Shown here: positions 1-64,000 of the stretch, in pieces
Layout of the letters: every line of letters begins with the position of its first letter
Numbering within the stretch: position 1 is the stretch's first letter
Assembly: GCF_000689395.1 (NCBI RefSeq)
Contig: NZ_HG966617.1
Location: 3,136,721 to 3,200,720 of the forward strand
Reading direction: 5' to 3'
DNA from: Candidatus Phaeomarinobacter ectocarpi
GTDB taxonomy: Bacteria > Pseudomonadota > Alphaproteobacteria > CGMCC-115125
Length of the DNA: 64,000 bases
Position numbers and translations under genes: made by a program
The notes under the pieces: generated by a model
The model's database searches: none
Told to the model about the DNA's origin: nothing
Seen by the model: only the letters and a program-made list of their open reading frames with translations

Positions 1-1308
1 ATCGGCGAAGTAGTTCACGCCTGGCTCTTCGTTCTGCATGGCGAGTGACAGGTAACGACCGTTACCGGTGTCGTACACCACTTCAGTACCTGAACCACAG
101 AGCGGTACGTTGTAACGCTGGATCGTGTGCAGTTCCTGCACGCGCCACAGCTCACCACGGCCGTCATAGAGTTCCGCCTGCGACAGCTGCCATGAGTCCT
201 CATTGAGGTGCTTCACACGACGGCTGTAGATGTGACGGTTTTCAGCACGCAGATTCGCTTCGATCGTCCACACGCGGTGGAGTTCGTAGCGGATATTGTC
301 CTGGTTCAGGTGACGGGCCTGAATGTACTGGTCGTACGGTGCGGATTCCGCATCATACGCATTGTAGGCGATGAGTTTTTCGCTCTTGCCTTTGACAGTC
401 CAGTCAAAACGGTCCGGCGCGCCATTGTAGCCGTCGAACGAGTCTGAAGTGGACAGGCCGTCTGAGTTCGTGCCCGGGTTGTCATATGCAATATTCGGAG
501 CACGACGCACGCGACGTGTACCTGGTGAATACTGCCATGCCTTACGAGCATCGAGAGCACGGTTGAGGGTCTCGTGCACCAGGATCACACTACCAGCCGC
601 ACGTGCCGGAGCAGTGGTGTTGGCGATGTAGTAGATCGAGATGTTGTCGAGTTCCTCGGCTGAGCCCTTGGACGGGTCAGACCACTGAAGGATGGCTTCA
701 TCCTGCACTGTCTGCAGCGTGTAGTCGCCGGTTGCCGTAACAGGAGCAGCCGTAAACTGACGTGTCACCTTGAACGCACGATAGCGAAGGGTGTGGTTCC
801 AGATCGCTTCCAGACCGGAATTGATAATCGGGAACGGTGAACCCATGATGCCTTTGCCGACACCATTGCCGCCACCAACAAGTTCAGAAACGACAGCGTT
901 CTTCTTGTTGGCTTCGTAAACGTATTCAGGGAACGCGCATGAGCGACGTGTCTGATAGACGTTCATTTTGTAGGTGTCATACGTAGAGAGCAGCTTTTTG
1001 TAGCCCTCTGTCAGCACGCCGTCATACTGGCCCATATTGGCCGGCGTAACAGTGTACTGAACCGCGTCACCCGAGAACGGGTTCTGCAGACGGTCACCTG
1101 CATTGTACGTAACACCCGGAGGGGGTGTCGGCAGACCACCGGTCCATGCCGGGATCGCCCCGCCATTGCCGGCCTTCTCGCCACCCATCGGGTTGAGATC
1201 ATTACCCAGACGATCTGCCTGGGCCTGCGGGACTGCTGCGAGAGCGGCTGACGCGCCGAGCGCTACACCACCTGCAATAGTAGCCGCAAGAATGCCACTG
1301 GTTTTCAT
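1..1308 (-). CDS. DUF1329 envelope protein (partial, C-terminus beyond window start)
   Basis: The frame is open from an ATG at 1308 (minus strand) to the window edge, giving 436 codons without a stop. The N-terminus is a signal peptide (KTSGILAATIAGG, then ALA before VPQAQADRLG), so the protein is exported. The family signature follows: GNDLNPMGGEKAGN, IPAWTGG, and later repeated Tyr/Trp-rich segments such as SIYYIANTTAPARAAGS and HRVWTIEANLR. DUF1329 proteins are about 450 residues with a LolB-like fold, so only a short tail is missing. It lies downstream of the DUF1302 gene on the same strand. This pairing is common in gammaproteobacteria and alphaproteobacteria that use lipids, steroids or hydrocarbons. 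The molecular role is not established; an outer-membrane or periplasmic role with the DUF1302 barrel is inferred. Confidence 0.88.
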   Translation of the reverse strand, partial: MKTSGILAATIAGGVALGASAALAAVPQAQADRLGNDLNPMGGEKAGNGGAIPAWTGGLPTPPPGVTYNAGDRLQNPFSGDAVQYTVTPANMGQYDGVLTEGYKKLLSTYDTYKMNVYQTRRSCAFPEYVYEANKKNAVVSELVGGGNGVGKGIMGSPFPIINSGLEAIWNHTLRYRAFKVTRQFTAAPVTATGDYTLQTVQDEAILQWSDPSKGSAEELDNISIYYIANTTAPARAAGSVILVHETLNRALDARKAWQYSPGTRRVRRAPNIAYDNPGTNSDGLSTSDSFDGYNGAPDRFDWTVKGKSEKLIAYNAYDAESAPYDQYIQARHLNQDNIRYELHRVWTIEANLRAENRHIYSRRVKHLNEDSWQLSQAELYDGRGELWRVQELHTIQRYNVPLCGSGTEVVYDTGNGRYLSLAMQNEEPGVNYFAD

Positions 1309-1413
1309 TGAGAATCTTCCTCCACTGAAGAGTTCGTTTGGCGGTCGTCCGGTTCGCAGCATCACCTACGCCATCTGACCAATCGTGTTCCCCACGAGTT
1401 TTTGGTGTGACGC

Positions 1414-1443
1414 CCGGACCGCCTCAGGATTGAGACGGTCCGG
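1414..1443. terminator. hairpin between DUF1302 and DUF1329 genes
   Basis: CCGGACCG (1414-1421) pairs perfectly with CGGTCCGG (1436-1443), and a further four pairs extend it inward past one mismatch. No T-tract follows on either strand, so it is more likely an attenuating or mRNA-stabilising hairpin between two co-transcribed genes than a strong terminator. Confidence 0.45.
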
Positions 1444-1468
1444 TGTCAAAGTCGTATTCAGTCTAACC

Positions 1469-4096
1469 TTAGAACGAGTAGCTCGCTGTGAGCGACACAA
1501 AGTCGTCGTCAAGGTTGTTCTGGTAGGTCTCGGAACCCATGAAGTCCGTGTAGCTCAGGCCAACGCGCCATGTGTTCTGCAGATTTGCAGTAACGCTGAG
1601 GCCGATTGAACGACGGTCTTCAACAAAGTTGCCAAGCGGTGCCGGAGTGAAACCCTCCAGATCGTGACGGTACACGAGCTGTGGTGAGAGCGTCCAAGGC
1701 GTGCCGAAGGCATTGTTGTAGTCGAGACGTGTCAGGAGGATACCACCGTATGACGTTTCAGTCGGACGGCAACCCTGACGGCTGTCGAGGTTGAGGATGC
1801 CACCAAGCGGCAGATCAGTACCTGAGCGGCACACTGCAGACAGACGGTTGAATTCAACCACCGTACCAGCAGCCTGCGTAGCAGGTGACTCATCCGGAAC
1901 ACCAGGAACGTGCACGACGCCAAATTCCGTCACCAGGATACCGATGTCGGCACCCAGGAAGTTGATGAGCGGGTTGGAGTTTGTGTACGTAGCCGTCGTA
2001 CCGATCTGGAAGGTAAACACTTCCTCACGAACGAAGGCAGTTGGTGTGCGACCGAAGTTGCCTGGAATACAACCGGTTGTGTCGGTTGCAGCAGGCTGTG
2101 TACCCGGCTCTGTGGAAAGCGGCGAAATGGCCGTCCGCAGAACGTCACCGAAGGTGATGATACCCACACACTGTGCACCGGCGGCAGAAATTGTCTGCTG
2201 CGTGGTGTCAACCTGCAGTGGCTGGTTTGGACGGTAAGAGAATTCACCCTGTACGCCCCAGTCGCCGACTGTGGTGTTGAAGCTGATACCCCAAAGCTCA
2301 ATGTCTTCTGGGTAGATCAGTGTGGTGGACAGGTTCTGCGTAACAGCGACGTTTTCAACGCCATCCGGAGAGTATGGGATAGCACCCAGACCCGGGATTA
2401 CAATCGTCGTGGACGTACCGATGAAGATACCGCACTTGACGAGGGCAACCTGACGCATGTTCACCGTGGACTGACCAGCCGTAATGGTGGCGAGATCAGC
2501 AACAGCTGTTGCGTTACCAAGCGCACCGTAAACAGCAGCAGCTGTAGAAGCCATTGCCGCAGTCGTCGCGTTCGGGTCAGCAACATTCACACCTTCGAGG
2601 AAGCCGCCGTTCTGGAGTGATGTATCCGCAAAGTCACGCGGACCAGCACCGAGAAGGGCGCCACATGCCTGAGCACCAGAGGCAATAGCTGTGCCTGTTG
2701 TGCCTGGAGCCTGAATGCTTGTTTCAACCTGGGCGATGCCGTCTGGCTTCACCTGGGCGATTGGCAGACGGGAGTGGTACTTCATGTAGTAGAAGCCAAA
2801 CTCGGTTGAGTTCAGAGCTTCAGAGTACCAACGAAGAGCAACACCGAACTGACCTTCGTCCTTGGCATTGATGTCACGACCACGGGTCGTGCCTTCAAGA
2901 GCATGAACGTTGGACACATCGTCGACGATGCCGCCATTGCCGTCAGCATAACCGTTCAGAAGAATTGTCTGAGCGGAGCCGTCTGTCGGCAGGTCTGTCA
3001 GATAGTGCTGTGACGAAGCTGTCGAGCAGCCCGTACCAACAAGTGCTGAGTAACGGGCAGCCTGACCAAGAGCAGCCGCAAGGTTGCGGGTTGCGTTGGT
3101 CGTGTTGTCACAGTTACGCAGGTTTGGACCGGAGCGCAGGGAACCGGAGTAGAAACCGACACCCTGGTTACCACCAACGCTGGAGTTGGCATTCGCCACG
3201 TCTGAACCAGCAAACGGCGTACCGGCTGGATCAAGCTGGAATGGTTCCCAGTCGAGCTGGTAGAACGCTTCCAAAGACAGGTCGAATGGCAGTCCAACAG
3301 AACCGTACAAGGCCCAGACCGGAATCAGGCCTTCCTTGATTTCCACGCCTGGACGACGGAATGCGCTGACGTCAACCGGGTTGACCGAGTTGATGCCGTT
3401 GAAGATGAAGGTACCTTCACCCCAGGAGATAACCTGCTTACCAGCGCGGAAGTTGATCGGCAGGCTGCCGAGATCAAAGTCAGCTGACAGGTAAAGGTCG
3501 AGCAGGCGAACGTCGCGGCCCACTTCTTCCCGGTTGTTGTCGTCGATACCGAACCGATTGTATGAACCGGAGCTGTTCAGCACCGCATCATAGAATTCCG
3601 TGGCACGGGCAAACAACGTGAAGTTGCGCCATGTCATCTGGAGATCGTGGTTGGCTTTGATGTTGGCAGACGTCAGGTCGCCAGCACCGAAGTTCAGGAA
3701 CCGGTCATCCGTGTTGGGTGAATCGTCAAAGTTGAACGGAACAGCCGTGCCACCAAGCGCGGTGTTGTTCGTTGACGTCGCCGGAGCAACCGAAGCCGGG
3801 AAACCAAACAGGTTGGCAGTACCAGTCGGCACCAGCGTTGTAACGCCGGTTGTGCCCGGGATCGTGCCACTTGTGCTGTTTTCACGTGGGTCGCGGTTAC
3901 CACCGTTGAACTCAGTCAGAAACTGACTGCGAGCATCTTTGGTCTTCATCTGAACACCGACGGAAACCGTCGTGTCAAAGAAGATTTTCAGTTCGCCGAA
4001 CTCAGTAGACAAAGCATGTGCTTGTCCCCCTGAGACCAGCAGACCCACACCCACGGCACTGCCTAGGAGTGCGGATCGCAAATTGCGAGTAGTCAT
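1469..4096 (-). CDS. DUF1302 family outer-membrane protein
   Basis: This 875-residue protein starts at the ATG at 4096, preceded by GGAGGATCG as ribosome-binding site. A longer frame reaches 4204 but lacks a binding site there and would bury the signal peptide. The start gives MTTRNLRSALLGSAVGVG with an export signal ending at AHA (about residue 29). The mature part is typical of DUF1302: an early FDTTVSVGVQ strand, VGRDVRLLDLYL, FRAGKQVISWGEG, NGINSVNPVDVSAFRRPG and a C-terminal SLTASYSF ending in Phe, as in outer-membrane beta-barrels. It is longer than many members because of Ala/Thr/Asn-rich insertions around residues 330-420 and 490-570, probably extracellular loops. It is transcribed ahead of the DUF1329 gene. 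A barrel for hydrophobic compounds is inferred from context, not shown. Confidence 0.9.
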   Translation of the reverse strand: MTTRNLRSALLGSAVGVGLLVSGGQAHALSTEFGELKIFFDTTVSVGVQMKTKDARSQFLTEFNGGNRDPRENSTSGTIPGTTGVTTLVPTGTANLFGFPASVAPATSTNNTALGGTAVPFNFDDSPNTDDRFLNFGAGDLTSANIKANHDLQMTWRNFTLFARATEFYDAVLNSSGSYNRFGIDDNNREEVGRDVRLLDLYLSADFDLGSLPINFRAGKQVISWGEGTFIFNGINSVNPVDVSAFRRPGVEIKEGLIPVWALYGSVGLPFDLSLEAFYQLDWEPFQLDPAGTPFAGSDVANANSSVGGNQGVGFYSGSLRSGPNLRNCDNTTNATRNLAAALGQAARYSALVGTGCSTASSQHYLTDLPTDGSAQTILLNGYADGNGGIVDDVSNVHALEGTTRGRDINAKDEGQFGVALRWYSEALNSTEFGFYYMKYHSRLPIAQVKPDGIAQVETSIQAPGTTGTAIASGAQACGALLGAGPRDFADTSLQNGGFLEGVNVADPNATTAAMASTAAAVYGALGNATAVADLATITAGQSTVNMRQVALVKCGIFIGTSTTIVIPGLGAIPYSPDGVENVAVTQNLSTTLIYPEDIELWGISFNTTVGDWGVQGEFSYRPNQPLQVDTTQQTISAAGAQCVGIITFGDVLRTAISPLSTEPGTQPAATDTTGCIPGNFGRTPTAFVREEVFTFQIGTTATYTNSNPLINFLGADIGILVTEFGVVHVPGVPDESPATQAAGTVVEFNRLSAVCRSGTDLPLGGILNLDSRQGCRPTETSYGGILLTRLDYNNAFGTPWTLSPQLVYRHDLEGFTPAPLGNFVEDRRSIGLSVTANLQNTWRVGLSYTDFMGSETYQNNLDDDFVSLTASYSF

Positions 4097-4820
4097 TTGA
4101 GCGATCCTCCTCGATCCTCGCTTATTAGACGTAATGACGAAGCTAGGAGGAGTAGGGGCCCTAAAATATAGAGCACGATCCCTGTCCCCCCGGCCAGTCA
4201 GCATCCCTCGCGCCTAGACCACTGGATGACCCCTTGTGAGTCAACCCGATTGTGATGGAATGTGACGCCGCGATAACATCATTGGGTGCGGGTATGGCTT
4301 TTTGGTCACGTTTTGAGCAGTTTTGTTAACGATACGATAATCATTCACCCCATGCTGCAGTGCAATATATCCATAGCTTCAGTCGCTTAGCGGGTTGGCG
4401 GTCACGCCCTTGGGACGAATCAAAACTGCCCCTTTTAACGCCAGAGAGGCATGCAAATCAGCAACAGCCACCCTCAGCAAAACGCACTCAGTGCAGATTT
4501 TTCCGGCGCTGATCTCAGCTGCCCGCTCCGCCTCCGGGCACCGCCCGGCGGCAGCTATTTCACCCTCGAAGTGACCCGCAATCCCGGGTTTACTTCGTGT
4601 TCAGGCCTGCCGGGCCACTTTTAAGCCGCAAGCTCTCTTGGGCGCGCCTGATCTGCCTCAAGGCCAAATCTCATCTTCCTGCCAATCTTCCTGTCAGGGG
4701 AGCGGGATGTCGAGTTACGGTTTGGACAGACACACCGGCCCCCAAACCGGCCCCCAAACCGGCCCCACGGCCAAAAATCAATCTCGGCGTGCCAGGCCGG
4801 CATGCACAAAGGATCGCCTG
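4097..4820. other. divergent intergenic region with hairpins
   Basis: This stretch of about 720 bases separates the minus-strand DUF1302 gene from the plus-strand beta-helix gene and should hold both promoters. No convincing gene is seen. Visible structures are a hairpin with arms CCGGGC (4534-4539) and GCCCGG (4543-4548), a second with arms CGAAGT/ACCCG (4567-4578) and CGGGT/ACTTCG (4585-4597), and a 12-bp tandem repeat at 4734-4767. The two hairpins may terminate or attenuate a transcript, but neither has a clear T-tract. Confidence 0.5.
4734..4767. repeat. 12-bp tandem repeat, nearly three copies
   Basis: The unit ACCGGCCCCCAA is repeated from 4734, 4746 and 4758 (the last copy incomplete). 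It lies about 55 bases upstream of the beta-helix gene start, in its likely 5' leader. If translated in the long upstream frame it would give a Thr-Gly-Pro-Gln repeat, but that extension lacks a signal peptide and is not favoured. Confidence 0.8.
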
Positions 4821-6185
4821 ATGACCGCAACGCGACAGCAGCCCACCCCCCTCCAGCTCACTCTCAGCCTGTTTGCGGCGCTGACTGTCACTGCCGCCGT
4901 GCCAGCCATCGCGCAGCCAGCTGATGCAGCCCAGACCCCAGCCACCGCGGAAGACAGCGCCCCAGATAGTGCCGCATCCGAAATGACCGCAGCTCCGGAT
5001 GCCTACACAGCCATTCAGCAGGCCTTGATGATGGCCGAGCCCGGCGCCGTCATCGAACTGGGCCCAGGCCGGTACGAATTGACCGAAGGGCTTTCCCTCA
5101 ACGTGGACGATGTCACCATCAAGGGCGCAGGCATGGATCAGACCATCCTGTCCTTCCGCACCCAGGAAAGTGGTGCCGAGGGTCTTTTGGTGGAATCCTC
5201 CGGCGTTGTCCTGATGGATTTTGCCGTGGAAGACGCCAAGGGTGACGCCATCAAGGTCATTGGTGCCGATGGCATCTCCTTCATCCGCGTGCGCACCGAA
5301 TGGACCAATGGTCCCGACCCGCTCAACGGGGCCTATGGCCTTTATCCGGTCGCCTCCAAGAATGTGCTGATTGATGGCGCCATTGCCCGCGGCGCTTCTG
5401 ACGCCGGCATTTACGTGGGCCAGTCAGACAACATCGTCGTGCGCAATTCATTGGCCGAATACAACGTGGCCGGCATCGAGATTGAGAACAGCTACGTTGC
5501 CGACGTCTATGACAATGTGGCCCAGCACAACACCGGCGGTGTTCTGGTGTTTGATCTGCCGAACCTGCCGCAGCAGGGCGGACACTCCGTCCGCGTCTTC
5601 AACAACAAGATCATCAATAATGACACCCCCAACTTTGCCCCAGCCGGCAACATCGTTGGCGGCGTGCCCATGGGCACCGGCGTGATGGTGATGGCCAATT
5701 CAAAGGTGGAAGTCTTCGACAATGAGATTGCCAACAACGTGACCGCCGGCGTGATGATTGTCGCCTATCCCAATGAATACGAAGACGAAAACTATTATCC
5801 GTACCCGGAAGGCATTGCCGTGTGGGACAATACTTTCACCAACAATGGCACAGCACCCGACAATGACATCGGAGACCTGATTGCCTCCATCTCCGGCACG
5901 CCTGTTCCCGACATCGTGTGGGACGGCAACATTCCCTTGTGGCATTACTTCACCGGCATCCCTGAAAACCGGGGCGTCTATATCGGCGACAACACGGGCA
6001 GCGATCCTGAAACCGGGCAGGCCACATTCATCGATGCCGATGTGATCGGCTACTTCGCCTGGAACTGGTTCCATTCTCCAAGCCGCGAGTTGCCAAACCA
6101 TGCAGGCGGTGTAGCGCGTCTGACGGGCGCAAATGTTCCGATGCCCGATGCGGCGGCTGCCTCCAGTGAGGCATCCCAGCAGTGA
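4821..6185 (+). CDS. secreted parallel beta-helix repeat protein
   Basis: This 454-residue protein starts at the ATG at 4821, which has AAAGGA eight bases upstream and opens directly onto a signal peptide (LTLSLFAALTVTAAVPAIAQ). After an acidic, Ala-rich linker come stacked beta-helix turns: GAVIELGPGRYELTEGL, NVDDVTIKGAG, GVVLMDFAVEDAKGDAIKV, KNVLIDGAIARGASDAGIYVGQSDNIVVRNS, AGIEIENSYVADVYDNVAQHNTGG and VEVFDNEIANNVTAGVMIV. This is the right-handed helix (NosD/pectate-lyase type) seen in a family that recurs as a pair with a haem-motif protein (TIGR03805/TIGR03806, known to me as an uncharacterised pair). Its TGA overlaps the GTG start of the next gene, so the two are translationally coupled. 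The C-terminal part (residues 340-430) has Trp/Tyr-rich segments (WDNTF, FAWNWFHSP). Substrate and location beyond the cytoplasmic membrane are unknown. Confidence 0.85.
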   Translation: MTATRQQPTPLQLTLSLFAALTVTAAVPAIAQPADAAQTPATAEDSAPDSAASEMTAAPDAYTAIQQALMMAEPGAVIELGPGRYELTEGLSLNVDDVTIKGAGMDQTILSFRTQESGAEGLLVESSGVVLMDFAVEDAKGDAIKVIGADGISFIRVRTEWTNGPDPLNGAYGLYPVASKNVLIDGAIARGASDAGIYVGQSDNIVVRNSLAEYNVAGIEIENSYVADVYDNVAQHNTGGVLVFDLPNLPQQGGHSVRVFNNKIINNDTPNFAPAGNIVGGVPMGTGVMVMANSKVEVFDNEIANNVTAGVMIVAYPNEYEDENYYPYPEGIAVWDNTFTNNGTAPDNDIGDLIASISGTPVPDIVWDGNIPLWHYFTGIPENRGVYIGDNTGSDPETGQATFIDADVIGYFAWNWFHSPSRELPNHAGGVARLTGANVPMPDAAAASSEASQQ

Positions 6186-7261
6186 CCATCCGGCGTGCAA
6201 GTAAATGGCTCGTGGCCCTGGGTATGGCATGGGCTGCTGCATCATCAGCGCAGGCTGCCGTCAACGACGCCGCCATAACCGGCAGCGCCGCGCCCAAGGC
6301 TCTGTCTGAGTACGGCTTCTTTGACGACCTCAGCGCACAGACACCAGCAGATCGCGTGCTGCCCTACGATCTCATCACACCGCTGTTCACGGACTACGCT
6401 GAGAAACTGCGCTTCGTCTATGTGCCTGACGGTGAGACCGCGCAGTACAATCCTGATGACGTCTTCGCATTGCCCGTCGGCTCTGCCCTTATCAAGACAT
6501 TCGCCTACCCGCAGGACGCCCGTGCACCCGGTGAAGACCTCCGTCTGATCGAAACGCGTATTCTGGCGCACACGCCCAAGGGCTGGCGCACCTACCCCTA
6601 TGTCTGGAATGCCGACATGACCGACGCTGTGCTGTCTCCCCTTGGAGCCAAGCTCGACGTCTCATGGATAACCGCAGACGGCACCAGCCGCACCATCCGC
6701 TATGCGGTGCCGAACATGAACCAGTGCCGGTCCTGCCACGTCAAAGGTACAGGCCGCGACCGCGTGACAGTCCCCATCGGACCAGAAGCCAAGCACCTCA
6801 ACAAGGACTATTCGTATACGGATGGTATAACCAACCAGCTCTTGAAGTGGACCGAGGCAGGCATCCTGACAGGCACGCCGGACGATCCTGACGATGCACC
6901 ACGCATCGCAAGGTGGGACGATGCCACACTGCCGATTGCTGATCGCGCCCGCGGCTATCTGGACATCAACTGCGCCCACTGCCACGCGCCCGACGGCCCG
7001 GCTCATACATCCGGCCTTTATCTGGACACCCGCGCCACCACACCTGCCCAATACGGCATCTTCAAACGGCCGGTGGCAGCCGGCCGCGGATCAGGCGGAC
7101 ATGATTTTTCCATCAACCCCGGTGACCCGGATTCGTCCATCATCGTCTACCGCATGGACTCGACCGATCCGGGCATCATGATGCCGGAGCTGGGCCGCTC
7201 CACGATCCACCGCGAAGGCGTTGCCCTGATCCGCGAGTGGATCGCGGGCATGGACAATTAG
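6182..7261 (+). CDS. di-haem c-type protein, partner of the beta-helix protein
   Basis: This 359-residue exported protein starts at a GTG (6182) that overlaps the preceding TGA. The signal peptide is WLVALGMAWAAASSAQA. Two c-type haem motifs are visible: CRSCH (C182, C185, H186) and CAHCH (C264, C267, H268). Other conserved stretches are LSEYGFF near residue 41, PYDLITPLFTDYAEKLRF (61-78), GWRTYPYVWN and the C-terminal MMPELGRSTIH, with His/Met that could ligate haem iron. These fit the HNE_0200/SO_2930 family (TIGR03806), which is regularly next to or fused with the beta-helix family. It is predicted to be periplasmic or surface-associated and redox active; the electron donor and acceptor are unknown. 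Confidence 0.85.
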   Translation: MTIRRASKWLVALGMAWAAASSAQAAVNDAAITGSAAPKALSEYGFFDDLSAQTPADRVLPYDLITPLFTDYAEKLRFVYVPDGETAQYNPDDVFALPVGSALIKTFAYPQDARAPGEDLRLIETRILAHTPKGWRTYPYVWNADMTDAVLSPLGAKLDVSWITADGTSRTIRYAVPNMNQCRSCHVKGTGRDRVTVPIGPEAKHLNKDYSYTDGITNQLLKWTEAGILTGTPDDPDDAPRIARWDDATLPIADRARGYLDINCAHCHAPDGPAHTSGLYLDTRATTPAQYGIFKRPVAAGRGSGGHDFSINPGDPDSSIIVYRMDSTDPGIMMPELGRSTIHREGVALIREWIAGMDN

Positions 7262-7414
7262 CGCCAGCCCCACACCCTTGCAGCTGTCGGCATCAAGGAA
7301 AGCGACTGGCAGAAAATCGCGGAGATGGCGATGCAGAATTTCGTCGTGCTCTCAAACCTACGACCCGTTACGGGTCCGGACGACATCTTTAAGATACTGA
7401 AGATTGCTGCCTAG
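7262..7414 (+). pseudogene. 3' remnant of an iron-type alcohol dehydrogenase gene
   Basis: Directly after the TAG of the di-haem gene, in the same frame, about 50 codons run to a TAG at 7412-7414. They encode HTLAAVGIKESDWQKIAEMA followed by a segment with LSNLRPVTGPDD and ending FKILKIAA. This matches the extreme C-terminus of group III (iron-containing) alcohol dehydrogenases, where a 'VGVKESD...A...NPRP(V/L)T..D...IL..A' pattern is usual. There is no start codon, and the catalytic and metal-binding parts are absent. It appears to be the leftover end of a deleted gene joined to the end of the beta-helix/di-haem pair. Confidence 0.7.
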
Positions 7415-7429
7415 GGAGCGAAACGACGA

Positions 7430-7807
7430 TCAGCTTTCGCCGTCCATCTCATCCCAGACTTCAGTCAAGACGGTATTGGCCGTCACAGCTGTGGGCCAGC
7501 CGCTGTAGTGCGCAAGATGAAGAATGACTTCTTCGATTTTGGCTTTCGAGATCCCCAGGTTGCGCGCGCCACGAAAATGCAGGCGCAGCTCGTGCTCCCT
7601 GTTGAGAGAGATCAAGGATGCGAGCGTAATGAGGCTGCGTTCCTGGAGTTCCAGACCCTCGCGCGTCCAGATCGTGCCAAAGAGCGCGGTCACCGTATGC
7701 ATTCGCAGATCATCGCTGAGCGCCGGATTGGCCTTGGCCAGCAGGCCGAGCTTTTCGACCACCTGCATGCCTGCCGTTAGAGTCTTCTCGTCTGCGTCAT
7801 AAGCCAT
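7430..7807 (-). CDS. carboxymuconolactone decarboxylase / AhpD-like protein
   Basis: This 125-residue protein matches the CMD domain: the helical core LQERSLITLASLISLNREHELRLHFRGARNLGISKAKIEEVILHLAHYSGWPTAV covers most of it. The CxxC pair of peroxidatic AhpD proteins is absent, so it groups with the gamma-carboxymuconolactone decarboxylase-like branch. The conserved HxxxxxGWP-type segment (HLAHYSGWP) is present. It is the last gene of a minus-strand set after the CoA-transferase and crotonase, 15 bases downstream of the latter, so a role in the same degradation pathway is inferred. Exact substrate unknown. Confidence 0.85.
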   Translation of the reverse strand: MAYDADEKTLTAGMQVVEKLGLLAKANPALSDDLRMHTVTALFGTIWTREGLELQERSLITLASLISLNREHELRLHFRGARNLGISKAKIEEVILHLAHYSGWPTAVTANTVLTEVWDEMDGES

Positions 7808-7822
7808 CCGCTCATCCCTTCT

Positions 7823-8632
7823 TCAGCGCCTGTTGAAAACCGGTTCCTCGCGACTGACGAAGGCCAGAACACCGGCCTTGTGGTCATCGCTCTTGGCTAG
7901 GGGCGCAACCTCCCGACCAATCGCCGTCGCCGCCTCTTGGGGATCAAGATCAAAAGCCTGCCCGACCATGCGCTTGGTTGCTTCAACGGAAAGCGGTGCC
8001 CGCGAGGCAATGCGGTCGGCAATAGCCAGGGCTTCATCCAGCAGACTCTCGTGGGGATGAACCGCTGTTACCAGGCCATAGGTCAAAGCTGTCTGGGCCT
8101 GTGTTCTAAGCCCCGTCAACAACATGGCTTTCGCCTGGGCGATACCTATCAGCCGCGGCAGACGATAAACGGAAGCCATCAGCCCCACATTCACACCGGC
8201 ACCGATAAAGAATGCTTTTTCGCTGGCGACACGCACGTCACAACACAAGGCAAGCTCAAGCCCACCGCCGACACAGGCACCGTTCACCCCGGCAATGACC
8301 GGCACCCTCAGAGCTTCAATCTTGTCGAGCAACCGGCCAAACTGACTGAGGCTGGCAAGGGCGTCCTCGCCACGCGTCATTGCTTCCCGCAAATCGTCTC
8401 CGGCACAGAAACTCTTGCCACGCCCGCTCAGAACCACAGCGCGCACGGACAGGTCCGTCTCGATACCATCCAACACCGCTTCGAGCCGGGTGCGGGTTGC
8501 CAGATCAAGCGCATTGGCCGGAGGACGGTCGATCTCAATCAGCACAACGCCGTTGTCACGGTGCTCCACATGCAGAGTGTCGCCTGTATCAGCAGCGCTT
8601 TTGGGGGTGGTGCCTGCAGGTACGTCGCTCAT
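7823..8632 (-). CDS. enoyl-CoA hydratase/isomerase family protein (crotonase fold)
   Basis: This 269-residue crotonase-fold protein has the oxyanion-hole segments GRGKSFCAGDDLRE (about residues 70-83) and NGACVGGGLELALCCD (about 119-134). The two glutamates that catalyse hydration in canonical hydratases (Glu144 and Glu164 in the rat enzyme) align with Gly/Ala positions here (FIGAGVNVG and QAKAMLLTG). Plain enoyl-CoA hydration is therefore doubtful, and an isomerase, decarboxylase or hydrolase-type reaction is possible. Its ATG overlaps the TGA of the CoA-transferase gene (ATGA), so the two are translationally coupled. Confidence 0.88.
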   Translation of the reverse strand: MSDVPAGTTPKSAADTGDTLHVEHRDNGVVLIEIDRPPANALDLATRTRLEAVLDGIETDLSVRAVVLSGRGKSFCAGDDLREAMTRGEDALASLSQFGRLLDKIEALRVPVIAGVNGACVGGGLELALCCDVRVASEKAFFIGAGVNVGLMASVYRLPRLIGIAQAKAMLLTGLRTQAQTALTYGLVTAVHPHESLLDEALAIADRIASRAPLSVEATKRMVGQAFDLDPQEAATAIGREVAPLAKSDDHKAGVLAFVSREEPVFNRR

Positions 8633-9804
8633 AGGCCGATTACCCTTTTGGAAGAAAGACTTTCAATGTCAGCAGCCGAGAAGCCTGCATCGCGAAGCAC
8701 ATCGCTTGTGTGCTCACCGATGGCAGCCGGCCCTCGTTTCAGCGACACCGGTGTCTGCGACATGGTGATTGGCGCACGCGGAAACGTCCGGCCATCTACT
8801 TCCTGCAGGAAGCCGCGATCATTTGCCTGCGGATCTTCAAGCGCCTGCGTGATCGTGTTGATCGGTCCGCAGGGCACTCCCTGCGCTGTAATCAATTCCA
8901 CCCAATGCGCCACCGGGTGCACCGCCAGAATGGCTTCCAGCTTCGCCTGCAACGCATCGCGGTTTTCCACACGCAGATGGTTCTCGGCAAATGCCGGGTC
9001 GTCTTTGAGTTCCGGTGCCCCGATCACATCGCAGAAACGACTCCAGAGTTTTTGACTGTTGACCCCAACGACCAGAAAGCCGTCTGCAGCCTTGAGGGCC
9101 TCATAAGGCGCGGCAAGCCGGTGCCGCGTTCCCGCGGGTTCAGCAACAACTCCCATGGTGAGTGCCATGCCGGTTTCCCACATCGTGTAGGCCATGGCGG
9201 ACTCAAACAGGGAGGTTTCCAGATACTGCCCCTCGCCCGTATTGGTTCGGTGATTGACCGCTGAAACGATCCCAAGCGCTGTAAAAACACCTGAGTTGAG
9301 ATCGGACAGGGGCACGCCGGCCGCGACGGGACGCTCCGTCCCGATTTCGCCGGTGAAACTCATGATGCCGCTCATCGCCTGGGCAACAAGGTCAAGCCCA
9401 CCGCGATTGCGATAGGGGCCCGTCTGCCCAAAGCCGGAGATCGATGCATAAATCAGTTCTGGATTGACCGCTTTGAGCTGCTCATACCCAAGGCCCATCC
9501 GGTCCAGGGCACCCGGACGATAGTTCTCCACAAATATGTCAGAGGTCTTGGCCAGCTTTTGGATGATCTCTGCGCCCTCAGGTGTGGCCATGTCCACAGC
9601 GATTGCGCGCTTGTTCCGATTAACGAAGTCATAGGGCTTGAACGGGATTTCCGCCCGCCCACGCGTCACTTCACCGCCAAGCGGTTCGATCTTGATGACA
9701 TCCGCACCAAGGTCCGCCAGCAGCATCGAACAATAGGCACCTGCAATCACGTGGGTGCAGTCCAACACCTTCAGGCCATTGAGCGCACCTTGTGAGGAAG
9801 CCAT
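8629..9804 (-). CDS. CaiB/BaiF (class III) CoA-transferase
   Basis: This 391-residue protein starts at the ATG at 9804 with AGGA upstream; a longer frame to 10011 runs back across the operator region and into the IclR gene and is rejected. The family opening LKVLDCTHVIAGAYCSMLLADLGADVIKIE and the segment NRNKRAIAVDM are clear. The catalytic Asp is expected in GGLDLVAQAMSG (about residue 145). Members move CoA between carboxylic acids, as in carnitine, oxalate, bile-acid or aromatic acid degradation. It is the first gene of a three-gene operon with the crotonase and AhpD-like genes and lies divergent to an IclR regulator. Confidence 0.92.
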   Translation of the reverse strand: MASSQGALNGLKVLDCTHVIAGAYCSMLLADLGADVIKIEPLGGEVTRGRAEIPFKPYDFVNRNKRAIAVDMATPEGAEIIQKLAKTSDIFVENYRPGALDRMGLGYEQLKAVNPELIYASISGFGQTGPYRNRGGLDLVAQAMSGIMSFTGEIGTERPVAAGVPLSDLNSGVFTALGIVSAVNHRTNTGEGQYLETSLFESAMAYTMWETGMALTMGVVAEPAGTRHRLAAPYEALKAADGFLVVGVNSQKLWSRFCDVIGAPELKDDPAFAENHLRVENRDALQAKLEAILAVHPVAHWVELITAQGVPCGPINTITQALEDPQANDRGFLQEVDGRTFPRAPITMSQTPVSLKRGPAAIGEHTSDVLRDAGFSAADIESLSSKRVIGL

Positions 9805-9839
9805 GTGATCAATCCTGCCCTGACACGTGAAAATATATT

Positions 9840-9878
9840 GTTCCATATTGTGGAACGTTTCATTCTGTATTATGGAAC
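9840..9878. promoter_or_regulatory. candidate IclR-family operator
   Basis: GTTCCA (9840-9845) and TGGAAC (9851-9856) form a perfect inverted repeat around five bases. A second, weaker copy follows, with GTTTCA at 9857-9862 and TGGAAC at 9873-9878. The site lies between the divergent CoA-transferase (start 9804) and IclR (start 9914) genes. IclR-type proteins typically bind such GGAAC/GTTCC-like inverted repeats, so autoregulation and control of the operon are inferred. Confidence 0.6.
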
Positions 9879-9913
9879 GTAAGACACGCGCCCATTTCTG
9901 TAAAGGGTTGAGC

Positions 9914-10663
9914 ATGGAAAGCGTACGCACCGCCCTGAGCCTGCTTGAGCTTGTGGCAGAACATGGTGAAGTGGGCGTCAGTGAGTTGGCGCGCCAAAGC
10001 GGCGAACCCAAGACAACGGTTCAGCGCAATCTCGTGACACTGCATGAGGCCGGTTGGCTGCGCCCGGTGCAAAAAGGCAGCCGCCGCAACTGGGCCGTCT
10101 CATCGAAGATTTTGACCGTCGCAAGCCACGTGGAGCCGGTCGCCGACCTGCGCCCGCTGGCCTTGCCGGTTATGGAGGACCTGCGCCAGAAAACAGCGGA
10201 GACAATTCACCTCATGCAGCGTGACGGCAAAGAGGTGGTGCTGATAGAGCGTCTGGATTCACCGCAAGCGCTGCGCACCGTCCGCGCCATAGGCTTGCGC
10301 GCGCCTTTGCATGTGGCATCAAACGGCAAAGCCGTGCTGGCAAATCTGGAACCGGATCAGATCGAAGACTATCTGAGCGAAGAACTGGTCGCATGGACGC
10401 CGTCATCCCATACCGACCCAGCCAGGCTGCGTCGTCATCTCAAGCTCGTTCAAAAGCAGGGCTATGCATTCAACGATGGAGAACTCGATCGCGATGTAAG
10501 GGCGATCGCAGCACCGGTGTTCGACCCGAATGCAGTGCCCATCGCCGCCCTGTCCATTTCGTGCCCGGCGACCCGCTTCCCAAAATCAAAGATCGAGACC
10601 TATGGACGGCTGGTGAAAGATGCCGCTGCCACAATCACTCGATCTATCGCCTCAGGCGCTTAG
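9914..10663 (+). CDS. IclR family transcriptional regulator
   Basis: This 249-residue regulator is taken from the ATG at 9914 (MESVRTALSLLELVAEH); an alternative ATG at 9872 lies inside the operator repeat and is less likely. The N-terminal winged helix is clear (residues about 4-65: GVSELARQSGEPKTTVQRNLVTLHEAGWL). The C-terminal effector domain has ETIHLMQRDGKEVVLIERLDS, LHVASNGKAVLA and GYAFNDGELDRDVRAIAAPVFD, as in IclR/PcaR/KdgR proteins. It is divergent from the CoA-transferase operon, which it probably controls in response to a substrate-derived acid or CoA ester. Confidence 0.92.
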   Translation: MESVRTALSLLELVAEHGEVGVSELARQSGEPKTTVQRNLVTLHEAGWLRPVQKGSRRNWAVSSKILTVASHVEPVADLRPLALPVMEDLRQKTAETIHLMQRDGKEVVLIERLDSPQALRTVRAIGLRAPLHVASNGKAVLANLEPDQIEDYLSEELVAWTPSSHTDPARLRRHLKLVQKQGYAFNDGELDRDVRAIAAPVFDPNAVPIAALSISCPATRFPKSKIETYGRLVKDAAATITRSIASGA

Positions 10664-10693
10664 CCGCGCTAGACTGACGGCGGAGGAAAATCC

Positions 10694-11038
10694 ATGGCTG
10701 CCAGTCTCATACGCAAAACCAAGGCACGTCGTCCGAAAAGATCATTGCTCGCCGCAGAGCGCGCGAAACGTGATCTGGCTGCGCGCGAATCCGGCCTTGT
10801 CATCCCGGTGAGCGAGTGGCTTGGCCACAACAACGGCCCCTCCCTTTTCACGCCATCCGCCTATCTCACATACATCTGGCGCAAGGCATACGATGCCGCA
10901 TGGTCTGAACCCAATGCCGGTATCGTCATGCATCGCATGAGACGCGCTGCTGCACTGGGACTTTCATACAATGATTACGTCCTCGAATTGCTGGAGCGCG
11001 GCGGACATCCTGAATCATCGGCTATACGCCCTGCATGA
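10694..11038 (+). CDS. hypothetical protein with GHNNGPSL motif
   Basis: This 114-residue protein has GGAGGA eight bases before its ATG. The first 35 residues are very basic (RKTKARRPKRS). The middle holds WLGHNNGPSL and a Tyr/Trp-rich YLTYIWRKAYDAAW, followed by an Arg-rich helix MRRAAALGLSYNDYVLELLERG. It has no signal peptide or membrane segment. I do not recognise a characterised family. The GHN(N/G)GP motif also occurs in small alphaproteobacterial and phage-associated proteins, which is only a hint. It ends 17 bases inside the convergent DUF1330 gene. Confidence 0.65.
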   Translation: MAASLIRKTKARRPKRSLLAAERAKRDLAARESGLVIPVSEWLGHNNGPSLFTPSAYLTYIWRKAYDAAWSEPNAGIVMHRMRRAAALGLSYNDYVLELLERGGHPESSAIRPA

Positions 11039-11312
11039 AATAGAGATTGCCCGACGCATTGTCTGCGCGTAGCGCAACAATGGCTTGGTACATGTCAGAC
11101 GTGTACCAGGCGCGTGCCGTTTCCATATCCGGAAACTCAAGCATGACGCGGCCCGTGTGCTCGCCCAGTGATCCCTCGCGCAGATCCGTCTCGCCAAGAC
11201 GTACAAGATAGCGACCGCCATAGGCTTCCAGCGTCGCACCCACCTTCTCCGCATAGGCCTGCATCTTCCCCATGTCGGGAATGGTTGCTTCCCACACCAC
11301 ATATGCTGTCAT
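11022..11312 (-). CDS. DUF1330 family protein
   Basis: This 96-residue protein has the dimeric alpha/beta-barrel pattern of DUF1330: a first strand AYVVWEATIPD, then YAEKVGATLEAYGGRYLVRLG, VMLEFPDMETARAWYTSDMYQAIVALR. Family members are small cytosolic proteins of unproven function. Its ATG overlaps the TGA of the upstream alpha/beta hydrolase gene, so the two are co-translated. It is convergent with and overlaps the end of 10694-11038. Confidence 0.85.
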   Translation of the reverse strand: MTAYVVWEATIPDMGKMQAYAEKVGATLEAYGGRYLVRLGETDLREGSLGEHTGRVMLEFPDMETARAWYTSDMYQAIVALRADNASGNLYFMQGV

Positions 11313-12187
11313 CGCATCACCGGCCTTTCCAAAAATGAAGTGAGGGCTGCCAGCACCTCGTCGGGCCGCTGTTCCATCACATAATGATCAGCACCCTTGA
11401 TGGGGACCATCTGCGCACCTGGAATACGGGCCGCAAGGTCGCAACCAATCTCGACGGGACAATATGGGTCCTTGTCACCCCAGATGATCGTTGTCGGGCA
11501 GACAATGCGTTCGATCGCACGATCAAGGTCGCGACGCGCTGGCATTTGATAATAGCGAAAGAAATGTGTCATCCAACGGCGCCCTTGGGCCGTGTCCATC
11601 CAGCCCACATAGTGGTCCAGCAGCGCATCGTCAAAGCAACCCTGCCTGACGTGTCGCTGGAGCAGCGCCTTGTTAAGCCGGCCAAGCGGAACCTGATGCA
11701 CAAGCTGCCGCAAGCCGGGCACACGGGCCATGGCACACAGGATGGCAAACTGTGCGTAGGTTGGCTGCGGGAATGTCCGGTGCGCCCGCGAGTTGATGAT
11801 GGACAGCCGGTCCACCCTATCCGGGTGCTGGATGGCAAAGCCAAGCCCGAGAAAGCCACCATAGTCGTGGCCCACAAGGGTGCACCGCTCCACATCCAGC
11901 GCATCAAGCAGCAGCCCGATGCGTCCTACCTCGTCCCAGTATCGCGCAGGCGTCGCAAACCCGCGCTCGGACAGGCCCCAGCCAAACCAGTCTGGCGCGA
12001 TCACCCGCGCGCGCTGCGACAGGTGCGGAATCTGATGACGCCATGTAAGCAGGCTCTGGGGATACCCGTGCAGGAGCAGCACGACCTCCCCTTCACCTTC
12101 ATCAATGATCGACAGACGCGTGTTCGCCACATGCATGTCACGGCGAAGAGGTAGCGATGCTGCAATTAAGTGTGGAACCTCGGTCAT
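11309..12187 (-). CDS. alpha/beta hydrolase, epoxide-hydrolase/haloalkane-dehalogenase-like
   Basis: Taken from the ATG at 12187 (292 residues); a GTG at 12208 is a possible earlier start. The fold is shown by VVLLLHGYPQSLLTWRHQIPHL (oxyanion loop HGYP), the nucleophile elbow VGHDYGG with Asp rather than Ser, WGDKDPYCP for the acidic residue, and ADHYVMEQRPDEV for the catalytic His. An Asp nucleophile points to the epoxide hydrolase, haloalkane dehalogenase and fluoroacetate dehalogenase group rather than esterases. It is co-translated with the DUF1330 gene. Substrate unknown. Confidence 0.87.
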   Translation of the reverse strand: MTEVPHLIAASLPLRRDMHVANTRLSIIDEGEGEVVLLLHGYPQSLLTWRHQIPHLSQRARVIAPDWFGWGLSERGFATPARYWDEVGRIGLLLDALDVERCTLVGHDYGGFLGLGFAIQHPDRVDRLSIINSRAHRTFPQPTYAQFAILCAMARVPGLRQLVHQVPLGRLNKALLQRHVRQGCFDDALLDHYVGWMDTAQGRRWMTHFFRYYQMPARRDLDRAIERIVCPTTIIWGDKDPYCPVEIGCDLAARIPGAQMVPIKGADHYVMEQRPDEVLAALTSFLERPVMR

Positions 12188-12318
12188 GAGGTCAGCCTGC
12201 CGGGACACCGGACGCCGCCCAATTACCCCTCAGGTAGCCATCTGGACCCAGCCCCCTGACTCCGAAGACACCACGGGCTAGACTGCCGCCAACAAGAAAA
12301 CACGACAGGGGAACAGGA

Positions 12319-12738
12319 ATGACCAACACAGCAACCGGTGGCTGCCTTTGCGGCGACGTAACCTACTCATTTGATCGCGATCAGGTGGTCTCCAGCCATC
12401 ATTGCCATTGCACGGATTGTCAAAAATCCACAGGCAGCGGCAAAGCGACGATCGTGTTCGTGCCATCTGCTGCGGTCGACATGAAGGGTGATCTCAAGAC
12501 CTACACGGTTGAGGGAACAGCCGGCAGTCACGTCAAGCGCGGGTTCTGCGGCAAGTGTGGCTCGCCCCTAGTGAGTTTCATTGAGGAAAACCCCGGCCTG
12601 ACCATCGTCAAGGCCGGCTCCCTGTCCGACAGCAGCTGGGTAAAGGTTGCTTCAAGCTTCTGGTCTGACTCCGCCCAGCCCTGGTCACCGGTTGATCCAA
12701 ACTGCGACTCCGTTCCCCAGAACCCGGCCATGGGTTAA
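12319..12738 (+). CDS. GFA family zinc-binding protein
   Basis: This 139-residue protein matches the glutathione-dependent formaldehyde-activating enzyme/CENP-V fold. Zinc ligands are seen as GGCLCGDV (C9, C11), CHCTDCQKSTGS (C29, C31, C34) and FCGKCGSPL (C77, C80). The ribosome-binding site is CAGGGGAACAGG upstream of the ATG. Most family members have no proven formaldehyde activity, so only the fold is claimed. It is followed 43 bases later by the amidohydrolase gene on the same strand, so co-transcription is likely. Confidence 0.88.
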   Translation: MTNTATGGCLCGDVTYSFDRDQVVSSHHCHCTDCQKSTGSGKATIVFVPSAAVDMKGDLKTYTVEGTAGSHVKRGFCGKCGSPLVSFIEENPGLTIVKAGSLSDSSWVKVASSFWSDSAQPWSPVDPNCDSVPQNPAMG

Positions 12739-12781
12739 CGAACCGCATATCGGGCAGACAGACACGGCAAGGAAGACACCC

Positions 12782-14506
12782 ATGACGTACGACCTCATCA
12801 TCCGCGGCGGCACCATCGCCGACGGCACCGGCAACGCCACATTTACCGGCGACATCGCCATCAAGGACGATGTGATCATCGAGGTCGGCAAAATCACGGC
12901 CAGTGCTGCTCGCGAGATTGATGCCACAGGTGCCCTTGTCACGCCGGGCTGGGTTGATATCCACACTCACTATGATGCCCAGGCCACCTGGGACACTGCC
13001 CTTGCGCCTTCGTCATGGCACGGCGTAACAACCGCCGTCATGGGCAATTGCGGTGTCGGTTTTGCCCCCGCCGCTCCTGACAAGCACGACTGGCTCATCG
13101 GCCTGATGGAGGGCGTGGAAGACATTCCCGGCGCCGCCATGACCGAAGGCCTGACGTGGGGCTGGGAAGACTTCCCCGGCTATCTGGATGCCCTGGATCG
13201 CCGCAATTACGCCATCGACATCGCAGCCCAGGTGCCCCACGGCGCAGTGCGTGGCTACGTCATGGGCGAACGCGGCGCCAAGAACGAAGAAGCCTCCGCA
13301 GAAGACATCGCCCGCATGGCACAGATCGTCGAAGACGGTGTACGTGCCGGTGCTGTTGGCTTCTCCACCTCGCGCACCTTCTTGCACAAAGCGACCGATG
13401 GCGAATACGTGCCCGGCACATTTGCCAAGGAAGACGAACTCTTCGGCATTGGCGATGCGCTGAAGCGCGTTGGCCATGGCGTGTTCCAGATGACATCCAA
13501 CCACAAGGACATGGACAAGGAGTTCGGCTGGATGGAGCGCATGGCGCGTGACCTTGGTGTCACCGTCACGTTCAATCTCGTCCAGACCGACGAAGCGCCC
13601 GAGCTGTGGAAAAAGATGCTCGGCCTTCTGGACAAGGTCGACGCTGAAGACCTGCCGCTCTACGCACAGGTCGCAGGCCGCCCGGCGGGCATCCTCATGG
13701 GCTGGGAATGCACGGTGCATCCGTTCATTGCCTTCCCAAGCTGGGCCGAACTTGCCGCGCTGTCACCAGAAGACCGCCGCACCCGCGTCGCTGATCCTGA
13801 TTTCCGCACACGGATGATTGGCGAAACCCCTGCCGACATGCAGGGCTTCGGCCTCTTCGTCACCCGTAGCTTTGAAAAGATGTTTGTACTGGATGCAGGC
13901 GATGGCTCTGCCCCGGACTACGAACCAACACCTGAACAAAGCGTGGCTGCCATCGCCACGGCGCAGGGCATCAAGCCCGAGCAGGTGATCTACGACGCCA
14001 TGTGCGCCAATGGTGGAGAAGGCCTCTTGTACTTCCCACTGTTCAACTACACGTCCGGCGCCATGGACCCGATCCACACCATGCTGCAGCACCCGCGCAC
14101 CAATATCGGCCTGGGCGACGGCGGCGCGCACTGTGGTGCCATCTGCGACGCGTCCATTCCAACCTTCATGCTGACTCATTGGGTCAAGGGCCGCACGCGC
14201 GGTGACAAGCTGCCGCTCGAATTCATCGTCAAGCGCCAGACCCGCGACACTGCCCTGCTCTACGGCTTTGCCGACCGCGGCCTCCTCAAGCCGGGCATGA
14301 AAGCCGACATCAACATCATCGACCTGGACAAGCTGGCAATCCCCGCTCCACACATGGCCCACGACCTCCCCGCCAATGGCAGACGCCTGGTGCAGGAAGC
14401 CACCGGCTACATCGCAACTCTCAAGTCAGGCATCGTGACATTTGAAAACGGCAAGGACACCGGCGCGCGGCCGGGTAGTTTGTTGCGCGGGCCTCAGTCT
14501 GCCTAG
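12782..14506 (+). CDS. N-acyl-D-amino-acid deacylase-like amidohydrolase
   Basis: This 574-residue protein starts at the ATG at 12782 with AAGGAAG upstream. It opens with the amidohydrolase beta-sandwich ([15 protein letters not shown]) and then the metal-binding HTHYDAQ (H61, H63, D65). Further signatures of amidohydrolase family 3 are [30 protein letters not shown], and late [18 protein letters not shown], which carries the catalytic Asp. The C-terminal segment [19 protein letters not shown] closes the composite sandwich domain. D-aminoacylases and dihydropyrimidinase-like enzymes share this layout; the actual acyl or ring substrate is not determined. Confidence 0.88.
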
Positions 14507-14524
14507 GCACCATCTTTAGGAGCG

Positions 14525-15112
14525 TCAGCCCGTCGGGACGTCACTTGTATCACCCAACGCACAGTAACTTGGTGCGTTGTCGAAGGGCGGGTCCTCCACA
14601 CCCTTTGTTTTTGCAACTCTCTGTGCTTCTTCTGCCCCAAGTTGGGTAAACTCTTCGCGAAACTCTGATGGAAACACCTTCGGCAATCCTTGCGCTCGTA
14701 AAGCTCTGTTCCTGTCCCAAGCCGCCTGAGAGGGCGGCGTACGTACTGCACCGTAAATTACGTTTCGCCAAAAGAAACCGACATCAGATTCTTGCATCGC
14801 GATGAGAAAGATGTTGTCGGCCTGTTGTTTTGAGCATGACTGTGTCCAGTACAGGAAATCATGCACGACCGCCGCACTGCTATAGAGATCGGTAGATGAT
14901 AGAGCCGGACGTGCAAACGCCGGAATGCTGGCAAAGTCCGTAACAAAACCAGCGGGCACGACAATTTCCTCGCTTGTTGTGCCAATTCGATAGACCAAGT
15001 CCTGTTCCAGAACCCAATCCTGATAGAATCTGTCGGGTCTCACAGTTGGTGTGGGAATAGCTTGGCAAGCCGAAAAAGACACAAGAACGAAAAGTGTCAC
15101 AATAGCCCGCAT
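14525..15112 (-). CDS. DUF1353 lipoprotein
   Basis: This 195-residue protein starts at the ATG at 15112 with GGAGGGGTGAGT immediately upstream. The N-terminus is a lipoprotein signal (IVTLFVLVSFSAC, lipobox FSAC with Cys at residue 16). The DUF1353 core follows: VYRIGTTSEEIVVPAGFVTDFASIPAFARP, AAVVHDFLYW and FLIAMQESDVGFFWRNVIYGAVR. DUF1353 is widespread in phages and phage-derived islands. The gene is visibly poorer in GC than its neighbours, which suggests horizontal acquisition. Function unknown. Confidence 0.85.
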   Translation of the reverse strand: MRAIVTLFVLVSFSACQAIPTPTVRPDRFYQDWVLEQDLVYRIGTTSEEIVVPAGFVTDFASIPAFARPALSSTDLYSSAAVVHDFLYWTQSCSKQQADNIFLIAMQESDVGFFWRNVIYGAVRTPPSQAAWDRNRALRAQGLPKVFPSEFREEFTQLGAEEAQRVAKTKGVEDPPFDNAPSYCALGDTSDVPTG

Positions 15113-15233
15113 ACTCACCCCTCCAATAGAACAACCAAATGCATCTAATGGTAGATTTGCGACTATGACAAGGCACAAATTGCTCGAATAGCCTTGGTCA
15201 GCTAGGTGCGAAATATCTACCGCACCTAGTTCA

Positions 15234-15617
15234 CTAAGCAGACACCCGCGCCATCTCAGACTCAAACGTCTTGAGATCAAAATAGTCGCGCCATTTGCGG
15301 ATGATGTTGCCGTCCATCTCGAACGCGCCCATAACCGGCAGGGTCATCCATTGACGGTTGATGAGGAACTTGTCGCTGCGCTCGGTCAGCACGGTGCCAT
15401 CGGCGGTTTCCGAGATGGCGTGCACCACCCAGTCAATGTCGCTGGCGGAATTGAAGAAGGCTTCAAGCACACCTCGAATGGCAGCGGTGCCGGTGACCGG
15501 GTCCATGGGCAGATTGTGATAGAAGCTGTCCTCATCGAAGAAGCTCATGATCCTGTCGAAGTCGCGCGCGTTCCACGCATCGACAAAGTCCATCACCACC
15601 TGCGTGTTCGCTGACAT
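15234..15617 (-). CDS. limonene-1,2-epoxide hydrolase-like protein
   Basis: This 127-residue protein fits the limonene-epoxide hydrolase branch of the NTF2-like superfamily. The catalytic set aligns well with the Rhodococcus enzyme: Tyr33 and Asn35 (FYHNLPMDPVTG), Arg80 and Asp82 (LTERSDKF) and Asp111 (KWRDYFDL), at the spacing expected for the Tyr53/Asn55, Arg99/Asp101 and Asp132 set. An epoxide or related cyclic substrate is therefore plausible, though many such proteins are uncharacterised. It lies downstream of the TerB-like gene on the same strand, 11 bases apart. Confidence 0.85.
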   Translation of the reverse strand: MSANTQVVMDFVDAWNARDFDRIMSFFDEDSFYHNLPMDPVTGTAAIRGVLEAFFNSASDIDWVVHAISETADGTVLTERSDKFLINRQWMTLPVMGAFEMDGNIIRKWRDYFDLKTFESEMARVSA

Positions 15618-15628
15618 GGCGCCCGCTC

Positions 15629-16093
15629 CTATTTGCCCATCAAGGCAAACAGCTTAGAGCGGACTTCGTCGCGGTAATAGTCCGGCACCCGCAGCAGGTT
15701 GGACGCGCGGTTCATGAGGTTTTCCTCAAACACATCCACTTTGCCGTCTGCGGCGACAATCTCGAACATCATGTCCAGCACCGAGATGCGCCCGTCGCGG
15801 TCCATCTTGTCCGTCACAACATTTGTGAATTTGAAGAGGTCCGTCGCATCGCGCTCTGCCGCCTTGGCTTCCTTGAACAGGTCTTCGGCTTCACGGTCAG
15901 ACAGCTCGAACTGGCCTTTGAGAAGATCAACCAGCTTCATCGCTTCCTCGATGGTTTCTTCCCCATCGATCACCAGTGAGCGCACCAGCAGCGTGGCAAT
16001 GGCCTTTTGCAGCTGCTGGTCTTCCGCCGCGGCCTCTTCCTCGTCCCCGATGAGGGATTTGAAGCGGGCGGTAATGTCATCAAGAAAACCCAT
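15629..16093 (-). CDS. TerB-like tellurite-resistance-domain protein
   Basis: This 154-residue protein is taken from the ATG at 16093 (MGFLDDITARFKSLIG), which has AGAAGGA ten bases upstream; an ATG at 16102 is too close to that site. The TerB helical fold is visible: QKAIATLLVRSLVIDGEETIEEAMKLVDLLKGQF and a second half with MDRDGRISVLDMMFEIVAADGKVDVFEENLM, carrying the D.DG/ADGKVD type acidic loops. TerB domains bind metal and act in stress-linked complexes, but standalone copies are of unknown role. It precedes the epoxide-hydrolase-like gene. Confidence 0.85.
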   Translation of the reverse strand: MGFLDDITARFKSLIGDEEEAAAEDQQLQKAIATLLVRSLVIDGEETIEEAMKLVDLLKGQFELSDREAEDLFKEAKAAERDATDLFKFTNVVTDKMDRDGRISVLDMMFEIVAADGKVDVFEENLMNRASNLLRVPDYYRDEVRSKLFALMGK

Positions 16094-16258
16094 GGGACGC
16101 ATTTCCTTCTGCCGTCAGGCGTAACTTCACATTGGCGACCACATATAAGGCGAAACGCCAAGAGGTGAAACAACGCAGATACCAGCGGAACAATACGCCG
16201 ACAGACTGGTTCTGCCTGTCGAAGCCCATTCGACTTTGCCTGAAAGGACGCAGACCCC

Positions 16259-16708
16259 ATGGCTGATATCTACAGCGAAATCGAAACCGAGCACGACAAG
16301 CACCGCAACCTGCTTGAGCGGCTTGTTGAGACATCCGGTGACACAACGGACCGCAAGGCCCTGTTTGCAGAACTGAAGGCGGACCTCACCGCCCACGCCA
16401 ACGCCGAAGAGCAGACCCTGTATGCCGCCCTGCTGGAAGACTCTGACACCCAGGAGCAGGCCCGCCACTCCATTGCCGAGCACAAAACGGTTGATGATCT
16501 GCTTGAGGATCTGGACGAAACAGATTTCTCAAACCCCGGCTGGCTCGCCAACGCCAAGAAGCTGCGCCACAAGCTCGAGCACCACATGGAAGAAGAGGAG
16601 AAAGACGTCTTCTCCATCGCCCGCGATGCCCTGTCAGAAGCCGAGGCAGACAAGCTGGGCGCCGACTTCCGTCAGCGCAAGGCTCAGGAGTTGAAGGACG
16701 CCGCCTGA
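16259..16708 (+). CDS. hemerythrin-domain protein
   Basis: This 149-residue protein is a four-helix bundle with hemerythrin HHE motifs: EIETEHDKHRNLLERL (H12), LTAHANAEEQTLYAALL (H46, E50), HSIAEHKTVDDLL (H75) and KKLRHKLEHHMEEEEKDVF near residues 99-118. These His/Glu residues would bind a di-iron centre for oxygen or NO sensing or iron handling. There is no signal peptide, so it is cytosolic. It is divergent from the TerB-like gene, sharing a 165-base upstream region. Confidence 0.87.
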   Translation: MADIYSEIETEHDKHRNLLERLVETSGDTTDRKALFAELKADLTAHANAEEQTLYAALLEDSDTQEQARHSIAEHKTVDDLLEDLDETDFSNPGWLANAKKLRHKLEHHMEEEEKDVFSIARDALSEAEADKLGADFRQRKAQELKDAA

Positions 16709-16730
16709 CCGCAGACCCCGCTCCCTGGAG

Positions 16731-17087
16731 TCAGCTTCGCGCCATGATGCGAAGCCCGTTTCCATCAGGATCCTTGACATCAAGGCTGCGTGAGCCGTCA
16801 TCGTTTTCAACGATGGCGGCTGTTGCCGTGAGCGGTGTCAGCCGCGCCAGCAATGCTTCCAGGTCGTCGGCTGCCAGATGAAAATCCCGGTCCTGCCCGG
16901 GAACGCCGTCTCCGCCCCCTTTGCCCGCCACGTACAGCGCCATCCCCATGTCAGCGCCGCCAAGCTGTGCCCAGCCATATTCATCGGACACGAAATCTGC
17001 CGTAAGGCCAAAACCCGTGCAGTAAAAATCAACCGCCCGGCCAAGGTCGGTCACGGGAATTTTCAGAAAAGCCAATCCAAGGGTCAT
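16731..17087 (-). CDS. VOC-superfamily (glyoxalase/bleomycin-resistance-like) protein
   Basis: This 118-residue single-domain protein shows the paired beta-alpha-beta-beta-beta modules: LGLAFLKIPVTDLGRAVDFYCTGFGLTADF in the first half and DFHLAADDLEALLARL...SRSLDVKDPDGNGLRIMA in the second. The DPDGN motif near the end is characteristic. Active-site residues cannot be assigned by eye, so function is open. It stands alone, convergent with the hemerythrin gene. Confidence 0.85.
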   Translation of the reverse strand: MTLGLAFLKIPVTDLGRAVDFYCTGFGLTADFVSDEYGWAQLGGADMGMALYVAGKGGGDGVPGQDRDFHLAADDLEALLARLTPLTATAAIVENDDGSRSLDVKDPDGNGLRIMARS

Positions 17088-17239
17088 CTGCCTGCCTGAT
17101 GAAAAGAGGACCTGAAAGAGACAAGACAGCCTACACCGGTCTCACACCGCTCCGACAGATGGCCATCCGTTTTTTGCAGACAGGATGCACCGACGGACAA
17201 CCGCCGCCACTTTCCAAGGACCGGATGCAAAAGGGCCGG

Positions 17240-17315
17240 TGGTGCCGCTTAGGTGACTTGAACACCTGACCCCGTCATTACGAATGACGTGCTCTACCAG
17301 CTGAGCTAAAGCGGC
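17240..17315 (-). tRNA. tRNA-Thr (anticodon CGU)
   Basis: On the minus strand, 76 bases including an encoded CCA (17240-17242) fold as a full cloverleaf. The acceptor stem GCCGCTT (17315-17309) pairs with AAGCGGC. The D arm has AGCTCAGCTGGTAGAGC, the anticodon loop is TTCGTAA with CGT as anticodon, and the T arm contains GGTGTTCAAGTCACC. CGU reads the ACG threonine codon. Confidence 0.95.
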
Positions 17316-17511
17316 TTAACCATTGTGAGGCTGGCCCGCGAAAAGCGGGGTGACCTGACCGGCGGGCGCGGAAGATAGGGGGAATACGGCCCCGCTGCAA
17401 GTCATGAAGCAGAGCAAATCCACCCATCGCCAACGCGCGCTGAGCCTACCCTTTGATGGTTAAGAGAACCTTGGCCATGCGCCGCCGGCCTGGTGTCTGC
17501 CTTACCAAGCA

Positions 17512-17548
17512 AAACGGGGAAGACGCGTCAGCCGCATCTTCCCCGTTT
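17512..17548 (-). terminator. rho-independent terminator of the anchored hydrolase gene
   Basis: AAACGGGGAAGA (17512-17523) and TCTTCCCCGTTT (17537-17548) form a perfect 12-bp stem with a 13-base loop. On the minus strand the stem ends in TTTT, just downstream of the stop at 17575, so it should end transcription of the haem/hydrolase gene set. Confidence 0.8.
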
Positions 17549-17574
17549 GACGTCTTGAATGGTCGACAACTGCC

Positions 17575-18699
17575 TTACTCGGCGGCCTCCTCAGCCACGT
17601 CCTCTTGGGCGTCCTCGACAACGTCGCCTTCAGCCGCGTCTTCTGCGGCCTCCACAGTCAGGGAGCCGTCGTCTTCGACGGTGACGGTTGCCTCAAGAGG
17701 CGGCATCACCGGCGCAGCAGGCGCGGCCGCAGCGGCTGCACTGGCCGCCATGAAAGCCCGCACGTCATTGGCGCTGACATCGGCCACTTCTTCCATGGGG
17801 ATATGACCAACATTCTCGTAGACCACCAAGGTGGAGTTGGGCAGCAGTTCATCAAACCGGTAGCCAACGGAGACAGGGATCAGCGGGTCCTTGTCGCCCC
17901 ACATCACGAGGGTCGGCATCTCCAGTGACTGCACGGTTTCAGCAGGCACCTGGACACGCGGCGTGCCGAAGCGCACCCGCGTCGCTTCCCGTGTGCCCGC
18001 CATCACATTGAGCTCGATGTAGCGATCCACCATGTCGTCTGTGACGACCGACTGATCCACGAACACACCACGCAGACCATCTTCAAAAATGAAGCGCGGC
18101 GTCAGCCAGCGCAGCGCCGTGCTGACCACAGGCATGTTCACCAGGGAGAACGATCTCGCTGCATCGCCGGAAGATGTTTCAGCTTCTTCCCGCGCAATGC
18201 CGGAAGAGCACACAAGAATGAGCCCATCAAGATCATCCGGATAAGCCACCGCATAGTTGAGCGCCACCGCACCACCCATGGAGTTGCCGGCGAGCGTGAA
18301 TTTCTCGACGCCCAGCTTGCGCACCACCTCATGGGTAAACGCCGCCATCCCCGTGACGGAATAATCCGCCTCCGGTGTTGCGCCGGTCAGGCCGTGGGCC
18401 GGCATGTCCAGCGAGATCACTCGGTAGGTATCCCCAAGGCGGGCAACCCAGGGCTCCCAGGTGTGGAGCGACGCGTTGGAGCCATGCACGAGCACGAGGA
18501 CATCGCCATCCGGGTTGCCTTCGTCGCGCACATGCGCAACGGCACCCGACCGCAACTCAATGTATTGGGATGCGTCGCTGCCATATTTGGCCTGAAGCTC
18601 TTCACGCGGAATATCAAACCGCAGCCACGCGGCAATGATGACCGCGACCGCCACCAGAATGAGCGCCACAACGCCCAGAAAAAGCCTCTTAAGCATCAA
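17575..18699 (-). CDS. membrane-anchored alpha/beta hydrolase with Ala/Glu-rich tail
   Basis: This 374-residue protein has one N-terminal transmembrane helix (LFLGVVALILVAVAVIIAAWL, residues 6-26). The hydrolase domain follows: VLVLVHGSNASLHTWEPW (HG oxyanion loop), nucleophile elbow LAGNSMGGAVAL with Ser, MWGDKDPLIPV for the acid and NVGHIPMEE for the His. This triad is esterase/lipase-like, unlike the Asp-type hydrolase at 11309. After about residue 315 the sequence turns into an Ala-rich then Glu/Asp/Ala-rich tail (VEAAEDAAEGDVVEDAQEDV) not part of the fold. It is downstream of the hemY-like gene on the same strand and is followed by a strong terminator. Confidence 0.87.
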   Translation of the reverse strand: MMLKRLFLGVVALILVAVAVIIAAWLRFDIPREELQAKYGSDASQYIELRSGAVAHVRDEGNPDGDVLVLVHGSNASLHTWEPWVARLGDTYRVISLDMPAHGLTGATPEADYSVTGMAAFTHEVVRKLGVEKFTLAGNSMGGAVALNYAVAYPDDLDGLILVCSSGIAREEAETSSGDAARSFSLVNMPVVSTALRWLTPRFIFEDGLRGVFVDQSVVTDDMVDRYIELNVMAGTREATRVRFGTPRVQVPAETVQSLEMPTLVMWGDKDPLIPVSVGYRFDELLPNSTLVVYENVGHIPMEEVADVSANDVRAFMAASAAAAAAPAAPVMPPLEATVTVEDDGSLTVEAAEDAAEGDVVEDAQEDVAEEAAE

Positions 18700-18765
18700 T
18701 CTATCCCCCTATGGTCGGCGCAGCGTTGCTCGCTGCATCCCATGCAGGCGCCATCCAGTCTGGCT

Positions 18766-20451
18766 TTACCAGGAGGCGCGCCGGTCTTCGTCTTCATCGT
18801 CAAACGGTGCCGGACCGGGATCATCCGGGCGCGGCGGCATGAAATCAATTTCTTCGTGAATATCCATCAGCTCTGGTGCCGGGGCTGCGACTTTGGCGGG
18901 CGCCGCCGGCTGTTCATTTGAATTGTCCGCAGACGCCACCTGTGCAGGCGTGATGTCCGTCGACGCCGGCCGGTTCACTGGTGCATCTTCCACAGGAGCG
19001 GGCGGCGTGGGCGGTGCGGGGACTTCAACCGGTGCCGGCAGCACAACGGCTTCAGCCGCCTGCGCCATGGCTTCTTCCGTGGACGAACTGCCAATCGGCA
19101 TGACGGCGTTCGTTGGTGCACGCCACTCAAAGGCATCAAACGCCCCGGTGGTCGGCACCACAGGGGCCCAATTGGTGGTGCGATAACCATCAGCCACCCA
19201 CTGAGCATCTGCCGGTGCCTTGACCGACCGCGACAACCATTCGCGCGTCGCACCCATGTCACCCATGCCCTCAGACAGTTCCGCCATCAACATGCAGATG
19301 CGACGGCTGGGGAAGGGTTCGGCATACGCAATGAGCTGTTCGCGCGCATCGTCAAAGCGGCGCGCGGCGATGGCAGCCCGGGCCACAAGCACGTGGCTTT
19401 CCACATGGTCCGGATTGCGGCCAGCCAGAGCGCGTGCCCGCTTGAGGCGTTGCTCCGCAGCTTCAACAGGGAAAATATCAAGAAAGACATCGGCAAGGTC
19501 AGGATGTGGCGACCGTGCCCAGGCGTCTTCAATGATCTTCTGCGCGCGGCGGGCGCGCCCATCTTCAAAGACAAGCCGTGAAGCCAGCGCGGCGGCAGGC
19601 ACAAGGTCGGGAGCCAGGTCACGCGCTTCAATGGCATGGCGAAGGGCGCCGGCTCGGATGGCATGAACCGAAGGTGTATCAGCGCCATCAATGTCTTCTT
19701 CGTCACGCGGTCCGTCCGGCACTTCAATCTTGGCGGCTTCTGACTGCGCCAACCCAGTCAAAAGCACAGCACGCCGGCGGCGCGCATCGGTGCGCTCAAC
19801 CAGCCCCTGCCCCAGACCCTTGTCCAGCGTCTCAAGGGCCGCTTCGTAGTCGCCCTGTCGCGCCTCAATGGCAAACTTGCCTTCAAAGGCCCAGGGTGTT
19901 GCGGGTGAGGCATCAAGCGCCCGCGCCGCATGGACCCGCGCCTGGTCAAGATCACCGGACGTCATGGCATGCTCAAACAATCCCTTGAGCGCCAGTCCAT
20001 GGGTTTCAGGTGCGGCAAGCATTGCCCTGAAGGCTTTGCCGCTGGCCACTTCGTCGCCATTGAGTTTCGCTGCCTGGGCAGACAGCAGCAATGTCATGGC
20101 CGGCTGGTCCAGCAGCTTGTCTGCCTTGTCCGCATAGCGGCGTGCGGACTGGCCATCCCCGGATGCCACCGCCAGGAGGCCCCGCGACAACGCCTCGTAG
20201 CCGCGCACTTCCTTGCGCGACTGCCAGAAGCTCACAGCGTTTCCTGGTCCATGCATCACAAAGCTGAGAATGCGCTCTGCGAAGATTGCGAGCCCCACCA
20301 GCAAAGCAACCAGCCCAAGTGCGGTTGCAACACTCATGGCGATCTGCCGGTCGCCCACCGTCGCCACAATGTCGCCGGGGACCCCGGCAATGGCAGCCGT
20401 CAGCGCTGCCAGAACAGCTACAATGAAAAAATACCAAAGGGCGCGGATCAT
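18766..20451 (-). CDS. hemY: HemY-like protein with HemY N-terminal and TPR-type domains
   Basis: This 561-residue protein has two N-terminal membrane helices (LWYFFIVAVLAALTAAIAGVPG and ATALGLVALLVGLAIFAERIL, within residues 1-65), matching the HemY_N domain. Alpha-helical TPR-like repeats follow (GLLAVASGDGQSARRYADKADKLL, ALKGLFEHAMTSGDLDQARVHAARAL, ALETLDKGLGQGLV). The last 100 residues are Pro/Ala-rich and low-complexity, ending in an acidic DDEDEDRR stretch. The name refers to the proteobacterial HemY/COG3898 protein encoded in haem clusters, not the protoporphyrinogen oxidase of Gram-positives. Its ATG overlaps the stop of the mitofilin-like gene (20448-20451). Confidence 0.88.
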   Translation of the reverse strand: MIRALWYFFIVAVLAALTAAIAGVPGDIVATVGDRQIAMSVATALGLVALLVGLAIFAERILSFVMHGPGNAVSFWQSRKEVRGYEALSRGLLAVASGDGQSARRYADKADKLLDQPAMTLLLSAQAAKLNGDEVASGKAFRAMLAAPETHGLALKGLFEHAMTSGDLDQARVHAARALDASPATPWAFEGKFAIEARQGDYEAALETLDKGLGQGLVERTDARRRRAVLLTGLAQSEAAKIEVPDGPRDEEDIDGADTPSVHAIRAGALRHAIEARDLAPDLVPAAALASRLVFEDGRARRAQKIIEDAWARSPHPDLADVFLDIFPVEAAEQRLKRARALAGRNPDHVESHVLVARAAIAARRFDDAREQLIAYAEPFPSRRICMLMAELSEGMGDMGATREWLSRSVKAPADAQWVADGYRTTNWAPVVPTTGAFDAFEWRAPTNAVMPIGSSSTEEAMAQAAEAVVLPAPVEVPAPPTPPAPVEDAPVNRPASTDITPAQVASADNSNEQPAAPAKVAAPAPELMDIHEEIDFMPPRPDDPGPAPFDDEDEDRRASW

Positions 20452-21938
20452 TGCGCAGCGCCCCCATCTTCAGCCGCAGGGGCTTCGGGAACCAAGGTCT
20501 CCGCCGCAGGAAGGTCTGCGTCCGGCTTGTGTGCCGTTGCCAGATCTGTCAGCAGCGATTTGCGCATGTCTGTGATCAATCCATTCACATCCGCCCGCGC
20601 ACGCGCTGTTTCCAGCCACGGTGCCAGCGCCTCTGCCGCCGGGCCTTCAATGGCCGCGGCTTCTGCCACAGCAGCTGATACATCACCGTCACTCAGGGCG
20701 GCTTCTGTGCGGCCCAGCCGTGCTTCCAACCCATCGCCTTCAATAGCGCCGGTCTGGCGCACGGTTATTAGTGACAGGGCGTTGCCGGTAAATCGTTCCC
20801 ACACACCATCAGCAGAGCCCGCAGCCTCGGCACGCAATGCCTCGCGCGCTGCCGGTTGGAAAGACCGCAACAGCGAGGACGCATCTGCAACACCGGTTGA
20901 CGCCGCCTGTTCCAGGGCGGCCACTTGCTCCGCACCCGGAGCAAGCTGATCGACGGCGGCAAGCTCGCTCTCAAACGGCTTGCCCTCATTGGCTGCGCCC
21001 GCAAGGCTTGCCAGGGCAATACCAAGGGCGGCGCGACGGGCAGCTTCGGGGCGGTCAACCCGCGCCTCGACCGTTGCAAGCCGCGCTTCTGTCGCTTCGT
21101 CAGCGGCTGCCAGTGACGAGAGGCGATCGCTCTGCGCCGCCAGCGTGTCCTTTGTGGCATCGGCCCGCGCGCTCAAGGCGCCGAGCTCAGCCTGCACCGT
21201 ACCAAGCTGTGTTCCCTGCGTTGTTTGCTGAGACCCAATGGCAGCGACGCCCGCCTCCATGGCGGCCACGCGACGCTCGGCAGAAGCAACGTCCTGCACA
21301 GCTTCTTCGGCGGCAGCGACCCGCGTCTCAAGTGTCGTGATGATTGCCTGAAGCGCCTCGATCTGGTCCGGCTGAACCGCCGTTGCCGCAACGCTTGCCG
21401 CGGTTTCCGTATCGGCCAGGCGACCGTCAATTTCCGTAATCAGACGCAAAGCTGCATCAAGGTCTTCTGCTCGTGCCAGCGTGTCCACATCCGAGCCCGT
21501 GGCAACGGACAGCTGCGCTTCCACATCATTGAGTTTGGTTTCAAGCGCGCCCCGGGCGTCGTCGGCCTCACGAAGCTCACCGCCCAGACGCTCCACGTCG
21601 CGAAGCAGCGCTGCAATGCGCGTGTCTGCTGACTCAAGCTGCGCGCTGACATCCGTTGGAACAGTGCCGCCATTGAGCACAGCTTGCCCGGTTTGTTCAT
21701 TCAGCAGACCCGCCTGCCAAAGGACCGCCGCCAGAACAGCCGCACCGCCAAAAAACGCCGCGATCGGCGCAGCAACGGCCAAGGCCGATCCGCCCCCCTT
21801 GGAAGAGGACGTGGCCGGCGCATCCGTCACATCTTCCGCCGTGCCGTCAATAACGCGGGCCTTGCGTTTCTCCTCACCCGAGGAGGCGCTTGTGGTGGTG
21901 TCGGCAGGCTTTTCGTCGGGAGTGTCGCTGCTGCTCAT
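20448..21938 (-). CDS. mitofilin-domain (MICOS/Mic60-like) inner-membrane protein
   Basis: This 496-residue protein starts at the ATG at 21938 (MSSSDTPDEKPADTTTS). A hydrophilic, Ser/Lys-rich N-terminus precedes one membrane helix (ALAVAAPIAAFFGGAAVLAAVLW, about residues 52-74). A long coiled coil follows (LESADTRIAALLRDVERLGGELREADDARGALETKL and many heptads to about 310), then a C-terminal helical domain (RAALGIALASLAGAANEGKPFESELAAVDQLAP...). This is the layout of alphaproteobacterial mitofilin, the homologue of mitochondrial Mic60, known to be encoded with haem biosynthesis genes. The gene sits between hemD and hemY and overlaps hemY by four bases. A role in shaping inner membranes and contacting the outer membrane is inferred from the family. 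Confidence 0.88.
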   Translation of the reverse strand: MSSSDTPDEKPADTTTSASSGEEKRKARVIDGTAEDVTDAPATSSSKGGGSALAVAAPIAAFFGGAAVLAAVLWQAGLLNEQTGQAVLNGGTVPTDVSAQLESADTRIAALLRDVERLGGELREADDARGALETKLNDVEAQLSVATGSDVDTLARAEDLDAALRLITEIDGRLADTETAASVAATAVQPDQIEALQAIITTLETRVAAAEEAVQDVASAERRVAAMEAGVAAIGSQQTTQGTQLGTVQAELGALSARADATKDTLAAQSDRLSSLAAADEATEARLATVEARVDRPEAARRAALGIALASLAGAANEGKPFESELAAVDQLAPGAEQVAALEQAASTGVADASSLLRSFQPAAREALRAEAAGSADGVWERFTGNALSLITVRQTGAIEGDGLEARLGRTEAALSDGDVSAAVAEAAAIEGPAAEALAPWLETARARADVNGLITDMRKSLLTDLATAHKPDADLPAAETLVPEAPAAEDGGAAQ

Positions 21939-22033
21939 GAGGTCGCAAAAAACTCTTGTGTTAGGGGGCCAAAACAAAGGCGCCTTCAGGCCAAAACAGA
22001 TGGCCCATACGGGTCGCAAAGACTAGAGGGCAC

Positions 22034-22753
22034 TTAAGGAGACAACAAGGCAATGAGATGCGGTGTTTCCGGCGCAGTTGCAACCTTGCACTTTACCGAT
22101 TCAGGCGCAGAAATCCGCGCCGTGAGCGCATCTGCCACCGCCGGAGACAGGCAATAGGCATCAATGGCCGCCAGTTTGCCCGAAAGACCTGCTTTTTCCG
22201 CCAGATCGGCAAGCACTCGCGCGCTTCTCGGCGAAAACAGCAGTACACCGTCCAGATCACCGGCCGACAGTCGGCCCGCGACACTCTCCGGCAGGATCTC
22301 CGCAAGGCGCGCCTCATAGCCAACCACACGATTGACCGTGAAGCCCTGCGCAGTCAGCGCCCCCGCCAGATCACCTGCGGCTGCTTTGCCTGAGACATGA
22401 AGGAGAGACCCATCATCAGGCGCCAGCTTGGCGGTCACCAGCGCGGCCAGGGCATCAACATCCCCGTCAGCTGCCTCCACCTGCATCCAGCCAGCGTCTC
22501 GGGCCAACTGGGCACTGGCCTTGCCAACGGCAAAGGCCGTCATGCCATCCGGCGGCGCACCGATCTGCTCAGCAAACGCCCTCACCCCATTGGCACTGGT
22601 GAACAGCACCGCCTGCACGCCTGCCAGCTCAATGGAAAAATCGCGAACAACAACCTGCATCAGCGGCGCGACGAGTACCTTGTGTCCAAGCGCCCGCAAA
22701 GTGTCCGCCAGCAAGGACGCATCAGGCTCTGGACGTGTGACAAGAAGATGCAT
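22034..22753 (-). CDS. hemD: uroporphyrinogen-III synthase
   Basis: This 239-residue protein closes and rearranges hydroxymethylbilane to uroporphyrinogen III in the cytosol. The family is divergent in sequence, but the opening LLVTRPEPDASLLADTLRALGHKVLVAPLM, the segment VLFTSANGVRAFAEQ (about residues 51-65) and the late LLFSPRSARVLADLAEKAGL are typical of the two-domain HemD fold. It starts six bases after the hemC stop on the same strand, which supports the call, and is followed by the mitofilin-like and hemY genes. Confidence 0.92.
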   Translation of the reverse strand: MHLLVTRPEPDASLLADTLRALGHKVLVAPLMQVVVRDFSIELAGVQAVLFTSANGVRAFAEQIGAPPDGMTAFAVGKASAQLARDAGWMQVEAADGDVDALAALVTAKLAPDDGSLLHVSGKAAAGDLAGALTAQGFTVNRVVGYEARLAEILPESVAGRLSAGDLDGVLLFSPRSARVLADLAEKAGLSGKLAAIDAYCLSPAVADALTARISAPESVKCKVATAPETPHLIALLSP

Positions 22754-22759
22754 GGGCGT

Positions 22760-23710
22760 TTAGCCCATATTGGCGACGAAGTCCGCGCCAGCGTCTTGTT
22801 TCAGCGTAAGGCCTGCGCGGGTGCCAAGCTCACGTGCATCTGCCACAGCTGCATCGTCTTCAAAGCGGAAGGCTTGTGAGCCATCTTCGGCCAGCAGAAC
22901 CGCTGTGAGTTTTATCCGTCCCCCGGGCATCAAAACCGCATGGCCGCCAATGGGCGTCCGGCAGGTGCCATCCAGTTCAGCGAGCATGGCCCGTTCACAT
23001 CCAACGCACAGGCTGGTGTCGGCATCATCCAGCACCGCCACCGCCGCCCGCACATCTTCTGCATCCTTGCGGATCTCAATGCCGATGGCGCCCTGCCCCA
23101 CGGCAGCAATCATCTCCGGCGCATCAAGAAGACAGGTTGCCTTGTCCTCAAGGCCCAGACGCTTGAGGCCCGCCAGCGCCAGCAGCGTACCCTGAACCTC
23201 GCCGCGCGCCAGTTTGCCCATACGCGTCTGCACATTGCCGCGAAAATTGATGACCTCGACATCCGGTCGCATAGCCTTGACCTGCGCACCCCGCCGCAGC
23301 GACGCGGTGCCCACCACAGCCCCCTGCGGCAGATCGCGCGGATGCGCTGCCACCGGGCTCAGCCAGGCATCCCGCGTGTCTTCGCGCGGAAGCATGGCAA
23401 CGATCTCGAACGCGTCATGCAGAACCGTCTCCACATCCTTCATGGAATGGACAGCCAGATGAATTTCGCCTTCATGGAGGGCTGTTTCCAGCTCCACCGC
23501 AAACAGCCCCTTGCCGCCAATCTCCGCCAGCGGGCGCGACTGCTCGCGGTCGCCGCTGGTAACAATCGGCACGATCTCGACTGCTGCGTCCGCAAGCCCG
23601 TGAGCCTCGCGCAGGCGCCGGGCCACTTCGTTGGCCTGCACCAGCGCAAGCGGGCTGCCGCGCGTGCCAAGGCGCAAGGGGTGGTCAGCAGAAAACGGGG
23701 CGGATGCCAT
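22760..23710 (-). CDS. hemC: hydroxymethylbilane synthase (porphobilinogen deaminase)
   Basis: This 316-residue enzyme joins four porphobilinogens into hydroxymethylbilane. The ATG at 23710 gives [26 protein letters not shown]. The longer frame upstream runs into the divergent tsaD gene and is rejected. Conserved segments are [13 protein letters not shown] (13-25), [13 protein letters not shown] (63-75), AVHSMKDV (86-93), [11 protein letters not shown] (134-144), NFRGNVQTR (155-163) and [13 protein letters not shown], whose Cys250 carries the dipyrromethane cofactor. It leads the hemC-hemD-mitofilin-hemY operon and is divergent from tsaD. Confidence 0.96.
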
Positions 23711-23816
23711 GAAACCTCGACGAAACAAGAACTTGTGTGCTTTATGCGCTCTTTCCCGGAAACGGGCCCGGACGCCAGCGCCGCAATGCGCGGGCATGGA
23801 TAGCACATCAACGGCA

Positions 23817-24899
23817 ATGACCAACCACATGGACGCCCACACACCAACGGCAGCCCGGTTTACAGTCCTCGGCATTGAAACAAGCTGCGACGAAACCGCC
23901 GCGGCCATTGTGCGCGGCACGCCGGGTCAGCCCGGTGAGATTCTGTCCAATCTGGTGCTGTCCCAGTTTGACGAGCATGCGCCTTATGGGGGCGTGGTCC
24001 CGGAAATTGCCGCCCGCGCTCATATTGACCATCTTGATTCGCTGGTCGCCTCCGCCCTGCGCGAAGCCAACCTGACCCTCGCAGATGTCGATGCCATTGC
24101 TGCCACGTCCGGCCCCGGCCTTGTGGGCGGCCTGATGGTCGGGCTCGTAACGGGCAAGTCACTGGCCTTTGCCGCTGACAAACCCTTCGTCGCGGTCAAT
24201 CACCTGGAAGCCCACGCCCTGACGGCCCGCCTCGTTGCCGCCACGCCCTTTCCCTATCTCGTCCTGCTGGTCTCCGGCGGCCACAGCCAGCTTCTCGAAG
24301 CCTGCGGCGTTGGAGATTACATATTGCTGGGCACGACCCTGGACGATGCCGTCGGCGAAGCCTTCGACAAGACGGCAAAGCTCATGGGGCTTGGCTATCC
24401 CGGGGGACCGAATGTAGAAAAATGGGCCCTGAAGGGTGATCCCACGCGTTTTGACCTGCCGCGCCCCATGAAAGGCCGTCCGGGTTCGGACTTTTCGTTT
24501 GCCGGCCTCAAAACCGCCCTACGTCAGACCGTGACAAAGCTGGCACCCCTGACCGAAACCGATCTCGCCGATGCCGCCGCCTCGTTTCAGGCGGCCGCCG
24601 CTGACACCATTGAGGACCGCACACGCAATGCCATGCGCACCATGCGCGACGCATCCGATGCCGATGGCCCCATCCCCTTTGTGGTGGCCGGTGGCGTGGC
24701 CTCCAACAAGATGCTCCGAGCCCGGCTTGAAGATCTCGCAACATCTGAGGGCTTCTCGCTGACAGCACCACCGCTGCCGCTGTGCACAGACAATGCTGCC
24801 ATGGTTGCATGGGCCGGCGTAGAGCGTATGGCCATCGGCTCGACCGACGGCCTTAATACGGGGCCACGTCCGCGCTGGCCGCTCGCTGACCTCTCTTAG
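23817..24899 (+). CDS. tsaD: tRNA N6-adenosine threonylcarbamoyltransferase
   Basis: This protein of about 360 residues transfers the threonylcarbamoyl group to A37 of ANN-decoding tRNAs, with TsaB/TsaE. Signatures are [16 protein letters not shown] (ETSCDE at 21-26), the metal-binding NHLEAH (H129, H133), [28 protein letters not shown] and the late [10 protein letters not shown]. The start is uncertain: in-frame ATGs lie at 23796, 23817 and 23829 and none has a strong ribosome-binding site. It is divergent from hemC, an arrangement common in Alphaproteobacteria. Confidence 0.95.
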
Positions 24900-24917
24900 C
24901 CAGGAAAGACCGACGGG

Positions 24918-25340
24918 ATGGAGACAAAGCAGGCCGCACTAATTTCAAACCGGAAGCTCTTTGTTTTTTGGCTGATGGCGTGGATGCCGACAGTCGTGCT
25001 GCGCTCTCTTGGTATCTCAAATGAGGTTTCTGGTTTTCCGGTCTTTAGTGCGCTCATCACGATCTTCTTTTGCCTGTTTGCATGGCTGTCTTCTGAAAGC
25101 TCCAAGCCGCTTGTACGGGTTCTGATACTTGTTCAAATCGCAGTTTTGGCAATCCAGTTCGCCTTAATGAGCATTTTTTTGTCCGCAGCTGTGCTTCTAG
25201 TGGATCCAGGAACGGAGCAGCACTCCGCAGTTGAAGGCGGTTGGATAGCCACATGGGGTCCATGGATCTTTTTGCTATGCGCAACCCTCGAGGTAACGGT
25301 CTTTGAGAAGTTCCGTCGAAGCACAAAGGAGCCAAGATAA
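24918..25340 (+). CDS. hypothetical four-helix membrane protein
   Basis: This 140-residue protein has about four transmembrane helices: LFVFWLMAWMPTVVLRSLG, FPVFSALITIFFCLFAWL, VRVLILVQIAVLAIQFALMSIFLSAAVLLV and GPWIFLLCATLEVTVF. The first and last residues are hydrophilic and basic. No known motif is seen. Base composition is clearly lower in GC than the flanking tsaD and gpsA genes, hinting at acquisition. It ends just before a bidirectional-looking terminator. Confidence 0.65.
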   Translation: METKQAALISNRKLFVFWLMAWMPTVVLRSLGISNEVSGFPVFSALITIFFCLFAWLSSESSKPLVRVLILVQIAVLAIQFALMSIFLSAAVLLVDPGTEQHSAVEGGWIATWGPWIFLLCATLEVTVFEKFRRSTKEPR

Positions 25341-25345
25341 AAAAA

Positions 25346-25372
25346 TGGGGCCGCACACGAAATGCGGCCCCA
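25346..25372. terminator. bidirectional hairpin terminator
   Basis: TGGGGCCGCA (25346-25355) pairs with TGCGGCCCCA (25363-25372) around a seven-base loop. An A-run at about 25339-25345 gives a T-tract on the minus strand, so it best terminates the minus-strand small gene at 25497-25640. It may also serve the plus-strand gene ending at 25340. Confidence 0.8.
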
Positions 25373-25496
25373 GTTGGAAACCCTTCACCTGTGCCCGGGG
25401 ATGTGAGCGTCAGCAAAGGGAGGAAGAAGGGTGCGGACAGTCCGGCCAGGTCCCCGGAGGAGGAAAGGAACCCGACGGGTCTGTCCGAATTCTTGA

Positions 25497-25640
25497 TTAG
25501 ATGACGTTTGCCGCCTGTGCGAGCAGCGCCACCACATAGGCTGCGAGGACAGCTGCGCCCACAAACACACCGATCTTGGTGCTGAGTGAAGTAGGCAGAA
25601 GTTCTGGAAGCTGGTTGGTCTGGTTTGCTGTGTTGCTCAT
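25497..25640 (-). CDS. small single-helix membrane protein, 47 residues
   Basis: The ATG at 25640 is preceded by GGAGACGACC, a good ribosome-binding site, and the frame stops with TAA at 25497. The product has a polar Asn/Gln/Thr-rich N-terminus (MSNTANQTNQLPELLP) and one hydrophobic helix, IGVFVGAAVLAAYVVALLAQ. No family is recognised. It lacks the His of light-harvesting polypeptides. It is probably co-transcribed with the similar small gene upstream (25723-25842) and ends before a clear terminator. Confidence 0.6.
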   Translation of the reverse strand: MSNTANQTNQLPELLPTSLSTKIGVFVGAAVLAAYVVALLAQAANVI

Positions 25641-25722
25641 TGGTCGTCTCCATCACACGCTGTGTCAGCGAAACGGAATGTCAGGATCATCCTGTGGGTG
25701 AGATTTTGGCTGACGGGAGGCG

Positions 25723-25842
25723 TCAGACAATTACCCCGCGGGTCAGGACTTCAGCGATCAACGCCACTGCATAAACAGTGACTGCCACTACTGGCAGATG
25801 GCGACTGATTGGACTGGCAAGTCTGAATGATGCGTACCGCAT
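25723..25842 (-). CDS. small single-helix membrane protein, 39 residues
   Basis: The ATG at 25842 has GAGGG seven bases upstream; the frame ends at TGA 25723-25725. The product begins basic (MRYASFRLASPISRH) and has one hydrophobic stretch, LPVVAVTVYAVALIAEVL. This N-in positive charge pattern suits an inner-membrane micropeptide. No homologue is recognised. A 34-bp palindrome lies about 110 bases upstream of its start. Confidence 0.5.
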   Translation of the reverse strand: MRYASFRLASPISRHLPVVAVTVYAVALIAEVLTRGVIV

Positions 25843-26157
25843 GATGTGCCCTCAATTCCCTAGCTGGTGTCCCCAAGGCCCCTATGGCCTGGATGCGAAC
25901 ACCGCCGAACCCCGTCCGGCTCACTCGATATAGGGGCACCCTAAACGGAAAACAATGAACGTTTTGCAAAATGTTCATTGTTTAGACGCGCTCGAATGAC
26001 GCCCGTAAAGCACTGATAAATAAGGAATAATTGGTCGAGAACGCCGATTCCGCATATGGACCACAGCGGACCATGCATGGCTGAAATGCATAAAATGCCG
26101 ATTTTTCAGCCGGAATTGAGCCCCGACCAAATCTCAGGCACATCGCAAAATTAGGTG
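25843..26157. other. intergenic region upstream of the small membrane genes
   Basis: These 315 bases lie between the 39-residue gene and the TetR stop. They are AT-richer than the surroundings and contain the 34-bp palindrome at 25950-25983. No gene is supported. The stretch probably holds the promoter for the small minus-strand genes and the end of the TetR transcript. Confidence 0.5.
25950..25983. promoter_or_regulatory. 34-bp near-perfect palindrome (candidate operator)
   Basis: The two 17-base halves are reverse complements with only one mismatched pair (25961 and 25972). The outer arms are AAACAATGAAC and GTTCATTGTTT and the centre is TTTTGCAAAA. It lacks the GC-rich stem of a terminator and lies in the upstream region of the small membrane-protein genes, next to a TetR gene. 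A protein-binding site is the best reading. Confidence 0.6.
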
Positions 26158-26808
26158 TCAGCCGGTCTTCTGAATGTCGTCTTCTTCGGCCTGCGGGCGT
26201 TCGCCACCCACAAACAGGGTGCGATCCGGGCAAAGCCCCCCCAGCACCAGGTCAAAGACCCCGGCCAGTTCCCGCTCCAGACTATCCAGTGTCAGCCGCG
26301 ACCAGAGCTGCGGATAGCTGAATTTCATGGTGGCAGACTGAATCATCTCGGCTGTGAAGTTCACGTCATTGGTCGCAAATTCGCCAAGCTCACGCCCATT
26401 GGCGATGATCTCCATCATGATGGAGCGTTCACGCTGCAGCATGTCGGTGGAGAATGTCGGCCGCTCCGCCGACACGGTGTGTGCCAGCTCAATGATCTTC
26501 GGGTCTTTTTCAAGATTGGTGTAGGTCATGCGCAGCTTGCCAAACAGATAGTCCCGCATGGCCTGCGTCGCGCTCTTGCCCGGTGCACGAATGGCTTTGG
26601 CAAGCTCTTCCATGGTCTCGACCGTCGCCCGGCTTGCGATTTCCTCGGCAAGATCGAGCTTGCCCTGAAAAAAGCGATAGAGATTGCCCGGTGACATGTC
26701 ACAGTCCCGCGCGATCTCAGCCATTGTGGTCTTGCCGTACCCGTAATGGAGAAACCGCTCCCGCGCCGCCTCCAAAATCCGTTCCCTGATGTCGTCTTTT
26801 TCTGTCAT
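26158..26808 (-). CDS. TetR family transcriptional regulator
   Basis: This 216-residue regulator is taken from the ATG at 26808 (MTEKDDIRERILEAARERFLHYGYGKTTMAEIARDCDMSPGNLYRFFQGKLDLAEEI). The N-terminal helix-turn-helix is standard for TetR (residues 8-55). The C-terminal ligand domain is helical (MRDYLFGKLRMTYTNLEKDPKIIELAHTVSAERP) and resembles the YsiA/AefR type, but its ligand is unknown. It is divergent from gpsA, and the upstream sequence has GAATG and CATTC arms at about 26831-26854. Likely targets are its own gene and the small membrane genes downstream. Confidence 0.9.
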   Translation of the reverse strand: MTEKDDIRERILEAARERFLHYGYGKTTMAEIARDCDMSPGNLYRFFQGKLDLAEEIASRATVETMEELAKAIRAPGKSATQAMRDYLFGKLRMTYTNLEKDPKIIELAHTVSAERPTFSTDMLQRERSIMMEIIANGRELGEFATNDVNFTAEMIQSATMKFSYPQLWSRLTLDSLERELAGVFDLVLGGLCPDRTLFVGGERPQAEEDDIQKTG

Positions 26809-26879
26809 GACCTGCGAGTGTAAGGTGCGAGAATGAATAATCAACGAACCATTCAGTCAAAACAGGTTTCATCCCCCCA

Positions 26880-27890
26880 ATGACCGGCGCAGACACCAAA
26901 ATTCAAAGCATCGGCATCATCGGCGCCGGCGCCTGGGGCACTGCCCTGGCAAGCATTGCAGCGCGGGCTGGCCGGGACGTGACCCTGTGGGCCTATGAGC
27001 CTGAAGTGGCCGACGCGATCAACACGCGCCACGAAAACAGTGTCTACCTCCCCGGCATTGCATTGGACGAGAATATTCGCGCCACAACCGATCATGAAGC
27101 GGTGGCCAAAGCCGACGTTGTTCTACTGGTATGCCCGGCGCAAACCCTGCGCAGTGTCACAACGCAACTCGCTGACCGCATACGCCCCGGCACGCCCGTC
27201 GCGATCTGCGCCAAGGGGATTGAACAATCCACCGGCAAACTGATGACGCAGGTTCTCGAAGAAACAACGCCCCATGCCATCCCCGCAGTGTTGTCAGGGC
27301 CATCCTTCGCCGCAGACGTCGCACGCGGATTGCCCACAGCTGTTACCCTGGCGTGCGCCGACGAAGATGTGGGCACCGCCCTGGTTGACGCCATAGGCAT
27401 TCAGACATTCCGCCCCTACCAGGCCGCTGATCTTGTCGGCGCGGAAATCGGTGGCTCGGTCAAGAATGTGCTGGCCATCGCCTGCGGCATCGTTGAAGGC
27501 AAGAAACTTGGCGCGTCCGCTGCCGCCGCCCTGACGGCGCGCGGCTTTGCAGAACTCACCCGGCTTGGCGTGGCGCTGGGGGCCCGGGCAGAAACCCTCG
27601 GCGGCCTGTCAGGCCTTGGCGATCTCATCCTCACCTGCGGGTCCCTGCAAAGCCGCAACATGTCTCTTGGCGCGGCGCTGGGCGAAGGAAGACCCCTTGC
27701 CGAAATCCTGGGAGAACGTGTGTCCGTTGCCGAAGGTGTTGCAACCGCCCCCGCTGTCGTGGCCCTGGCACGCAAACATGGCGTTGAAATGCCCATCTGC
27801 GAGGCCGTTGCTTCCGTGGTCACGGGAACTGCAACGGTCGACGATGCCATCACCGCCCTGCTGTCGCGGCCCTTCCGCCGCGAGAGCTGA
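26880..27890 (+). CDS. gpsA: NAD(P)-dependent glycerol-3-phosphate dehydrogenase
   Basis: This 336-residue enzyme makes sn-glycerol 3-phosphate from dihydroxyacetone phosphate for phospholipid synthesis. The Rossmann motif [14 protein letters not shown] (G15, G17, G20), the [19 protein letters not shown] stretch and the catalytic Lys195 in [15 protein letters not shown] are present. The C-terminal segment [16 protein letters not shown] is also typical. Length matches the family (about 330). It stands divergent to the TetR gene. Confidence 0.95.
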
Positions 27891-27902
27891 CCGGCTGCCC
27901 TG

Positions 27903-28322
27903 CTAGGTTTTCGCCGGCCGCCACAGGGGGCCGACAATCATCAGCAGCACCAGCACATTCCACAGCACATTGGGCCAGGCCCCCGACGCGTAGGAGCCGG
28001 CGCTGTCCAGGAAGAACCATGCCAGCGCGCCGGTCAGCACAGACTTGCGGACGCCTTCGGGGGCAAGATCATGCACCCACACAGACAGGCACCAGATCAT
28101 CACGCCCCAGCCAAACAGAAACCCGCCCAGAAGCGCCGACATGAAATGCATGGTCGGCCCTTCATAGGTCTGCTGGCCATCAAGCGGCCAATCCAGCAGA
28201 TCCAGCGAAAAGCGCGCTGCTTCAGAGTATTCAGGCATGGTTGCCAGAAAGGCTACCGGCCCGAACGAGGCGATCACGATCGCTGAAATCTTGAGCCAGA
28301 ACTTGTGAAATTCCTGAGACAT
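27903..28322 (-). CDS. hypothetical membrane protein
   Basis: This 139-residue protein has four probable transmembrane helices: ISAIVIASFGPVAFLATM, MHFMSALLGGFLFGWGVMIWCLSVWV, SVLTGALAWFFLDSAGSYASG and VLWNVLVLLMIVGPLW. No catalytic motif or family is recognised. It ends 12 bases from the convergent gpsA. A perfect TGTAGCG/CGCTACA palindrome lies 32 bases upstream of its ATG. Confidence 0.75.
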   Translation of the reverse strand: MSQEFHKFWLKISAIVIASFGPVAFLATMPEYSEAARFSLDLLDWPLDGQQTYEGPTMHFMSALLGGFLFGWGVMIWCLSVWVHDLAPEGVRKSVLTGALAWFFLDSAGSYASGAWPNVLWNVLVLLMIVGPLWRPAKT

Positions 28323-28353
28323 TGCCGCCCTCCAGTTTTCTGAAAGGGAAATA

Positions 28354-28369
28354 TGTAGCGCTCGCTACA
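28354..28369. promoter_or_regulatory. 16-bp palindromic operator candidate
   Basis: TGTAGCG (28354-28360) and CGCTACA (28363-28369) are perfect inverted halves around two bases. The site lies between the divergent membrane-protein gene (start 28322) and YciI gene (start 28486). Its length and symmetry suit a TetR-type regulator; which one is unknown. Confidence 0.5.
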
Positions 28370-28485
28370 GTTTGTCCAGTCCGCTTTCACGCATCCGTCT
28401 GCCGCATTGGCGCAACGCAATGCTTGCCACCACGCGGTCGCTCGCGCATCTTGCCGCCAAACCGCATCTCAAAGGATAGCCCACC

Positions 28486-28764
28486 ATGCTTTTTGCCCTC
28501 ACTTGCATCGACAAACCCGACAGCGAAGCACTGCGCCTTGCCAATCGCGACGCGCACCTCGCGTATTGGGGCGAGACCGGCAAGGTCAAGCTGGGCGGCC
28601 CCTACACGGATGATGCGGGCGAACACATGGAAGGGTCGTTTCTGGTCATCGATGTGGCAGACCGTGCAGAAGCAGAACACCTTCAGGCCGAGGACCCCTA
28701 TCAGACAGCCGGGCTGTTTGCGCGCGTCGACATCCGCGCGTGGAAGTGGCTGCTGGGCAACTAG
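28486..28764 (+). CDS. YciI family protein (first of a pair)
   Basis: This 92-residue dimeric alpha/beta-barrel protein matches YciI: MLFALTCIDKPDSEALRLANRDAHLAYWGETGKVKLGGPYTDDAGE, then SFLVIDVADRAEAEHLQAEDPYQTAGLFARVDIRAWKWLLG. The conserved His (DAHLAYW) and the GPYTDD loop are present. Family function is poorly known. The second YciI gene starts two bases after its stop. Confidence 0.88.
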   Translation: MLFALTCIDKPDSEALRLANRDAHLAYWGETGKVKLGGPYTDDAGEHMEGSFLVIDVADRAEAEHLQAEDPYQTAGLFARVDIRAWKWLLGN

Positions 28765-28766
28765 CC

Positions 28767-29090
28767 ATGACACAGACCAACCGCCTGTGGATCGTGCTGG
28801 GCACCGACTATCCCGACAATCTTGAAAAACGCATGGCCGCGCGGGCAGCACACTTCGCCTATTGGGAAAGTCAGAAGGATGCAGACGGCAAAGCCATCAT
28901 GCAGATGGGCGGCCCCGTCACTGATGAAGCCGGTGAGCGGATGATCGGCTCGATGTTCCTATTGCGCCTGCCCACCTTGGCTCAGGCGCAGGCCCTGCTG
29001 GCAGAAGATCCCTATGTCACACAGGGCGTATTTGAAACCTATGAGATCAGACCGTGGAAATGGCTGGTCGGAACACCGGAGACTATCTGA
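28767..29090 (+). CDS. YciI family protein (second of a pair)
   Basis: This 107-residue protein is a paralogue of the preceding gene: RMAARAAHFAYWESQKDADGKAIMQMGGPVTDEAGERMIGSMFLLRLP and the end EDPYVTQGVFETYEIRPWKWLVG match it position by position. It has a longer linker (SQKDADGKAIM). It starts two bases after the first copy and its TGA shares one base with the ATG of the EVE gene, so the three are one operon. Confidence 0.88.
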   Translation: MTQTNRLWIVLGTDYPDNLEKRMAARAAHFAYWESQKDADGKAIMQMGGPVTDEAGERMIGSMFLLRLPTLAQAQALLAEDPYVTQGVFETYEIRPWKWLVGTPETI

Positions 29091-29518
29091 TGGCCTATTG
29101 GCTCTTTAAATCCGAACCCGGAACATGGTCATGGGATGATCAGGTCAAATGCGGCGCCAAGGGCACCGAATGGGACGGCGTACGCAACTACATGGCCAAC
29201 AACTTCATGAAAGACATGAAGATTGGCGACAAGGGCTTCTTCTATCACTCGGTAAATGAGAAGCAGGTGGTCGGCATTGTGGAAGTGATCGGCGAGCACG
29301 TGATGGACCCGTCCGACCCCAAGGGCAAGTTCGGCATGGTCCAGCTCAAGGCCGTTGAGCCCATGCCTACCTTCGTGACCCTCGCTGACATCAAGGGCGA
29401 CCCTGCCCTTGAAGACATGGTGCTGGTCAAGAACTCACGCCTCTCCGTCCAGCCGGTCACACCAGCTGAATGGAAAAAAGTCTGCGCCATGGGCGGGCTG
29501 AAGAAAGCGCCTAAGTAG
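29090..29518 (+). CDS. EVE domain protein
   Basis: This 142-residue protein is a PUA/YTH-like EVE domain: MAYWLFKSEPGTWSWDDQ, GTEWDGVRNYMANNFMKDMKIGDKGFFYHS and GIVEVIGEHVMDPSDPKGKFGMVQLKAV. The KSEP, GVRNYxA and FYHS segments form the aromatic cage that binds modified bases in this fold. Such proteins bind modified nucleic acids or are linked to small RNA and tRNA metabolism. It is the third gene of the YciI-YciI-EVE operon, and its stop is inside the convergent VOC gene. Confidence 0.92.
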   Translation: MAYWLFKSEPGTWSWDDQVKCGAKGTEWDGVRNYMANNFMKDMKIGDKGFFYHSVNEKQVVGIVEVIGEHVMDPSDPKGKFGMVQLKAVEPMPTFVTLADIKGDPALEDMVLVKNSRLSVQPVTPAEWKKVCAMGGLKKAPK

Positions 29519-29954
29519 CAGGGCGATCACCGAGACACTCAAAGAGCCGCAGCAGATACCCGTCAGGATCAGCAACCGCAAACTGCCGGTTGCCGCGTTC
29601 GATGTCGTCGACCCGATACCACTTGTCTTCGAGCGGCAGGTAAAGCGCGACACCGGCCTCCGCAAGCCTTGCCAGTATCGGTGTCACAGCATCAACCCTG
29701 ATCTGAAAATTCACACCACGCCCGAACGGCGTTTCAAGCGGCGCGCCGCCCACCGCAAATGTTCGCCCCAGATCCGCCTGGTCGAGCATCAATTGCGCGT
29801 CCGAGAGCTCCAGAAATCCAAAGCCTTCTTCCATCCGCTCATAGCGGACGGCAAATCCCAGCAGGTCACGATAAAAAGCAACGCTGGCCGCGTAGTCGCT
29901 GACAGTGAGCTCTGGCACAAGGGCATTTTGCACGGCGTCGGTTCCTGATGTCAT
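29511..29954 (-). CDS. VOC protein resembling bleomycin-resistance protein
   Basis: This 147-residue VOC-fold protein has VPELTVSDYAASVAFYRDLLGFAVRYERMEEGFGFLELSDAQLML and, in the second half, GRGVNFQIRVD, YLPLEDKWYRV and RQFAVADPDGYLLRLFECLG. This pattern (no obvious metal triad, aromatic cleft) resembles bleomycin-binding proteins. A drug-binding role is possible but unproven. It is convergent with and overlaps the EVE gene by eight bases. Confidence 0.85.
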   Translation of the reverse strand: MTSGTDAVQNALVPELTVSDYAASVAFYRDLLGFAVRYERMEEGFGFLELSDAQLMLDQADLGRTFAVGGAPLETPFGRGVNFQIRVDAVTPILARLAEAGVALYLPLEDKWYRVDDIERGNRQFAVADPDGYLLRLFECLGDRPAT

Positions 29955-30002
29955 ATGAGCAGCCTATGGTGGCGCTCCTATTGATCGGACACTTATCTCA
30001 GC

Positions 30003-30491
30003 ATGGCAAAGCTCACACCACCCTCTTTACCCCTCACCGGCGGCTGCCAGTGCGGCGCTGTGCGCTACACGATTTCAGGCGCGCCGGTCGTTTTCTATCT
30101 GTGTCATTGCACCGAGTGCCAGAAGCAGACCTCGAGTGCCTTCGGCGAAAGCCTGCGGGTGCAACTTGCGGATTTTGACATTGCGGGACCGACAAAAGTC
30201 TTTCTGCGCCCCATCTCAAAGGGCGGTCATCAGACCTGCACATTCTGCGACACCTGCGGCACGCGACTGACCCATCAACGCCCCGGCTATGGCGACAAAC
30301 TGAACGTCAAGGCCGGCACCCTAGACGACGCGGCATGGCTCGTGCCCGCCGGACATATCTGGACGTCCTCAAAGCAGGCCCACGTCACGATTCGTAGCGA
30401 TGAACTTGCCTATCCACACCAGCCCGAAACAGACGTTGATCTGGAAGCCCAGTGGCAGGCAATGACCCCGAACTGGGTCCCGACCACATGA
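30003..30491 (+). CDS. GFA family zinc-binding protein
   Basis: This 162-residue protein shows the GFA fold: GGCQCGAVRY, CHCTECQKQTSSAFGES and CTFCDTCGTRLTHQ. The six Cys form structural and catalytic zinc sites. It is the second GFA gene in the window (compare 12319) but is not close to it in sequence. Its TGA overlaps the ATG of the Rieske gene (30488-30491), so the two are translationally coupled. Confidence 0.88.
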   Translation: MAKLTPPSLPLTGGCQCGAVRYTISGAPVVFYLCHCTECQKQTSSAFGESLRVQLADFDIAGPTKVFLRPISKGGHQTCTFCDTCGTRLTHQRPGYGDKLNVKAGTLDDAAWLVPAGHIWTSSKQAHVTIRSDELAYPHQPETDVDLEAQWQAMTPNWVPTT

Positions 30492-30862
30492 CAATGGAAC
30501 CGTGGCATAGCCGCGTGGGCGCCCCGGCGCCCGGCACACAGCTTTGCGCCCTGTCGGAAATTCGCGAGCCCGGCGCACGCGGCTTTTTGTTCGGTGAAGG
30601 CAAGGAGCGGTTCGACATGTTCGTCGTGCGGCATGGAGACAGCGTCACGGCTTATGTCAATGAATGTCCCCACGCCTTCACGCCCCTGGAAACCTGGCCG
30701 GACAAGTTTCTGACCATGGCCGAAGATGAGATCATCTGCTCCACCCACGGGGCGATCTTCAACATAGGCGATGGCTTGTGCACATCCGGCCCGTGTACCG
30801 GCAAATCCCTCATTGCCATTCCGGTCATCATAGACAATGGTATGATCACCATCAGCCAATAG
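30488..30862 (+). CDS. Rieske [2Fe-2S] protein
   Basis: This 124-residue protein is taken from the ATG at 30488, which overlaps the preceding stop. The cluster ligands are CPH and CSTHGAIF (Cys/His pairs), with 21 residues between them, as in the soluble COG2146-type Rieske ferredoxins. The rest is a small beta-barrel (FDMFVVRHGDSVTAYVNE, LIAIPVIIDNGMITIS). It is likely an electron-transfer partner for an oxygenase, possibly not encoded nearby. Confidence 0.88.
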   Translation: MTMEPWHSRVGAPAPGTQLCALSEIREPGARGFLFGEGKERFDMFVVRHGDSVTAYVNECPHAFTPLETWPDKFLTMAEDEIICSTHGAIFNIGDGLCTSGPCTGKSLIAIPVIIDNGMITISQ

Positions 30863-30889
30863 ATATAATGCTGCTAGGGGACATATTTC

Positions 30890-31291
30890 ATGGATATTCT
30901 CACCAATCTGAACTGGCTGGCCGTGCTTGCTGCCGCCGTCGCAGGCTTCGCCACAGGTGCCATCTGGTACGGCGTTTTCGCCAAGCCCTGGATGGCAGCC
31001 GCCGGCCTCACCGATGACGACATTCAGCAAGAAGCCTCCACCTACATCTTCGCAGGCGTCCTGCAGATCGTCATGGCAATCACACTTGCAGTCGTCATCG
31101 CACAGACAGGCATCGCCTCATGGCTCGGAGGCGCTATCCTCGGCTTTGTAATCGGTATCAGCCTCGTGACGGCGAACAAGGCATTGAACGCAGCCTTTCA
31201 GGGCACCAGCCGCAACCTTGTCATCATCGACGGTCTGCACGCCGCCACCGCTTTCGCCTTCATGGGCGCGATCCTCGGCGGCTGGCAGTAA
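30890..31291 (+). CDS. DUF1761 membrane protein
   Basis: This 133-residue membrane protein has four helices: WLAVLAAAVAGFATGAIWYGVFA, YIFAGVLQIVMAITLAVVIA, SWLGGAILGFVIGISLVTANKALN and VIIDGLHAATAFAFMGAILGG. The early N..A...A....G..WYG..F...W pattern is the DUF1761 signature. Function unknown. A REP-like hairpin follows at 31304. Confidence 0.88.
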   Translation: MDILTNLNWLAVLAAAVAGFATGAIWYGVFAKPWMAAAGLTDDDIQQEASTYIFAGVLQIVMAITLAVVIAQTGIASWLGGAILGFVIGISLVTANKALNAAFQGTSRNLVIIDGLHAATAFAFMGAILGGWQ

Positions 31292-31303
31292 CACGCCCCG
31301 TAT

Positions 31304-31322
31304 CCCCGGACTTGATCCGGGG
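31304..31322. repeat. REP-like CCCCGGA element
   Basis: CCCCGGA (31304-31310) and TCCGGGG (31316-31322) flank CTTGA. The same GGxCTTGATCC core recurs at 57775-57793, and a related form makes the pair at 38208-38290. These look like intergenic repetitive hairpins of alphaproteobacteria. Confidence 0.65.
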
Positions 31323-31404
31323 ACACGGGACGCGTGTGGTCTGCCCACAAACCATTTGACCCTGATCAACGCAATCTTGCCATGGACACGGCATTGTCCG
31401 GCCC

Positions 31405-31902
31405 ATGGCAAACAGCAAAACCCTGATCATCTATTTCTCGCGCACCGGCCGCACCCGCCGCCTCGCCCTGCGGCTGGCACAATTGCTCGACGCCGACATT
31501 GAGGAAATTGAATGCCGGCGCTATCGCCTCGGCCTGTTCGGCTGGTGGCGCTTTCTGCGGGCAGGCTTCAACAGCATCAAAGGCAACCTGCCCCGCATCG
31601 GCCAATTGCGGCACACGCCTGCCGACTACGATCTGGTGGTTCTGGGAACACCCATCTGGACAAGCTACCCCTGCCTGCCCATGCGCGCGCTGCTGGATGC
31701 CAGGCCCGACATGCCGGGCCGCATCGCCGGTTTCCTCACCTATGGCGGTCAGTCGGAGCCAGACAAGGCGTTCGACATGATGGCGGAGATGCTCGGCCAG
31801 CCAATCAAGCACCGGCTCGCAATCATGACAGAAGACGGAAAGCTTCCGGATATGGACGCCAAGGCAGCACGCTTCGCCGACATCCTTGAAAGTGAAGCCT
31901 AG
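31405..31902 (+). CDS. flavodoxin-like protein
   Basis: This 165-residue protein opens with the FMN phosphate loop TLIIYFSRTGRTRRLALRLAQLL (SRTGRTR). Other flavodoxin features are DLVVLGTPIWTSYPCLPMRALLD and a GFLTYGGQSE loop near residue 115. It is likely a cytosolic FMN protein of the flavodoxin/WrbA-like group. The segment RRYRLGLFGWWRFLRAGFNSIKG is atypical and may contact a membrane or partner. Its last four bases overlap the convergent creatininase gene. Confidence 0.83.
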   Translation: MANSKTLIIYFSRTGRTRRLALRLAQLLDADIEEIECRRYRLGLFGWWRFLRAGFNSIKGNLPRIGQLRHTPADYDLVVLGTPIWTSYPCLPMRALLDARPDMPGRIAGFLTYGGQSEPDKAFDMMAEMLGQPIKHRLAIMTEDGKLPDMDAKAARFADILESEA

Positions 31903-32645
31903 CTGGCCGCGAATGTTTCAAAACTGCTTTTCAGCCCGGTGACAGATAGCGCCACCAGCTTGCCGCCGTCTTCAGGGTTCGCAAGCGTCGGGTCAGAGCC
32001 CATGCGCCCATCGGGAAACTTGTTCCGGTAGTCCTCAGCATCCGTGAAGCGGCCATTGGGTGCAATTGTCGGGCTGACCTCCGCGGTCTTGATTGAATCC
32101 GGATACGCCCATTGCGTCACCGCAACCTCAGAGGGCGTCGCGTGGCTGCCATGGCCCTTGCCATAGGTCTTCATGCACATGTCCATGACGGGCTTGTAGT
32201 CCCACCAATTGTCCAGCTTGCACTTGACCGGGCCACGATTGCTTGCTTCACCGGCAAGCGAGCGGTCCGCATAGATTTCTGAGAACGCCGCATTGATGGT
32301 GGCGATGTTGCCACCATGGCCATTGAAGAACAGCACCCGCTCAAACCCGTGCACCGCCAGCGACGACACCCAATCGTGAATGGCCGCAATCATGGTGGAC
32401 GGCCGCAGGGTCATCGACCCGGCAAAGCCCAGATGATGCTGCGCGCAGCCCACATTGAAGGTCGGCCCCACCAGAATGTCCGCATCCTTCTGCGCTTCAT
32501 GTGAAATGATCTCCGGACACAACGCATCCGTGCCGATCAGTCCTGTCGGTCCATGCTGCTCGGTGGAGCCGATAGGAATGACAATGGCTTTCGAGCGGGT
32601 CAGATAGTCATCGACTTCCTGCCAGGTAGAATGGTGCAGCAACAT
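31899..32645 (-). CDS. creatininase (creatinine amidohydrolase) family protein
   Basis: This 248-residue protein has the metal-site motifs PIGSTEQHGPTGLIGTDA (E29, H31, D40) and FFNGHGGNIATINAAF, plus GHGSHATPSEVA. The family includes creatininase, mycofactocin MftE-type peptidase and riboflavin-pathway FAPy deformylase, and the genomic context here does not decide among them. It is convergent with the flavodoxin gene and followed upstream by the GNAT gene on the same strand. Confidence 0.88.
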   Translation of the reverse strand: MLLHHSTWQEVDDYLTRSKAIVIPIGSTEQHGPTGLIGTDALCPEIISHEAQKDADILVGPTFNVGCAQHHLGFAGSMTLRPSTMIAAIHDWVSSLAVHGFERVLFFNGHGGNIATINAAFSEIYADRSLAGEASNRGPVKCKLDNWWDYKPVMDMCMKTYGKGHGSHATPSEVAVTQWAYPDSIKTAEVSPTIAPNGRFTDAEDYRNKFPDGRMGSDPTLANPEDGGKLVALSVTGLKSSFETFAAS

Positions 32646-32650
32646 AAGCG

Positions 32651-33145
32651 TTAGCCCTCTATGAGATATTCAAATTCGATTTCATCGCGGATCGGGATGC
32701 CCTGGTTCCCGGTGAGCGGAATTTCAGGTTTGAGTTTGCGCGCCTCTTCCATGGCATTGACGCCAACGCGCGCAATCGTCATGCCGATGATCTGGTAGAA
32801 GCCGATAGCCTGCAGATTGTCGTTGGTGGTGATCAGGCGCACGCGTCTCAGGCCAGCCTGCCGAGCCACACTCACCATCTCATCCATCAAGGCGCGTCCG
32901 ACGCCAGATACGGCACCGGTTGATGCCAGCGCCACCACTTCCAGTTCGTCCGCCTCAATCAGATAGGCAGCCACACCGGCAAATACACCGCCGGACATGG
33001 CAACACGGGCGGGAATATCAAAAGGATCGACCACCCGCCCCAGGGACACCACGCGGTCGCCCCATTGCGCGCGCATCAGCTCATGCGCAGCCTCGCGGGT
33101 GGTGTCATCCATAACCACAATGTCTATGTCAGGTTTTTCGCCCAT
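32651..33145 (-). CDS. GNAT N-acetyltransferase
   Basis: This 164-residue protein is taken from the ATG at 33145 (MGEKPDIDIVVMDD); a longer frame to 33589 runs antisense to the next gene and is rejected. The acetyl-CoA-binding region is weakly canonical: ELEVVALASTGAVSGVGRALMDEMVSVARQAGLRRVRLITTNDNLQAIGFYQIIG (about residues 72-128), with VSGVGRALM in place of the usual Q/RxxGxG/A loop. Substrate unknown. It lies divergent to another GNAT gene, 45 bases apart. Confidence 0.83.
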   Translation of the reverse strand: MGEKPDIDIVVMDDTTREAAHELMRAQWGDRVVSLGRVVDPFDIPARVAMSGGVFAGVAAYLIEADELEVVALASTGAVSGVGRALMDEMVSVARQAGLRRVRLITTNDNLQAIGFYQIIGMTIARVGVNAMEEARKLKPEIPLTGNQGIPIRDEIEFEYLIEG

Positions 33146-33190
33146 TGGGGTCAGCTTGACCCAACTCACCGGGTTACGGCAAATCACCCC

Positions 33191-33643
33191 ATGACAACAA
33201 TCACCATCAGACCCGCAATCCCAGAAGACGCAGTCGCCATTGCCCGCGCCTTCACGCCCGCCCGCGCTGCCATGCCCGGCGTGCCCGTGGTCCACACGGC
33301 GGAAGAGGATCTGTGGTTCATCACAAACAAGATGCTGCCGGAGTGCAATGTAGTCGTGGCAGAAGCCGATGGCGTCATCGCCGGTGTTGCCGCCTATACG
33401 GACACATGGCTTGAACAGCTTTATGTAGACCCTGCCCACCACCGCGAAGGCATTGGCATGGCGCTGCTCACCCATGTCATGCGCGACCGGCCCCAGGGCC
33501 TCGACCTGTGGGTGTTCCAGAGCAACGCCCCCGCCCGCGCCCTGTATGAATCCCAAGGCTTCCGCTGCGTCGAGCTGACGGACGGCCAATCAAATGAAGA
33601 AAAATGCCCGGATGCACGCTATAGCTGGCCGGGAAATCTCTAG
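33191..33643 (+). CDS. GNAT N-acetyltransferase
   Basis: This 150-residue protein starts at the ATG at 33191. The GNAT core is clear: TIRPAIPEDAVAIARAFTPA, LEQLYVDPAHHREGIGMALLTHVM (motif A, with HHREGIGMAL binding CoA) and DLWVFQSNAPARALYESQGFRCVEL. The substrate cannot be told. It is divergent from a second GNAT gene and ends 30 bases before the CoA-transferase gene. Confidence 0.9.
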   Translation: MTTITIRPAIPEDAVAIARAFTPARAAMPGVPVVHTAEEDLWFITNKMLPECNVVVAEADGVIAGVAAYTDTWLEQLYVDPAHHREGIGMALLTHVMRDRPQGLDLWVFQSNAPARALYESQGFRCVELTDGQSNEEKCPDARYSWPGNL

Positions 33644-33673
33644 CGATCCCTCCTGATACGGACACAAGCTCCC

Positions 33674-34927
33674 ATGCCCGACACGTCTACCGAAGTGAAA
33701 AACACAGGCCCCCTCGCGGGCGTGAAGATTGTTGATTGCACCTCCGTGGTGCTGGGCGCCTACGCCATGCAGATCCTCGGTGATCTGGGCGCCGAGGTCA
33801 TCAAGATCGAAGCACCGACGGCGGAAGGCTCCCCCGGCGGCGACATCCTGCGCTGGGGCGGCAAGTCGCCGGTAGGTCCGGGCATGGGGCCGCTCTACAT
33901 GACCTACAACCGCAACAAGCGGTCCGTCATGCTCGACCTCAAAAAGGAAGAAGCCCGCGAGGCCCTTAGAACCCTCATCAAGGACGCTGACGTCTTCGCG
34001 TCCAACATCCGCTATGCAGGCATGGAGCGGCTGGGCATCGACTATGAAGGGGTCAGGAAGATCAACCCCGAGATCGTCTATGTGCATGCCGCGGGCTTCG
34101 GCAAGGACGGCGCCTATGGCGGTCTGCAGGCCTACGATGATCTGATTCAGGCAGCATCCGGCGGCACTGACCTCTTACCACGCGTCAACAAGCGCGCCGG
34201 CCTTGAAGGCGAACAGTTTGAACGCCCCGCCTATCTGCCGAGCCTCGTGGCCGACAAGACGACAGGCCTGCACATGGTCTACGCGACACTGGCTGCCCTC
34301 TATCACAAGCAGCGCACCGGCGAGGGCCAGTTCGTGGAAGTCCCCATGCTCGAATGCTTCACAAGCTTCACCATGAGCGAGAACCTCTACGGCCACTGCT
34401 TCGAGCCCCCCGTCGGCGGCTACGGCTATTCCCGCGTGCTGAACCCGAATCGCCGCCCCTTCAAGACCAAGGACGGCTATCTCTCCATTGTTCCGTACTC
34501 GGATCGTCAATGGGATGATTTCTTCGAGCTGGGCGGTCGCAAAGGCCTGCTGCAGGAAGACGAACGCTTCAACACCTACCAGAACCGCACCCAGAACGTG
34601 CTGGCGCTCTACGGGCTAGTCGAAGAAGTTGCCCAGACCCGCACCAGCGAGGAATGGATCGATCTCCTGAAGCAGAAGAACATCCCCGCCATGCGCGTCA
34701 ACCGCCTCGACGACGTCACCAGCGACCCGCATTTGCAATCCATCGGCTTCTTCGAACACCACCAGCACCCCACGGAAGGCACCTACGTTGCCATGAAGCA
34801 GCCCGTCAATTTTGAGAAGACACCCGCGACGCACCGCCACCATCCACCAGCGCTGGGCGTAGACACGGAAGCGGTATTGCGGGAGGCTGGGTTGAGTGAA
34901 GACGAGATAGCGAAAACAGCAAGCTAA
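33674..34927 (+). CDS. CaiB/BaiF (class III) CoA-transferase
   Basis: This 417-residue CoA-transferase opens with VKIVDCTSVVLGAYAMQILGDLGAEVIKIEAP and has NRNKRSVMLDLKK and a catalytic-type Asp in GLQAYDDLIQAASG (about residue 156). It is more similar to the mesaconyl/formyl-CoA-transferase type than to the shorter copy at 8629-9804, and has a longer N-terminal GGD...GGKSP insertion. It is transcribed after a GNAT gene; the acyl substrate is unknown. Confidence 0.9.
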   Translation: MPDTSTEVKNTGPLAGVKIVDCTSVVLGAYAMQILGDLGAEVIKIEAPTAEGSPGGDILRWGGKSPVGPGMGPLYMTYNRNKRSVMLDLKKEEAREALRTLIKDADVFASNIRYAGMERLGIDYEGVRKINPEIVYVHAAGFGKDGAYGGLQAYDDLIQAASGGTDLLPRVNKRAGLEGEQFERPAYLPSLVADKTTGLHMVYATLAALYHKQRTGEGQFVEVPMLECFTSFTMSENLYGHCFEPPVGGYGYSRVLNPNRRPFKTKDGYLSIVPYSDRQWDDFFELGGRKGLLQEDERFNTYQNRTQNVLALYGLVEEVAQTRTSEEWIDLLKQKNIPAMRVNRLDDVTSDPHLQSIGFFEHHQHPTEGTYVAMKQPVNFEKTPATHRHHPPALGVDTEAVLREAGLSEDEIAKTAS

Positions 34928-34944
34928 CTTACGAAAGCTAGACA

Positions 34945-35438
34945 ATGGCCGAAAGCGGAGCAGGCGGTACCATAACTGCAATGTCGGTCCTGCTGCTTCT
35001 GGCGATTCCGATTGGTTCGGTTGCCGTGGCGCACAGGGCGCCACCGCTTGAGAGGGTCGGCTTCGCCATACGAGTCGGTATAGCATTGGTCTTTGTCGGC
35101 TTGCAGTGGGCCGCATTGCGGAATGATTGGTTGATCGAGTTTGTGCAAGGGGGATCGATGGGTCGATGGGTCGTGCGCTCGTTCTAACTGGGTTTTTGCT
35201 GATCGCCAGTCTTGGTGCCTTCTACTTGCTGTTTTACTGGCCAGCGCGACGGCTTAGCCACATCGGCTGGTCGCAGTGGTGGGCACTCGCGATACCAGTA
35301 TGGTTGCTATTCATTTATTACATGGCTCGCCTGAACAGCGGCCTTGTCGAGGATCTGACTTGGGAGCCGGTGTACCCCATCGCAGCTTGGGTTCTGACCC
35401 TGGCGGCGCTGCCCGGAGCTGGAGTAGGAGACCGATAG
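34945..35438 (+). pseudogene. DUF805-like membrane protein, split by an 8-bp duplication
   Basis: Two overlapping frames (34945-35187 and 35166-35438) join into one 161-residue membrane protein if one copy of the repeated GATGGGTC (35157-35164 and 35165-35172) is removed: the total 494 bases minus 8 is 486, a whole number of codons. The first part has helices VLLLLAIPIGSVAVA and VGFAIRVGIALVFVGLQWAAL. The second has GFLLIASLGAFYLLFY, then RRLSHIGWSQWWALAIPVWLLFIYYMAR, close to the RRLHDIGRSGWW pattern of DUF805. A frameshift mutation, slippage locus or assembly error would explain it. Confidence 0.7.
35155..35173. repeat. 8-bp tandem duplication at the frameshift point
   Basis: The unit TCGATGGG is present 2.4 times (35155-35173). 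One copy restores a continuous reading frame across the split membrane-protein gene. Confidence 0.85.
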
Positions 35439-35500
35439 CGCTTAGCTCAAGGCCGGGGTCGGGGCGCAACAAACTCCAGTACTTCTCTCGACTTTTGACT

Positions 35501-35528
35501 TGCCGCAAGGCACCACACCCTTGCGGCA
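35501..35528. terminator. hairpin upstream of acetyl-CoA synthetase
   Basis: TGCCGCAAGG (35501-35510) and CCTTGCGGCA (35519-35528) form a perfect 10-bp stem with an eight-base loop. It is followed by GTTGTGTTGG rather than a T-tract. It may end transcription of the membrane gene or act in the leader of the synthetase gene starting at 35628. Confidence 0.4.
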
Positions 35529-35627
35529 GTTGTGTTGGGCCTTCCATAATGGCGCCAACAAATCCGGGGACGGGACGAAAGCGCTGCAAAGCTGTGCTCC
35601 CGCCGCGCAAAATGTCAGGGAGCCACC

Positions 35628-37580
35628 ATGTCCGACGAAGTGATCAAAGTCCCCACCGACTGGGCGAAGTCCGCCTATGTGGACGACGCCAAGTACAAGG
35701 AAATGTACGAGCAGTCGATTTCCGACCCCACAGCCTTCTGGGGCGAGCACGGCAAGCGGGTGGACTGGATCAAGCCCTACACCAAGGTGAAGGACGTCTC
35801 ATACCATGAGCGCGATCTGCACATTAAGTGGTACGAGGATGGCACCCTCAATGTCTGCTACAACTGTGTTGACCGCCACGTCGCCGACAAGGGCGACCAG
35901 GTGGCGATCATCTGGGAGGGCGACGACCCCTCCGTTGACCAGTCCATCACCTACACGCAGCTGCACCACCACGTGCAACGCTTCGCCAATGTGCTGAAGG
36001 ATCAGGGCGTCAAGAAGGGTGACCGCGTCACCATCTACATGCCGATGATCCCCGAAGCCGCCTACGCCATGCTGGCCTGCGCGCGCATCGGCGCGGTGCA
36101 CTCCATCGTCTTTGGCGGCTTCTCGCCGGATGCCCTGGCAGGCCGCATTCTGGATTGCGACAGCAAGTTCGTCATCACGTCAGACGAAGGCGTACGCGGC
36201 GGCCGCCCGATCCCGCTGAAGGAAAACACCGACGACGCGCTGGACTCATGCCCGGACGTTCAAAGTGTCATCGTGGTGGAACACACCGGCGGCTCGGTCT
36301 CCATGAAGGAGGGTCGCGACGTCTGGTATCACGAGGTCGCCGGTCGCGTGGACCATGAGTGCCCTTGCGAGGAAATGGGCGCGGAAGACCCGCTGTTCAT
36401 TCTCTACACCTCCGGCTCCACCGGCAAACCCAAGGGCGTGCTGCACACCACCGGCGGCTATCTTGTCTATGCGTCGATGACCCATCAATATGTCTTCGAC
36501 TACAAGCCCGGCGACATCTACTGGTGCACGGCAGACGTCGGCTGGGTCACCGGCCACAGTTACATCGTGTACGGACCATTGGCCAATGGCGCGACAACAC
36601 TGATGTTTGAAGGCGTGCCGACCTATCCGGACTCATCGCGCTGCTGGCAGGTCTGCGACAAGCACAACGTCAACATCTTTTACACGGCCCCAACCGCCAT
36701 CCGCGCCCTGATGCGCGAAGGCGACGAGCCGGTGACAAAGACGTCGCGCAAGAGCCTGCGCCTGCTCGGCTCCGTGGGTGAACCCATCAACCCGGAAGCC
36801 TGGAACTGGTATCACCGCGTGGTCGGCGACAGCCGCTGCCCCATCGTTGATACCTGGTGGCAGACGGAAACCGGCGGCATCCTCATTTCGCCGCTACCCG
36901 GCGCAACGGACCTCAAACCCGGCTCAGCCACACGCCCCTTCTTCGGCGTTGAACCGGTGCTGGTCGACAATGACGGCCACCCGCTCAAAGGCGCCACCTC
37001 CGGCAATCTGTGCATTGCCGATAGCTGGCCCGGCCAGATGCGCACGGTCTATGGCGACCACAAGCGCTTCTTCGAGACATATTTCAGCCAGTTCAAAGGA
37101 AAGTATTTCTCCGGCGACGGCTGCAGACGCGATGAAGACGGTTACTACTGGATCACCGGCCGCGTCGACGACGTGCTCAATGTCTCCGGCCACCGCATGG
37201 GCACCGCTGAAGTGGAAAGCGCTCTGGTCTCACACCCACTGGTCGCTGAAAGCGCCGTCGTCGGGTACCCCCACGACATCAAGGGCCAGGGCATCTACGC
37301 CTATGTCACCTTGAACCAGGGTGAGGAACCAACAGACGAGTTGAAGAAGGAACTCGTCCAGCACGTCCGCAAGGAAATCGGCCCCATCGCCTCACCGGAC
37401 CTGCTGCAATGGGCCCCCGGCCTCCCCAAGACCCGCTCCGGCAAAATCATGCGCCGCATCCTGCGCAAGATCGCAGAAGACGATTTCTCCAATCTCGGCG
37501 ACACGTCCACCCTGGCAGACCCCGGCGTGGTCGACGACCTGATCAACAACCGCCAGAATTTGGGCGGGGAGAGCGCCTAA
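35628..37580 (+). CDS. acsA: acetyl-CoA synthetase
   Basis: This 650-residue enzyme activates acetate to acetyl-CoA with ATP. AGGGAG lies upstream of the ATG. The AMP-binding loop [11 protein letters not shown], the WWQTETGG motif, [16 protein letters not shown] and the acetylation-target segment [17 protein letters not shown] (Lys near residue 615) are all present. Length and N-terminal ACAS domain ([19 protein letters not shown]) match AcsA. The enzyme would feed acetate into the glyoxylate or TCA cycle and is consistent with growth on lipids. Confidence 0.96.
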
Positions 37581-37647
37581 TCTGTTGATCTAGCATGTGC
37601 ACCCGTTAGTCTCACAACCAGACACACTCCTGTCGGGGGACAAACGG

Positions 37648-38181
37648 GTGCACATTCTATTAGGCGTTCTAGGGATCGTTGCTGCAGCCTTCTTTTTCTA
37701 TATGCGCTCGCGCGGCACCATACAGAGCGGGCGAGATCTGGCTGAAGCCGCCAACGATGTGCGTCTGGCCGCCCGCCGTTTTGGCTTTAGTCGGAAGGCC
37801 AACATTCACGCCGTGGATAGCATTGACGACCCGCGCATTGCCGCCGCAGGCATTGCCGTCGCCTTCCTTGAACTCGATAGTTACCCCACTCAGGAAACCC
37901 GCGACGCAATGCTTACGGGGATGGCCTCAGAATTTGGTGTCACCCGCGACGAAGCCGATGAAATGGCGGTGCTAGGCCGCTGGCTGATGAATGAGTGCGG
38001 TAGCCCGGATGCAGGGATATCGCGTATGGCCAGCCGCCTGCGTAAGCTGACAACGGGCGGCGAAGAAGTGATGTCCTTGCTGCAAATTCTAAGAGGTACG
38101 TTCAGCAGCGCAGACAAGGAACTGAATGCTCAGCAGACCGACGCCCTTTCAGATATCCAGCGCATCTTCAAACTGAAATGA
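37648..38181 (+). CDS. TerB-like protein with N-terminal membrane helix
   Basis: A GTG at 37648, with GGGGGA eight bases upstream, gives 177 residues and places a transmembrane helix at the very N-terminus (ILLGVLGIVAAAFFFYM); an earlier GTG at 37597 is possible but lacks a binding site. The soluble part resembles the TerB/DjlA helical fold (DPRIAAAGIAVAFLELDSYPTQETRDAMLTGMASEFGVTRDEADEMAVLGRWLMNECG). No J domain is seen. Its start region pairs with an upstream repeat (37596-37607 with 37643-37654), which could mask the start codon. Confidence 0.65.
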   Translation: MHILLGVLGIVAAAFFFYMRSRGTIQSGRDLAEAANDVRLAARRFGFSRKANIHAVDSIDDPRIAAAGIAVAFLELDSYPTQETRDAMLTGMASEFGVTRDEADEMAVLGRWLMNECGSPDAGISRMASRLRKLTTGGEEVMSLLQILRGTFSSADKELNAQQTDALSDIQRIFKLK

Positions 38182-38207
38182 GCACCTAACCTTCCACCTC
38201 AGATAGA

Positions 38208-38290
38208 CCCTCCGGTCAAGCCGAAGGGAAAGCGGTAGGTGGATAGGTCAGCATTCCAATTCACGCTCTCCCTTCGGCTTGACCGGAGGG
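38208..38290. repeat. pair of inverted REP-like elements, 22-bp arms
   Basis: The 22 bases at 38208-38229 are the exact reverse complement of 38269-38290, separated by 39 bases. Each arm itself is a partial palindrome around TCAAGCC/GGCTTGA, related to the CTTGATCC elements at 31304 and 57775. The pair resembles BIME-type repeats, and could also terminate the TerB-like gene or stabilise its mRNA. Confidence 0.75.
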
Positions 38291-38339
38291 CCCCTGGGCG
38301 TGTGCAGTGCGCACAGGCACAGCAACCGGGATACCTATC

Positions 38340-39134
38340 ATGACCACCAGAGCCGTCCTCATTACCGGCGCGTCCGCCGGCATCGGCAAATGCTTTGCGG
38401 AGTTCTATGCCACCAAGGGCTATGACCTGATCCTGACGGCGCGGCGCCTTGATCGCCTGAATGACATTGCGTCAGAGCTTTCCGCCTCCCATGGCATCAA
38501 GTGCGAGACAATCACCGCTGACCTGGCAGACCCCGCAGCACCCAAGGCCATCTGGGCCGATATCACTGCGCGTGGGCTGCAGGTGGATGTGCTCGTCAAC
38601 AATGCGGGCTACGGCCTGAACGATCACTTCGTCGACTATGACTGGGCAGACCATCGTGACTTCATCCAGATCATGGTGACAGCCTATGCGCATCTTTGTC
38701 GCCTGGCCTTGCCCGCCATGCTGGAGCGTAAATATGGGCGCATCATCAATGTGGCCTCCCTTGCGGGCATTGCGCCGGGCACGCTTGGCAATACGATGTA
38801 TGGCGCGTCCAAGGCCTTCCTCATCAAGATGTCAGAGAGCCTGTCACTGGAAACCGAAGGCACCGGCGTCCACGTCACCGCCGTCAATCCCGGCTTCACG
38901 CGCTCGGAATTCCACAGCACCGCAGGCGTGCAGGACACCGTGGACAAGATGCCATCATGGATGTGGATGCAGGCCCCTGACGTCGTGGCGGAAACCTATG
39001 ACGCAAGTGAAAAAGGTCTGGCGCAGATCATACCCGGGCGGGCCAACCGCATCACGGCGTCCATCCTGCGGCACTTCCCACCGCGCCTTGCGCTATCTCT
39101 GTCGCGCCGCCGTTCCGCCATGCAGGACAAATAG
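38340..39134 (+). CDS. short-chain dehydrogenase/reductase
   Basis: This 264-residue SDR has VLITGASAGIGKCFAEF (TGxxxGIG, cofactor binding), NNAGYGLND, the structural Asn-containing GRIINVASLAG and the catalytic YGASK (Tyr and Lys four apart). The C-terminus carries a basic tail (LSLSRRRSAMQDK). It belongs to the classical SDR group close to sorbitol- or steroid-type dehydrogenases (DltE-like), with NAD(P) as cofactor; substrate unknown. Confidence 0.9.
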   Translation: MTTRAVLITGASAGIGKCFAEFYATKGYDLILTARRLDRLNDIASELSASHGIKCETITADLADPAAPKAIWADITARGLQVDVLVNNAGYGLNDHFVDYDWADHRDFIQIMVTAYAHLCRLALPAMLERKYGRIINVASLAGIAPGTLGNTMYGASKAFLIKMSESLSLETEGTGVHVTAVNPGFTRSEFHSTAGVQDTVDKMPSWMWMQAPDVVAETYDASEKGLAQIIPGRANRITASILRHFPPRLALSLSRRRSAMQDK

Positions 39135-39143
39135 CGCCGGCCG

Positions 39144-39845
39144 CTAGCGGCAGATACCCCAGCCACCAACTTCAAAATGAAAGTGGTCCTTGTGGTTCGC
39201 ATTGTAGTCGGGTGACAGGACCGTCCTGAAGATGTCACACGATCCATCGCGCACCTCTTCGAGAAAAGCTGATTTGTTGCCACTCCCATCCCAGTCATTG
39301 AGCACGGACACCTGCCCGCCATCCGCCAGCCAGAACCCGCCCACATCCAGCGCCTGACCCGTGGCATGCGCGCTGCGCCGCCCCGTCGCTGACCCGTTGA
39401 TGTTGCGGCACGAATACGTGCCAAAGTGCACGACGCGCGAAACATCCGTACCAAGATGTTTTTGCGCAGCTGGTGCCACCACATGCAGTTCCCATTGAGC
39501 AAGTGCCGCCATCATCGGGCAGGTAATGGTAATGCCGCCGCCATAACGATAGCGCGCCTGCTTGAGCGCCAGCCCACGATCCATGCCGCAGCCCGGCTTG
39601 TCACTGGCAATGCTGTGATCATCCACCTCCAGACCCGCCGCCCGCACGGCATTCACGCAGGCGGGAAAGGAGCGATTGATCCGCGCCAGCTTGATGGGTG
39701 TGACGAAATTGGGTTTGACCGTCAGGTCAATCGGCGTTGAAGGGTCATAGCGGTCCGGCAGCAGCGGAAACGCAAAGATGGAAACAAGCGCCAGCGCAAA
39801 CACGAGAAGGAGTGGGCGCCATTTACGCCACCAGTCTTTCAACAC
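39144..39845 (-). CDS. extensin-family protein with C-terminal extensin-like domain
   Basis: This 233-residue protein has an N-terminal membrane anchor (LLLVFALALVSIFAFPLL) and a periplasmic extensin-like domain: PACVNAVRAAGLEVDDHSIA, CGMDRGLALKQARYRYGGGITITCPM, VVHFGTYSCRNINGSATGRRSAHATGQALDVGGF and NHKDHFHFEVGGWGICR. The S/H...D...HFHFE pattern resembles peptidoglycan D,D-peptidases of the LAS type, so a cell-wall role is inferred. The gene is convergent with the SDR gene. Confidence 0.88.
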   Translation of the reverse strand: MLKDWWRKWRPLLLVFALALVSIFAFPLLPDRYDPSTPIDLTVKPNFVTPIKLARINRSFPACVNAVRAAGLEVDDHSIASDKPGCGMDRGLALKQARYRYGGGITITCPMMAALAQWELHVVAPAAQKHLGTDVSRVVHFGTYSCRNINGSATGRRSAHATGQALDVGGFWLADGGQVSVLNDWDGSGNKSAFLEEVRDGSCDIFRTVLSPDYNANHKDHFHFEVGGWGICR

Positions 39846-39869
39846 ACATGCACTCCCCAGGCAGAACCT

Positions 39870-40097
39870 CTAAAAATCAGACGCAATACCGTTGCGCTCC
39901 CAATCCCCATACCGGGTTGGTTCTTCGCCGGACGGCCCATTGATTTCGGAGGGACGCGTTTCGTCCTGAGCCTTGGCCGCGGCAGCCCGGCGTTCCTCAG
40001 CCTCTGCCAGCGCCCGGCGCGCAGCCGGGGACAATTCCTTGGGAGGTTCTGGGGTTGGTTCACGTGTTTCTTCTGGTTTGCCGGGCTCGTCGCTCAT
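39870..40097 (-). CDS. DUF1674 protein (succinate dehydrogenase assembly factor 4-like)
   Basis: This 75-residue protein ends with the invariant EINGPSGEEPTRYGDWERNGIASDF motif of DUF1674 (SDHAF4). The N-terminus is Pro/Glu-rich and disordered (EPTPEPPKEL). In mitochondria SDHAF4 helps insert flavinylated SdhA; the bacterial counterpart probably does the same for succinate dehydrogenase. It starts at the ATG at 40097 (another ATG at 40100). It is divergent from htpX. Confidence 0.9.
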   Translation of the reverse strand: MSDEPGKPEETREPTPEPPKELSPAARRALAEAEERRAAAAKAQDETRPSEINGPSGEEPTRYGDWERNGIASDF

Positions 40098-40110
40098 CAT
40101 TCTCGCTCGT

Positions 40111-40140
40111 CTTGAAGCCGCCACACGCTGGTTCCATATA
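40111..40140 (+). promoter_or_regulatory. RpoH (sigma-32) type promoter for htpX
   Basis: CTTGAA (40111-40116), a 17-base spacer and CCATATA (40134-40140) match the heat-shock consensus of Alphaproteobacteria. It lies about 120 bases upstream of the htpX ATG, and htpX is a known heat-shock gene in other bacteria. Confidence 0.6.
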
Positions 40141-40170
40141 GTGTTCTGTGGGGCCAAAAAAGATTGTGAG

Positions 40171-40191
40171 GAAGGATATAGACCTTCCTGT
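40171..40191 (+). promoter_or_regulatory. leader hairpin in the htpX 5' untranslated region
   Basis: AGGAAGG and CCTTCCT form a perfect seven-base-pair stem around ATATAGA (40171-40191), between the heat-shock-type promoter and the htpX start. A smaller stem CCAGC/GCTGG follows. A regulatory role is only suggested. Confidence 0.4.
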
Positions 40192-40262
40192 GGCAGCGTC
40201 CAAACCAGCCACAAAGCTGGCAGGATGCGCTGTGTGGTGTATGGCGTAGGCAGGAGCACGAA

Positions 40263-41135
40263 ATGGCCAACGGTTTGCGAACAGGCGTCCTCATCGCGGC
40301 AATGACCGCGCTGTTTTTGGGCATCGGCTACCTCATTGGCGGACTGGGCGGTGCGGCCATCGCGTTTGTCATCGCCCTTTGCATGAATGCCTTTGCCTAC
40401 TGGAATTCGGACAAGATGGTGCTGCGCATGTATGGCGCCCGCCAGGTGGACGAAGCCTCCGCCCCCGATCTGGTCAAGATGGTGAAGCAGCTGGCAGAAA
40501 ATGCTGACCTGCCCATGCCCAAGGTGTTTGTCATCGACAACGATCAGCCAAACGCCTTTGCCACCGGCCGCAATCCGGAAAACGCAGCCGTGGCCGCGAC
40601 CACCGGTCTCCTGTCCCGCCTGACGCCGCAGGAAGTGGCCGGCGTCATGGCGCACGAGCTGGCACACGTCAAAAACCGCGACACGCTGACCATGACCATC
40701 ACCGCCACCCTGGCCGGTGCCATTTCCATGCTGGCCAACTTCGCGCTGTTTTTCGGCGGCAGCCGCAACAACCCTCTGGGCATCATCGGGGCCATCGCCT
40801 TGATGATCCTCGCACCGCTGGCAGCAGCCCTGGTGCAGATGGCCATCAGCCGCGCCCGGGAATATGAAGCCGACAAGATGGGCGCTGAAATCTGCGGACG
40901 GCCTTTGTGGCTGGCCTCTGCCCTTGAGAAAATCGAGGGGTTTGCGTCGCGGATCGACAACAATGTGGCTGAACGCAACCCGGCGTCAGCCTCCCTGTTC
41001 ATCATCAATCCGCTGCACACCCAAAAGAGCGATGCGCTTTTTTCCACCCATCCCAACACGGCAAATCGGGTGGCCGCCCTGCGGGCCATGGCGGGCGAAA
41101 CCGGGCCAGGCGAGAAGGCCCGCCCCTGGGGGTAA
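40263..41135 (+). CDS. htpX: membrane zinc metalloprotease HtpX
   Basis: This 290-residue protease degrades damaged inner-membrane proteins. Two N-terminal helices ([41 protein letters not shown], residues 7-47) precede the metal site HELAH (H131, E132, H135), and two more helices follow at about 150-195. The third zinc ligand should be in [17 protein letters not shown] precedes the ATG. It is the first gene of htpX-rsmB-rpe-heparinase-purH, a common alphaproteobacterial order, and has its own heat-shock-type promoter. Confidence 0.96.
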
Positions 41136-41196
41136 AGGGCCCCCTGGGACACACGGCCTTTTACTTGCGGCCCCAAGCTGCGTATAGCTGCGCGCC

Positions 41197-42567
41197 ATGA
41201 ACACACCTCGACCAAAAAACAACACCCGCAACAAGCGCCCCAACGCCAACAAAACACCGGGCCTCGGTGCCCGGCGCGCTTCAGCAGCACTGCTGGCCGC
41301 GGTCATGACCGAAGGTCGCCCGCTGGACGAGGCGCTGGCGACCGAGCAGGACGTGAACGGGACCTTGGCGCGGCTGGACCCGCGAGACCGTGGCTTTGCG
41401 CGCACCATCGCCGCAACAGCCCTGCGCCGGCAGGGTCAGATCACCGACATCCTGACCCATTTCCTCGACAAGCCGCTGCCCGAGAAATCCGGTATTGCGC
41501 CGCAGATCCTCTATGGCGCCATCGCCGAGCTGCTGTTTTTGGACGTAGCACCCCACGCCACCGTGAGTGCCTGCGTGGCACTGGCCAAGACCGACAAGAA
41601 TGCCCGCCATTTCTCGGGCCTGCTGAACGCAGTGCTGCGCCGCGCCTCCCGTGAAGGCGCTGAGCTGCGCGACGCGCAGGATGCCGTTGCGCTCAATACA
41701 CCTGAATGGCTGCTGACGAGCTGGCGCGAGACCTATGGTGAGGAAACAGCTTCTGCCATCGCGACGGCTCATCTGACCGAAGCCCCGCTCGACCTCTCCG
41801 TGAAGTCTGACGCCGCAGGCTGGGCAGAAAAACTCAAAGGCACTGTCCTGCCCACCGGCAGTGTCCGTCTGACCGAAGGTGGCCGGGTTGATACGCTGGA
41901 GGGGTACAAGGACGGGGAATGGTGGGTGCAGGATGCTGCCGCCGCCCTGCCCGCAAAGCTGTTTGGTGACGTCAAGGACGCCCGCGTGCTTGACCTGTGC
42001 GCAGCGCCCGGCGGCAAGACGCTGGAGCTGGCAGCTGCAGGCGCCAATGTGACGGCGCTCGATCGCTCAGCTAAACGATTGGTCCGTGTGACCCATAATC
42101 TCAAGCGCACGAAGCTGGACGCAAATGTGGTCACCGCCAATGCGCTGGGCTGGGAGCCCGACGGTGACGACAAGACGTTCCCCCATGTGCTTGTGGATGC
42201 CCCGTGTTCTGCGACCGGCACGATCCGGCGGCACCCGGACATTCCCCATCTCAAATCCACGTCCGACCTGGCAAAGCTGGTGATGCAGCAGGAAAAACTG
42301 CTGGCCAAGGCAGCCGAGCTGACCGCCCCCGGCGGCACGCTGATCTATTGCACCTGTTCGCTTCAGCCCGAAGAAGGCGAGCAGCGGATTGAAAAGTTCC
42401 TGGCGGCAAATCCGGCATTTGAACGCGAACCAATCACCAAGGCTGACCTGCCGGGTCTTGAAGAGGCGGTAACGCCAACGGGTGACATGCGCACTTTGCC
42501 CACATTCTGGGCGTCAGAAGGCGGCATGGATGGCTTTTTTGCAGCCCGCCTTAAACGCGCCGAATAG
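41197..42567 (+). CDS. rsmB: 16S rRNA (cytosine-C5)-methyltransferase, RsmB/NOP family
   Basis: This 456-residue protein has an N-terminal NusB-like helical domain (ASAALLAAVMTEGRPLDEALA... to about residue 150) and a SAM-methyltransferase domain with DLCAAPGGKTLELAAAG, VDAPCSATGTIRRHPDI (PC motif) and YCTCSLQPEEGEQ (TCS motif with the catalytic Cys). The basic N-terminus (RPKNNTRNKRPNANK) may bind RNA. It is probably the m5C967-type RsmB, though other m5C targets are possible. Confidence 0.92.
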   Translation: MNTPRPKNNTRNKRPNANKTPGLGARRASAALLAAVMTEGRPLDEALATEQDVNGTLARLDPRDRGFARTIAATALRRQGQITDILTHFLDKPLPEKSGIAPQILYGAIAELLFLDVAPHATVSACVALAKTDKNARHFSGLLNAVLRRASREGAELRDAQDAVALNTPEWLLTSWRETYGEETASAIATAHLTEAPLDLSVKSDAAGWAEKLKGTVLPTGSVRLTEGGRVDTLEGYKDGEWWVQDAAAALPAKLFGDVKDARVLDLCAAPGGKTLELAAAGANVTALDRSAKRLVRVTHNLKRTKLDANVVTANALGWEPDGDDKTFPHVLVDAPCSATGTIRRHPDIPHLKSTSDLAKLVMQQEKLLAKAAELTAPGGTLIYCTCSLQPEEGEQRIEKFLAANPAFEREPITKADLPGLEEAVTPTGDMRTLPTFWASEGGMDGFFAARLKRAE

Positions 42568-42640
42568 GGCAGCTATCCCCTCTCATTTCCACGCCTCTCA
42601 TTTGTTGCCGTGAACCGCCCGGCTCTGCTACGTCAAAGAC

Positions 42641-43300
42641 ATGCAAAACGTACGAATCGCCCCATCCATCCTGTCTGCCGACTTTGCCTGTCTGGGTGAA
42701 GAGGTCCGTGCCATTGACGCTGCGGGCGCCGACTTCATCCATGTGGATGTGATGGACGGCCACTTTGTGCCCAACCTCACCATCGGGCCGATGGTGGTGA
42801 AGGCCCTGCGCGGACACTCGGACAAGGTGTTTGACGTCCACCTCATGATTTCGCCGGTGGATCCGTATGTGGAAGAATTTGCCGAAGCTGGCGCGGACAT
42901 CATCACGGTACACGCCGAAGCAGGCCCGCACATCCACCGCACATTGCAGCTCATTCGCTCACTGGGTAAGCGCCCGGGCGTCTCACTGAACCCCGGCACA
43001 CCGGCCGACGTGGTGGACATGATCATTGATGACGTCGACCTCATCCTGGTCATGAGCGTCAATCCGGGTTTCGGTGGTCAGAAGTTCATTGAAAGCCAGT
43101 TGCGCAAGATCGAAGCCCTGCGCGCCAAGATCGATGCAACCGGTCGCGACATTCGCCTCGAGGTAGATGGCGGCATCAATGCTGAAACAGCGCCACGCGT
43201 TGTTGCGGCAGGGGCCGATGTTCTCGTCGCAGGCAGCGCCACCTTTAAGGGCGGCCCGGACGCATATGCATCCAACATCAAAATGCTTCGAGGCGAATAA
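42641..43300 (+). CDS. rpe: ribulose-phosphate 3-epimerase
   Basis: This 219-residue TIM-barrel enzyme interconverts ribulose-5-phosphate and xylulose-5-phosphate in the pentose phosphate pathway. Motifs are [37 protein letters not shown] (Asp and His metal and acid residues), [33 protein letters not shown] and [28 protein letters not shown]. Length and sequence fit Rpe closely. It lies between rsmB and a heparinase-like gene on the same strand. Confidence 0.96.
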
Positions 43301-43355
43301 CCGGCGAGCAAAACTCACCTGAAAATGCGGCAAACACAGGAGACGGCGTAAGACA

Positions 43356-45251
43356 ATGAGCGGCCCGGCAGAACTGACCGGACATCTCGCAGCCCGCTCC
43401 CTTGGGCTTGCCACCCGAACGCTTGCCAATCTTGCTTATTCGTCCAAGCCCTACCGCCTGACTCTGGGTGGCCCGATGCCCGACGCCATCGTGCTGAACC
43501 CGCCGGAACTGCGCCCAGCCAGAACCCAGACCGGCGAACGCATTCTCAACGGTCGTTTTGATCTCGACGGCGGCACGTTAGAAAGCACGGGCCAGAACCC
43601 CTTTACCCTTCCCCCGCCATCACCCGCTTTCGCCGAAGAGCTGCATGGCTTTGGCTGGTTGCGCCATCTCGCAATTCTGCCCGGCGAGGACAAGACCGCA
43701 ACCACCCAGAAACTGGCTCAGCTATGGCTGGACAGTTGCGGCCAGTGGAACACCACAGCATGGCAGCCCCATGTGATCGCCCGTCGGCTTATTTCCTGGT
43801 CCAGCCATGGCGGAATGCTGCTTGAAAATGCCGAGCTGGTGTACCGCTCGACCCTGCTGCGCTCCATGGCATCGCAGGCCCGCCATCTGGCACGCACAGC
43901 ACGCCGCGCGCCGGATGGTCCAAAGCGGCTGACAGCGGCCATTGGCCTGACCCTGTCCGGGCTCACCCTTACCGAAGGACGCACCCGGCAGGCAAAAGGA
44001 CTTGCGGTGTTGATGCGCGAACTCGACCGTCAACTCCTTCCCGATGGCGGACATATCAGCCGCAACCCCTTGGTTCAGCTGGAGCTGCTGACAGATCTTG
44101 TGACCCTGCGCGACGCCCTCATGGCCCGCAATGTTGAAGTGCCATCGACGGTCCTGAGCGCCATCGACCGGGCCATGCCCATGCTGCGCTTCTTCCGTCA
44201 TGGAGACGGACGGTTGACCATGTTCAACGGGGCCGATGAAAGCGCCGGCGGTGCCGTGGATGCGGTCCTCGCCCGCGATGATGCCAATGGCCGGCCTTTC
44301 GGCTTTGCACCCCATTCAGGCTTTCAGCGGGCAGCAGCAGGACGCACCCTCATAGTCGTAGATGCCGGCGCACCGCCCAAACCTGCCCATGCCACCCAGG
44401 CCCATGCGGGCTGCCTGAGCTTTGAAATGAGCGCGGGACGTCATCGGCTGGTCGTCAATTGCGGCCCCAGCCACATGCATGCACAGACCGCTCAGGCGGA
44501 CCAATGGTCGGACGTTGCTCGCGCCACGGCTGCCCACTCCACAGTGACGGTGGACGACACATCATCCGCGCACATTCTTCAGGCCCGCTGGCTGCGACGG
44601 ATGCTCGGCCCCCGTCTGGTGCGCGGTCCCAAGCTCGTGGAAAGCCGACGCACGGAAGAAGAACGCGGCGTCTGGCTGGAAATGCGCCATGACGGCTACA
44701 TCCAGCGCTTTGGCCTCGAGCATGAGCGGCGGGTGTACCTTTCCGCAGACGGTGACGATTTTCGCGGCGAAGACACCCTGTTTCGCCTGCGGCCGGCCGC
44801 TGCTGCCTGGTGGGACCCGTTCAGGTTTTTCACCCATGGCGACCGCGAAGAAGATTTTACCATCCGCTTCCACCTGCACCCTGACGTCCGAGTTTCGCTC
44901 GCCCATGACGGCACCACCATTCTGGCGCTGCTGCCCAATGGCGATGGCTGGCAGTTCCGCGCCAGCGGTAACGCGGAAATGGGCCTGGAAGAATCCATCT
45001 ATATGGGCCAGCCCGGTCCGCCCCGCCGGTCCCAGCAGATCGTGGTCAGCCACCACGTCTTCCGGGACGAAGCCCACGTCAAATGGAGTTTCCGCAGGCT
45101 GACCACCAAAAATCTGGGCACTGCGGACGAATCCACGACGAAGCCTGAGCAAACCGATGCCTTTGCCCCTGAGGATGCCGACCCGGCAGTCCCGCCCATC
45201 GGTGTCCCGCCCGCTCCGGCAGATGCAGCCGAAACCCCGCAAGACGCATAG
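43356..45251 (+). CDS. heparinase II/III family protein
   Basis: This 631-residue protein carries an N-terminal alpha/alpha toroid ([30 protein letters not shown]..., residues about 90-330) and a C-terminal heparinase II/III-like beta-domain ([52 protein letters not shown]). No signal peptide is evident. The last 60 residues are Pro/Glu/Ala-rich and disordered. In Alphaproteobacteria this protein is regularly encoded between rpe and purH; a role in an envelope or extracellular polysaccharide is suspected, but the substrate is not known. Confidence 0.88.
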
Positions 45252-45337
45252 CAGCTGTGGGCTTCATGCCGCCCGCCAAACGTGCTATCGCGCCCGCATT
45301 CACATATGCACCCGTCCTTCAAAGGCTTGTCTCCCTC

Positions 45338-46936
45338 ATGACCGAACACCACTCGCCCATTCGCCCTGTCCGCCGCGCCCTTTTGTCCGTATCCGACAAG
45401 ACCGGCCTGATAGACTTCGGCAAGGCACTGGCGGAACGGGGCGTGCAGCTGGTATCGACCGGCGGCACAGCCAAAGCCCTGCGGGATGCTGGGTTGGAAG
45501 TGGCGGACGTTTCCGATATCACCCAGTTCCCGGAAATGATGGATGGCCGAGTCAAGACACTTCATCCCGGCGTCCACGGCGGCCTGCTCTATGTCCGGGG
45601 CAACGCCACCCACGAGGAAGCAGCCAACAAGCACAACATCGTGCCCATCGACCTGCTGGCGGTGAATCTTTACCCGTTTGAAGAAACCATCGCTAAAGGC
45701 GCGGACTACGACACGTCGATTGAAAACATCGACATCGGCGGCCCCGCCATGATCCGCGCCGCCGCCAAGAATCATGACGGCGTGGCCGTTGTGGTGGACG
45801 CCAGCGACTACGGCGCCGTGCTGGCGGACATGGATGCCAACGACAACAAGACCAGCTTCAAGCTGCGTCAGCGCCTCGCCGCCAAGGCCTATGCGCGCAC
45901 CGCCGCTTACGACGCAGCAATCTCCAACTGGTTTGCCAACGAGATTGAAGACGACGCCCCTACCTATCGGGCCGTTGCCGGCACGCTGGCCCAGACGCTG
46001 CGCTATGGTGAGAACCCGCACCAGAATGCGGCCTTCTACACAACAGGCGACAACCGCCCCGGCGTTGCGACCGCTACCCAGCTGCAGGGCAAGGAGCTTT
46101 CCTACAACAACCTCAATGACACAGACGCGGCTTTTGAATGTGTGGCGGAGTTTGGTACAGAACAGCCGGCCGTTGCCATCATAAAGCACGCCAACCCGTG
46201 TGGTGTTGCTCTGGGTGGCTCACTGGCTGAAGCCTATGAAAAAGCATTGCGCTGCGACCCCGTCTCAGCCTTCGGCGGCATCATCGCCCTCAACGGCACA
46301 CTCGACGGCGCAACGGCTGAAAAGATTTCCGGCATCTTCACCGAAGTGATCATTGCACCAGACGCAGATGATGCGGCACGCGAGATCATCGCCAAGAAGA
46401 AAAACCTCCGCTTACTGATTACTGGTGGTCTGCCGGATCCTGAAGCCAAGGGCTTCACCGCCAAGACTGTTGCTGGTGGCATGCTCGTACAATCCCGCGA
46501 TGCAGGGCGCGTGATGCCCGCAGACCTCAAAGTGGTGACCAAGCGCGCGCCGTCGGAACAGGAAATGAGCGACCTCTTGTTTGCCTTCCGCGTTGCCAAG
46601 CACGTGAAATCAAACGCCATCATCTATGCCAAGGACAACGCCACCGTGGGCATCGGTGCCGGCCAGATGAGCCGCGTGGACTCAAGCCGCATCGCCGCCC
46701 GCAAGTCGGAAGATGCCGCCAGGGAAGCAGGCCTCACCGAGGCTCTGGCCAAGGGGTCGGTCGTCGCATCAGACGCTTTCTTCCCCTTTGCAGACGGCCT
46801 CCTGAGCGCTGCAGAAGCCGGCGCAACGGCTGTCATCCAGCCCGGCGGATCCATTCGCGATGATGAAGTGATCGCCGCAGCCGATGAAGCAGGCCTTGCC
46901 ATGGTGCTGACCGGCATGCGTCACTTCCGTCACTAG
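45338..46936 (+). CDS. purH: bifunctional AICAR formyltransferase/IMP cyclohydrolase
   Basis: This 532-residue enzyme carries out the last two steps of IMP synthesis. The ATG at 45338 gives [24 protein letters not shown]. The IMP cyclohydrolase domain (1-200) has [16 protein letters not shown] (40-55) and [12 protein letters not shown]. The formyltransferase domain has [13 protein letters not shown] and [12 protein letters not shown] with the catalytic Lys283/His284 pair. Later [15 protein letters not shown] and [14 protein letters not shown] are also typical. It is preceded by the heparinase-like gene and followed by ybjQ. Confidence 0.97.
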
Positions 46937-46956
46937 AAAACACGGGAGCTTCCATC

Positions 46957-47277
46957 ATGCTTGTCACAACCACCAACAGCATCGAAGGCCGCAGGATCAC
47001 CGAGTACAAAGGTCTTGTTGCCGGTGAAGCAGTGACCGGCGCCAACGTGGTCCGCGATATCTTTGCTGGTCTGCGAGACTTCTTCGGCGGGCGCTCAGGC
47101 TCCTATGAAAAAGTGTTCCGCTCCAGCCGTGAAGCCGCCATTGAAGATATGGTCGCCAATGCGCAGGCCATGGGTGCCAATGCAGTCCTGGGCGTGGACA
47201 TAGACTACGAGTCAGTCGGCGCCAAGGGGTCGATCCTCATGGCCACCGCGTGCGGCACAGCGGTTGTGATTGAATAG
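46957..47277 (+). CDS. ybjQ: YbjQ (UPF0145) family protein
   Basis: This 106-residue protein is a homologue of E. coli YbjQ: MLVTTTNSIEGRRITEYKGLVAGEAVTGANVVRDIFAGLRDFFGGRSGSYE and ANAQAMGANAVLGVDIDYESVGAKGSILMATACGTAVVIE. Family proteins form pentamers and have been linked to metal binding, but their function is not settled. It follows purH by 20 bases on the same strand and is convergent with the first MFS gene, three bases away. Confidence 0.93.
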   Translation: MLVTTTNSIEGRRITEYKGLVAGEAVTGANVVRDIFAGLRDFFGGRSGSYEKVFRSSREAAIEDMVANAQAMGANAVLGVDIDYESVGAKGSILMATACGTAVVIE

Positions 47278-47280
47278 CCC

Positions 47281-48711
47281 CTAGGCGTGAAGCCCTTCTG
47301 ATCGCTCTTCCTTGACGAAGAACATCAACGCCAGACCGGCCAGCAGAAACACGAGCACGATGGACAGACCCAGCCGCTGATTGCCGGTGGCCTGGGTCAC
47401 GATCCCGATGGTGAGCGGCGCAAGGAACGTCGTTGCCTTGCCCGCCAATGCATAAAGCCCGAAGAATTCAGCCATCATGTCGCGCGGCGCAAGACGCGCC
47501 AGCATGGTGCGGCTTGAGGCAAGGGCCGGGCCAACGCCAAGCCCGAACAGACAGGCGATGACAAGAAACGCGATTTCACCCGCGCTTGAGAAGGGCGCAG
47601 CCCCTTCCGCGCGCGGCGCGACTTCAAGGACAAAGAACATCGTGTCGCTGTCCACAGAGACAAGCGCCACGGAGGTCAGGATCACGACCAGCAACGCACC
47701 AACGATTGTGCGCTTGCTGCCAATCCGCGCATCAATGACGCCCCCGAGAAAACCGCCAAGGGCCGAAAACAGCGTGACGACAATCCCGAACACGGCCAGT
47801 TCCAGGGCGCTCCAGCCGAACAGTGCACCCGCGATAATGCCGCCGAACATAAAGACTGCCGTGCAGCCATCGTAGTAGAGCATCCGGGCGATGAGATAGA
47901 GCCCGATATTGCGGAAATGACGAAGCCGCCGAAACGTTTCACGCAGCTGACGGATGCCCTGTCGCGCAGCGGCCCCGCGCTTGAGACCCGTCTTTGGCTG
48001 ATCCGGCGTCAGTAAAAACAGCGGCAGCATGAACACCAGGAACCACAGGCCTGCCAGCGGTCCGACGATGCGCTCGTCTTCATAGGCAGACCTGTCCAAC
48101 CCCAGCAGCGGCGCATCAGGAATGAAAGAGGCTTCAATGTTGCCGGGCAGCTGAAACGCAAACAGCACGATGGCCAGGGCAAAGATGCCTGCCACCTGCG
48201 CAATGCCGTAGCCAACCCCGGACAAAAGCGCCATGCGCCGTTCGGTCGAGATGTTTGGCAGCATGGCGTTGGCGAATGTCGTGACGAACTCAGCAGAGAT
48301 CGACGCCACAATGACGAGCGCCATGATCGGCAACAATGCACCGCCGGGTTCTGCAATCCACAAACCGACACAGCCGAACGAGACACCCAGCAGGAAGAAC
48401 CCGATGAACGGTTTGCGCGGGCCTGCGGCATCCGCCATGGCCCCGAGAATGGGGGACATGAGCGCGATGGCAATGCCCGCAATCGCTTGGGTGTAGCCCC
48501 AATAGGCTTGACCGTCGGCGGCGTCACCCTGGAAGAAGACATTGGCGAAATAGTTTGAGAAAAGGAAAATCGTGATCAGCGAGAAGTAGGGCTGGTTGGC
48601 CCACTCATACATCAGCCACCCGACCTGACCACCGGTGTGGTTGGACGGTTCGCCATGGGACGCTGTTTGTGTCGCCGTGTCCTCTTCGCCGCGTGGCCAG
48701 CCTTCGCTCAT
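47281..48711 (-). CDS. MFS transporter, UMF1/Atg22-like (copy 1 of 3)
   Basis: This 476-residue protein has 12 membrane helices (about 30-455). The family opening GGQVGWLMYEWANQPYFSLITIFLFSNYFA and the later AIAGIAIALMSPILGAMADAAGPRKPFIGFFLLG correspond to the paralogues next to it. UMF1/Atg22 relatives include amino-acid effluxers and other permeases; the substrate is unknown. The ATG is three bases from the stop of the second copy, so the copies are co-transcribed. Confidence 0.88.
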   Translation of the reverse strand: MSEGWPRGEEDTATQTASHGEPSNHTGGQVGWLMYEWANQPYFSLITIFLFSNYFANVFFQGDAADGQAYWGYTQAIAGIAIALMSPILGAMADAAGPRKPFIGFFLLGVSFGCVGLWIAEPGGALLPIMALVIVASISAEFVTTFANAMLPNISTERRMALLSGVGYGIAQVAGIFALAIVLFAFQLPGNIEASFIPDAPLLGLDRSAYEDERIVGPLAGLWFLVFMLPLFLLTPDQPKTGLKRGAAARQGIRQLRETFRRLRHFRNIGLYLIARMLYYDGCTAVFMFGGIIAGALFGWSALELAVFGIVVTLFSALGGFLGGVIDARIGSKRTIVGALLVVILTSVALVSVDSDTMFFVLEVAPRAEGAAPFSSAGEIAFLVIACLFGLGVGPALASSRTMLARLAPRDMMAEFFGLYALAGKATTFLAPLTIGIVTQATGNQRLGLSIVLVFLLAGLALMFFVKEERSEGLHA

Positions 48712-48714
48712 GTC

Positions 48715-50190
48715 CTAATGGTCTCCATCGGCACGCTCGGCGCGCGTCTCGTTGACGAAGATCATGACGGCCATACCCGCCAAGAGCAGGAGCAGAATGG
48801 AAGCAAAGCCCGCCCGCTGACTGTCGAACATGTCTGTCGAGATGCCCACGAGGATAGGCGCAACGAATGCCGTTGCCGTGCCCGACAGCGCATACAGACC
48901 AAAGAACTCAGTCATCATTTTTGCCGGAGCAATGCGCGCCAGCATTGTGCGCGAATTGGCGTAGGCCGCCGTGATGAAAATCGCGATGATGATCACCACG
49001 CACAAATAGAGAAGTTCCGGCAGCGTCTTGAAGAACGGCAACGACCAGATGGGGCCGGTGCTTTCATACGGCTGGAAGAAGAGTTCGTTTGGCGTGATCG
49101 AAACCGCAAGCAGCAGACCAACTGTCGTACCGCCGATTGACGTCATGATCGCGATCTTCGAGCCGAACGTATCATCGAGCCAGCCACCGATCAGGCCACC
49201 CAGCACCGCGAAGACTGACAGGATGATGCCATAGACCAGCATGTCCAGTGTGCCCCAGCCAAACACGCCGGCAGCATAGACACCGCCGAAGATCAGCACA
49301 GCGGTCTTGCCGTCATTGTAGAGCATGCGCGCACCCAGATAGGTGGCGACATTGCGGTAGTGCTTGAGCCGCATGACCGTCTGCACCACGCGCCGCACAC
49401 CCTTCTGCATGGCTTCCCACGCACCGATGGTGTTCTTGGCAGCGTCGGGCGTGAACAGGAACAAAGGCAGCGAGAAGGCCGCAAGCCACATCCCGGCCAC
49501 GGGGCCGGAAATGCGGCTGTCCTGGAACAGCGACTGGTCGAGGCCGAAAAGCGGTGTATCGGGAATAAAGCTCCACGGCACATTGCCGGGCAGCGTGAAG
49601 AACACGAGCATGAAAATCAGGATCAGCAGGCCGCCGAGATTGCCCAGCGCGAGGCCCAGTCCCGACAGAAACCCGATGCGCGAATGCGGCGCGATGGAGG
49701 GCAGCATGGAATTGTGAAACACCGCCGAAAACTCATAGGCGATGGTGATCGTCACAATGCAAAGCGCCACGCCCCAGATGCCAATGCCGCCATCACCGGG
49801 CAGGGCAAACCACAGAGCAATCATTGCAGGCACCATCACCAGCGTGAACGCAATGATCCAGGGCTTGCGCGTGCCACCAAGGTCCGCAATGGCACCAAGG
49901 AATGGAGCAAGAATGGCGATCGCCGCCCCGGCAAAGCCATTGATATAGCCCCAGATCGCCTGTCCCTGAACCGGGTCACCGACCACATGGTTGGAGAAGT
50001 AAGGCGCAAACACATAGATGGTGATCAGCAGGACATACGGGTTGCGTGCCCATTCAAAGATCGCCCAGGAAATCTGACCACGTTTGTCAGCAGGCGTGCC
50101 GCCATCAGCGGCCTGTGTGTCAGGCCCAGGGTTATCCACGCCAGCGGGTGTGGACGGGGTGATGGGAATTTCGGTGACGTCTTGTGACAA
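48715..50190 (-). CDS. MFS transporter, UMF1/Atg22-like (copy 2 of 3)
   Basis: This 491-residue protein begins at a TTG (50190), the only reasonable start in frame; the binding site GGGAGG is about ten bases upstream. It shares RGQISWAIFEWARNPYVLLITIYVFAPYFSNHVVGDPVQGQAIWGYINGFAGAAIAILAPFLGAIAD with the neighbours. Twelve helices fit the MFS fold. It is the middle copy of a three-gene array. Substrate unknown. Confidence 0.88.
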   Translation of the reverse strand: MSQDVTEIPITPSTPAGVDNPGPDTQAADGGTPADKRGQISWAIFEWARNPYVLLITIYVFAPYFSNHVVGDPVQGQAIWGYINGFAGAAIAILAPFLGAIADLGGTRKPWIIAFTLVMVPAMIALWFALPGDGGIGIWGVALCIVTITIAYEFSAVFHNSMLPSIAPHSRIGFLSGLGLALGNLGGLLILIFMLVFFTLPGNVPWSFIPDTPLFGLDQSLFQDSRISGPVAGMWLAAFSLPLFLFTPDAAKNTIGAWEAMQKGVRRVVQTVMRLKHYRNVATYLGARMLYNDGKTAVLIFGGVYAAGVFGWGTLDMLVYGIILSVFAVLGGLIGGWLDDTFGSKIAIMTSIGGTTVGLLLAVSITPNELFFQPYESTGPIWSLPFFKTLPELLYLCVVIIIAIFITAAYANSRTMLARIAPAKMMTEFFGLYALSGTATAFVAPILVGISTDMFDSQRAGFASILLLLLAGMAVMIFVNETRAERADGDH

Positions 50191-50264
50191 ACCTTGTGTG
50201 CCTCCCGGCGAGTGGGCCGCGGTTGACCCGGGTCCCGCTTATGTCGTGTTGGGGTGTGGGGAAC

Positions 50265-51692
50265 TCAATCGCTGATAGCTTCTTCCCGGCGTTCTGCGAC
50301 CCCGAAGAGCAGCATAAAGCCAACAACCAGAAAGGCTACAATCACAGCCAGGCCCGCGCGCTGGCTGTCGTATGCCAGTGTCGCCCAGGCGATGGCCAGC
50401 GGCGCCAGAAAGGCAGTGGCCTTGCCCGACAGCGCATAGAGACCGAAGAATTCCGTCATCATGCTCGGCGGCGCCATGCGGGCCAGCATCGTGCGGCTTG
50501 CCGCCTGCGCCGGGCCACCTGAAATGCCGATGAGAATACCGAACACCAGATAGATCTGTTCCCCGATGCTGGAGAACGGTGCCGCGCCGGGCTGTGGTGG
50601 GTCTACAGGAACTGTAAAAAAGATCGTGTCCGGACCAATCGAGGCAGAACCGATGGTGGCAACGATCAACCCCAAAACAGAAATCTGGATGGTGCGCTTG
50701 GACCCAATCTTGTCATCGAGCCAGCCACCAAGAAACGCACCGGCGGCTGCAAAGATCGACAGGATGATCCCGAACAGACCAAGCGTCATGATCTCCCAGC
50801 CAAAAATGCCTGCCGCATAAATGCCGCCAAACGCGAAGATGGCGGACAGGCCATCGAAGTAGAGCATGCGGGAAAACAGATAGAGCGCGATGTTGCGGAA
50901 GCGGCGCAGGTGACCCAGCGTGGTCTTGAGCTGCACAAGGCCCTGGCGCACCGCTGCGCCCGGCCGCACGCCCGTCGCTGGCGCATCCGGCGTGAACACA
51001 AAAAGCGGGATCACAAAGATCGCAAACCACATGGCGACCATGGGTCCTGAAAACCTGTCCGCCTCGGACATGGCCGGATCCAGGTCAAACAGGGGCGGCT
51101 GCCCCAGCATGGTGAGCCCGGTCTCGCGGTCGGCTGCCAGAAAGAACAGCACGATGATCAGTGCCAGGAGGCCACCCACATAGCCGATGCCCCAGCCAAA
51201 GCCGGACAACGTGCCCATGCGCCCGGATGACACAAGCGACGGCAACATGGCGTTGTTGAAAACGACGGCAATTTCCATGGCGATGGCCGCGCACGCAACC
51301 GCCACCATGATGGGCACGGGGTTGATCGCCCCTTCCCCGGGCAGGGCAAACCACAGGCAGGAAACCGCGACGCAAAAACCGACGCCGCACGCGGCAAGCC
51401 ATGGCTTGCGGCGACCGGTCTGATCCGCGATCGACCCGACGATAGGAGAGATGAAGGCAATGGCCAGCCCGGCATAGCCAAGTGCCTGACCCCACAGCGC
51501 CTGACCCAGCGTCGCGTCACCCACATAGGTGGCCGCAAAGTAGGGAGCAAAAATGAAAGTGGTGATAAGAGCGAAATAGGGCTGGTTTGCCCAGTCGAAC
51601 AATGCCCAGGAGACCTGCCCGCGACGCGGCGCAACCGGCCCGCCAATGGCACTTGTGACGCTTGGTGCGGCAGCGCCCGTTTCTACACTCAT
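50265..51692 (-). CDS. MFS transporter, UMF1/Atg22-like (copy 3 of 3)
   Basis: This 475-residue protein is taken from the ATG at 51692 (MSVETGAAAPSVTSA) because GGGGG lies six bases upstream; ATG at 51698 is also possible. It has RGQVSWALFDWANQPYFALITTFIFAPYFAATYV and LGYAGLAIAFISPIVGSIADQTGRRKPWLAACG, closely like the other two copies. The gene is next to a TetR regulator transcribed in the same direction, so the array may be under its control. Confidence 0.88.
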   Translation of the reverse strand: MSVETGAAAPSVTSAIGGPVAPRRGQVSWALFDWANQPYFALITTFIFAPYFAATYVGDATLGQALWGQALGYAGLAIAFISPIVGSIADQTGRRKPWLAACGVGFCVAVSCLWFALPGEGAINPVPIMVAVACAAIAMEIAVVFNNAMLPSLVSSGRMGTLSGFGWGIGYVGGLLALIIVLFFLAADRETGLTMLGQPPLFDLDPAMSEADRFSGPMVAMWFAIFVIPLFVFTPDAPATGVRPGAAVRQGLVQLKTTLGHLRRFRNIALYLFSRMLYFDGLSAIFAFGGIYAAGIFGWEIMTLGLFGIILSIFAAAGAFLGGWLDDKIGSKRTIQISVLGLIVATIGSASIGPDTIFFTVPVDPPQPGAAPFSSIGEQIYLVFGILIGISGGPAQAASRTMLARMAPPSMMTEFFGLYALSGKATAFLAPLAIAWATLAYDSQRAGLAVIVAFLVVGFMLLFGVAERREEAISD

Positions 51693-51758
51693 ACTCATCC
51701 CCCTGAACCCGGTGGGGACTCTAGCAGGCGTATGTGACGGGTCCACCCTGTTGACGCA

Positions 51759-52397
51759 TCATTGATCGGCAACCGCCGTGCGAAGCTCCATCGCATCCAC
51801 AAGAAGGCCGAGCGTGGTCAGCGCCCGCGTCTTCCAGTCGCTCATATCCACAAGGCCGGACACTTCGTGCTGACGCAGGCTGACATAGCCATGCAGCAGT
51901 GCCCATGTCTGCACGGCAGCGTCTTGCTTCTCCTTGTGGGTGGCCGTATCAGGCAGCAGCTTGGCCACATGGCGCAACATCGTGTTGAAGGCCTTGGCAC
52001 CGACCAGTTCGGCATCATGGGACGGCACAAACTCCGCGTCCCGTTCGCCGAAGATCAGCCGGTAGTGGGCGGCGTGGCCTTCAGCCATGTCGAGATATTG
52101 CCGCGAGGCCCGCATGATAGTGTCCCGGGCGGAGAGATCAGCATCGGCAACAGTCATGCTCTCGATGACCATTTTGAATCCCTCGATGTACAGCGCATCC
52201 AGAATGCCCTGTTTGCCCTGGAAGTGGCTGTAGATGCCGATGGTGGACGTCCCGGCCCTGGCCGCAATGGCACGGACGCTGAGCGACTGGATGCCGCCTT
52301 CAAGAAAAATGTCAGACGCCGCTGCCAGAATATTGGCCTTGGCATTGTCTGGATTTTGAGACCTGGCCTCAGTTTTTCGTGCTGTTTTGCCGCTCAT
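51759..52397 (-). CDS. TetR family transcriptional regulator
   Basis: This 212-residue regulator starts at the ATG at 52397. Its helix-turn-helix is ANILAAASDIFLEGGIQSLSVRAIAARAGTSTIGIYSHFQGKQGILDALYIEGF (residues about 20-73). The C-terminal part is helical, with FNTMLRHVAKLLPDTATHKEKQDAAVQTWALLHGYVSL. Two palindromes ATAAC-N3-GTTAT lie in its divergent promoter region. It is 66 bases upstream of the third MFS gene on the same strand, and divergent from the flavoprotein gene, so both sides are candidate targets. Confidence 0.9.
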   Translation of the reverse strand: MSGKTARKTEARSQNPDNAKANILAAASDIFLEGGIQSLSVRAIAARAGTSTIGIYSHFQGKQGILDALYIEGFKMVIESMTVADADLSARDTIMRASRQYLDMAEGHAAHYRLIFGERDAEFVPSHDAELVGAKAFNTMLRHVAKLLPDTATHKEKQDAAVQTWALLHGYVSLRQHEVSGLVDMSDWKTRALTTLGLLVDAMELRTAVADQ

Positions 52398-52441
52398 GAA
52401 AAGCATCGTTCTTGAAAATGGGAGATAGCGCTTGACACACC

Positions 52442-52485
52442 ATAACACTGTTATTAGAAATCCGCCCAGAACATAACAGCGTTAT
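52442..52485. promoter_or_regulatory. twin palindromic operators, ATAAC-N3-GTTAT
   Basis: Site 1 ATAACACTGTTAT (52442-52454) and site 2 ATAACAGCGTTAT (52473-52485) share the arms ATAAC and GTTAT around three bases. Their centres are 31 bp apart, about three helical turns, so dimers would sit on the same face of DNA. They lie between the divergent TetR gene (start 52397) and flavoprotein gene (start 52553). A TTGACA hexamer sits at 52432-52437 on the plus strand, consistent with repression of that promoter. Confidence 0.65.
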
Positions 52486-52552
52486 ATCAAAGATCAAACC
52501 GAAATCTCCTGATCCCCGCTAGGGCTGACAGACATCACAAGGGTGAAAGTTC

Positions 52553-53980
52553 ATGACCGAGATACTGGAAACGGATTATCTGATCGTCGGCGCCGGTGCC
52601 ATGGGCATGGCCTTTGCTGACACGCTGATCAGTGAAACCGACGCGCGCGTGCTGATGGTGGACGGCCACGCCAAACCCGGCGGTCACTGGAACGACGCCT
52701 ATCCCTTCGTCACCCTGCATCAGCCCGCAGCGTTTTACGGTGTTGCCTCCCGCGAACTGTCCAGCGGCCAGAAGGACCAGGTCGGCCTCAACAAGGGCAT
52801 GTACGACCTGTCGTCCGGCGCGGACGTGACCTCCTATTTTGACGACGTGATGCGACACCAGTTCCTGCCCACCGGACGCGTGCAGTATTTTCCCATGTGC
52901 CACTACACCGGCGACATGGACGCAACGCACACCTTCCACTCCATCGCCAGCGGCAGGCAATACGAAGTGAAGGTGACAAAGAAAATCGTCAACGCGACCT
53001 ATCTGAAGAACTCCGTACCCTCGACACATGTCCCCAATTTCGACGTCGCCGACGGCGTAACCTTCATGCCGCTCAACGACCTGCCGAAGATCAGCAAGAC
53101 ACCGGACAACTACGTGGTGATCGGGGGTGGCAAGACCGGCATTGATGCCTGCCTGTGGCTGCTCGAAACAGGCGTGTCACCGGACCAGATCTGCTGGATC
53201 AAGTCACGCGATGCCTGGTTGCTCAATCGTCTCAATACCCAGCCCACAGCGGAATTCTTCACGCACACCATGGGCGCGCAGGCCGCGCAGATGGAATCCA
53301 TTGCAGGCGCCAAGGACATGGAGGACATGTTTGATCGCCTCGAAGAGTCGGGCTATTTCGTGCGCATCGACAAGACCGTGCGCCCCTCCATGTTCCATGG
53401 CGCGACCATCAGCGAACTCGAACTCGAAGCCCTGCGCAGCATCAAGAACATTGTTCGTCTTGGCCGCGTCCAACATGTCGGCCAGACCGAGATTGTGCTC
53501 GACAAGGGCACCATCCCCACCAGCGCCAACGCCGTCCATGTGGACTGCTCGGCAACGGCGGTCAGCAACCGCGAGACGACGCCGGTGTTCAACGGTCACG
53601 TCATCACGCCTCAGTTTGTGCGGTCCTATCAGCCGCTGTTCAGCGCCTCGCTTATTGCTCATACAGAAGCAACCTATGGCGATGACGAAGATCTGAAAAA
53701 CCAGATTTGCGGTGTCGTGCCCCTGCCTGACACCACCGACGACTACGTCCGCTTCACCTTCGCCGCCATGATGAACCAGTACACCTGGTCCACCCGTGAA
53801 GAGATCGGTCAATGGCTTTTGACCAACCGTCTGGATGGCTTCAGCAAGACCGTGGCGGACGTCGCACAGGACGACGACGAGAAAATTGCCATCCTGAAGC
53901 GGATGCGCAAGGCAGCCGTTCCCGCCGTCACGCGGCTTGGCGAATTCATGGCCGAGATCGACAAGAAAGCCGCCGCCTAG
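52553..53980 (+). CDS. FAD/NAD(P)-binding flavoprotein oxidoreductase
   Basis: This 475-residue protein has a first dinucleotide fold TDYLIVGAGAMGMAFADTLI (G13, G15, G18) and a second, NYVVIGGGKTGIDACLWLLETG (191-196), the two-site layout of FAD monooxygenases and pyridine-nucleotide reductases. The region KPGGHWNDAYPFVTLHQPAAFYGV is similar to the flavin monooxygenase FxGxxxHxxxY-type fingerprint, but that motif is not complete. It is divergent from the TetR gene across the twin operator and 67 bases ahead of the PLP-enzyme gene on the same strand. A role in processing a substrate for, or product of, that enzyme is inferred. Confidence 0.83.
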   Translation: MTEILETDYLIVGAGAMGMAFADTLISETDARVLMVDGHAKPGGHWNDAYPFVTLHQPAAFYGVASRELSSGQKDQVGLNKGMYDLSSGADVTSYFDDVMRHQFLPTGRVQYFPMCHYTGDMDATHTFHSIASGRQYEVKVTKKIVNATYLKNSVPSTHVPNFDVADGVTFMPLNDLPKISKTPDNYVVIGGGKTGIDACLWLLETGVSPDQICWIKSRDAWLLNRLNTQPTAEFFTHTMGAQAAQMESIAGAKDMEDMFDRLEESGYFVRIDKTVRPSMFHGATISELELEALRSIKNIVRLGRVQHVGQTEIVLDKGTIPTSANAVHVDCSATAVSNRETTPVFNGHVITPQFVRSYQPLFSASLIAHTEATYGDDEDLKNQICGVVPLPDTTDDYVRFTFAAMMNQYTWSTREEIGQWLLTNRLDGFSKTVADVAQDDDEKIAILKRMRKAAVPAVTRLGEFMAEIDKKAAA

Positions 53981-54047
53981 GCGCTTGCAGCGAAGCGGGC
54001 TTCATGGTGCCATGCACTCTCAGGACAACGCTTGAGAGAACGCACAC

Positions 54048-55517
54048 ATGAGAATGCCCGCGCAAGGCCGCACAAAAGAGGATGTATTCGCCGCGCTAGA
54101 AGAGTTCGGCACGGACGATCTGGACGTCCATGGAGGCGGCACTTTCGCCTACATCTACGATGCGGGACCCGACGTCGATGACGTCGCCAAACGGGCTTAT
54201 ACACGCTACCTGACAGAAAACGCGCTCGACCCCACCGTCTATCCCAGCCTGCTGCGGTTTGAAAACGAACTGGTGGCCATGGCCATAGACCACTTGCAGG
54301 GTGATGAGGAGGTCGTCGGCAACTTCACCTCAGGCGGGACGGAAAGCTGCATGCTTGCTGTCAAAACCGCGCGCGATTATTTCCGCGAGAAGAAGCCGGA
54401 AATCACAGAACCGGAAATCATCCTGCCTGTGACCGCCCACGCGGCTTTTCAAAAGGCAGCACAATATCTGTGTCTGAAGCCCGTCCTCGTGCCGATGGAC
54501 CCGGTAACCTACAAGGCCGATCCCAAAGCCATCGAAGACGCCATTACGCCCAACACCATCCAGATTGTGGCATCTGCGGTTTCCTATGCCCATGGCGTCA
54601 TCGACCCGATCGAAGAGATCGCGGCGATCGCTAAAAAGCATGACCTGCTCTTCCATGTGGATGGCTGCATCGGCGGTTTCATGCTGCCTTACTGGCGCCG
54701 TCTTGGCGAAGACGTGCCGCCATTTTCCTTTGAGGTCGACGGCGTCACATCCATGTCAATGGATCTGCACAAATACGCCTACTGCCCCAAGGGCGCCAGC
54801 GTCATTCTGCAACGCAACAAGGACCTGCGCCGGCATCAGATTTTTACCTGTTCAAGCTGGACAGGCTACACGGTTATCAACCCGACAATCCTTTCCACCA
54901 AGACGGGCGGACCCATGGCGGCAGCGTGGGCGGTTATGAACTTCCTGGGTGACGAAGGCTACCTCTCCATCGCCGACAAAATGCTGCAGGCCACCAAGAA
55001 GATCCGGGCCGGGATTGCTGCCATGCCGGAATATGAAATTCTCGGCGACCCCGAGCTTTGCCTCGTGGCCTTCACATCAGATGTCATGAGCATCTTCCCG
55101 GTGATTGATGAAATGAAAAAGCGCGGCTGGTTCATTCAGCCTCAGCTGGGGTTCTTTGGATCAAAGGAAAACATCCACCTGTCGATTGACCAAGCGAGCC
55201 TTACCCAGGCTGACGCCATGCTGAAAGACCTGCGCGAGTGCACCGACATCGTGAAAGCAAAGAACGAAGAGGCCGTGCCCGCCGACATCAAGGAATTTGT
55301 AAAAGCGCTGACACCAGATGATTTTACGCCGGAGCTGTTTCAAGAGTTCATGAAAATGCTCGGCTCAACGGATTCAGGGGAACTGCCTGACGGCACCACG
55401 GAGATCAACGAGCTGCTCAACGTCATGGACCCGGGTGTGGCAAAAAAAGCCCTCACGGAGTACATGAACGAACTTTATGTCCCACCGCAAAAGAGCCATT
55501 CCGCAGCGGCGGAGTGA
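54048..55517 (+). CDS. PLP-dependent decarboxylase/lyase, sphingosine-1-phosphate-lyase-like
   Basis: This 489-residue group II PLP enzyme has NFTSGGTESCMLAVKTARDYF (94-114), HVDGCIGGFMLPYW (203-216, Asp205 contacts the pyridine nitrogen) and SMDLHKYAYCPKGASVI with the Schiff-base Lys242. The pattern and the later HQIFTCSSWTGYTVINPTILSTKTGG, GFFGSKENIHLSIDQASLT fit sphingosine-1-phosphate lyases more than glutamate decarboxylases. The substrate cannot be fixed. It lies in the same direction as the flavoprotein and is followed 101 bases later by bioB. Confidence 0.85.
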   Translation: MRMPAQGRTKEDVFAALEEFGTDDLDVHGGGTFAYIYDAGPDVDDVAKRAYTRYLTENALDPTVYPSLLRFENELVAMAIDHLQGDEEVVGNFTSGGTESCMLAVKTARDYFREKKPEITEPEIILPVTAHAAFQKAAQYLCLKPVLVPMDPVTYKADPKAIEDAITPNTIQIVASAVSYAHGVIDPIEEIAAIAKKHDLLFHVDGCIGGFMLPYWRRLGEDVPPFSFEVDGVTSMSMDLHKYAYCPKGASVILQRNKDLRRHQIFTCSSWTGYTVINPTILSTKTGGPMAAAWAVMNFLGDEGYLSIADKMLQATKKIRAGIAAMPEYEILGDPELCLVAFTSDVMSIFPVIDEMKKRGWFIQPQLGFFGSKENIHLSIDQASLTQADAMLKDLRECTDIVKAKNEEAVPADIKEFVKALTPDDFTPELFQEFMKMLGSTDSGELPDGTTEINELLNVMDPGVAKKALTEYMNELYVPPQKSHSAAAE

Positions 55518-55618
55518 GACGAAAGACCACACAGCAGCAGGCCATTCTAGGCACTCGCAATCTATGCTCGCGGCGTCTACCCTGCTCGCACTCCATCTAG
55601 CAAGAGGCCGACCTACCC

Positions 55619-56653
55619 ATGAGTACCCAACAGCAATCTGATCCGCGTCCCGATCTGCGTAACGACTGGACTCGCGACGAGGTCACAGACCTGTTCGCGA
55701 TGCCGTTCAACGATCTGCTGTTTGCGGCCCAGACGGCTCACCGGCGCTATTTTGATCCCAATGAAGTGCAGCAGTCAGAGCTGCTCTCCATCAAGACCGG
55801 CGGCTGCCCGGAGGACTGCGGCTATTGCTCCCAGTCCGCCAAATTCGAGACCGGCCTCAAGGCCTCCAAGCTCATGGAAGTCGAAAAGGTGCTGACCGAA
55901 GCCCGCAAGGCCAAGGAACGCGGCGCAACGCGCTATTGCATGGGCGCGGCGTGGCGCTCGCCCAAGGACCGCGATCTGGATGCTGTGTGCGCCATGGTGG
56001 AGGGCGTTAAAGACATGGGCATGGAAGCCTGCGTGACCCTTGGCATGCTCGATGCCATGCAGGCCAAGCGCCTGCGCGACGCGGGCCTCGACTACTACAA
56101 CCACAACATCGACACCGGACGCGAGTACTACACCGACATCATCACAACGCGCACCTTCGATGACCGCATCGACACTCTGGCCCATGTGCGCGACGCCGGC
56201 ATTCACGTGTGCTCCGGTGGCATCATCGGCATGGGCGAAGAACAAAAAGACCGCGCCGACATGCTGATGGAACTGGCCAACCTTCCAGAACATCCTGAAA
56301 GCGTTCCCATCAACTCCCTGATGAAAGTCGGTGGCACGCCGCTTGGCGAGGTTGACGATCTGGACCCGCTTGAGTTTGTCCGCACCATCGCCGTCGCAAA
56401 AATCATGATGCCCGCCTCCATGGTGCGCCTCTCCGCTGGCCGCGAGCATATGTCTGACGAATTGCAGGCCCTGTGCTTCCTCGCTGGCGCCAACTCGATC
56501 TTTGTCGGTGAAAAACTGCTGACGACCGACAACCCCGGCGAAGACCACGACAAGGCCCTGCTCGCCCGCCTTGGCATGAAGCCCATGGCCGCTCACACCG
56601 CAGCGCCCGAAGTGAAGCCGGAACACATCGTTCCGTCTCACGCGGCTGAGTAG
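55619..56653 (+). CDS. bioB: biotin synthase
   Basis: This 344-residue radical-SAM enzyme inserts sulfur into dethiobiotin. The radical-SAM motif [16 protein letters not shown] has C63, C67 and C70. Other BioB motifs are [41 protein letters not shown] and [32 protein letters not shown]. Length matches BioB. The C-terminal [17 protein letters not shown] extension is slightly longer than the E. coli form. Confidence 0.97.
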
Positions 56654-56668
56654 CATCCGGGACATGTG

Positions 56669-57766
56669 ATGGTCGCCTACTTCCAGCCGGACTATTACGC
56701 CTTCCGAAACCAGTTCCGCGAACTGGCGACCCAGCGCGGATTTGCACTTGAGGCCCACACCCTCAAGGCCAAAGGCCCTGGCGACCGCGACCTCACCATA
56801 GACACGGCCTATCTGGGTCCAATGATCACCGACACATCTGGCCCGGCCCGTGTCTTTGCGGTGAGCTGCGGCACCCATGGAACGGAAGGCCCGTCCGGCT
56901 CCGCCGTGCAGGCACAGTTCCTCAACGACATGCTGGACGAACTAACGCTGCCGGACGACGGAGCGATCCTGCTCGTGCACGCGCACAACCCCTATGGCTT
57001 TGCCTGGGTGCGGCGACAGAACGAAGACAATGTGGACATCAACCGCAACTTTCTTGAGCCGGAAGACCCGCGCCCCACATCGCAGAACTACCGCGACGTA
57101 TACGACATCCTGAACCCGACGGATCTGACGGACGAAACAACGGCGGAGTTCGTTGAGAAAGCCTGGGCGCTGGTCGACAAGCACGGCATGGCCTGGGTGC
57201 AGCAGGCGTTCACGGAAGGTCAGTATGAGTTTCCCCGCGGTGTCTACTATGGCGGCAAGGAACGCGTTGAATCCAACCGGCGTCTCTCAGGCATCTATGG
57301 CGATGTCCTGCGCCACGCCAAGGAAGCCGTCCTGATCGACATGCACACCGGTGCCGGCGACTACGCCACCTACGAGGCTCTGTCACGCCATGAGGTGGGC
57401 GCGCCCGGCTACCAGTGGCTGTGCGAGGCGCTGGGCGAGGAGAATGTGAAGTACCCCGCCGGCGAAGAAAGCGTCATGACGCCAACCCAGGGAAATGTGA
57501 CAGCAGGCATCTGCAAGGAAAATCCGCATGCGGACATTCGCGCATTTTCCTGCGAGATCGGCACCTTTGAAGGGGCCCGCATGATCCTCGCAGAGCGCGC
57601 GGAAGGCTGGCTATGGGCCCATGGCGACCGCGACAGCGAACAAGGCAAGGCCATCGTTGCGGAAGTCGGCGAGTGCTCGAACCCGGCTGATCCTGATTGG
57701 CGCGAAAAAGTGCTCGACATCGGCGATGAGGTCATCACCGCCTGCTGGAACAAGCTGTTTTCCTGA
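56669..57766 (+). CDS. DUF2817 zinc carboxypeptidase-like protein (M14/AstE-like)
   Basis: This 365-residue protein has FAVSCGTHGTEGPSGSAVQ (zinc-binding H..E set near residues 77-95) and NPYGFAWVRRQNEDNVDINRNF, then LIDMHTGAGDYATYEAL. These match DUF2817, a subfamily of M14-like succinylglutamate desuccinylase/aspartoacylase metallopeptidases. No signal peptide is visible. An ATG at 56669 is chosen over the GTG two codons earlier in the same frame. It follows bioB by 15 bases, so co-transcription is likely. Confidence 0.86.
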   Translation: MVAYFQPDYYAFRNQFRELATQRGFALEAHTLKAKGPGDRDLTIDTAYLGPMITDTSGPARVFAVSCGTHGTEGPSGSAVQAQFLNDMLDELTLPDDGAILLVHAHNPYGFAWVRRQNEDNVDINRNFLEPEDPRPTSQNYRDVYDILNPTDLTDETTAEFVEKAWALVDKHGMAWVQQAFTEGQYEFPRGVYYGGKERVESNRRLSGIYGDVLRHAKEAVLIDMHTGAGDYATYEALSRHEVGAPGYQWLCEALGEENVKYPAGEESVMTPTQGNVTAGICKENPHADIRAFSCEIGTFEGARMILAERAEGWLWAHGDRDSEQGKAIVAEVGECSNPADPDWREKVLDIGDEVITACWNKLFS

Positions 57767-57774
57767 CGTCGTGG

Positions 57775-57793
57775 CTCCGGGCTTGATCCGGAG
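57775..57793. repeat. REP-like CTCCGG element
   Basis: CTCCGG (57775-57780) and CCGGAG (57788-57793) flank GCTTGAT. It resembles the element at 31304-31322 and lies between the convergent DUF2817 and VTT genes, where it could form a bidirectional terminator or REP hairpin. Confidence 0.6.
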
Positions 57794-57800
57794 ACGCAGC

Positions 57801-58562
57801 CTACTTGGACGGCCCGGACTCAGGCGCATCCACCGCATCGTCAACGGCCTTTTGCCAGCCAGAGCGCTTCAGCGCCCGGCGAACCCACCAGGCGAAGACA
57901 ATCCACAGCACGATGATACACGCCATCAAGGCCAGATCCATCGGATCACGGCTGGCGAGGAAGTCACCAAGGCTCGCGCCCACATAGGCAACCACCGCCA
58001 CCTTCGGGATGGTGCCAAGTCCTGTGCCGATGAGAAATTTTGTAAAGCTCACATGGCTGGCACCGAACGCCATGTTGAGAATGACAAAGGGCATGGTGGG
58101 TACAACCCGGCTGACAGCACTGGCCAGAATGCCATGGCGTCCAAGCGCTTCACTTATGGAATTGACGCGCACACCCGCAAACCGCCGCAGCGCCTGCGCC
58201 CCCGAGAAGTGCCCGGCCCAGTAGAACACCGACGAACTGACAAGCGTCGCACCCCACGCATAGGCAAAGCCAAGCCACGGACCGAAAACGACAATGGCGG
58301 CGGCCTGCAACAGGAATTGTGGCGCCCCAAGTGCGCCCAGCCCCACATACACAAGAATGACGGCAAGCGGCGCGAGGATAGGATCATCCACACTGGCAAT
58401 CATGGACGCGACATCGCCCTCGCCTTCAAGCGCCAGCCAGGCACTCCCGAACAGGATCAGCGTCAACGCGGTGCCGAACGCAAAGAACGCAAGGCCGATG
58501 ACCATGACGGCCCGGCTGTCGAGCGCCCTCAACCGCGCCTTGATGCGTTCAGCAAGTGGCAT
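57801..58562 (-). CDS. TVP38/TMEM64 (VTT-domain) membrane protein
   Basis: This 253-residue protein has about six helices and the VTT/DedA-type core: VILVYVGLGALGAPQFLLQAAAIVVFGPWLGFAYAWGATLVSSSVFYWAGHFSGAQALRRFAG, then LASAVSRVVPTMPFVILNMAFGASHVSFTKFLIGTGLGTIPKVAVVAYVGASLG. VTT proteins scramble or transport lipids across the inner membrane; a similar role is inferred. It is the last gene of the minus-strand group with GT2, about 18 bases after it. Confidence 0.9.
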   Translation of the reverse strand: MPLAERIKARLRALDSRAVMVIGLAFFAFGTALTLILFGSAWLALEGEGDVASMIASVDDPILAPLAVILVYVGLGALGAPQFLLQAAAIVVFGPWLGFAYAWGATLVSSSVFYWAGHFSGAQALRRFAGVRVNSISEALGRHGILASAVSRVVPTMPFVILNMAFGASHVSFTKFLIGTGLGTIPKVAVVAYVGASLGDFLASRDPMDLALMACIIVLWIVFAWWVRRALKRSGWQKAVDDAVDAPESGPSK

Positions 58563-58580
58563 GGTCTGCCAGAACTCCGG

Positions 58581-59351
58581 TTAGTCCGCCTGAAGACTGT
58601 CGTGGATGGTGTCGGGCCGGGAGATGCGCCGCTGCAGCCACATCACGCCTGCAATATCAAAGATGCTGACGAACAGCCGGTCGAGGGTGCCGTATTTAGA
58701 CGTGCCGTGCTCCCGAAAGCGATGCTGCACATCATGGTTGATCACACGGTAGCCATGCCGCTGCATGAGGGCCGGTAGAAACCGGTGCATGTGATTGAAG
58801 TAGGGCAGCTCCATGAAGGCATCGCGCGGAAACAGTTTGAGGCCGCAGCCGGTGTCCGGTGTATCGTCCTTGAGCAAGCGGGCACGAATACGGTTGGCCC
58901 AGCGCGACGACACGCGCTTGATCCACACATCGCGCCGCTTCATCCGGCGGCCGGCAACCATCAGGTCTTCAGCCCCGTCGAGCTTGCCCCACATGGCGGG
59001 AATGTCTGCCGGCACGTTCTGCCCGTCACCATCGAGCGTCACGATCATCCGCCCACGGGCGTAGCGCACGCCGGTGGCGACAGCGCGACTTTGGCCACAG
59101 CTATTGGAATGGGTGATGATTCGCAGTGCAGGGAACGCCTGCTGCGTCTCTTTCAGCTTCTGCGGGGTCACGTCGTCGGAGCCGTCATCCACATAGACGA
59201 TCTCGTAATCTGCCCCGGTTTCGCGCAGGGCAGCATCGATTTCAGTCACCAGCGGAAGGATGTTTTCTGCCTCGTTCTTGACCGGCACAACGGCCGAAAT
59301 CGCGAGGCTTTCAGGCGTAGTGGCCACAGGCGTGGGCTCCCCAGAAGGCAT
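58581..59351 (-). CDS. family 2 glycosyltransferase, dolichol-phosphate-mannose-synthase-like
   Basis: This 256-residue GT-A protein has ISAVVPVKNEAENILPLVTEIDAAL, YEIVYVDDGSDDVTP (YVDDGS), GRMIVTLDGDGQNVPADIPAMWGKLDGAEDLMVAGRR (metal-binding DGDG) and TGCGLKLFPRDAFMELPYF. It lacks the C-terminal GtrA membrane part of many homologues. The product is likely a polyprenyl-phosphate sugar for envelope glycans. It lies ahead of the VTT-domain gene. Confidence 0.9.
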   Translation of the reverse strand: MPSGEPTPVATTPESLAISAVVPVKNEAENILPLVTEIDAALRETGADYEIVYVDDGSDDVTPQKLKETQQAFPALRIITHSNSCGQSRAVATGVRYARGRMIVTLDGDGQNVPADIPAMWGKLDGAEDLMVAGRRMKRRDVWIKRVSSRWANRIRARLLKDDTPDTGCGLKLFPRDAFMELPYFNHMHRFLPALMQRHGYRVINHDVQHRFREHGTSKYGTLDRLFVSIFDIAGVMWLQRRISRPDTIHDSLQAD

Positions 59352-59448
59352 GCATTCTTATCCAGTGGGCCTCTTAGCACATTAGCGGCCCAAAGCACGC
59401 TTTTTGCGCCTGACGAGGTAAACAGCTCCGATCAGACCAGATGAGCGA

Positions 59449-60210
59449 TCAGGTCGGGATAAAGATGAAATTGAAAACGTAATTGGCCTTGCCGTCCGCC
59501 GACCGGTGATGGGCTTCCGGGTCAAAATGCCTGAGCGAGGTCAATTGGCCACGCCGCATGAAAAACCCCTGAAAGCCCATCTCACCGATCTCGCCCAGCA
59601 TGTCTTCGATGGGCTCACCCGTATGCGCCTCTTCCAGCTCGATGAGCAGATTGGGGCGTTCCCGCTTCAGGGTCTCCCGCGCCCCGGCAATGACCGGCGC
59701 CTCAAACCCTTCAACGTCAATCTTGATGAACCCGATATTGCGCAGATCGTAACTGTCCAGCGTCCGCGTCTGCACGGTGACTTTCCCATGGGGAATGTCG
59801 GCCTTGCGCGTGGACAGTGATCCGCCCTGATTGGAGTAACCCTTACGGCGCTGAGGAATGAACAGCCCCGCATCGCCGTCACTGTCAGACAGCCCCACTG
59901 CGTAGCTCGTGGCATTCGTCGGCAGCACCCGGTTGAGGATACCCAGCATCTTGGGGTTGGGCTCAAAGGCATGAACATGCTGCGCCGTGCGCGCCATCCA
60001 CCACGTATAGACACCGCGATTGGCGCCAATATCGATCGCGTCCTTGTCGCGGGCACACAGATACGGCACGAGGCCAAACTCGGGCTCACCCTTGCGCAGC
60101 TCGCGATTGACCCGGCGACGAATATCAAGCGAGGGCGGCACCAGCGCCAGCTTCACCCGCTCTGTCAGATCTGTCGGCGGTGTCCAGTCGGACGTGTTGT
60201 TCGCACTCAT
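59449..60210 (-). CDS. FkbM family methyltransferase
   Basis: This 253-residue protein has the FkbM/SAM-binding pattern: CARDKDAIDIGANRGVYTWWMARTAQHVHAFEPNPKMLGIL (DIGANRG as the SAM loop), YAVGLSDSDGDAGLF, QTRTLDSYDLRNIGFIKIDVEGFEAPVIAGARETLKRERPNLLIELEE. FkbM methyltransferases act on O-linked sugars, lipids or secondary metabolites. It is co-translated with the upstream MFS gene (four-base overlap). Confidence 0.9.
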   Translation of the reverse strand: MSANNTSDWTPPTDLTERVKLALVPPSLDIRRRVNRELRKGEPEFGLVPYLCARDKDAIDIGANRGVYTWWMARTAQHVHAFEPNPKMLGILNRVLPTNATSYAVGLSDSDGDAGLFIPQRRKGYSNQGGSLSTRKADIPHGKVTVQTRTLDSYDLRNIGFIKIDVEGFEAPVIAGARETLKRERPNLLIELEEAHTGEPIEDMLGEIGEMGFQGFFMRRGQLTSLRHFDPEAHHRSADGKANYVFNFIFIPT

Positions 60211-61541
60211 GCCTGCTGCACCTCATCAAGGCCACTGGCAACGATTGCCGCGCCCGCACACATCAAAGCGAATACAGCAATCACCACCCATGTGCCAGCC
60301 AGCGATGCCAGGGCACCAAACAGAGCGGCCAGCATCAACAGCCCGCCCACAATCGTGTTGGACAGGGCAGTGTAGGCAGCCCGTGTCTCTTGAGACCCCA
60401 TATCCACAATATGCGTGGAGCGCCCCAGACGCACGCCCTTATAGGCAATCATCAGTACAAAGAGGACTGCCGCCATGGCATAGGCCATGACCCATGTGGG
60501 CGCCAGAAACGTGACGCTCAGCGCCAGCGCCATGGAAAGCGACCCAAGCAGGCCCGCATAAATGAGAACCCGCCGGGACGACCGGTCCGACAGCCGCCCC
60601 CAGAAGTAGGAGCTGACAACCGAGGCCAGCCCGGACGCCACAATGAAGGGTCCAAGTTGCGACAGATCCGTGCCGCCACGCTGGGCCACGATGGTTACCA
60701 GATAGGGCGGTGCAAGGCCCGTTGCGATCAGCAGTCCGCGTGTGGCAATGAAGCGTTGAAGCTGGCGGTCCTCCCGCAGCAGCGACAGCTGGCCAATCGC
60801 GGTCTCGAACGCGTTCCCGCCGCCTTCGGTGGCGCCCGGTTCTTCCTTCAGGGTCAAGAACACCGCCGCTGCAACCATCCAGCAGCCACCGGCAATGAAC
60901 AGCGCCGCCGACACGACCTCGACTGAGCGCGTCAGAATATCAAAAGACAACGCCAGCCCGAACGCCAGGACCACCATGGCGGCAATACTGTCTGCCGTCC
61001 CTGTCGTCGTGCCCCGCTTGGCCTTGGAAACGGTTTTGCCCAACACATCCTTGTAGGCAACAGACGCGACAGATCGGGACAGGGCAAAGACAGCCAGCAG
61101 ACCCACAACGATCCACCCCACCATCACCCCGTCGAAGATCAGCACCACGGCGCCCATGGCGGCAACGCACAACCCTTGGATCAGGCTGGAAATCGCCCAA
61201 GCCCATTTGCGCACCGGCAGCGCCCGGATGGCACCGGCGGCAAACAGCTGCGGCACCAGGGCCCCGGCCTCACGCAATGGCACCAGCAGCCCAATCAGGA
61301 ATGCCGGTGCGCCGAGCGCATTGAGCACCCAGGCAAGAATGAGTTTGGGGTCAGACAGGCCATCTCCGGCCTTTGTGGCCGCGAGGCTTATGAGGTGAGC
61401 GGAGACGTTTTCCGGCTGTGCATTGCATGCACTTTCAGGGATATCGCGGCAGACCCGGCCTTCGTCATCGCCAAAAAGCGCGTCATATGCGGTGGTATGC
61501 AGAGGCAAATCGGGCATCTCCGTGTTTGTGAGTGATCTCAT
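60207..61541 (-). CDS. MFS transporter
   Basis: This 444-residue protein is taken from the ATG at 61541, although its binding site is poor and an ATG at 61517 is an alternative. A hydrophilic N-terminal extension of about 60 residues (MPDLPLHTTAYDALFGDDEGRVC...) precedes twelve helices. Examples are ILAWVLNALGAPAFLIGLLVPLREAGALVPQLFAAGAIRALPVRKWAWA and GPFIVASGLASVVSSYFWGRLSDRSSRRVLIYAGLLG. Substrate unknown. It is coupled to the FkbM gene and divergent from the P450 array. Confidence 0.85.
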   Translation of the reverse strand: MRSLTNTEMPDLPLHTTAYDALFGDDEGRVCRDIPESACNAQPENVSAHLISLAATKAGDGLSDPKLILAWVLNALGAPAFLIGLLVPLREAGALVPQLFAAGAIRALPVRKWAWAISSLIQGLCVAAMGAVVLIFDGVMVGWIVVGLLAVFALSRSVASVAYKDVLGKTVSKAKRGTTTGTADSIAAMVVLAFGLALSFDILTRSVEVVSAALFIAGGCWMVAAAVFLTLKEEPGATEGGGNAFETAIGQLSLLREDRQLQRFIATRGLLIATGLAPPYLVTIVAQRGGTDLSQLGPFIVASGLASVVSSYFWGRLSDRSSRRVLIYAGLLGSLSMALALSVTFLAPTWVMAYAMAAVLFVLMIAYKGVRLGRSTHIVDMGSQETRAAYTALSNTIVGGLLMLAALFGALASLAGTWVVIAVFALMCAGAAIVASGLDEVQQA

Positions 61542-61722
61542 GACGAGGTTTCGCAGGCCAGAAACCACCGCAGCACCCCGATTTCAAGGCTGACAAGTTG
61601 CGAGCCTCAATCACAGGCACTTTTCCCCTTGCGAACCAAATGAATGCGGAGTTACGCTACGCATTAAGTGAATGGGCAGCAACAGACCAAAAACGCTGCC
61701 GCGCTTTGGAGGGACAAGACCA

Positions 61723-62982
61723 ATGAGCCAGGCTTTCAAGCACACGCCACCGGCCACACAGCCGCTGACCAGCAAGACCAATGTTGCCGATCCGGCATTG
61801 TGGGAGAGCTACAGCTACTTCCCAATCTTCGAGCAGATGCGTCAGGAAGACCCGGTACACTATTGTGCGGAGAGCACCTACGGCCCCTATTGGTCCGTCA
61901 CCCGCTACGAAGACATCATGGCGGTAGACACCAACCATCACGTCTATTCCTCCGACGCTCATCTCGGCGGCATCATCATTGATGACGGCATTCAGAATGA
62001 CCCGGAGAATGACTTCAAGGCGGTGAACTTCATCGCCATGGACAAGCCGAAACACGACGAACAGCGCAAGTCCGTGAACGGCATCACCAACCCCAACAAC
62101 CTGCAGCACTTTGGCGAGATCATTCGCAAGCGTACGTCGAACCTGCTGGACAGCCTGCCGGTGGGTGAGGAGTTCGACTGGGTATCAACGGTATCTATCG
62201 AGCTGACGACACAGATGCTCGCCACCATGTTCGATTTCCCTTTCGAGGACCGCCACAAGCTCACTCGCTGGTCTGACGTGTCCACCGCAGAGCCCGGCTC
62301 AGGCATCGTTGAGACCCAGCAGCAGCGCATTGATGAGCTGATGGAAATGGCCGCCTATTTCAGCGACCTGCAGCAAAGCCGCAAGGACAAGCCGGACAAC
62401 ATCGACCTGCTGACCATGATGACCCACAGCCCGGCCATGGCGAACATGCCCCCGGAAGAGTTTCTGGGAAATCTGTCGCTGCTCATCGTTGGCGGCAACG
62501 ACACGACCCGGAATTCGATGACCGGTGGCGTCTTTGGCTTCAGCCTGTTCCCGGAGCAGTGGGACAAGATGGTCGCTGACCCGACCTTGATCGACAACGC
62601 GGTCGCGGAAATCATTCGCTGGCAGACACCACTGGCCCATATGCGCCGCACCGCTCTTGAAGATGCGATCCTCGGCGGCAAACAGATCCGCAAGGGCGAC
62701 AAGGTGGTGATGTGGTACGCCTCGGGCAACCGCGACACATCCATCTTTGACGACCCGGACAAGATCATCATCGACCGCAAGAATGCCCGCCGCCATCTCT
62801 CCTTCGGCTTTGGCATTCACCGCTGCATGGGCAACCGCATCGGTGAACTGCAGCTGCGCATTCTGTGGGAGGAAGTTCTCAAGCGGTTCTCCCGCATCGA
62901 AGTAACCGGTGAGCCCGAACTCACAAACTCAAACTTTGTGAAGGGATACACCTCCCTCCCCGTCAAACTGCACGCACTCTAG
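61723..62982 (+). CDS. CYP153-like cytochrome P450 (copy 1)
   Basis: This 419-residue protein has GGAGGG eight bases upstream of the ATG at 61723. The K-helix EIIRW (E296, R299), the I-helix VGGNDTTRN and the haem loop FGFGIHRCMGNR with the thiolate ligand Cys368 are all present. The overall pattern (YGPYWSVTRYEDIMAVDTNHHVYSSD and NFIAMDKPKHDEQRKSVNGITNP) is that of bacterial CYP153 alkane/fatty-acid terminal hydroxylases. The redox partners (ferredoxin and reductase) are not seen in the window. It is the first of two near-identical genes. Confidence 0.93.
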   Translation: MSQAFKHTPPATQPLTSKTNVADPALWESYSYFPIFEQMRQEDPVHYCAESTYGPYWSVTRYEDIMAVDTNHHVYSSDAHLGGIIIDDGIQNDPENDFKAVNFIAMDKPKHDEQRKSVNGITNPNNLQHFGEIIRKRTSNLLDSLPVGEEFDWVSTVSIELTTQMLATMFDFPFEDRHKLTRWSDVSTAEPGSGIVETQQQRIDELMEMAAYFSDLQQSRKDKPDNIDLLTMMTHSPAMANMPPEEFLGNLSLLIVGGNDTTRNSMTGGVFGFSLFPEQWDKMVADPTLIDNAVAEIIRWQTPLAHMRRTALEDAILGGKQIRKGDKVVMWYASGNRDTSIFDDPDKIIIDRKNARRHLSFGFGIHRCMGNRIGELQLRILWEEVLKRFSRIEVTGEPELTNSNFVKGYTSLPVKLHAL

Positions 62983-62994
62983 GAGGTCATCCCA

Positions 62995-64000
62995 ATGAGT
63001 CAGGCATTCACGCATACACCTACGTCCGACGTTGAACTCAGCAGCACGACCAACATTGCTGATCCCGATATCTGGTCAAACTATGAGTACTTCCCGATCT
63101 TTGAAAAGATGCGCGCGGAAGAGCCGGTGCATTACTGCGCTGAGAGCACCTACGGCCCCTATTGGTCCGTAACGCGCTACGAAGACATCATGGCGGTGGA
63201 TACCAACCACCAGGTCTATTCATCAGAAGCTGACTTTGGCGGGATCGTCATCGACGACCGGATCGCGATTGATCCGGAAACCAACTACAAGTCAGCCAGC
63301 TTCATTTCGATGGATCAGCCCAAGCACGACGATCAGCGCAAGTCCGTGAACGGCATTACTAACCCGAACAATCTCCAGTACTTCGGCGATATCATCCGAA
63401 CACGGACGGTGAATATGCTGGATAGCCTGCCCGTCGGAGAAGAGTTTGACTGGGTACCGACAGTCTCAATCGAGCTGACAACCCAAATGCTGGCAACGCT
63501 GTTTGATTTCCCGTTTGAAGACAGGCACAAGCTCACCCGCTGGTCTGACGTGATCACCGCTGAACCTGAGTCTGACATTGTCGAGAACCAGGAAGCCCGC
63601 GTCGCGGAACTGAACGAGATGGCCGAGTATTTCGTCGAGCTGCAGAAGGGACGGATCAACAAGCCTGACAGCATCGACCTTCTGACCATGATGACCCACA
63701 GCCCGGCCATGGCAAAAATGCCGCCTGAAGAGTTCATGGGCAATCTGGCACTGCTCATTGTGGGTGGCAACGACACCACCCGCAATTCCATGTCCGGCAG
63801 CATCTTCGGCATGCACCTGTTCCCGGACGAATTCAAAAAGATGGTGGATGACCCATCCCTGACCGACAACGCGGTCGCCGAGATCATCCGCTGGCAGACA
63901 CCCCTGTCGCACATGCGCCGGACGGCGCTTCAGGATGCAGTCCTTGGCGGCAAGCAGATCCGCAAGGGCGACAAGGTGGTGATGTGGTACGCGTCAGGCA
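62995..64000 (+). CDS. CYP153-like cytochrome P450 (copy 2, cut by window end)
   Basis: The ATG at 62995 is 12 bases after the stop of copy 1 and has AGGAGG upstream. The frame is open for 335 codons to the window end. It opens with MSQAFTHTP, as in copy 1, and keeps IADPDIWSNYEYFPIFEKM, YGPYWSVTRYEDIMAVDTNHQVYSSEADFGG, VGGNDTTRN and EIIRWQTPLSHMRRT. The haem-Cys loop lies beyond the edge. The two differ at many surface positions but share the substrate-contacting core, so they look like a duplication that has since diverged. Confidence 0.92.
   Translation, partial: MSQAFTHTPTSDVELSSTTNIADPDIWSNYEYFPIFEKMRAEEPVHYCAESTYGPYWSVTRYEDIMAVDTNHQVYSSEADFGGIVIDDRIAIDPETNYKSASFISMDQPKHDDQRKSVNGITNPNNLQYFGDIIRTRTVNMLDSLPVGEEFDWVPTVSIELTTQMLATLFDFPFEDRHKLTRWSDVITAEPESDIVENQEARVAELNEMAEYFVELQKGRINKPDSIDLLTMMTHSPAMAKMPPEEFMGNLALLIVGGNDTTRNSMSGSIFGMHLFPDEFKKMVDDPSLTDNAVAEIIRWQTPLSHMRRTALQDAVLGGKQIRKGDKVVMWYASG

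Follow-up and report, generated by a model that had tools for sequence, protein, structure and literature searches.

Does a run of six genes gathered around a single TetR gene encode one pathway? The question is raised by a locus of Candidatus Phaeomarinobacter ectocarpi, whose genus was described from brown algal cultures and whose genome is 3.4 Mbp (PMC4110880). We analyzed a stretch of 64,000 nucleotides (the window) from this genome (G000; 3,415,905 bases in a single contig) and compared it with the genomes of three congeners (G001, G002 and G003, the last a MAG). An earlier note on this DNA had described three UMF1/ATG22-type transporters, a TetR regulator, a flavoprotein (FLAV) and a sphingosine-phosphate (S1P)-lyase-like PLP enzyme, and had proposed that they jointly import and break down, or export, a sphingoid- or amine-like compound. 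All six ORFs are present as it described them, and they are given here with the other features of the locus.

47281-48711, minus strand: UMF1/ATG22-type MFS transporter 1 (MFS1); ORF, Pfam ATG22 152 bits, orthologues in the three congeners 84-97% identical
48715-50190, minus strand: UMF1/ATG22-type MFS transporter 2 (MFS2); ORF, ATG22 132 bits, 65-66% relative adjoining purH in G012 and G145
50265-51746, minus strand: UMF1/ATG22-type MFS transporter 3 (MFS3), first after TetR; ORF, ATG22 124 bits, relatives at 65% (G012, G145) and 57% (G128)
51759-52448, minus strand: TetR-family regulator; ORF matching TetR_N and TetR_C_33
52442-52454, no strand: predicted operator 1, ATAACACTGTTAT, from a palindrome scan
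52473-52485, no strand: predicted operator 2, ATAACAGCGTTAT, from a palindrome scan
52553-53980, plus strand: flavoprotein of predicted FMO/YpdA fold (FLAV), apparently a xenologous allele relative to the sister species; tree conflict, fold model
52600-55600, plus strand: apparently replaced or inserted block, from about codon 16 of FLAV to just before bioB; DNA identity to G002
54048-55517, plus strand: S1P-lyase-like PLP enzyme, at this site in the window's species only; family scores, congener comparison

We consider it probable that the locus is a layered assembly, built in steps around a dedicated TetR-FLAV divergon. This reading draws on sequence evidence (the palindromes and their distribution, the gene orders, a conflict in the FLAV tree, and the presence or absence of the PLP gene) and, for the fold of FLAV, on a structure model.

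In a TetR divergon, the repressor gene and its neighboring target point in opposite directions and come with paired palindromes. The same layout is seen here, with divergent genes and two palindromes in the gap between them, one of which lies in a promoter-like spacer; with its TetR_N domain and an adjacent palindromic operator, the regulator resembles TetR repressors, and among solved structures its best sequence match is the repressor Mce3R, at a weak 42 bits. None of 100 shuffles of the window had as many palindrome matches as were found, and the genome has no copy of the stricter palindrome outside the TetR-FLAV gap. Searches of the whole genomes of G000, G001, G002 and G003 found the pattern ATAACANNGTTAT confined to this gap in each. 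Thus, the TetR-centred arrangement that had been proposed holds, with two predicted operators between the divergent arms that the earlier note did not mention.

We found that the pairing of TetR and FLAV extends well beyond this genus. Among the best 80 of 537 FLAV relatives, 32 loci carry a divergent homologous TetR beside FLAV, in diverse and mostly marine bacteria, and 48 do not; on that side, the sequence extends for 800 bp or less in 5 of the 80. The sequence ATAACNNNGTTAT lies within the TetR-FLAV gap in all 32 TetR-FLAV loci (62 sites), with two copies in 30 of them, spaced 20-26 bp apart in 27 loci and 30-32 bp in the other three. Outside the gap there were no sites in these 32 loci (450,340 bases in all), nor were there any in the 48 loci without the TetR (532,620 bases). 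The 32 loci are not independent, as 10 are from Psychrobacter and one is that of Phaeomarinobacter itself. In 30 of the 32, TTGAC immediately precedes the first site on its 5' side, and thus the first operator probably fills a promoter spacer. Indeed, promoter-like hexamers for FLAV can be read by eye in the window at 52432-52437 (TTGACA) and 52455-52460 (TAGAAA), with operator 1 as their spacer; a promoter scanner called no promoter in the gap. The called start of TetR (52448) falls within this operator, so that translation probably begins at an in-frame ATG near 52406 or 52397. Unlike in described TetR divergons, neither this target flavoprotein family nor this operator was found in the literature that we searched, and for the operator sequence no related description turned up there either.

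Related sites were also seen elsewhere. In both of two Oceanicaulis genomes, a second, unlinked copy of the operator is found a short distance 5' of an SDR oxidoreductase gene (L301, 6085-6999; L302, 6136), which in the one genome that was scored matches NF006133 with 427 bits (cut-off 250). At another locus (L281, 4883-7145), a distant TetR, 30% identical to that of the window, is divergent from a gene of the RPE65/lignostilbene-dioxygenase type and is accompanied by a related site, ATAACGCTGTTAT. Extra operator sites are also found in G744, G745 and G755-G759. We took the second sites in two Sphingomonadaceae genomes, which lie within coding sequence, to be chance matches, and 70 viral contigs (L208-L277) with paired palindromes, which encode no homologue of any tested protein, to carry unrelated phage operators.

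Family matches of the flavoprotein are limited to generic dinucleotide-binding ones, and its likely class is read from its predicted structure. A model built from an alignment of 55 sequences had a mean pLDDT of 94.0 and a pTM of 0.92. In VIA-align searches with this model, YpdA ranked first (Z 20.3, rmsd 3.1, 283 residues aligned), and the other top families were a flavin monooxygenase from S. maltophilia (Z 19.8, rmsd 3.5, 286 aligned) and DiatB, which covered more of the chain (Z 18.5, rmsd 3.9, 350 aligned); a literature search on DiatB gave nothing relevant among the matches listed. An earlier and poorer model gave the same fold class with Foldseek. Like class B flavin monooxygenases, FLAV is predicted to have two dinucleotide-binding domains, with GxGxxG near the N-terminus and GGGKTG mid-chain, in a fold that YpdA-type reductases share. 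It differs from both groups in that it is 9-16% identical to them among the matches listed, and in having GGHWN and LHQP stretches and a Cys332 that are invariant within its own family. The FMO/BVMO fingerprint, FxGxxxHxxx(W/Y/F/K)(P/D/K/R), was found in none of the 55 aligned FLAV proteins. Thus, a monooxygenase chemistry for FLAV is a guess from the fold, and a reductase is possible, YpdA being the top structural match.

A frequent partner of FLAV is a DUF2855 protein, whose gene lies directly 3' of FLAV in 40 of the same best 80 of 537 loci and in 9 of 77 the two share a single open frame, which in two cases runs off the contig. The fusions, of 827-837 amino acids, are seen in L115 (7001-9499), L089, L094, L105, L114, L119 and L122, and six of these seven loci are in records with Bacteroidota titles. 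The DUF2855 homologues of the window's genome (38-39% identical) are unlinked to the locus and have no operator. We found no mention of DUF2855 in the literature searched, and no common partner in six plasmid neighborhoods of FLAV, four of which had no genes listed.

The three transporters appear to have a separate history. All three score far above the gathering score of 24.1 for Pfam ATG22 (PF11700), at 124-152 bits, and they are 43-49% identical to one another as judged from cross-matches in the congener loci. In two genomes of another family (G012 and G145), the order is heparinase-purH-NUDIX-MFS2-MFS3 (the NUDIX gene was named by eye), and in a genome of yet another family (G128) it is purH-YbjQ-MFS3-like, in each case with neither TetR nor FLAV. 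Since one or two UMF1 genes thus adjoin purH in two other families where TetR and FLAV are absent, the transporters look ancestral there; the window differs in having three in tandem behind TetR. Moreover, among the best 80 of 537 FLAV relatives, the UMF1 trio stands at FLAV only in the Phaeomarinobacter locus. Within the genus, the order TetR-MFS3-MFS2-MFS1 is kept in all four genomes. The ORFs of MFS3 and TetR are 12 bp apart in the window, with the true start of MFS3 probably at 51692-51698. From the kept order and the short distance, we infer that the transporters would be read with TetR.

On the other side of TetR, the window's species departs from its relatives. Each of the four Phaeomarinobacter genomes has TetR and FLAV between MFS3 and bioB (the contig of G003 breaks off within bioB), and G002 is the nearest to the window in six neighboring genes (91-99% amino acid identity). 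The DNA of the window and G002 is 94-98% identical over 52400-52599, falls to 71-84% through FLAV, cannot be aligned over the PLP gene, and is mostly 90-100% identical again from bioB, which puts the breakpoints near 52600 and 55600. In agreement with this, the FLAV proteins of the window and G002 are 78% identical and those of G002 and G003 89%, with the window outside, and a tree that groups the FLAV of the window with that of G002 was rejected (AU, P = 0.003). The PLP gene starts 67 bp behind FLAV in the window; none of the three congeners has it between FLAV and bioB, and we found it in none of the FLAV loci (best 80 of 537). In the window's species, a divergent allele thus appears to have taken the place of FLAV and the PLP gene to have been inserted, most simply as one block. 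With four genomes compared, the gene could have been lost in the other three genomes; we favor gain because the FLAV allele itself was replaced. On the far side of bioB, the window has a DUF2817 gene (279 bits; 56666-57766) between bioB and DedA that is absent there in G001 and G002 (the G003 contig ends within bioB), and thus a second insertion flanks bioB.

We considered what the PLP enzyme might do. Its best solved relatives are S1P lyases (StSPL, 3mad, 316 bits; the tyrosine decarboxylase MfnA, 117 bits), and the S1P-lyase-like label given in the earlier note is correct at the family level. A glutamate or tyrosine decarboxylase, which that note had raised as an alternative identity, does not fit, as the scores fall under the NCBIfam equivalog cut-offs (228 vs 299 bits for TIGR03812; 110 vs 380 for TIGR01788). 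The enzyme is 40% identical over 429 residues to StSPL, of the group II PLP decarboxylase fold. By the residue positions in the StSPL table of PMC6148460, seven of the eight PLP-binding residues (K311, H310, H201, D274, C276, G168 and T169) are identical and the eighth, S353, is Thr; Y249 and, in the phosphate site, Y105, N126 and K317 are kept as well. It differs from StSPL in that H129 is replaced by Asp and A103 by Tyr, and in its place behind a flavoprotein gene; the substrate-entry residue Y482 aligns with E416 in a weak C-terminal alignment and has no clear equivalent. In a Burkholderia enzyme of proven S1P-lyase activity, H129 is replaced by Gln (PMC6148460), so that the Asp does not exclude this activity. 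The enzyme probably cleaves an amino-alcohol.

The origin of the PLP gene is less evident. S1P-lyase-like matches at E 1e-40 occur in 45 of the 385 genomes of a class sample, that of the window included, and the closest relative of the PLP enzyme there is 44% identical. Only four genomes of a 398-genome phylum sample pass E 1e-90, all of them alphaproteobacteria and one of them the window's own. The nearest full-length relative, 40% identical over nearly the full length, is from Nonomuraea, and among 34 S1P-lyase-like relatives the Asp at the H129 position is common only to Nonomuraea. Thus, no close relative came up that might point to a donor. In Nonomuraea (L176, 4766-7455), an MFS_2 transporter gene is followed by the S1P-lyase-like gene, which has the same N-x-L-D-P stretch as that of the window. 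The window's genome has a second S1P-lyase-like gene (L002, G000:C1:760512-761741), 40% identical to the first; each of the three congeners has relatives of it.

For a sphingolipid pathway of its own, the genome offers no obvious starting enzyme. All serine palmitoyltransferase models fell below their cut-offs, a search in which a quite different synthase would be missed, and the BioF/Kbl-type acyltransferase family model had only two matches, BioF and 5-aminolevulinate synthase. Since no serine palmitoyltransferase scored above cut-off, the PLP enzyme serves no obvious home-made sphingolipid pathway, which is ruled against on this ground, and a sphingoid substrate, if there is one, would come from outside, e.g. 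from an algal host.

These results bear directly on whether the six genes form a single co-regulated pathway for the import and degradation, or export, of a sphingoid- or amine-type compound. The genes are set out as two arms around a single TetR and its pair of predicted operators, the PLP gene closely follows FLAV, its product keeps most cofactor residues and three phosphate-site residues of S1P lyase, its Nonomuraea relative stands directly behind a transporter gene, and brown algae, with which the genus is associated (PMC4110880), could supply long-chain bases from outside. Against this, the PLP gene is missing from the congeners and from the FLAV loci, the relatives of the transporters adjoin purH with neither TetR nor FLAV, no serine palmitoyltransferase scores above cut-off, and in the enzyme itself H129 is Asp and Y482 lacks a clear equivalent. 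We therefore regard a single pathway as very unlikely: genome-neighborhood comparison, the check that the earlier note had suggested, bore out the pairing of TetR with FLAV, but spoke against the PLP enzyme and transporters as part of one functional set.

Two further explanations were considered. If house-keeping, purH-linked UMF1 genes had simply come to lie beside a TetR-FLAV pair and a PLP insertion, all unrelated and with no common function, every layer might be expected alone elsewhere, and indeed each is. The gene order kept in all four genomes and the 12 bp between TetR and the MFS3 ORF do not sit easily with such chance juxtaposition, which we consider unlikely. The locus might instead serve in defense, with TetR sensing a toxic algal or bacterial compound, FLAV inactivating it and the UMF1 trio expelling it. 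A regulator, an oxidoreductase and transporters on one divergon would suit this role, as would the weak likeness of TetR to Mce3R, but UMF1 transporters may import instead of export, and such transporters occur in none of the 32 TetR-FLAV loci except that of Phaeomarinobacter; we find this explanation decidedly unlikely.

Most likely, TetR and FLAV are a locally autoregulated oxidation module to which lineages make their own additions. For the layered assembly that we favor, we infer the following course of events. A TetR dimer would bind the two 13-bp palindromes between tetR and FLAV; with operator 1 in the spacer of the FLAV promoter, binding would block FLAV and probably also TetR and the transporters behind it, until a small molecule lifts the block. 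FLAV, as a predicted FAD/NADPH two-domain protein of the flavin-monooxygenase/YpdA fold, would most likely oxidize that molecule or a derivative, and in many other bacteria the DUF2855 protein, sometimes fused to FLAV, may carry out a linked step. Older, purH-linked UMF1 transporters would be the neighbors of the divergon in Ca. Phaeomarinobacter; now downstream of TetR, they may move the substrate or the product. In the window's species, FLAV would then have been exchanged for a divergent allele, with the S1P-lyase-like gene coming in behind. More tentatively, and with somewhat less than even confidence, we suggest that mostly marine bacteria share an undescribed inducible oxidation module, TetR-FLAV(-DUF2855), that has spread horizontally and acts on a lipophilic algal or bacterial metabolite, and to which hosts add downstream enzymes and transporters of their own, here an S1P-lyase-like enzyme that arrived with the replaced FLAV allele.

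Our firmest new finding is a dedicated module of TetR, predicted operator and flavoprotein, widely distributed in mostly marine bacteria, in which FLAV is sometimes fused to DUF2855. This flavoprotein family is widespread and has had no reaction assigned to it; its dedicated repressor, defined operator and fusion partner now offer a handle for tests, and the operator permits ligand discovery with a simple reporter strain. The locus also illustrates that an apparent single-pathway gene set can be three separate layers, which annotation based on gene neighborhoods would misread as sphingolipid catabolism.
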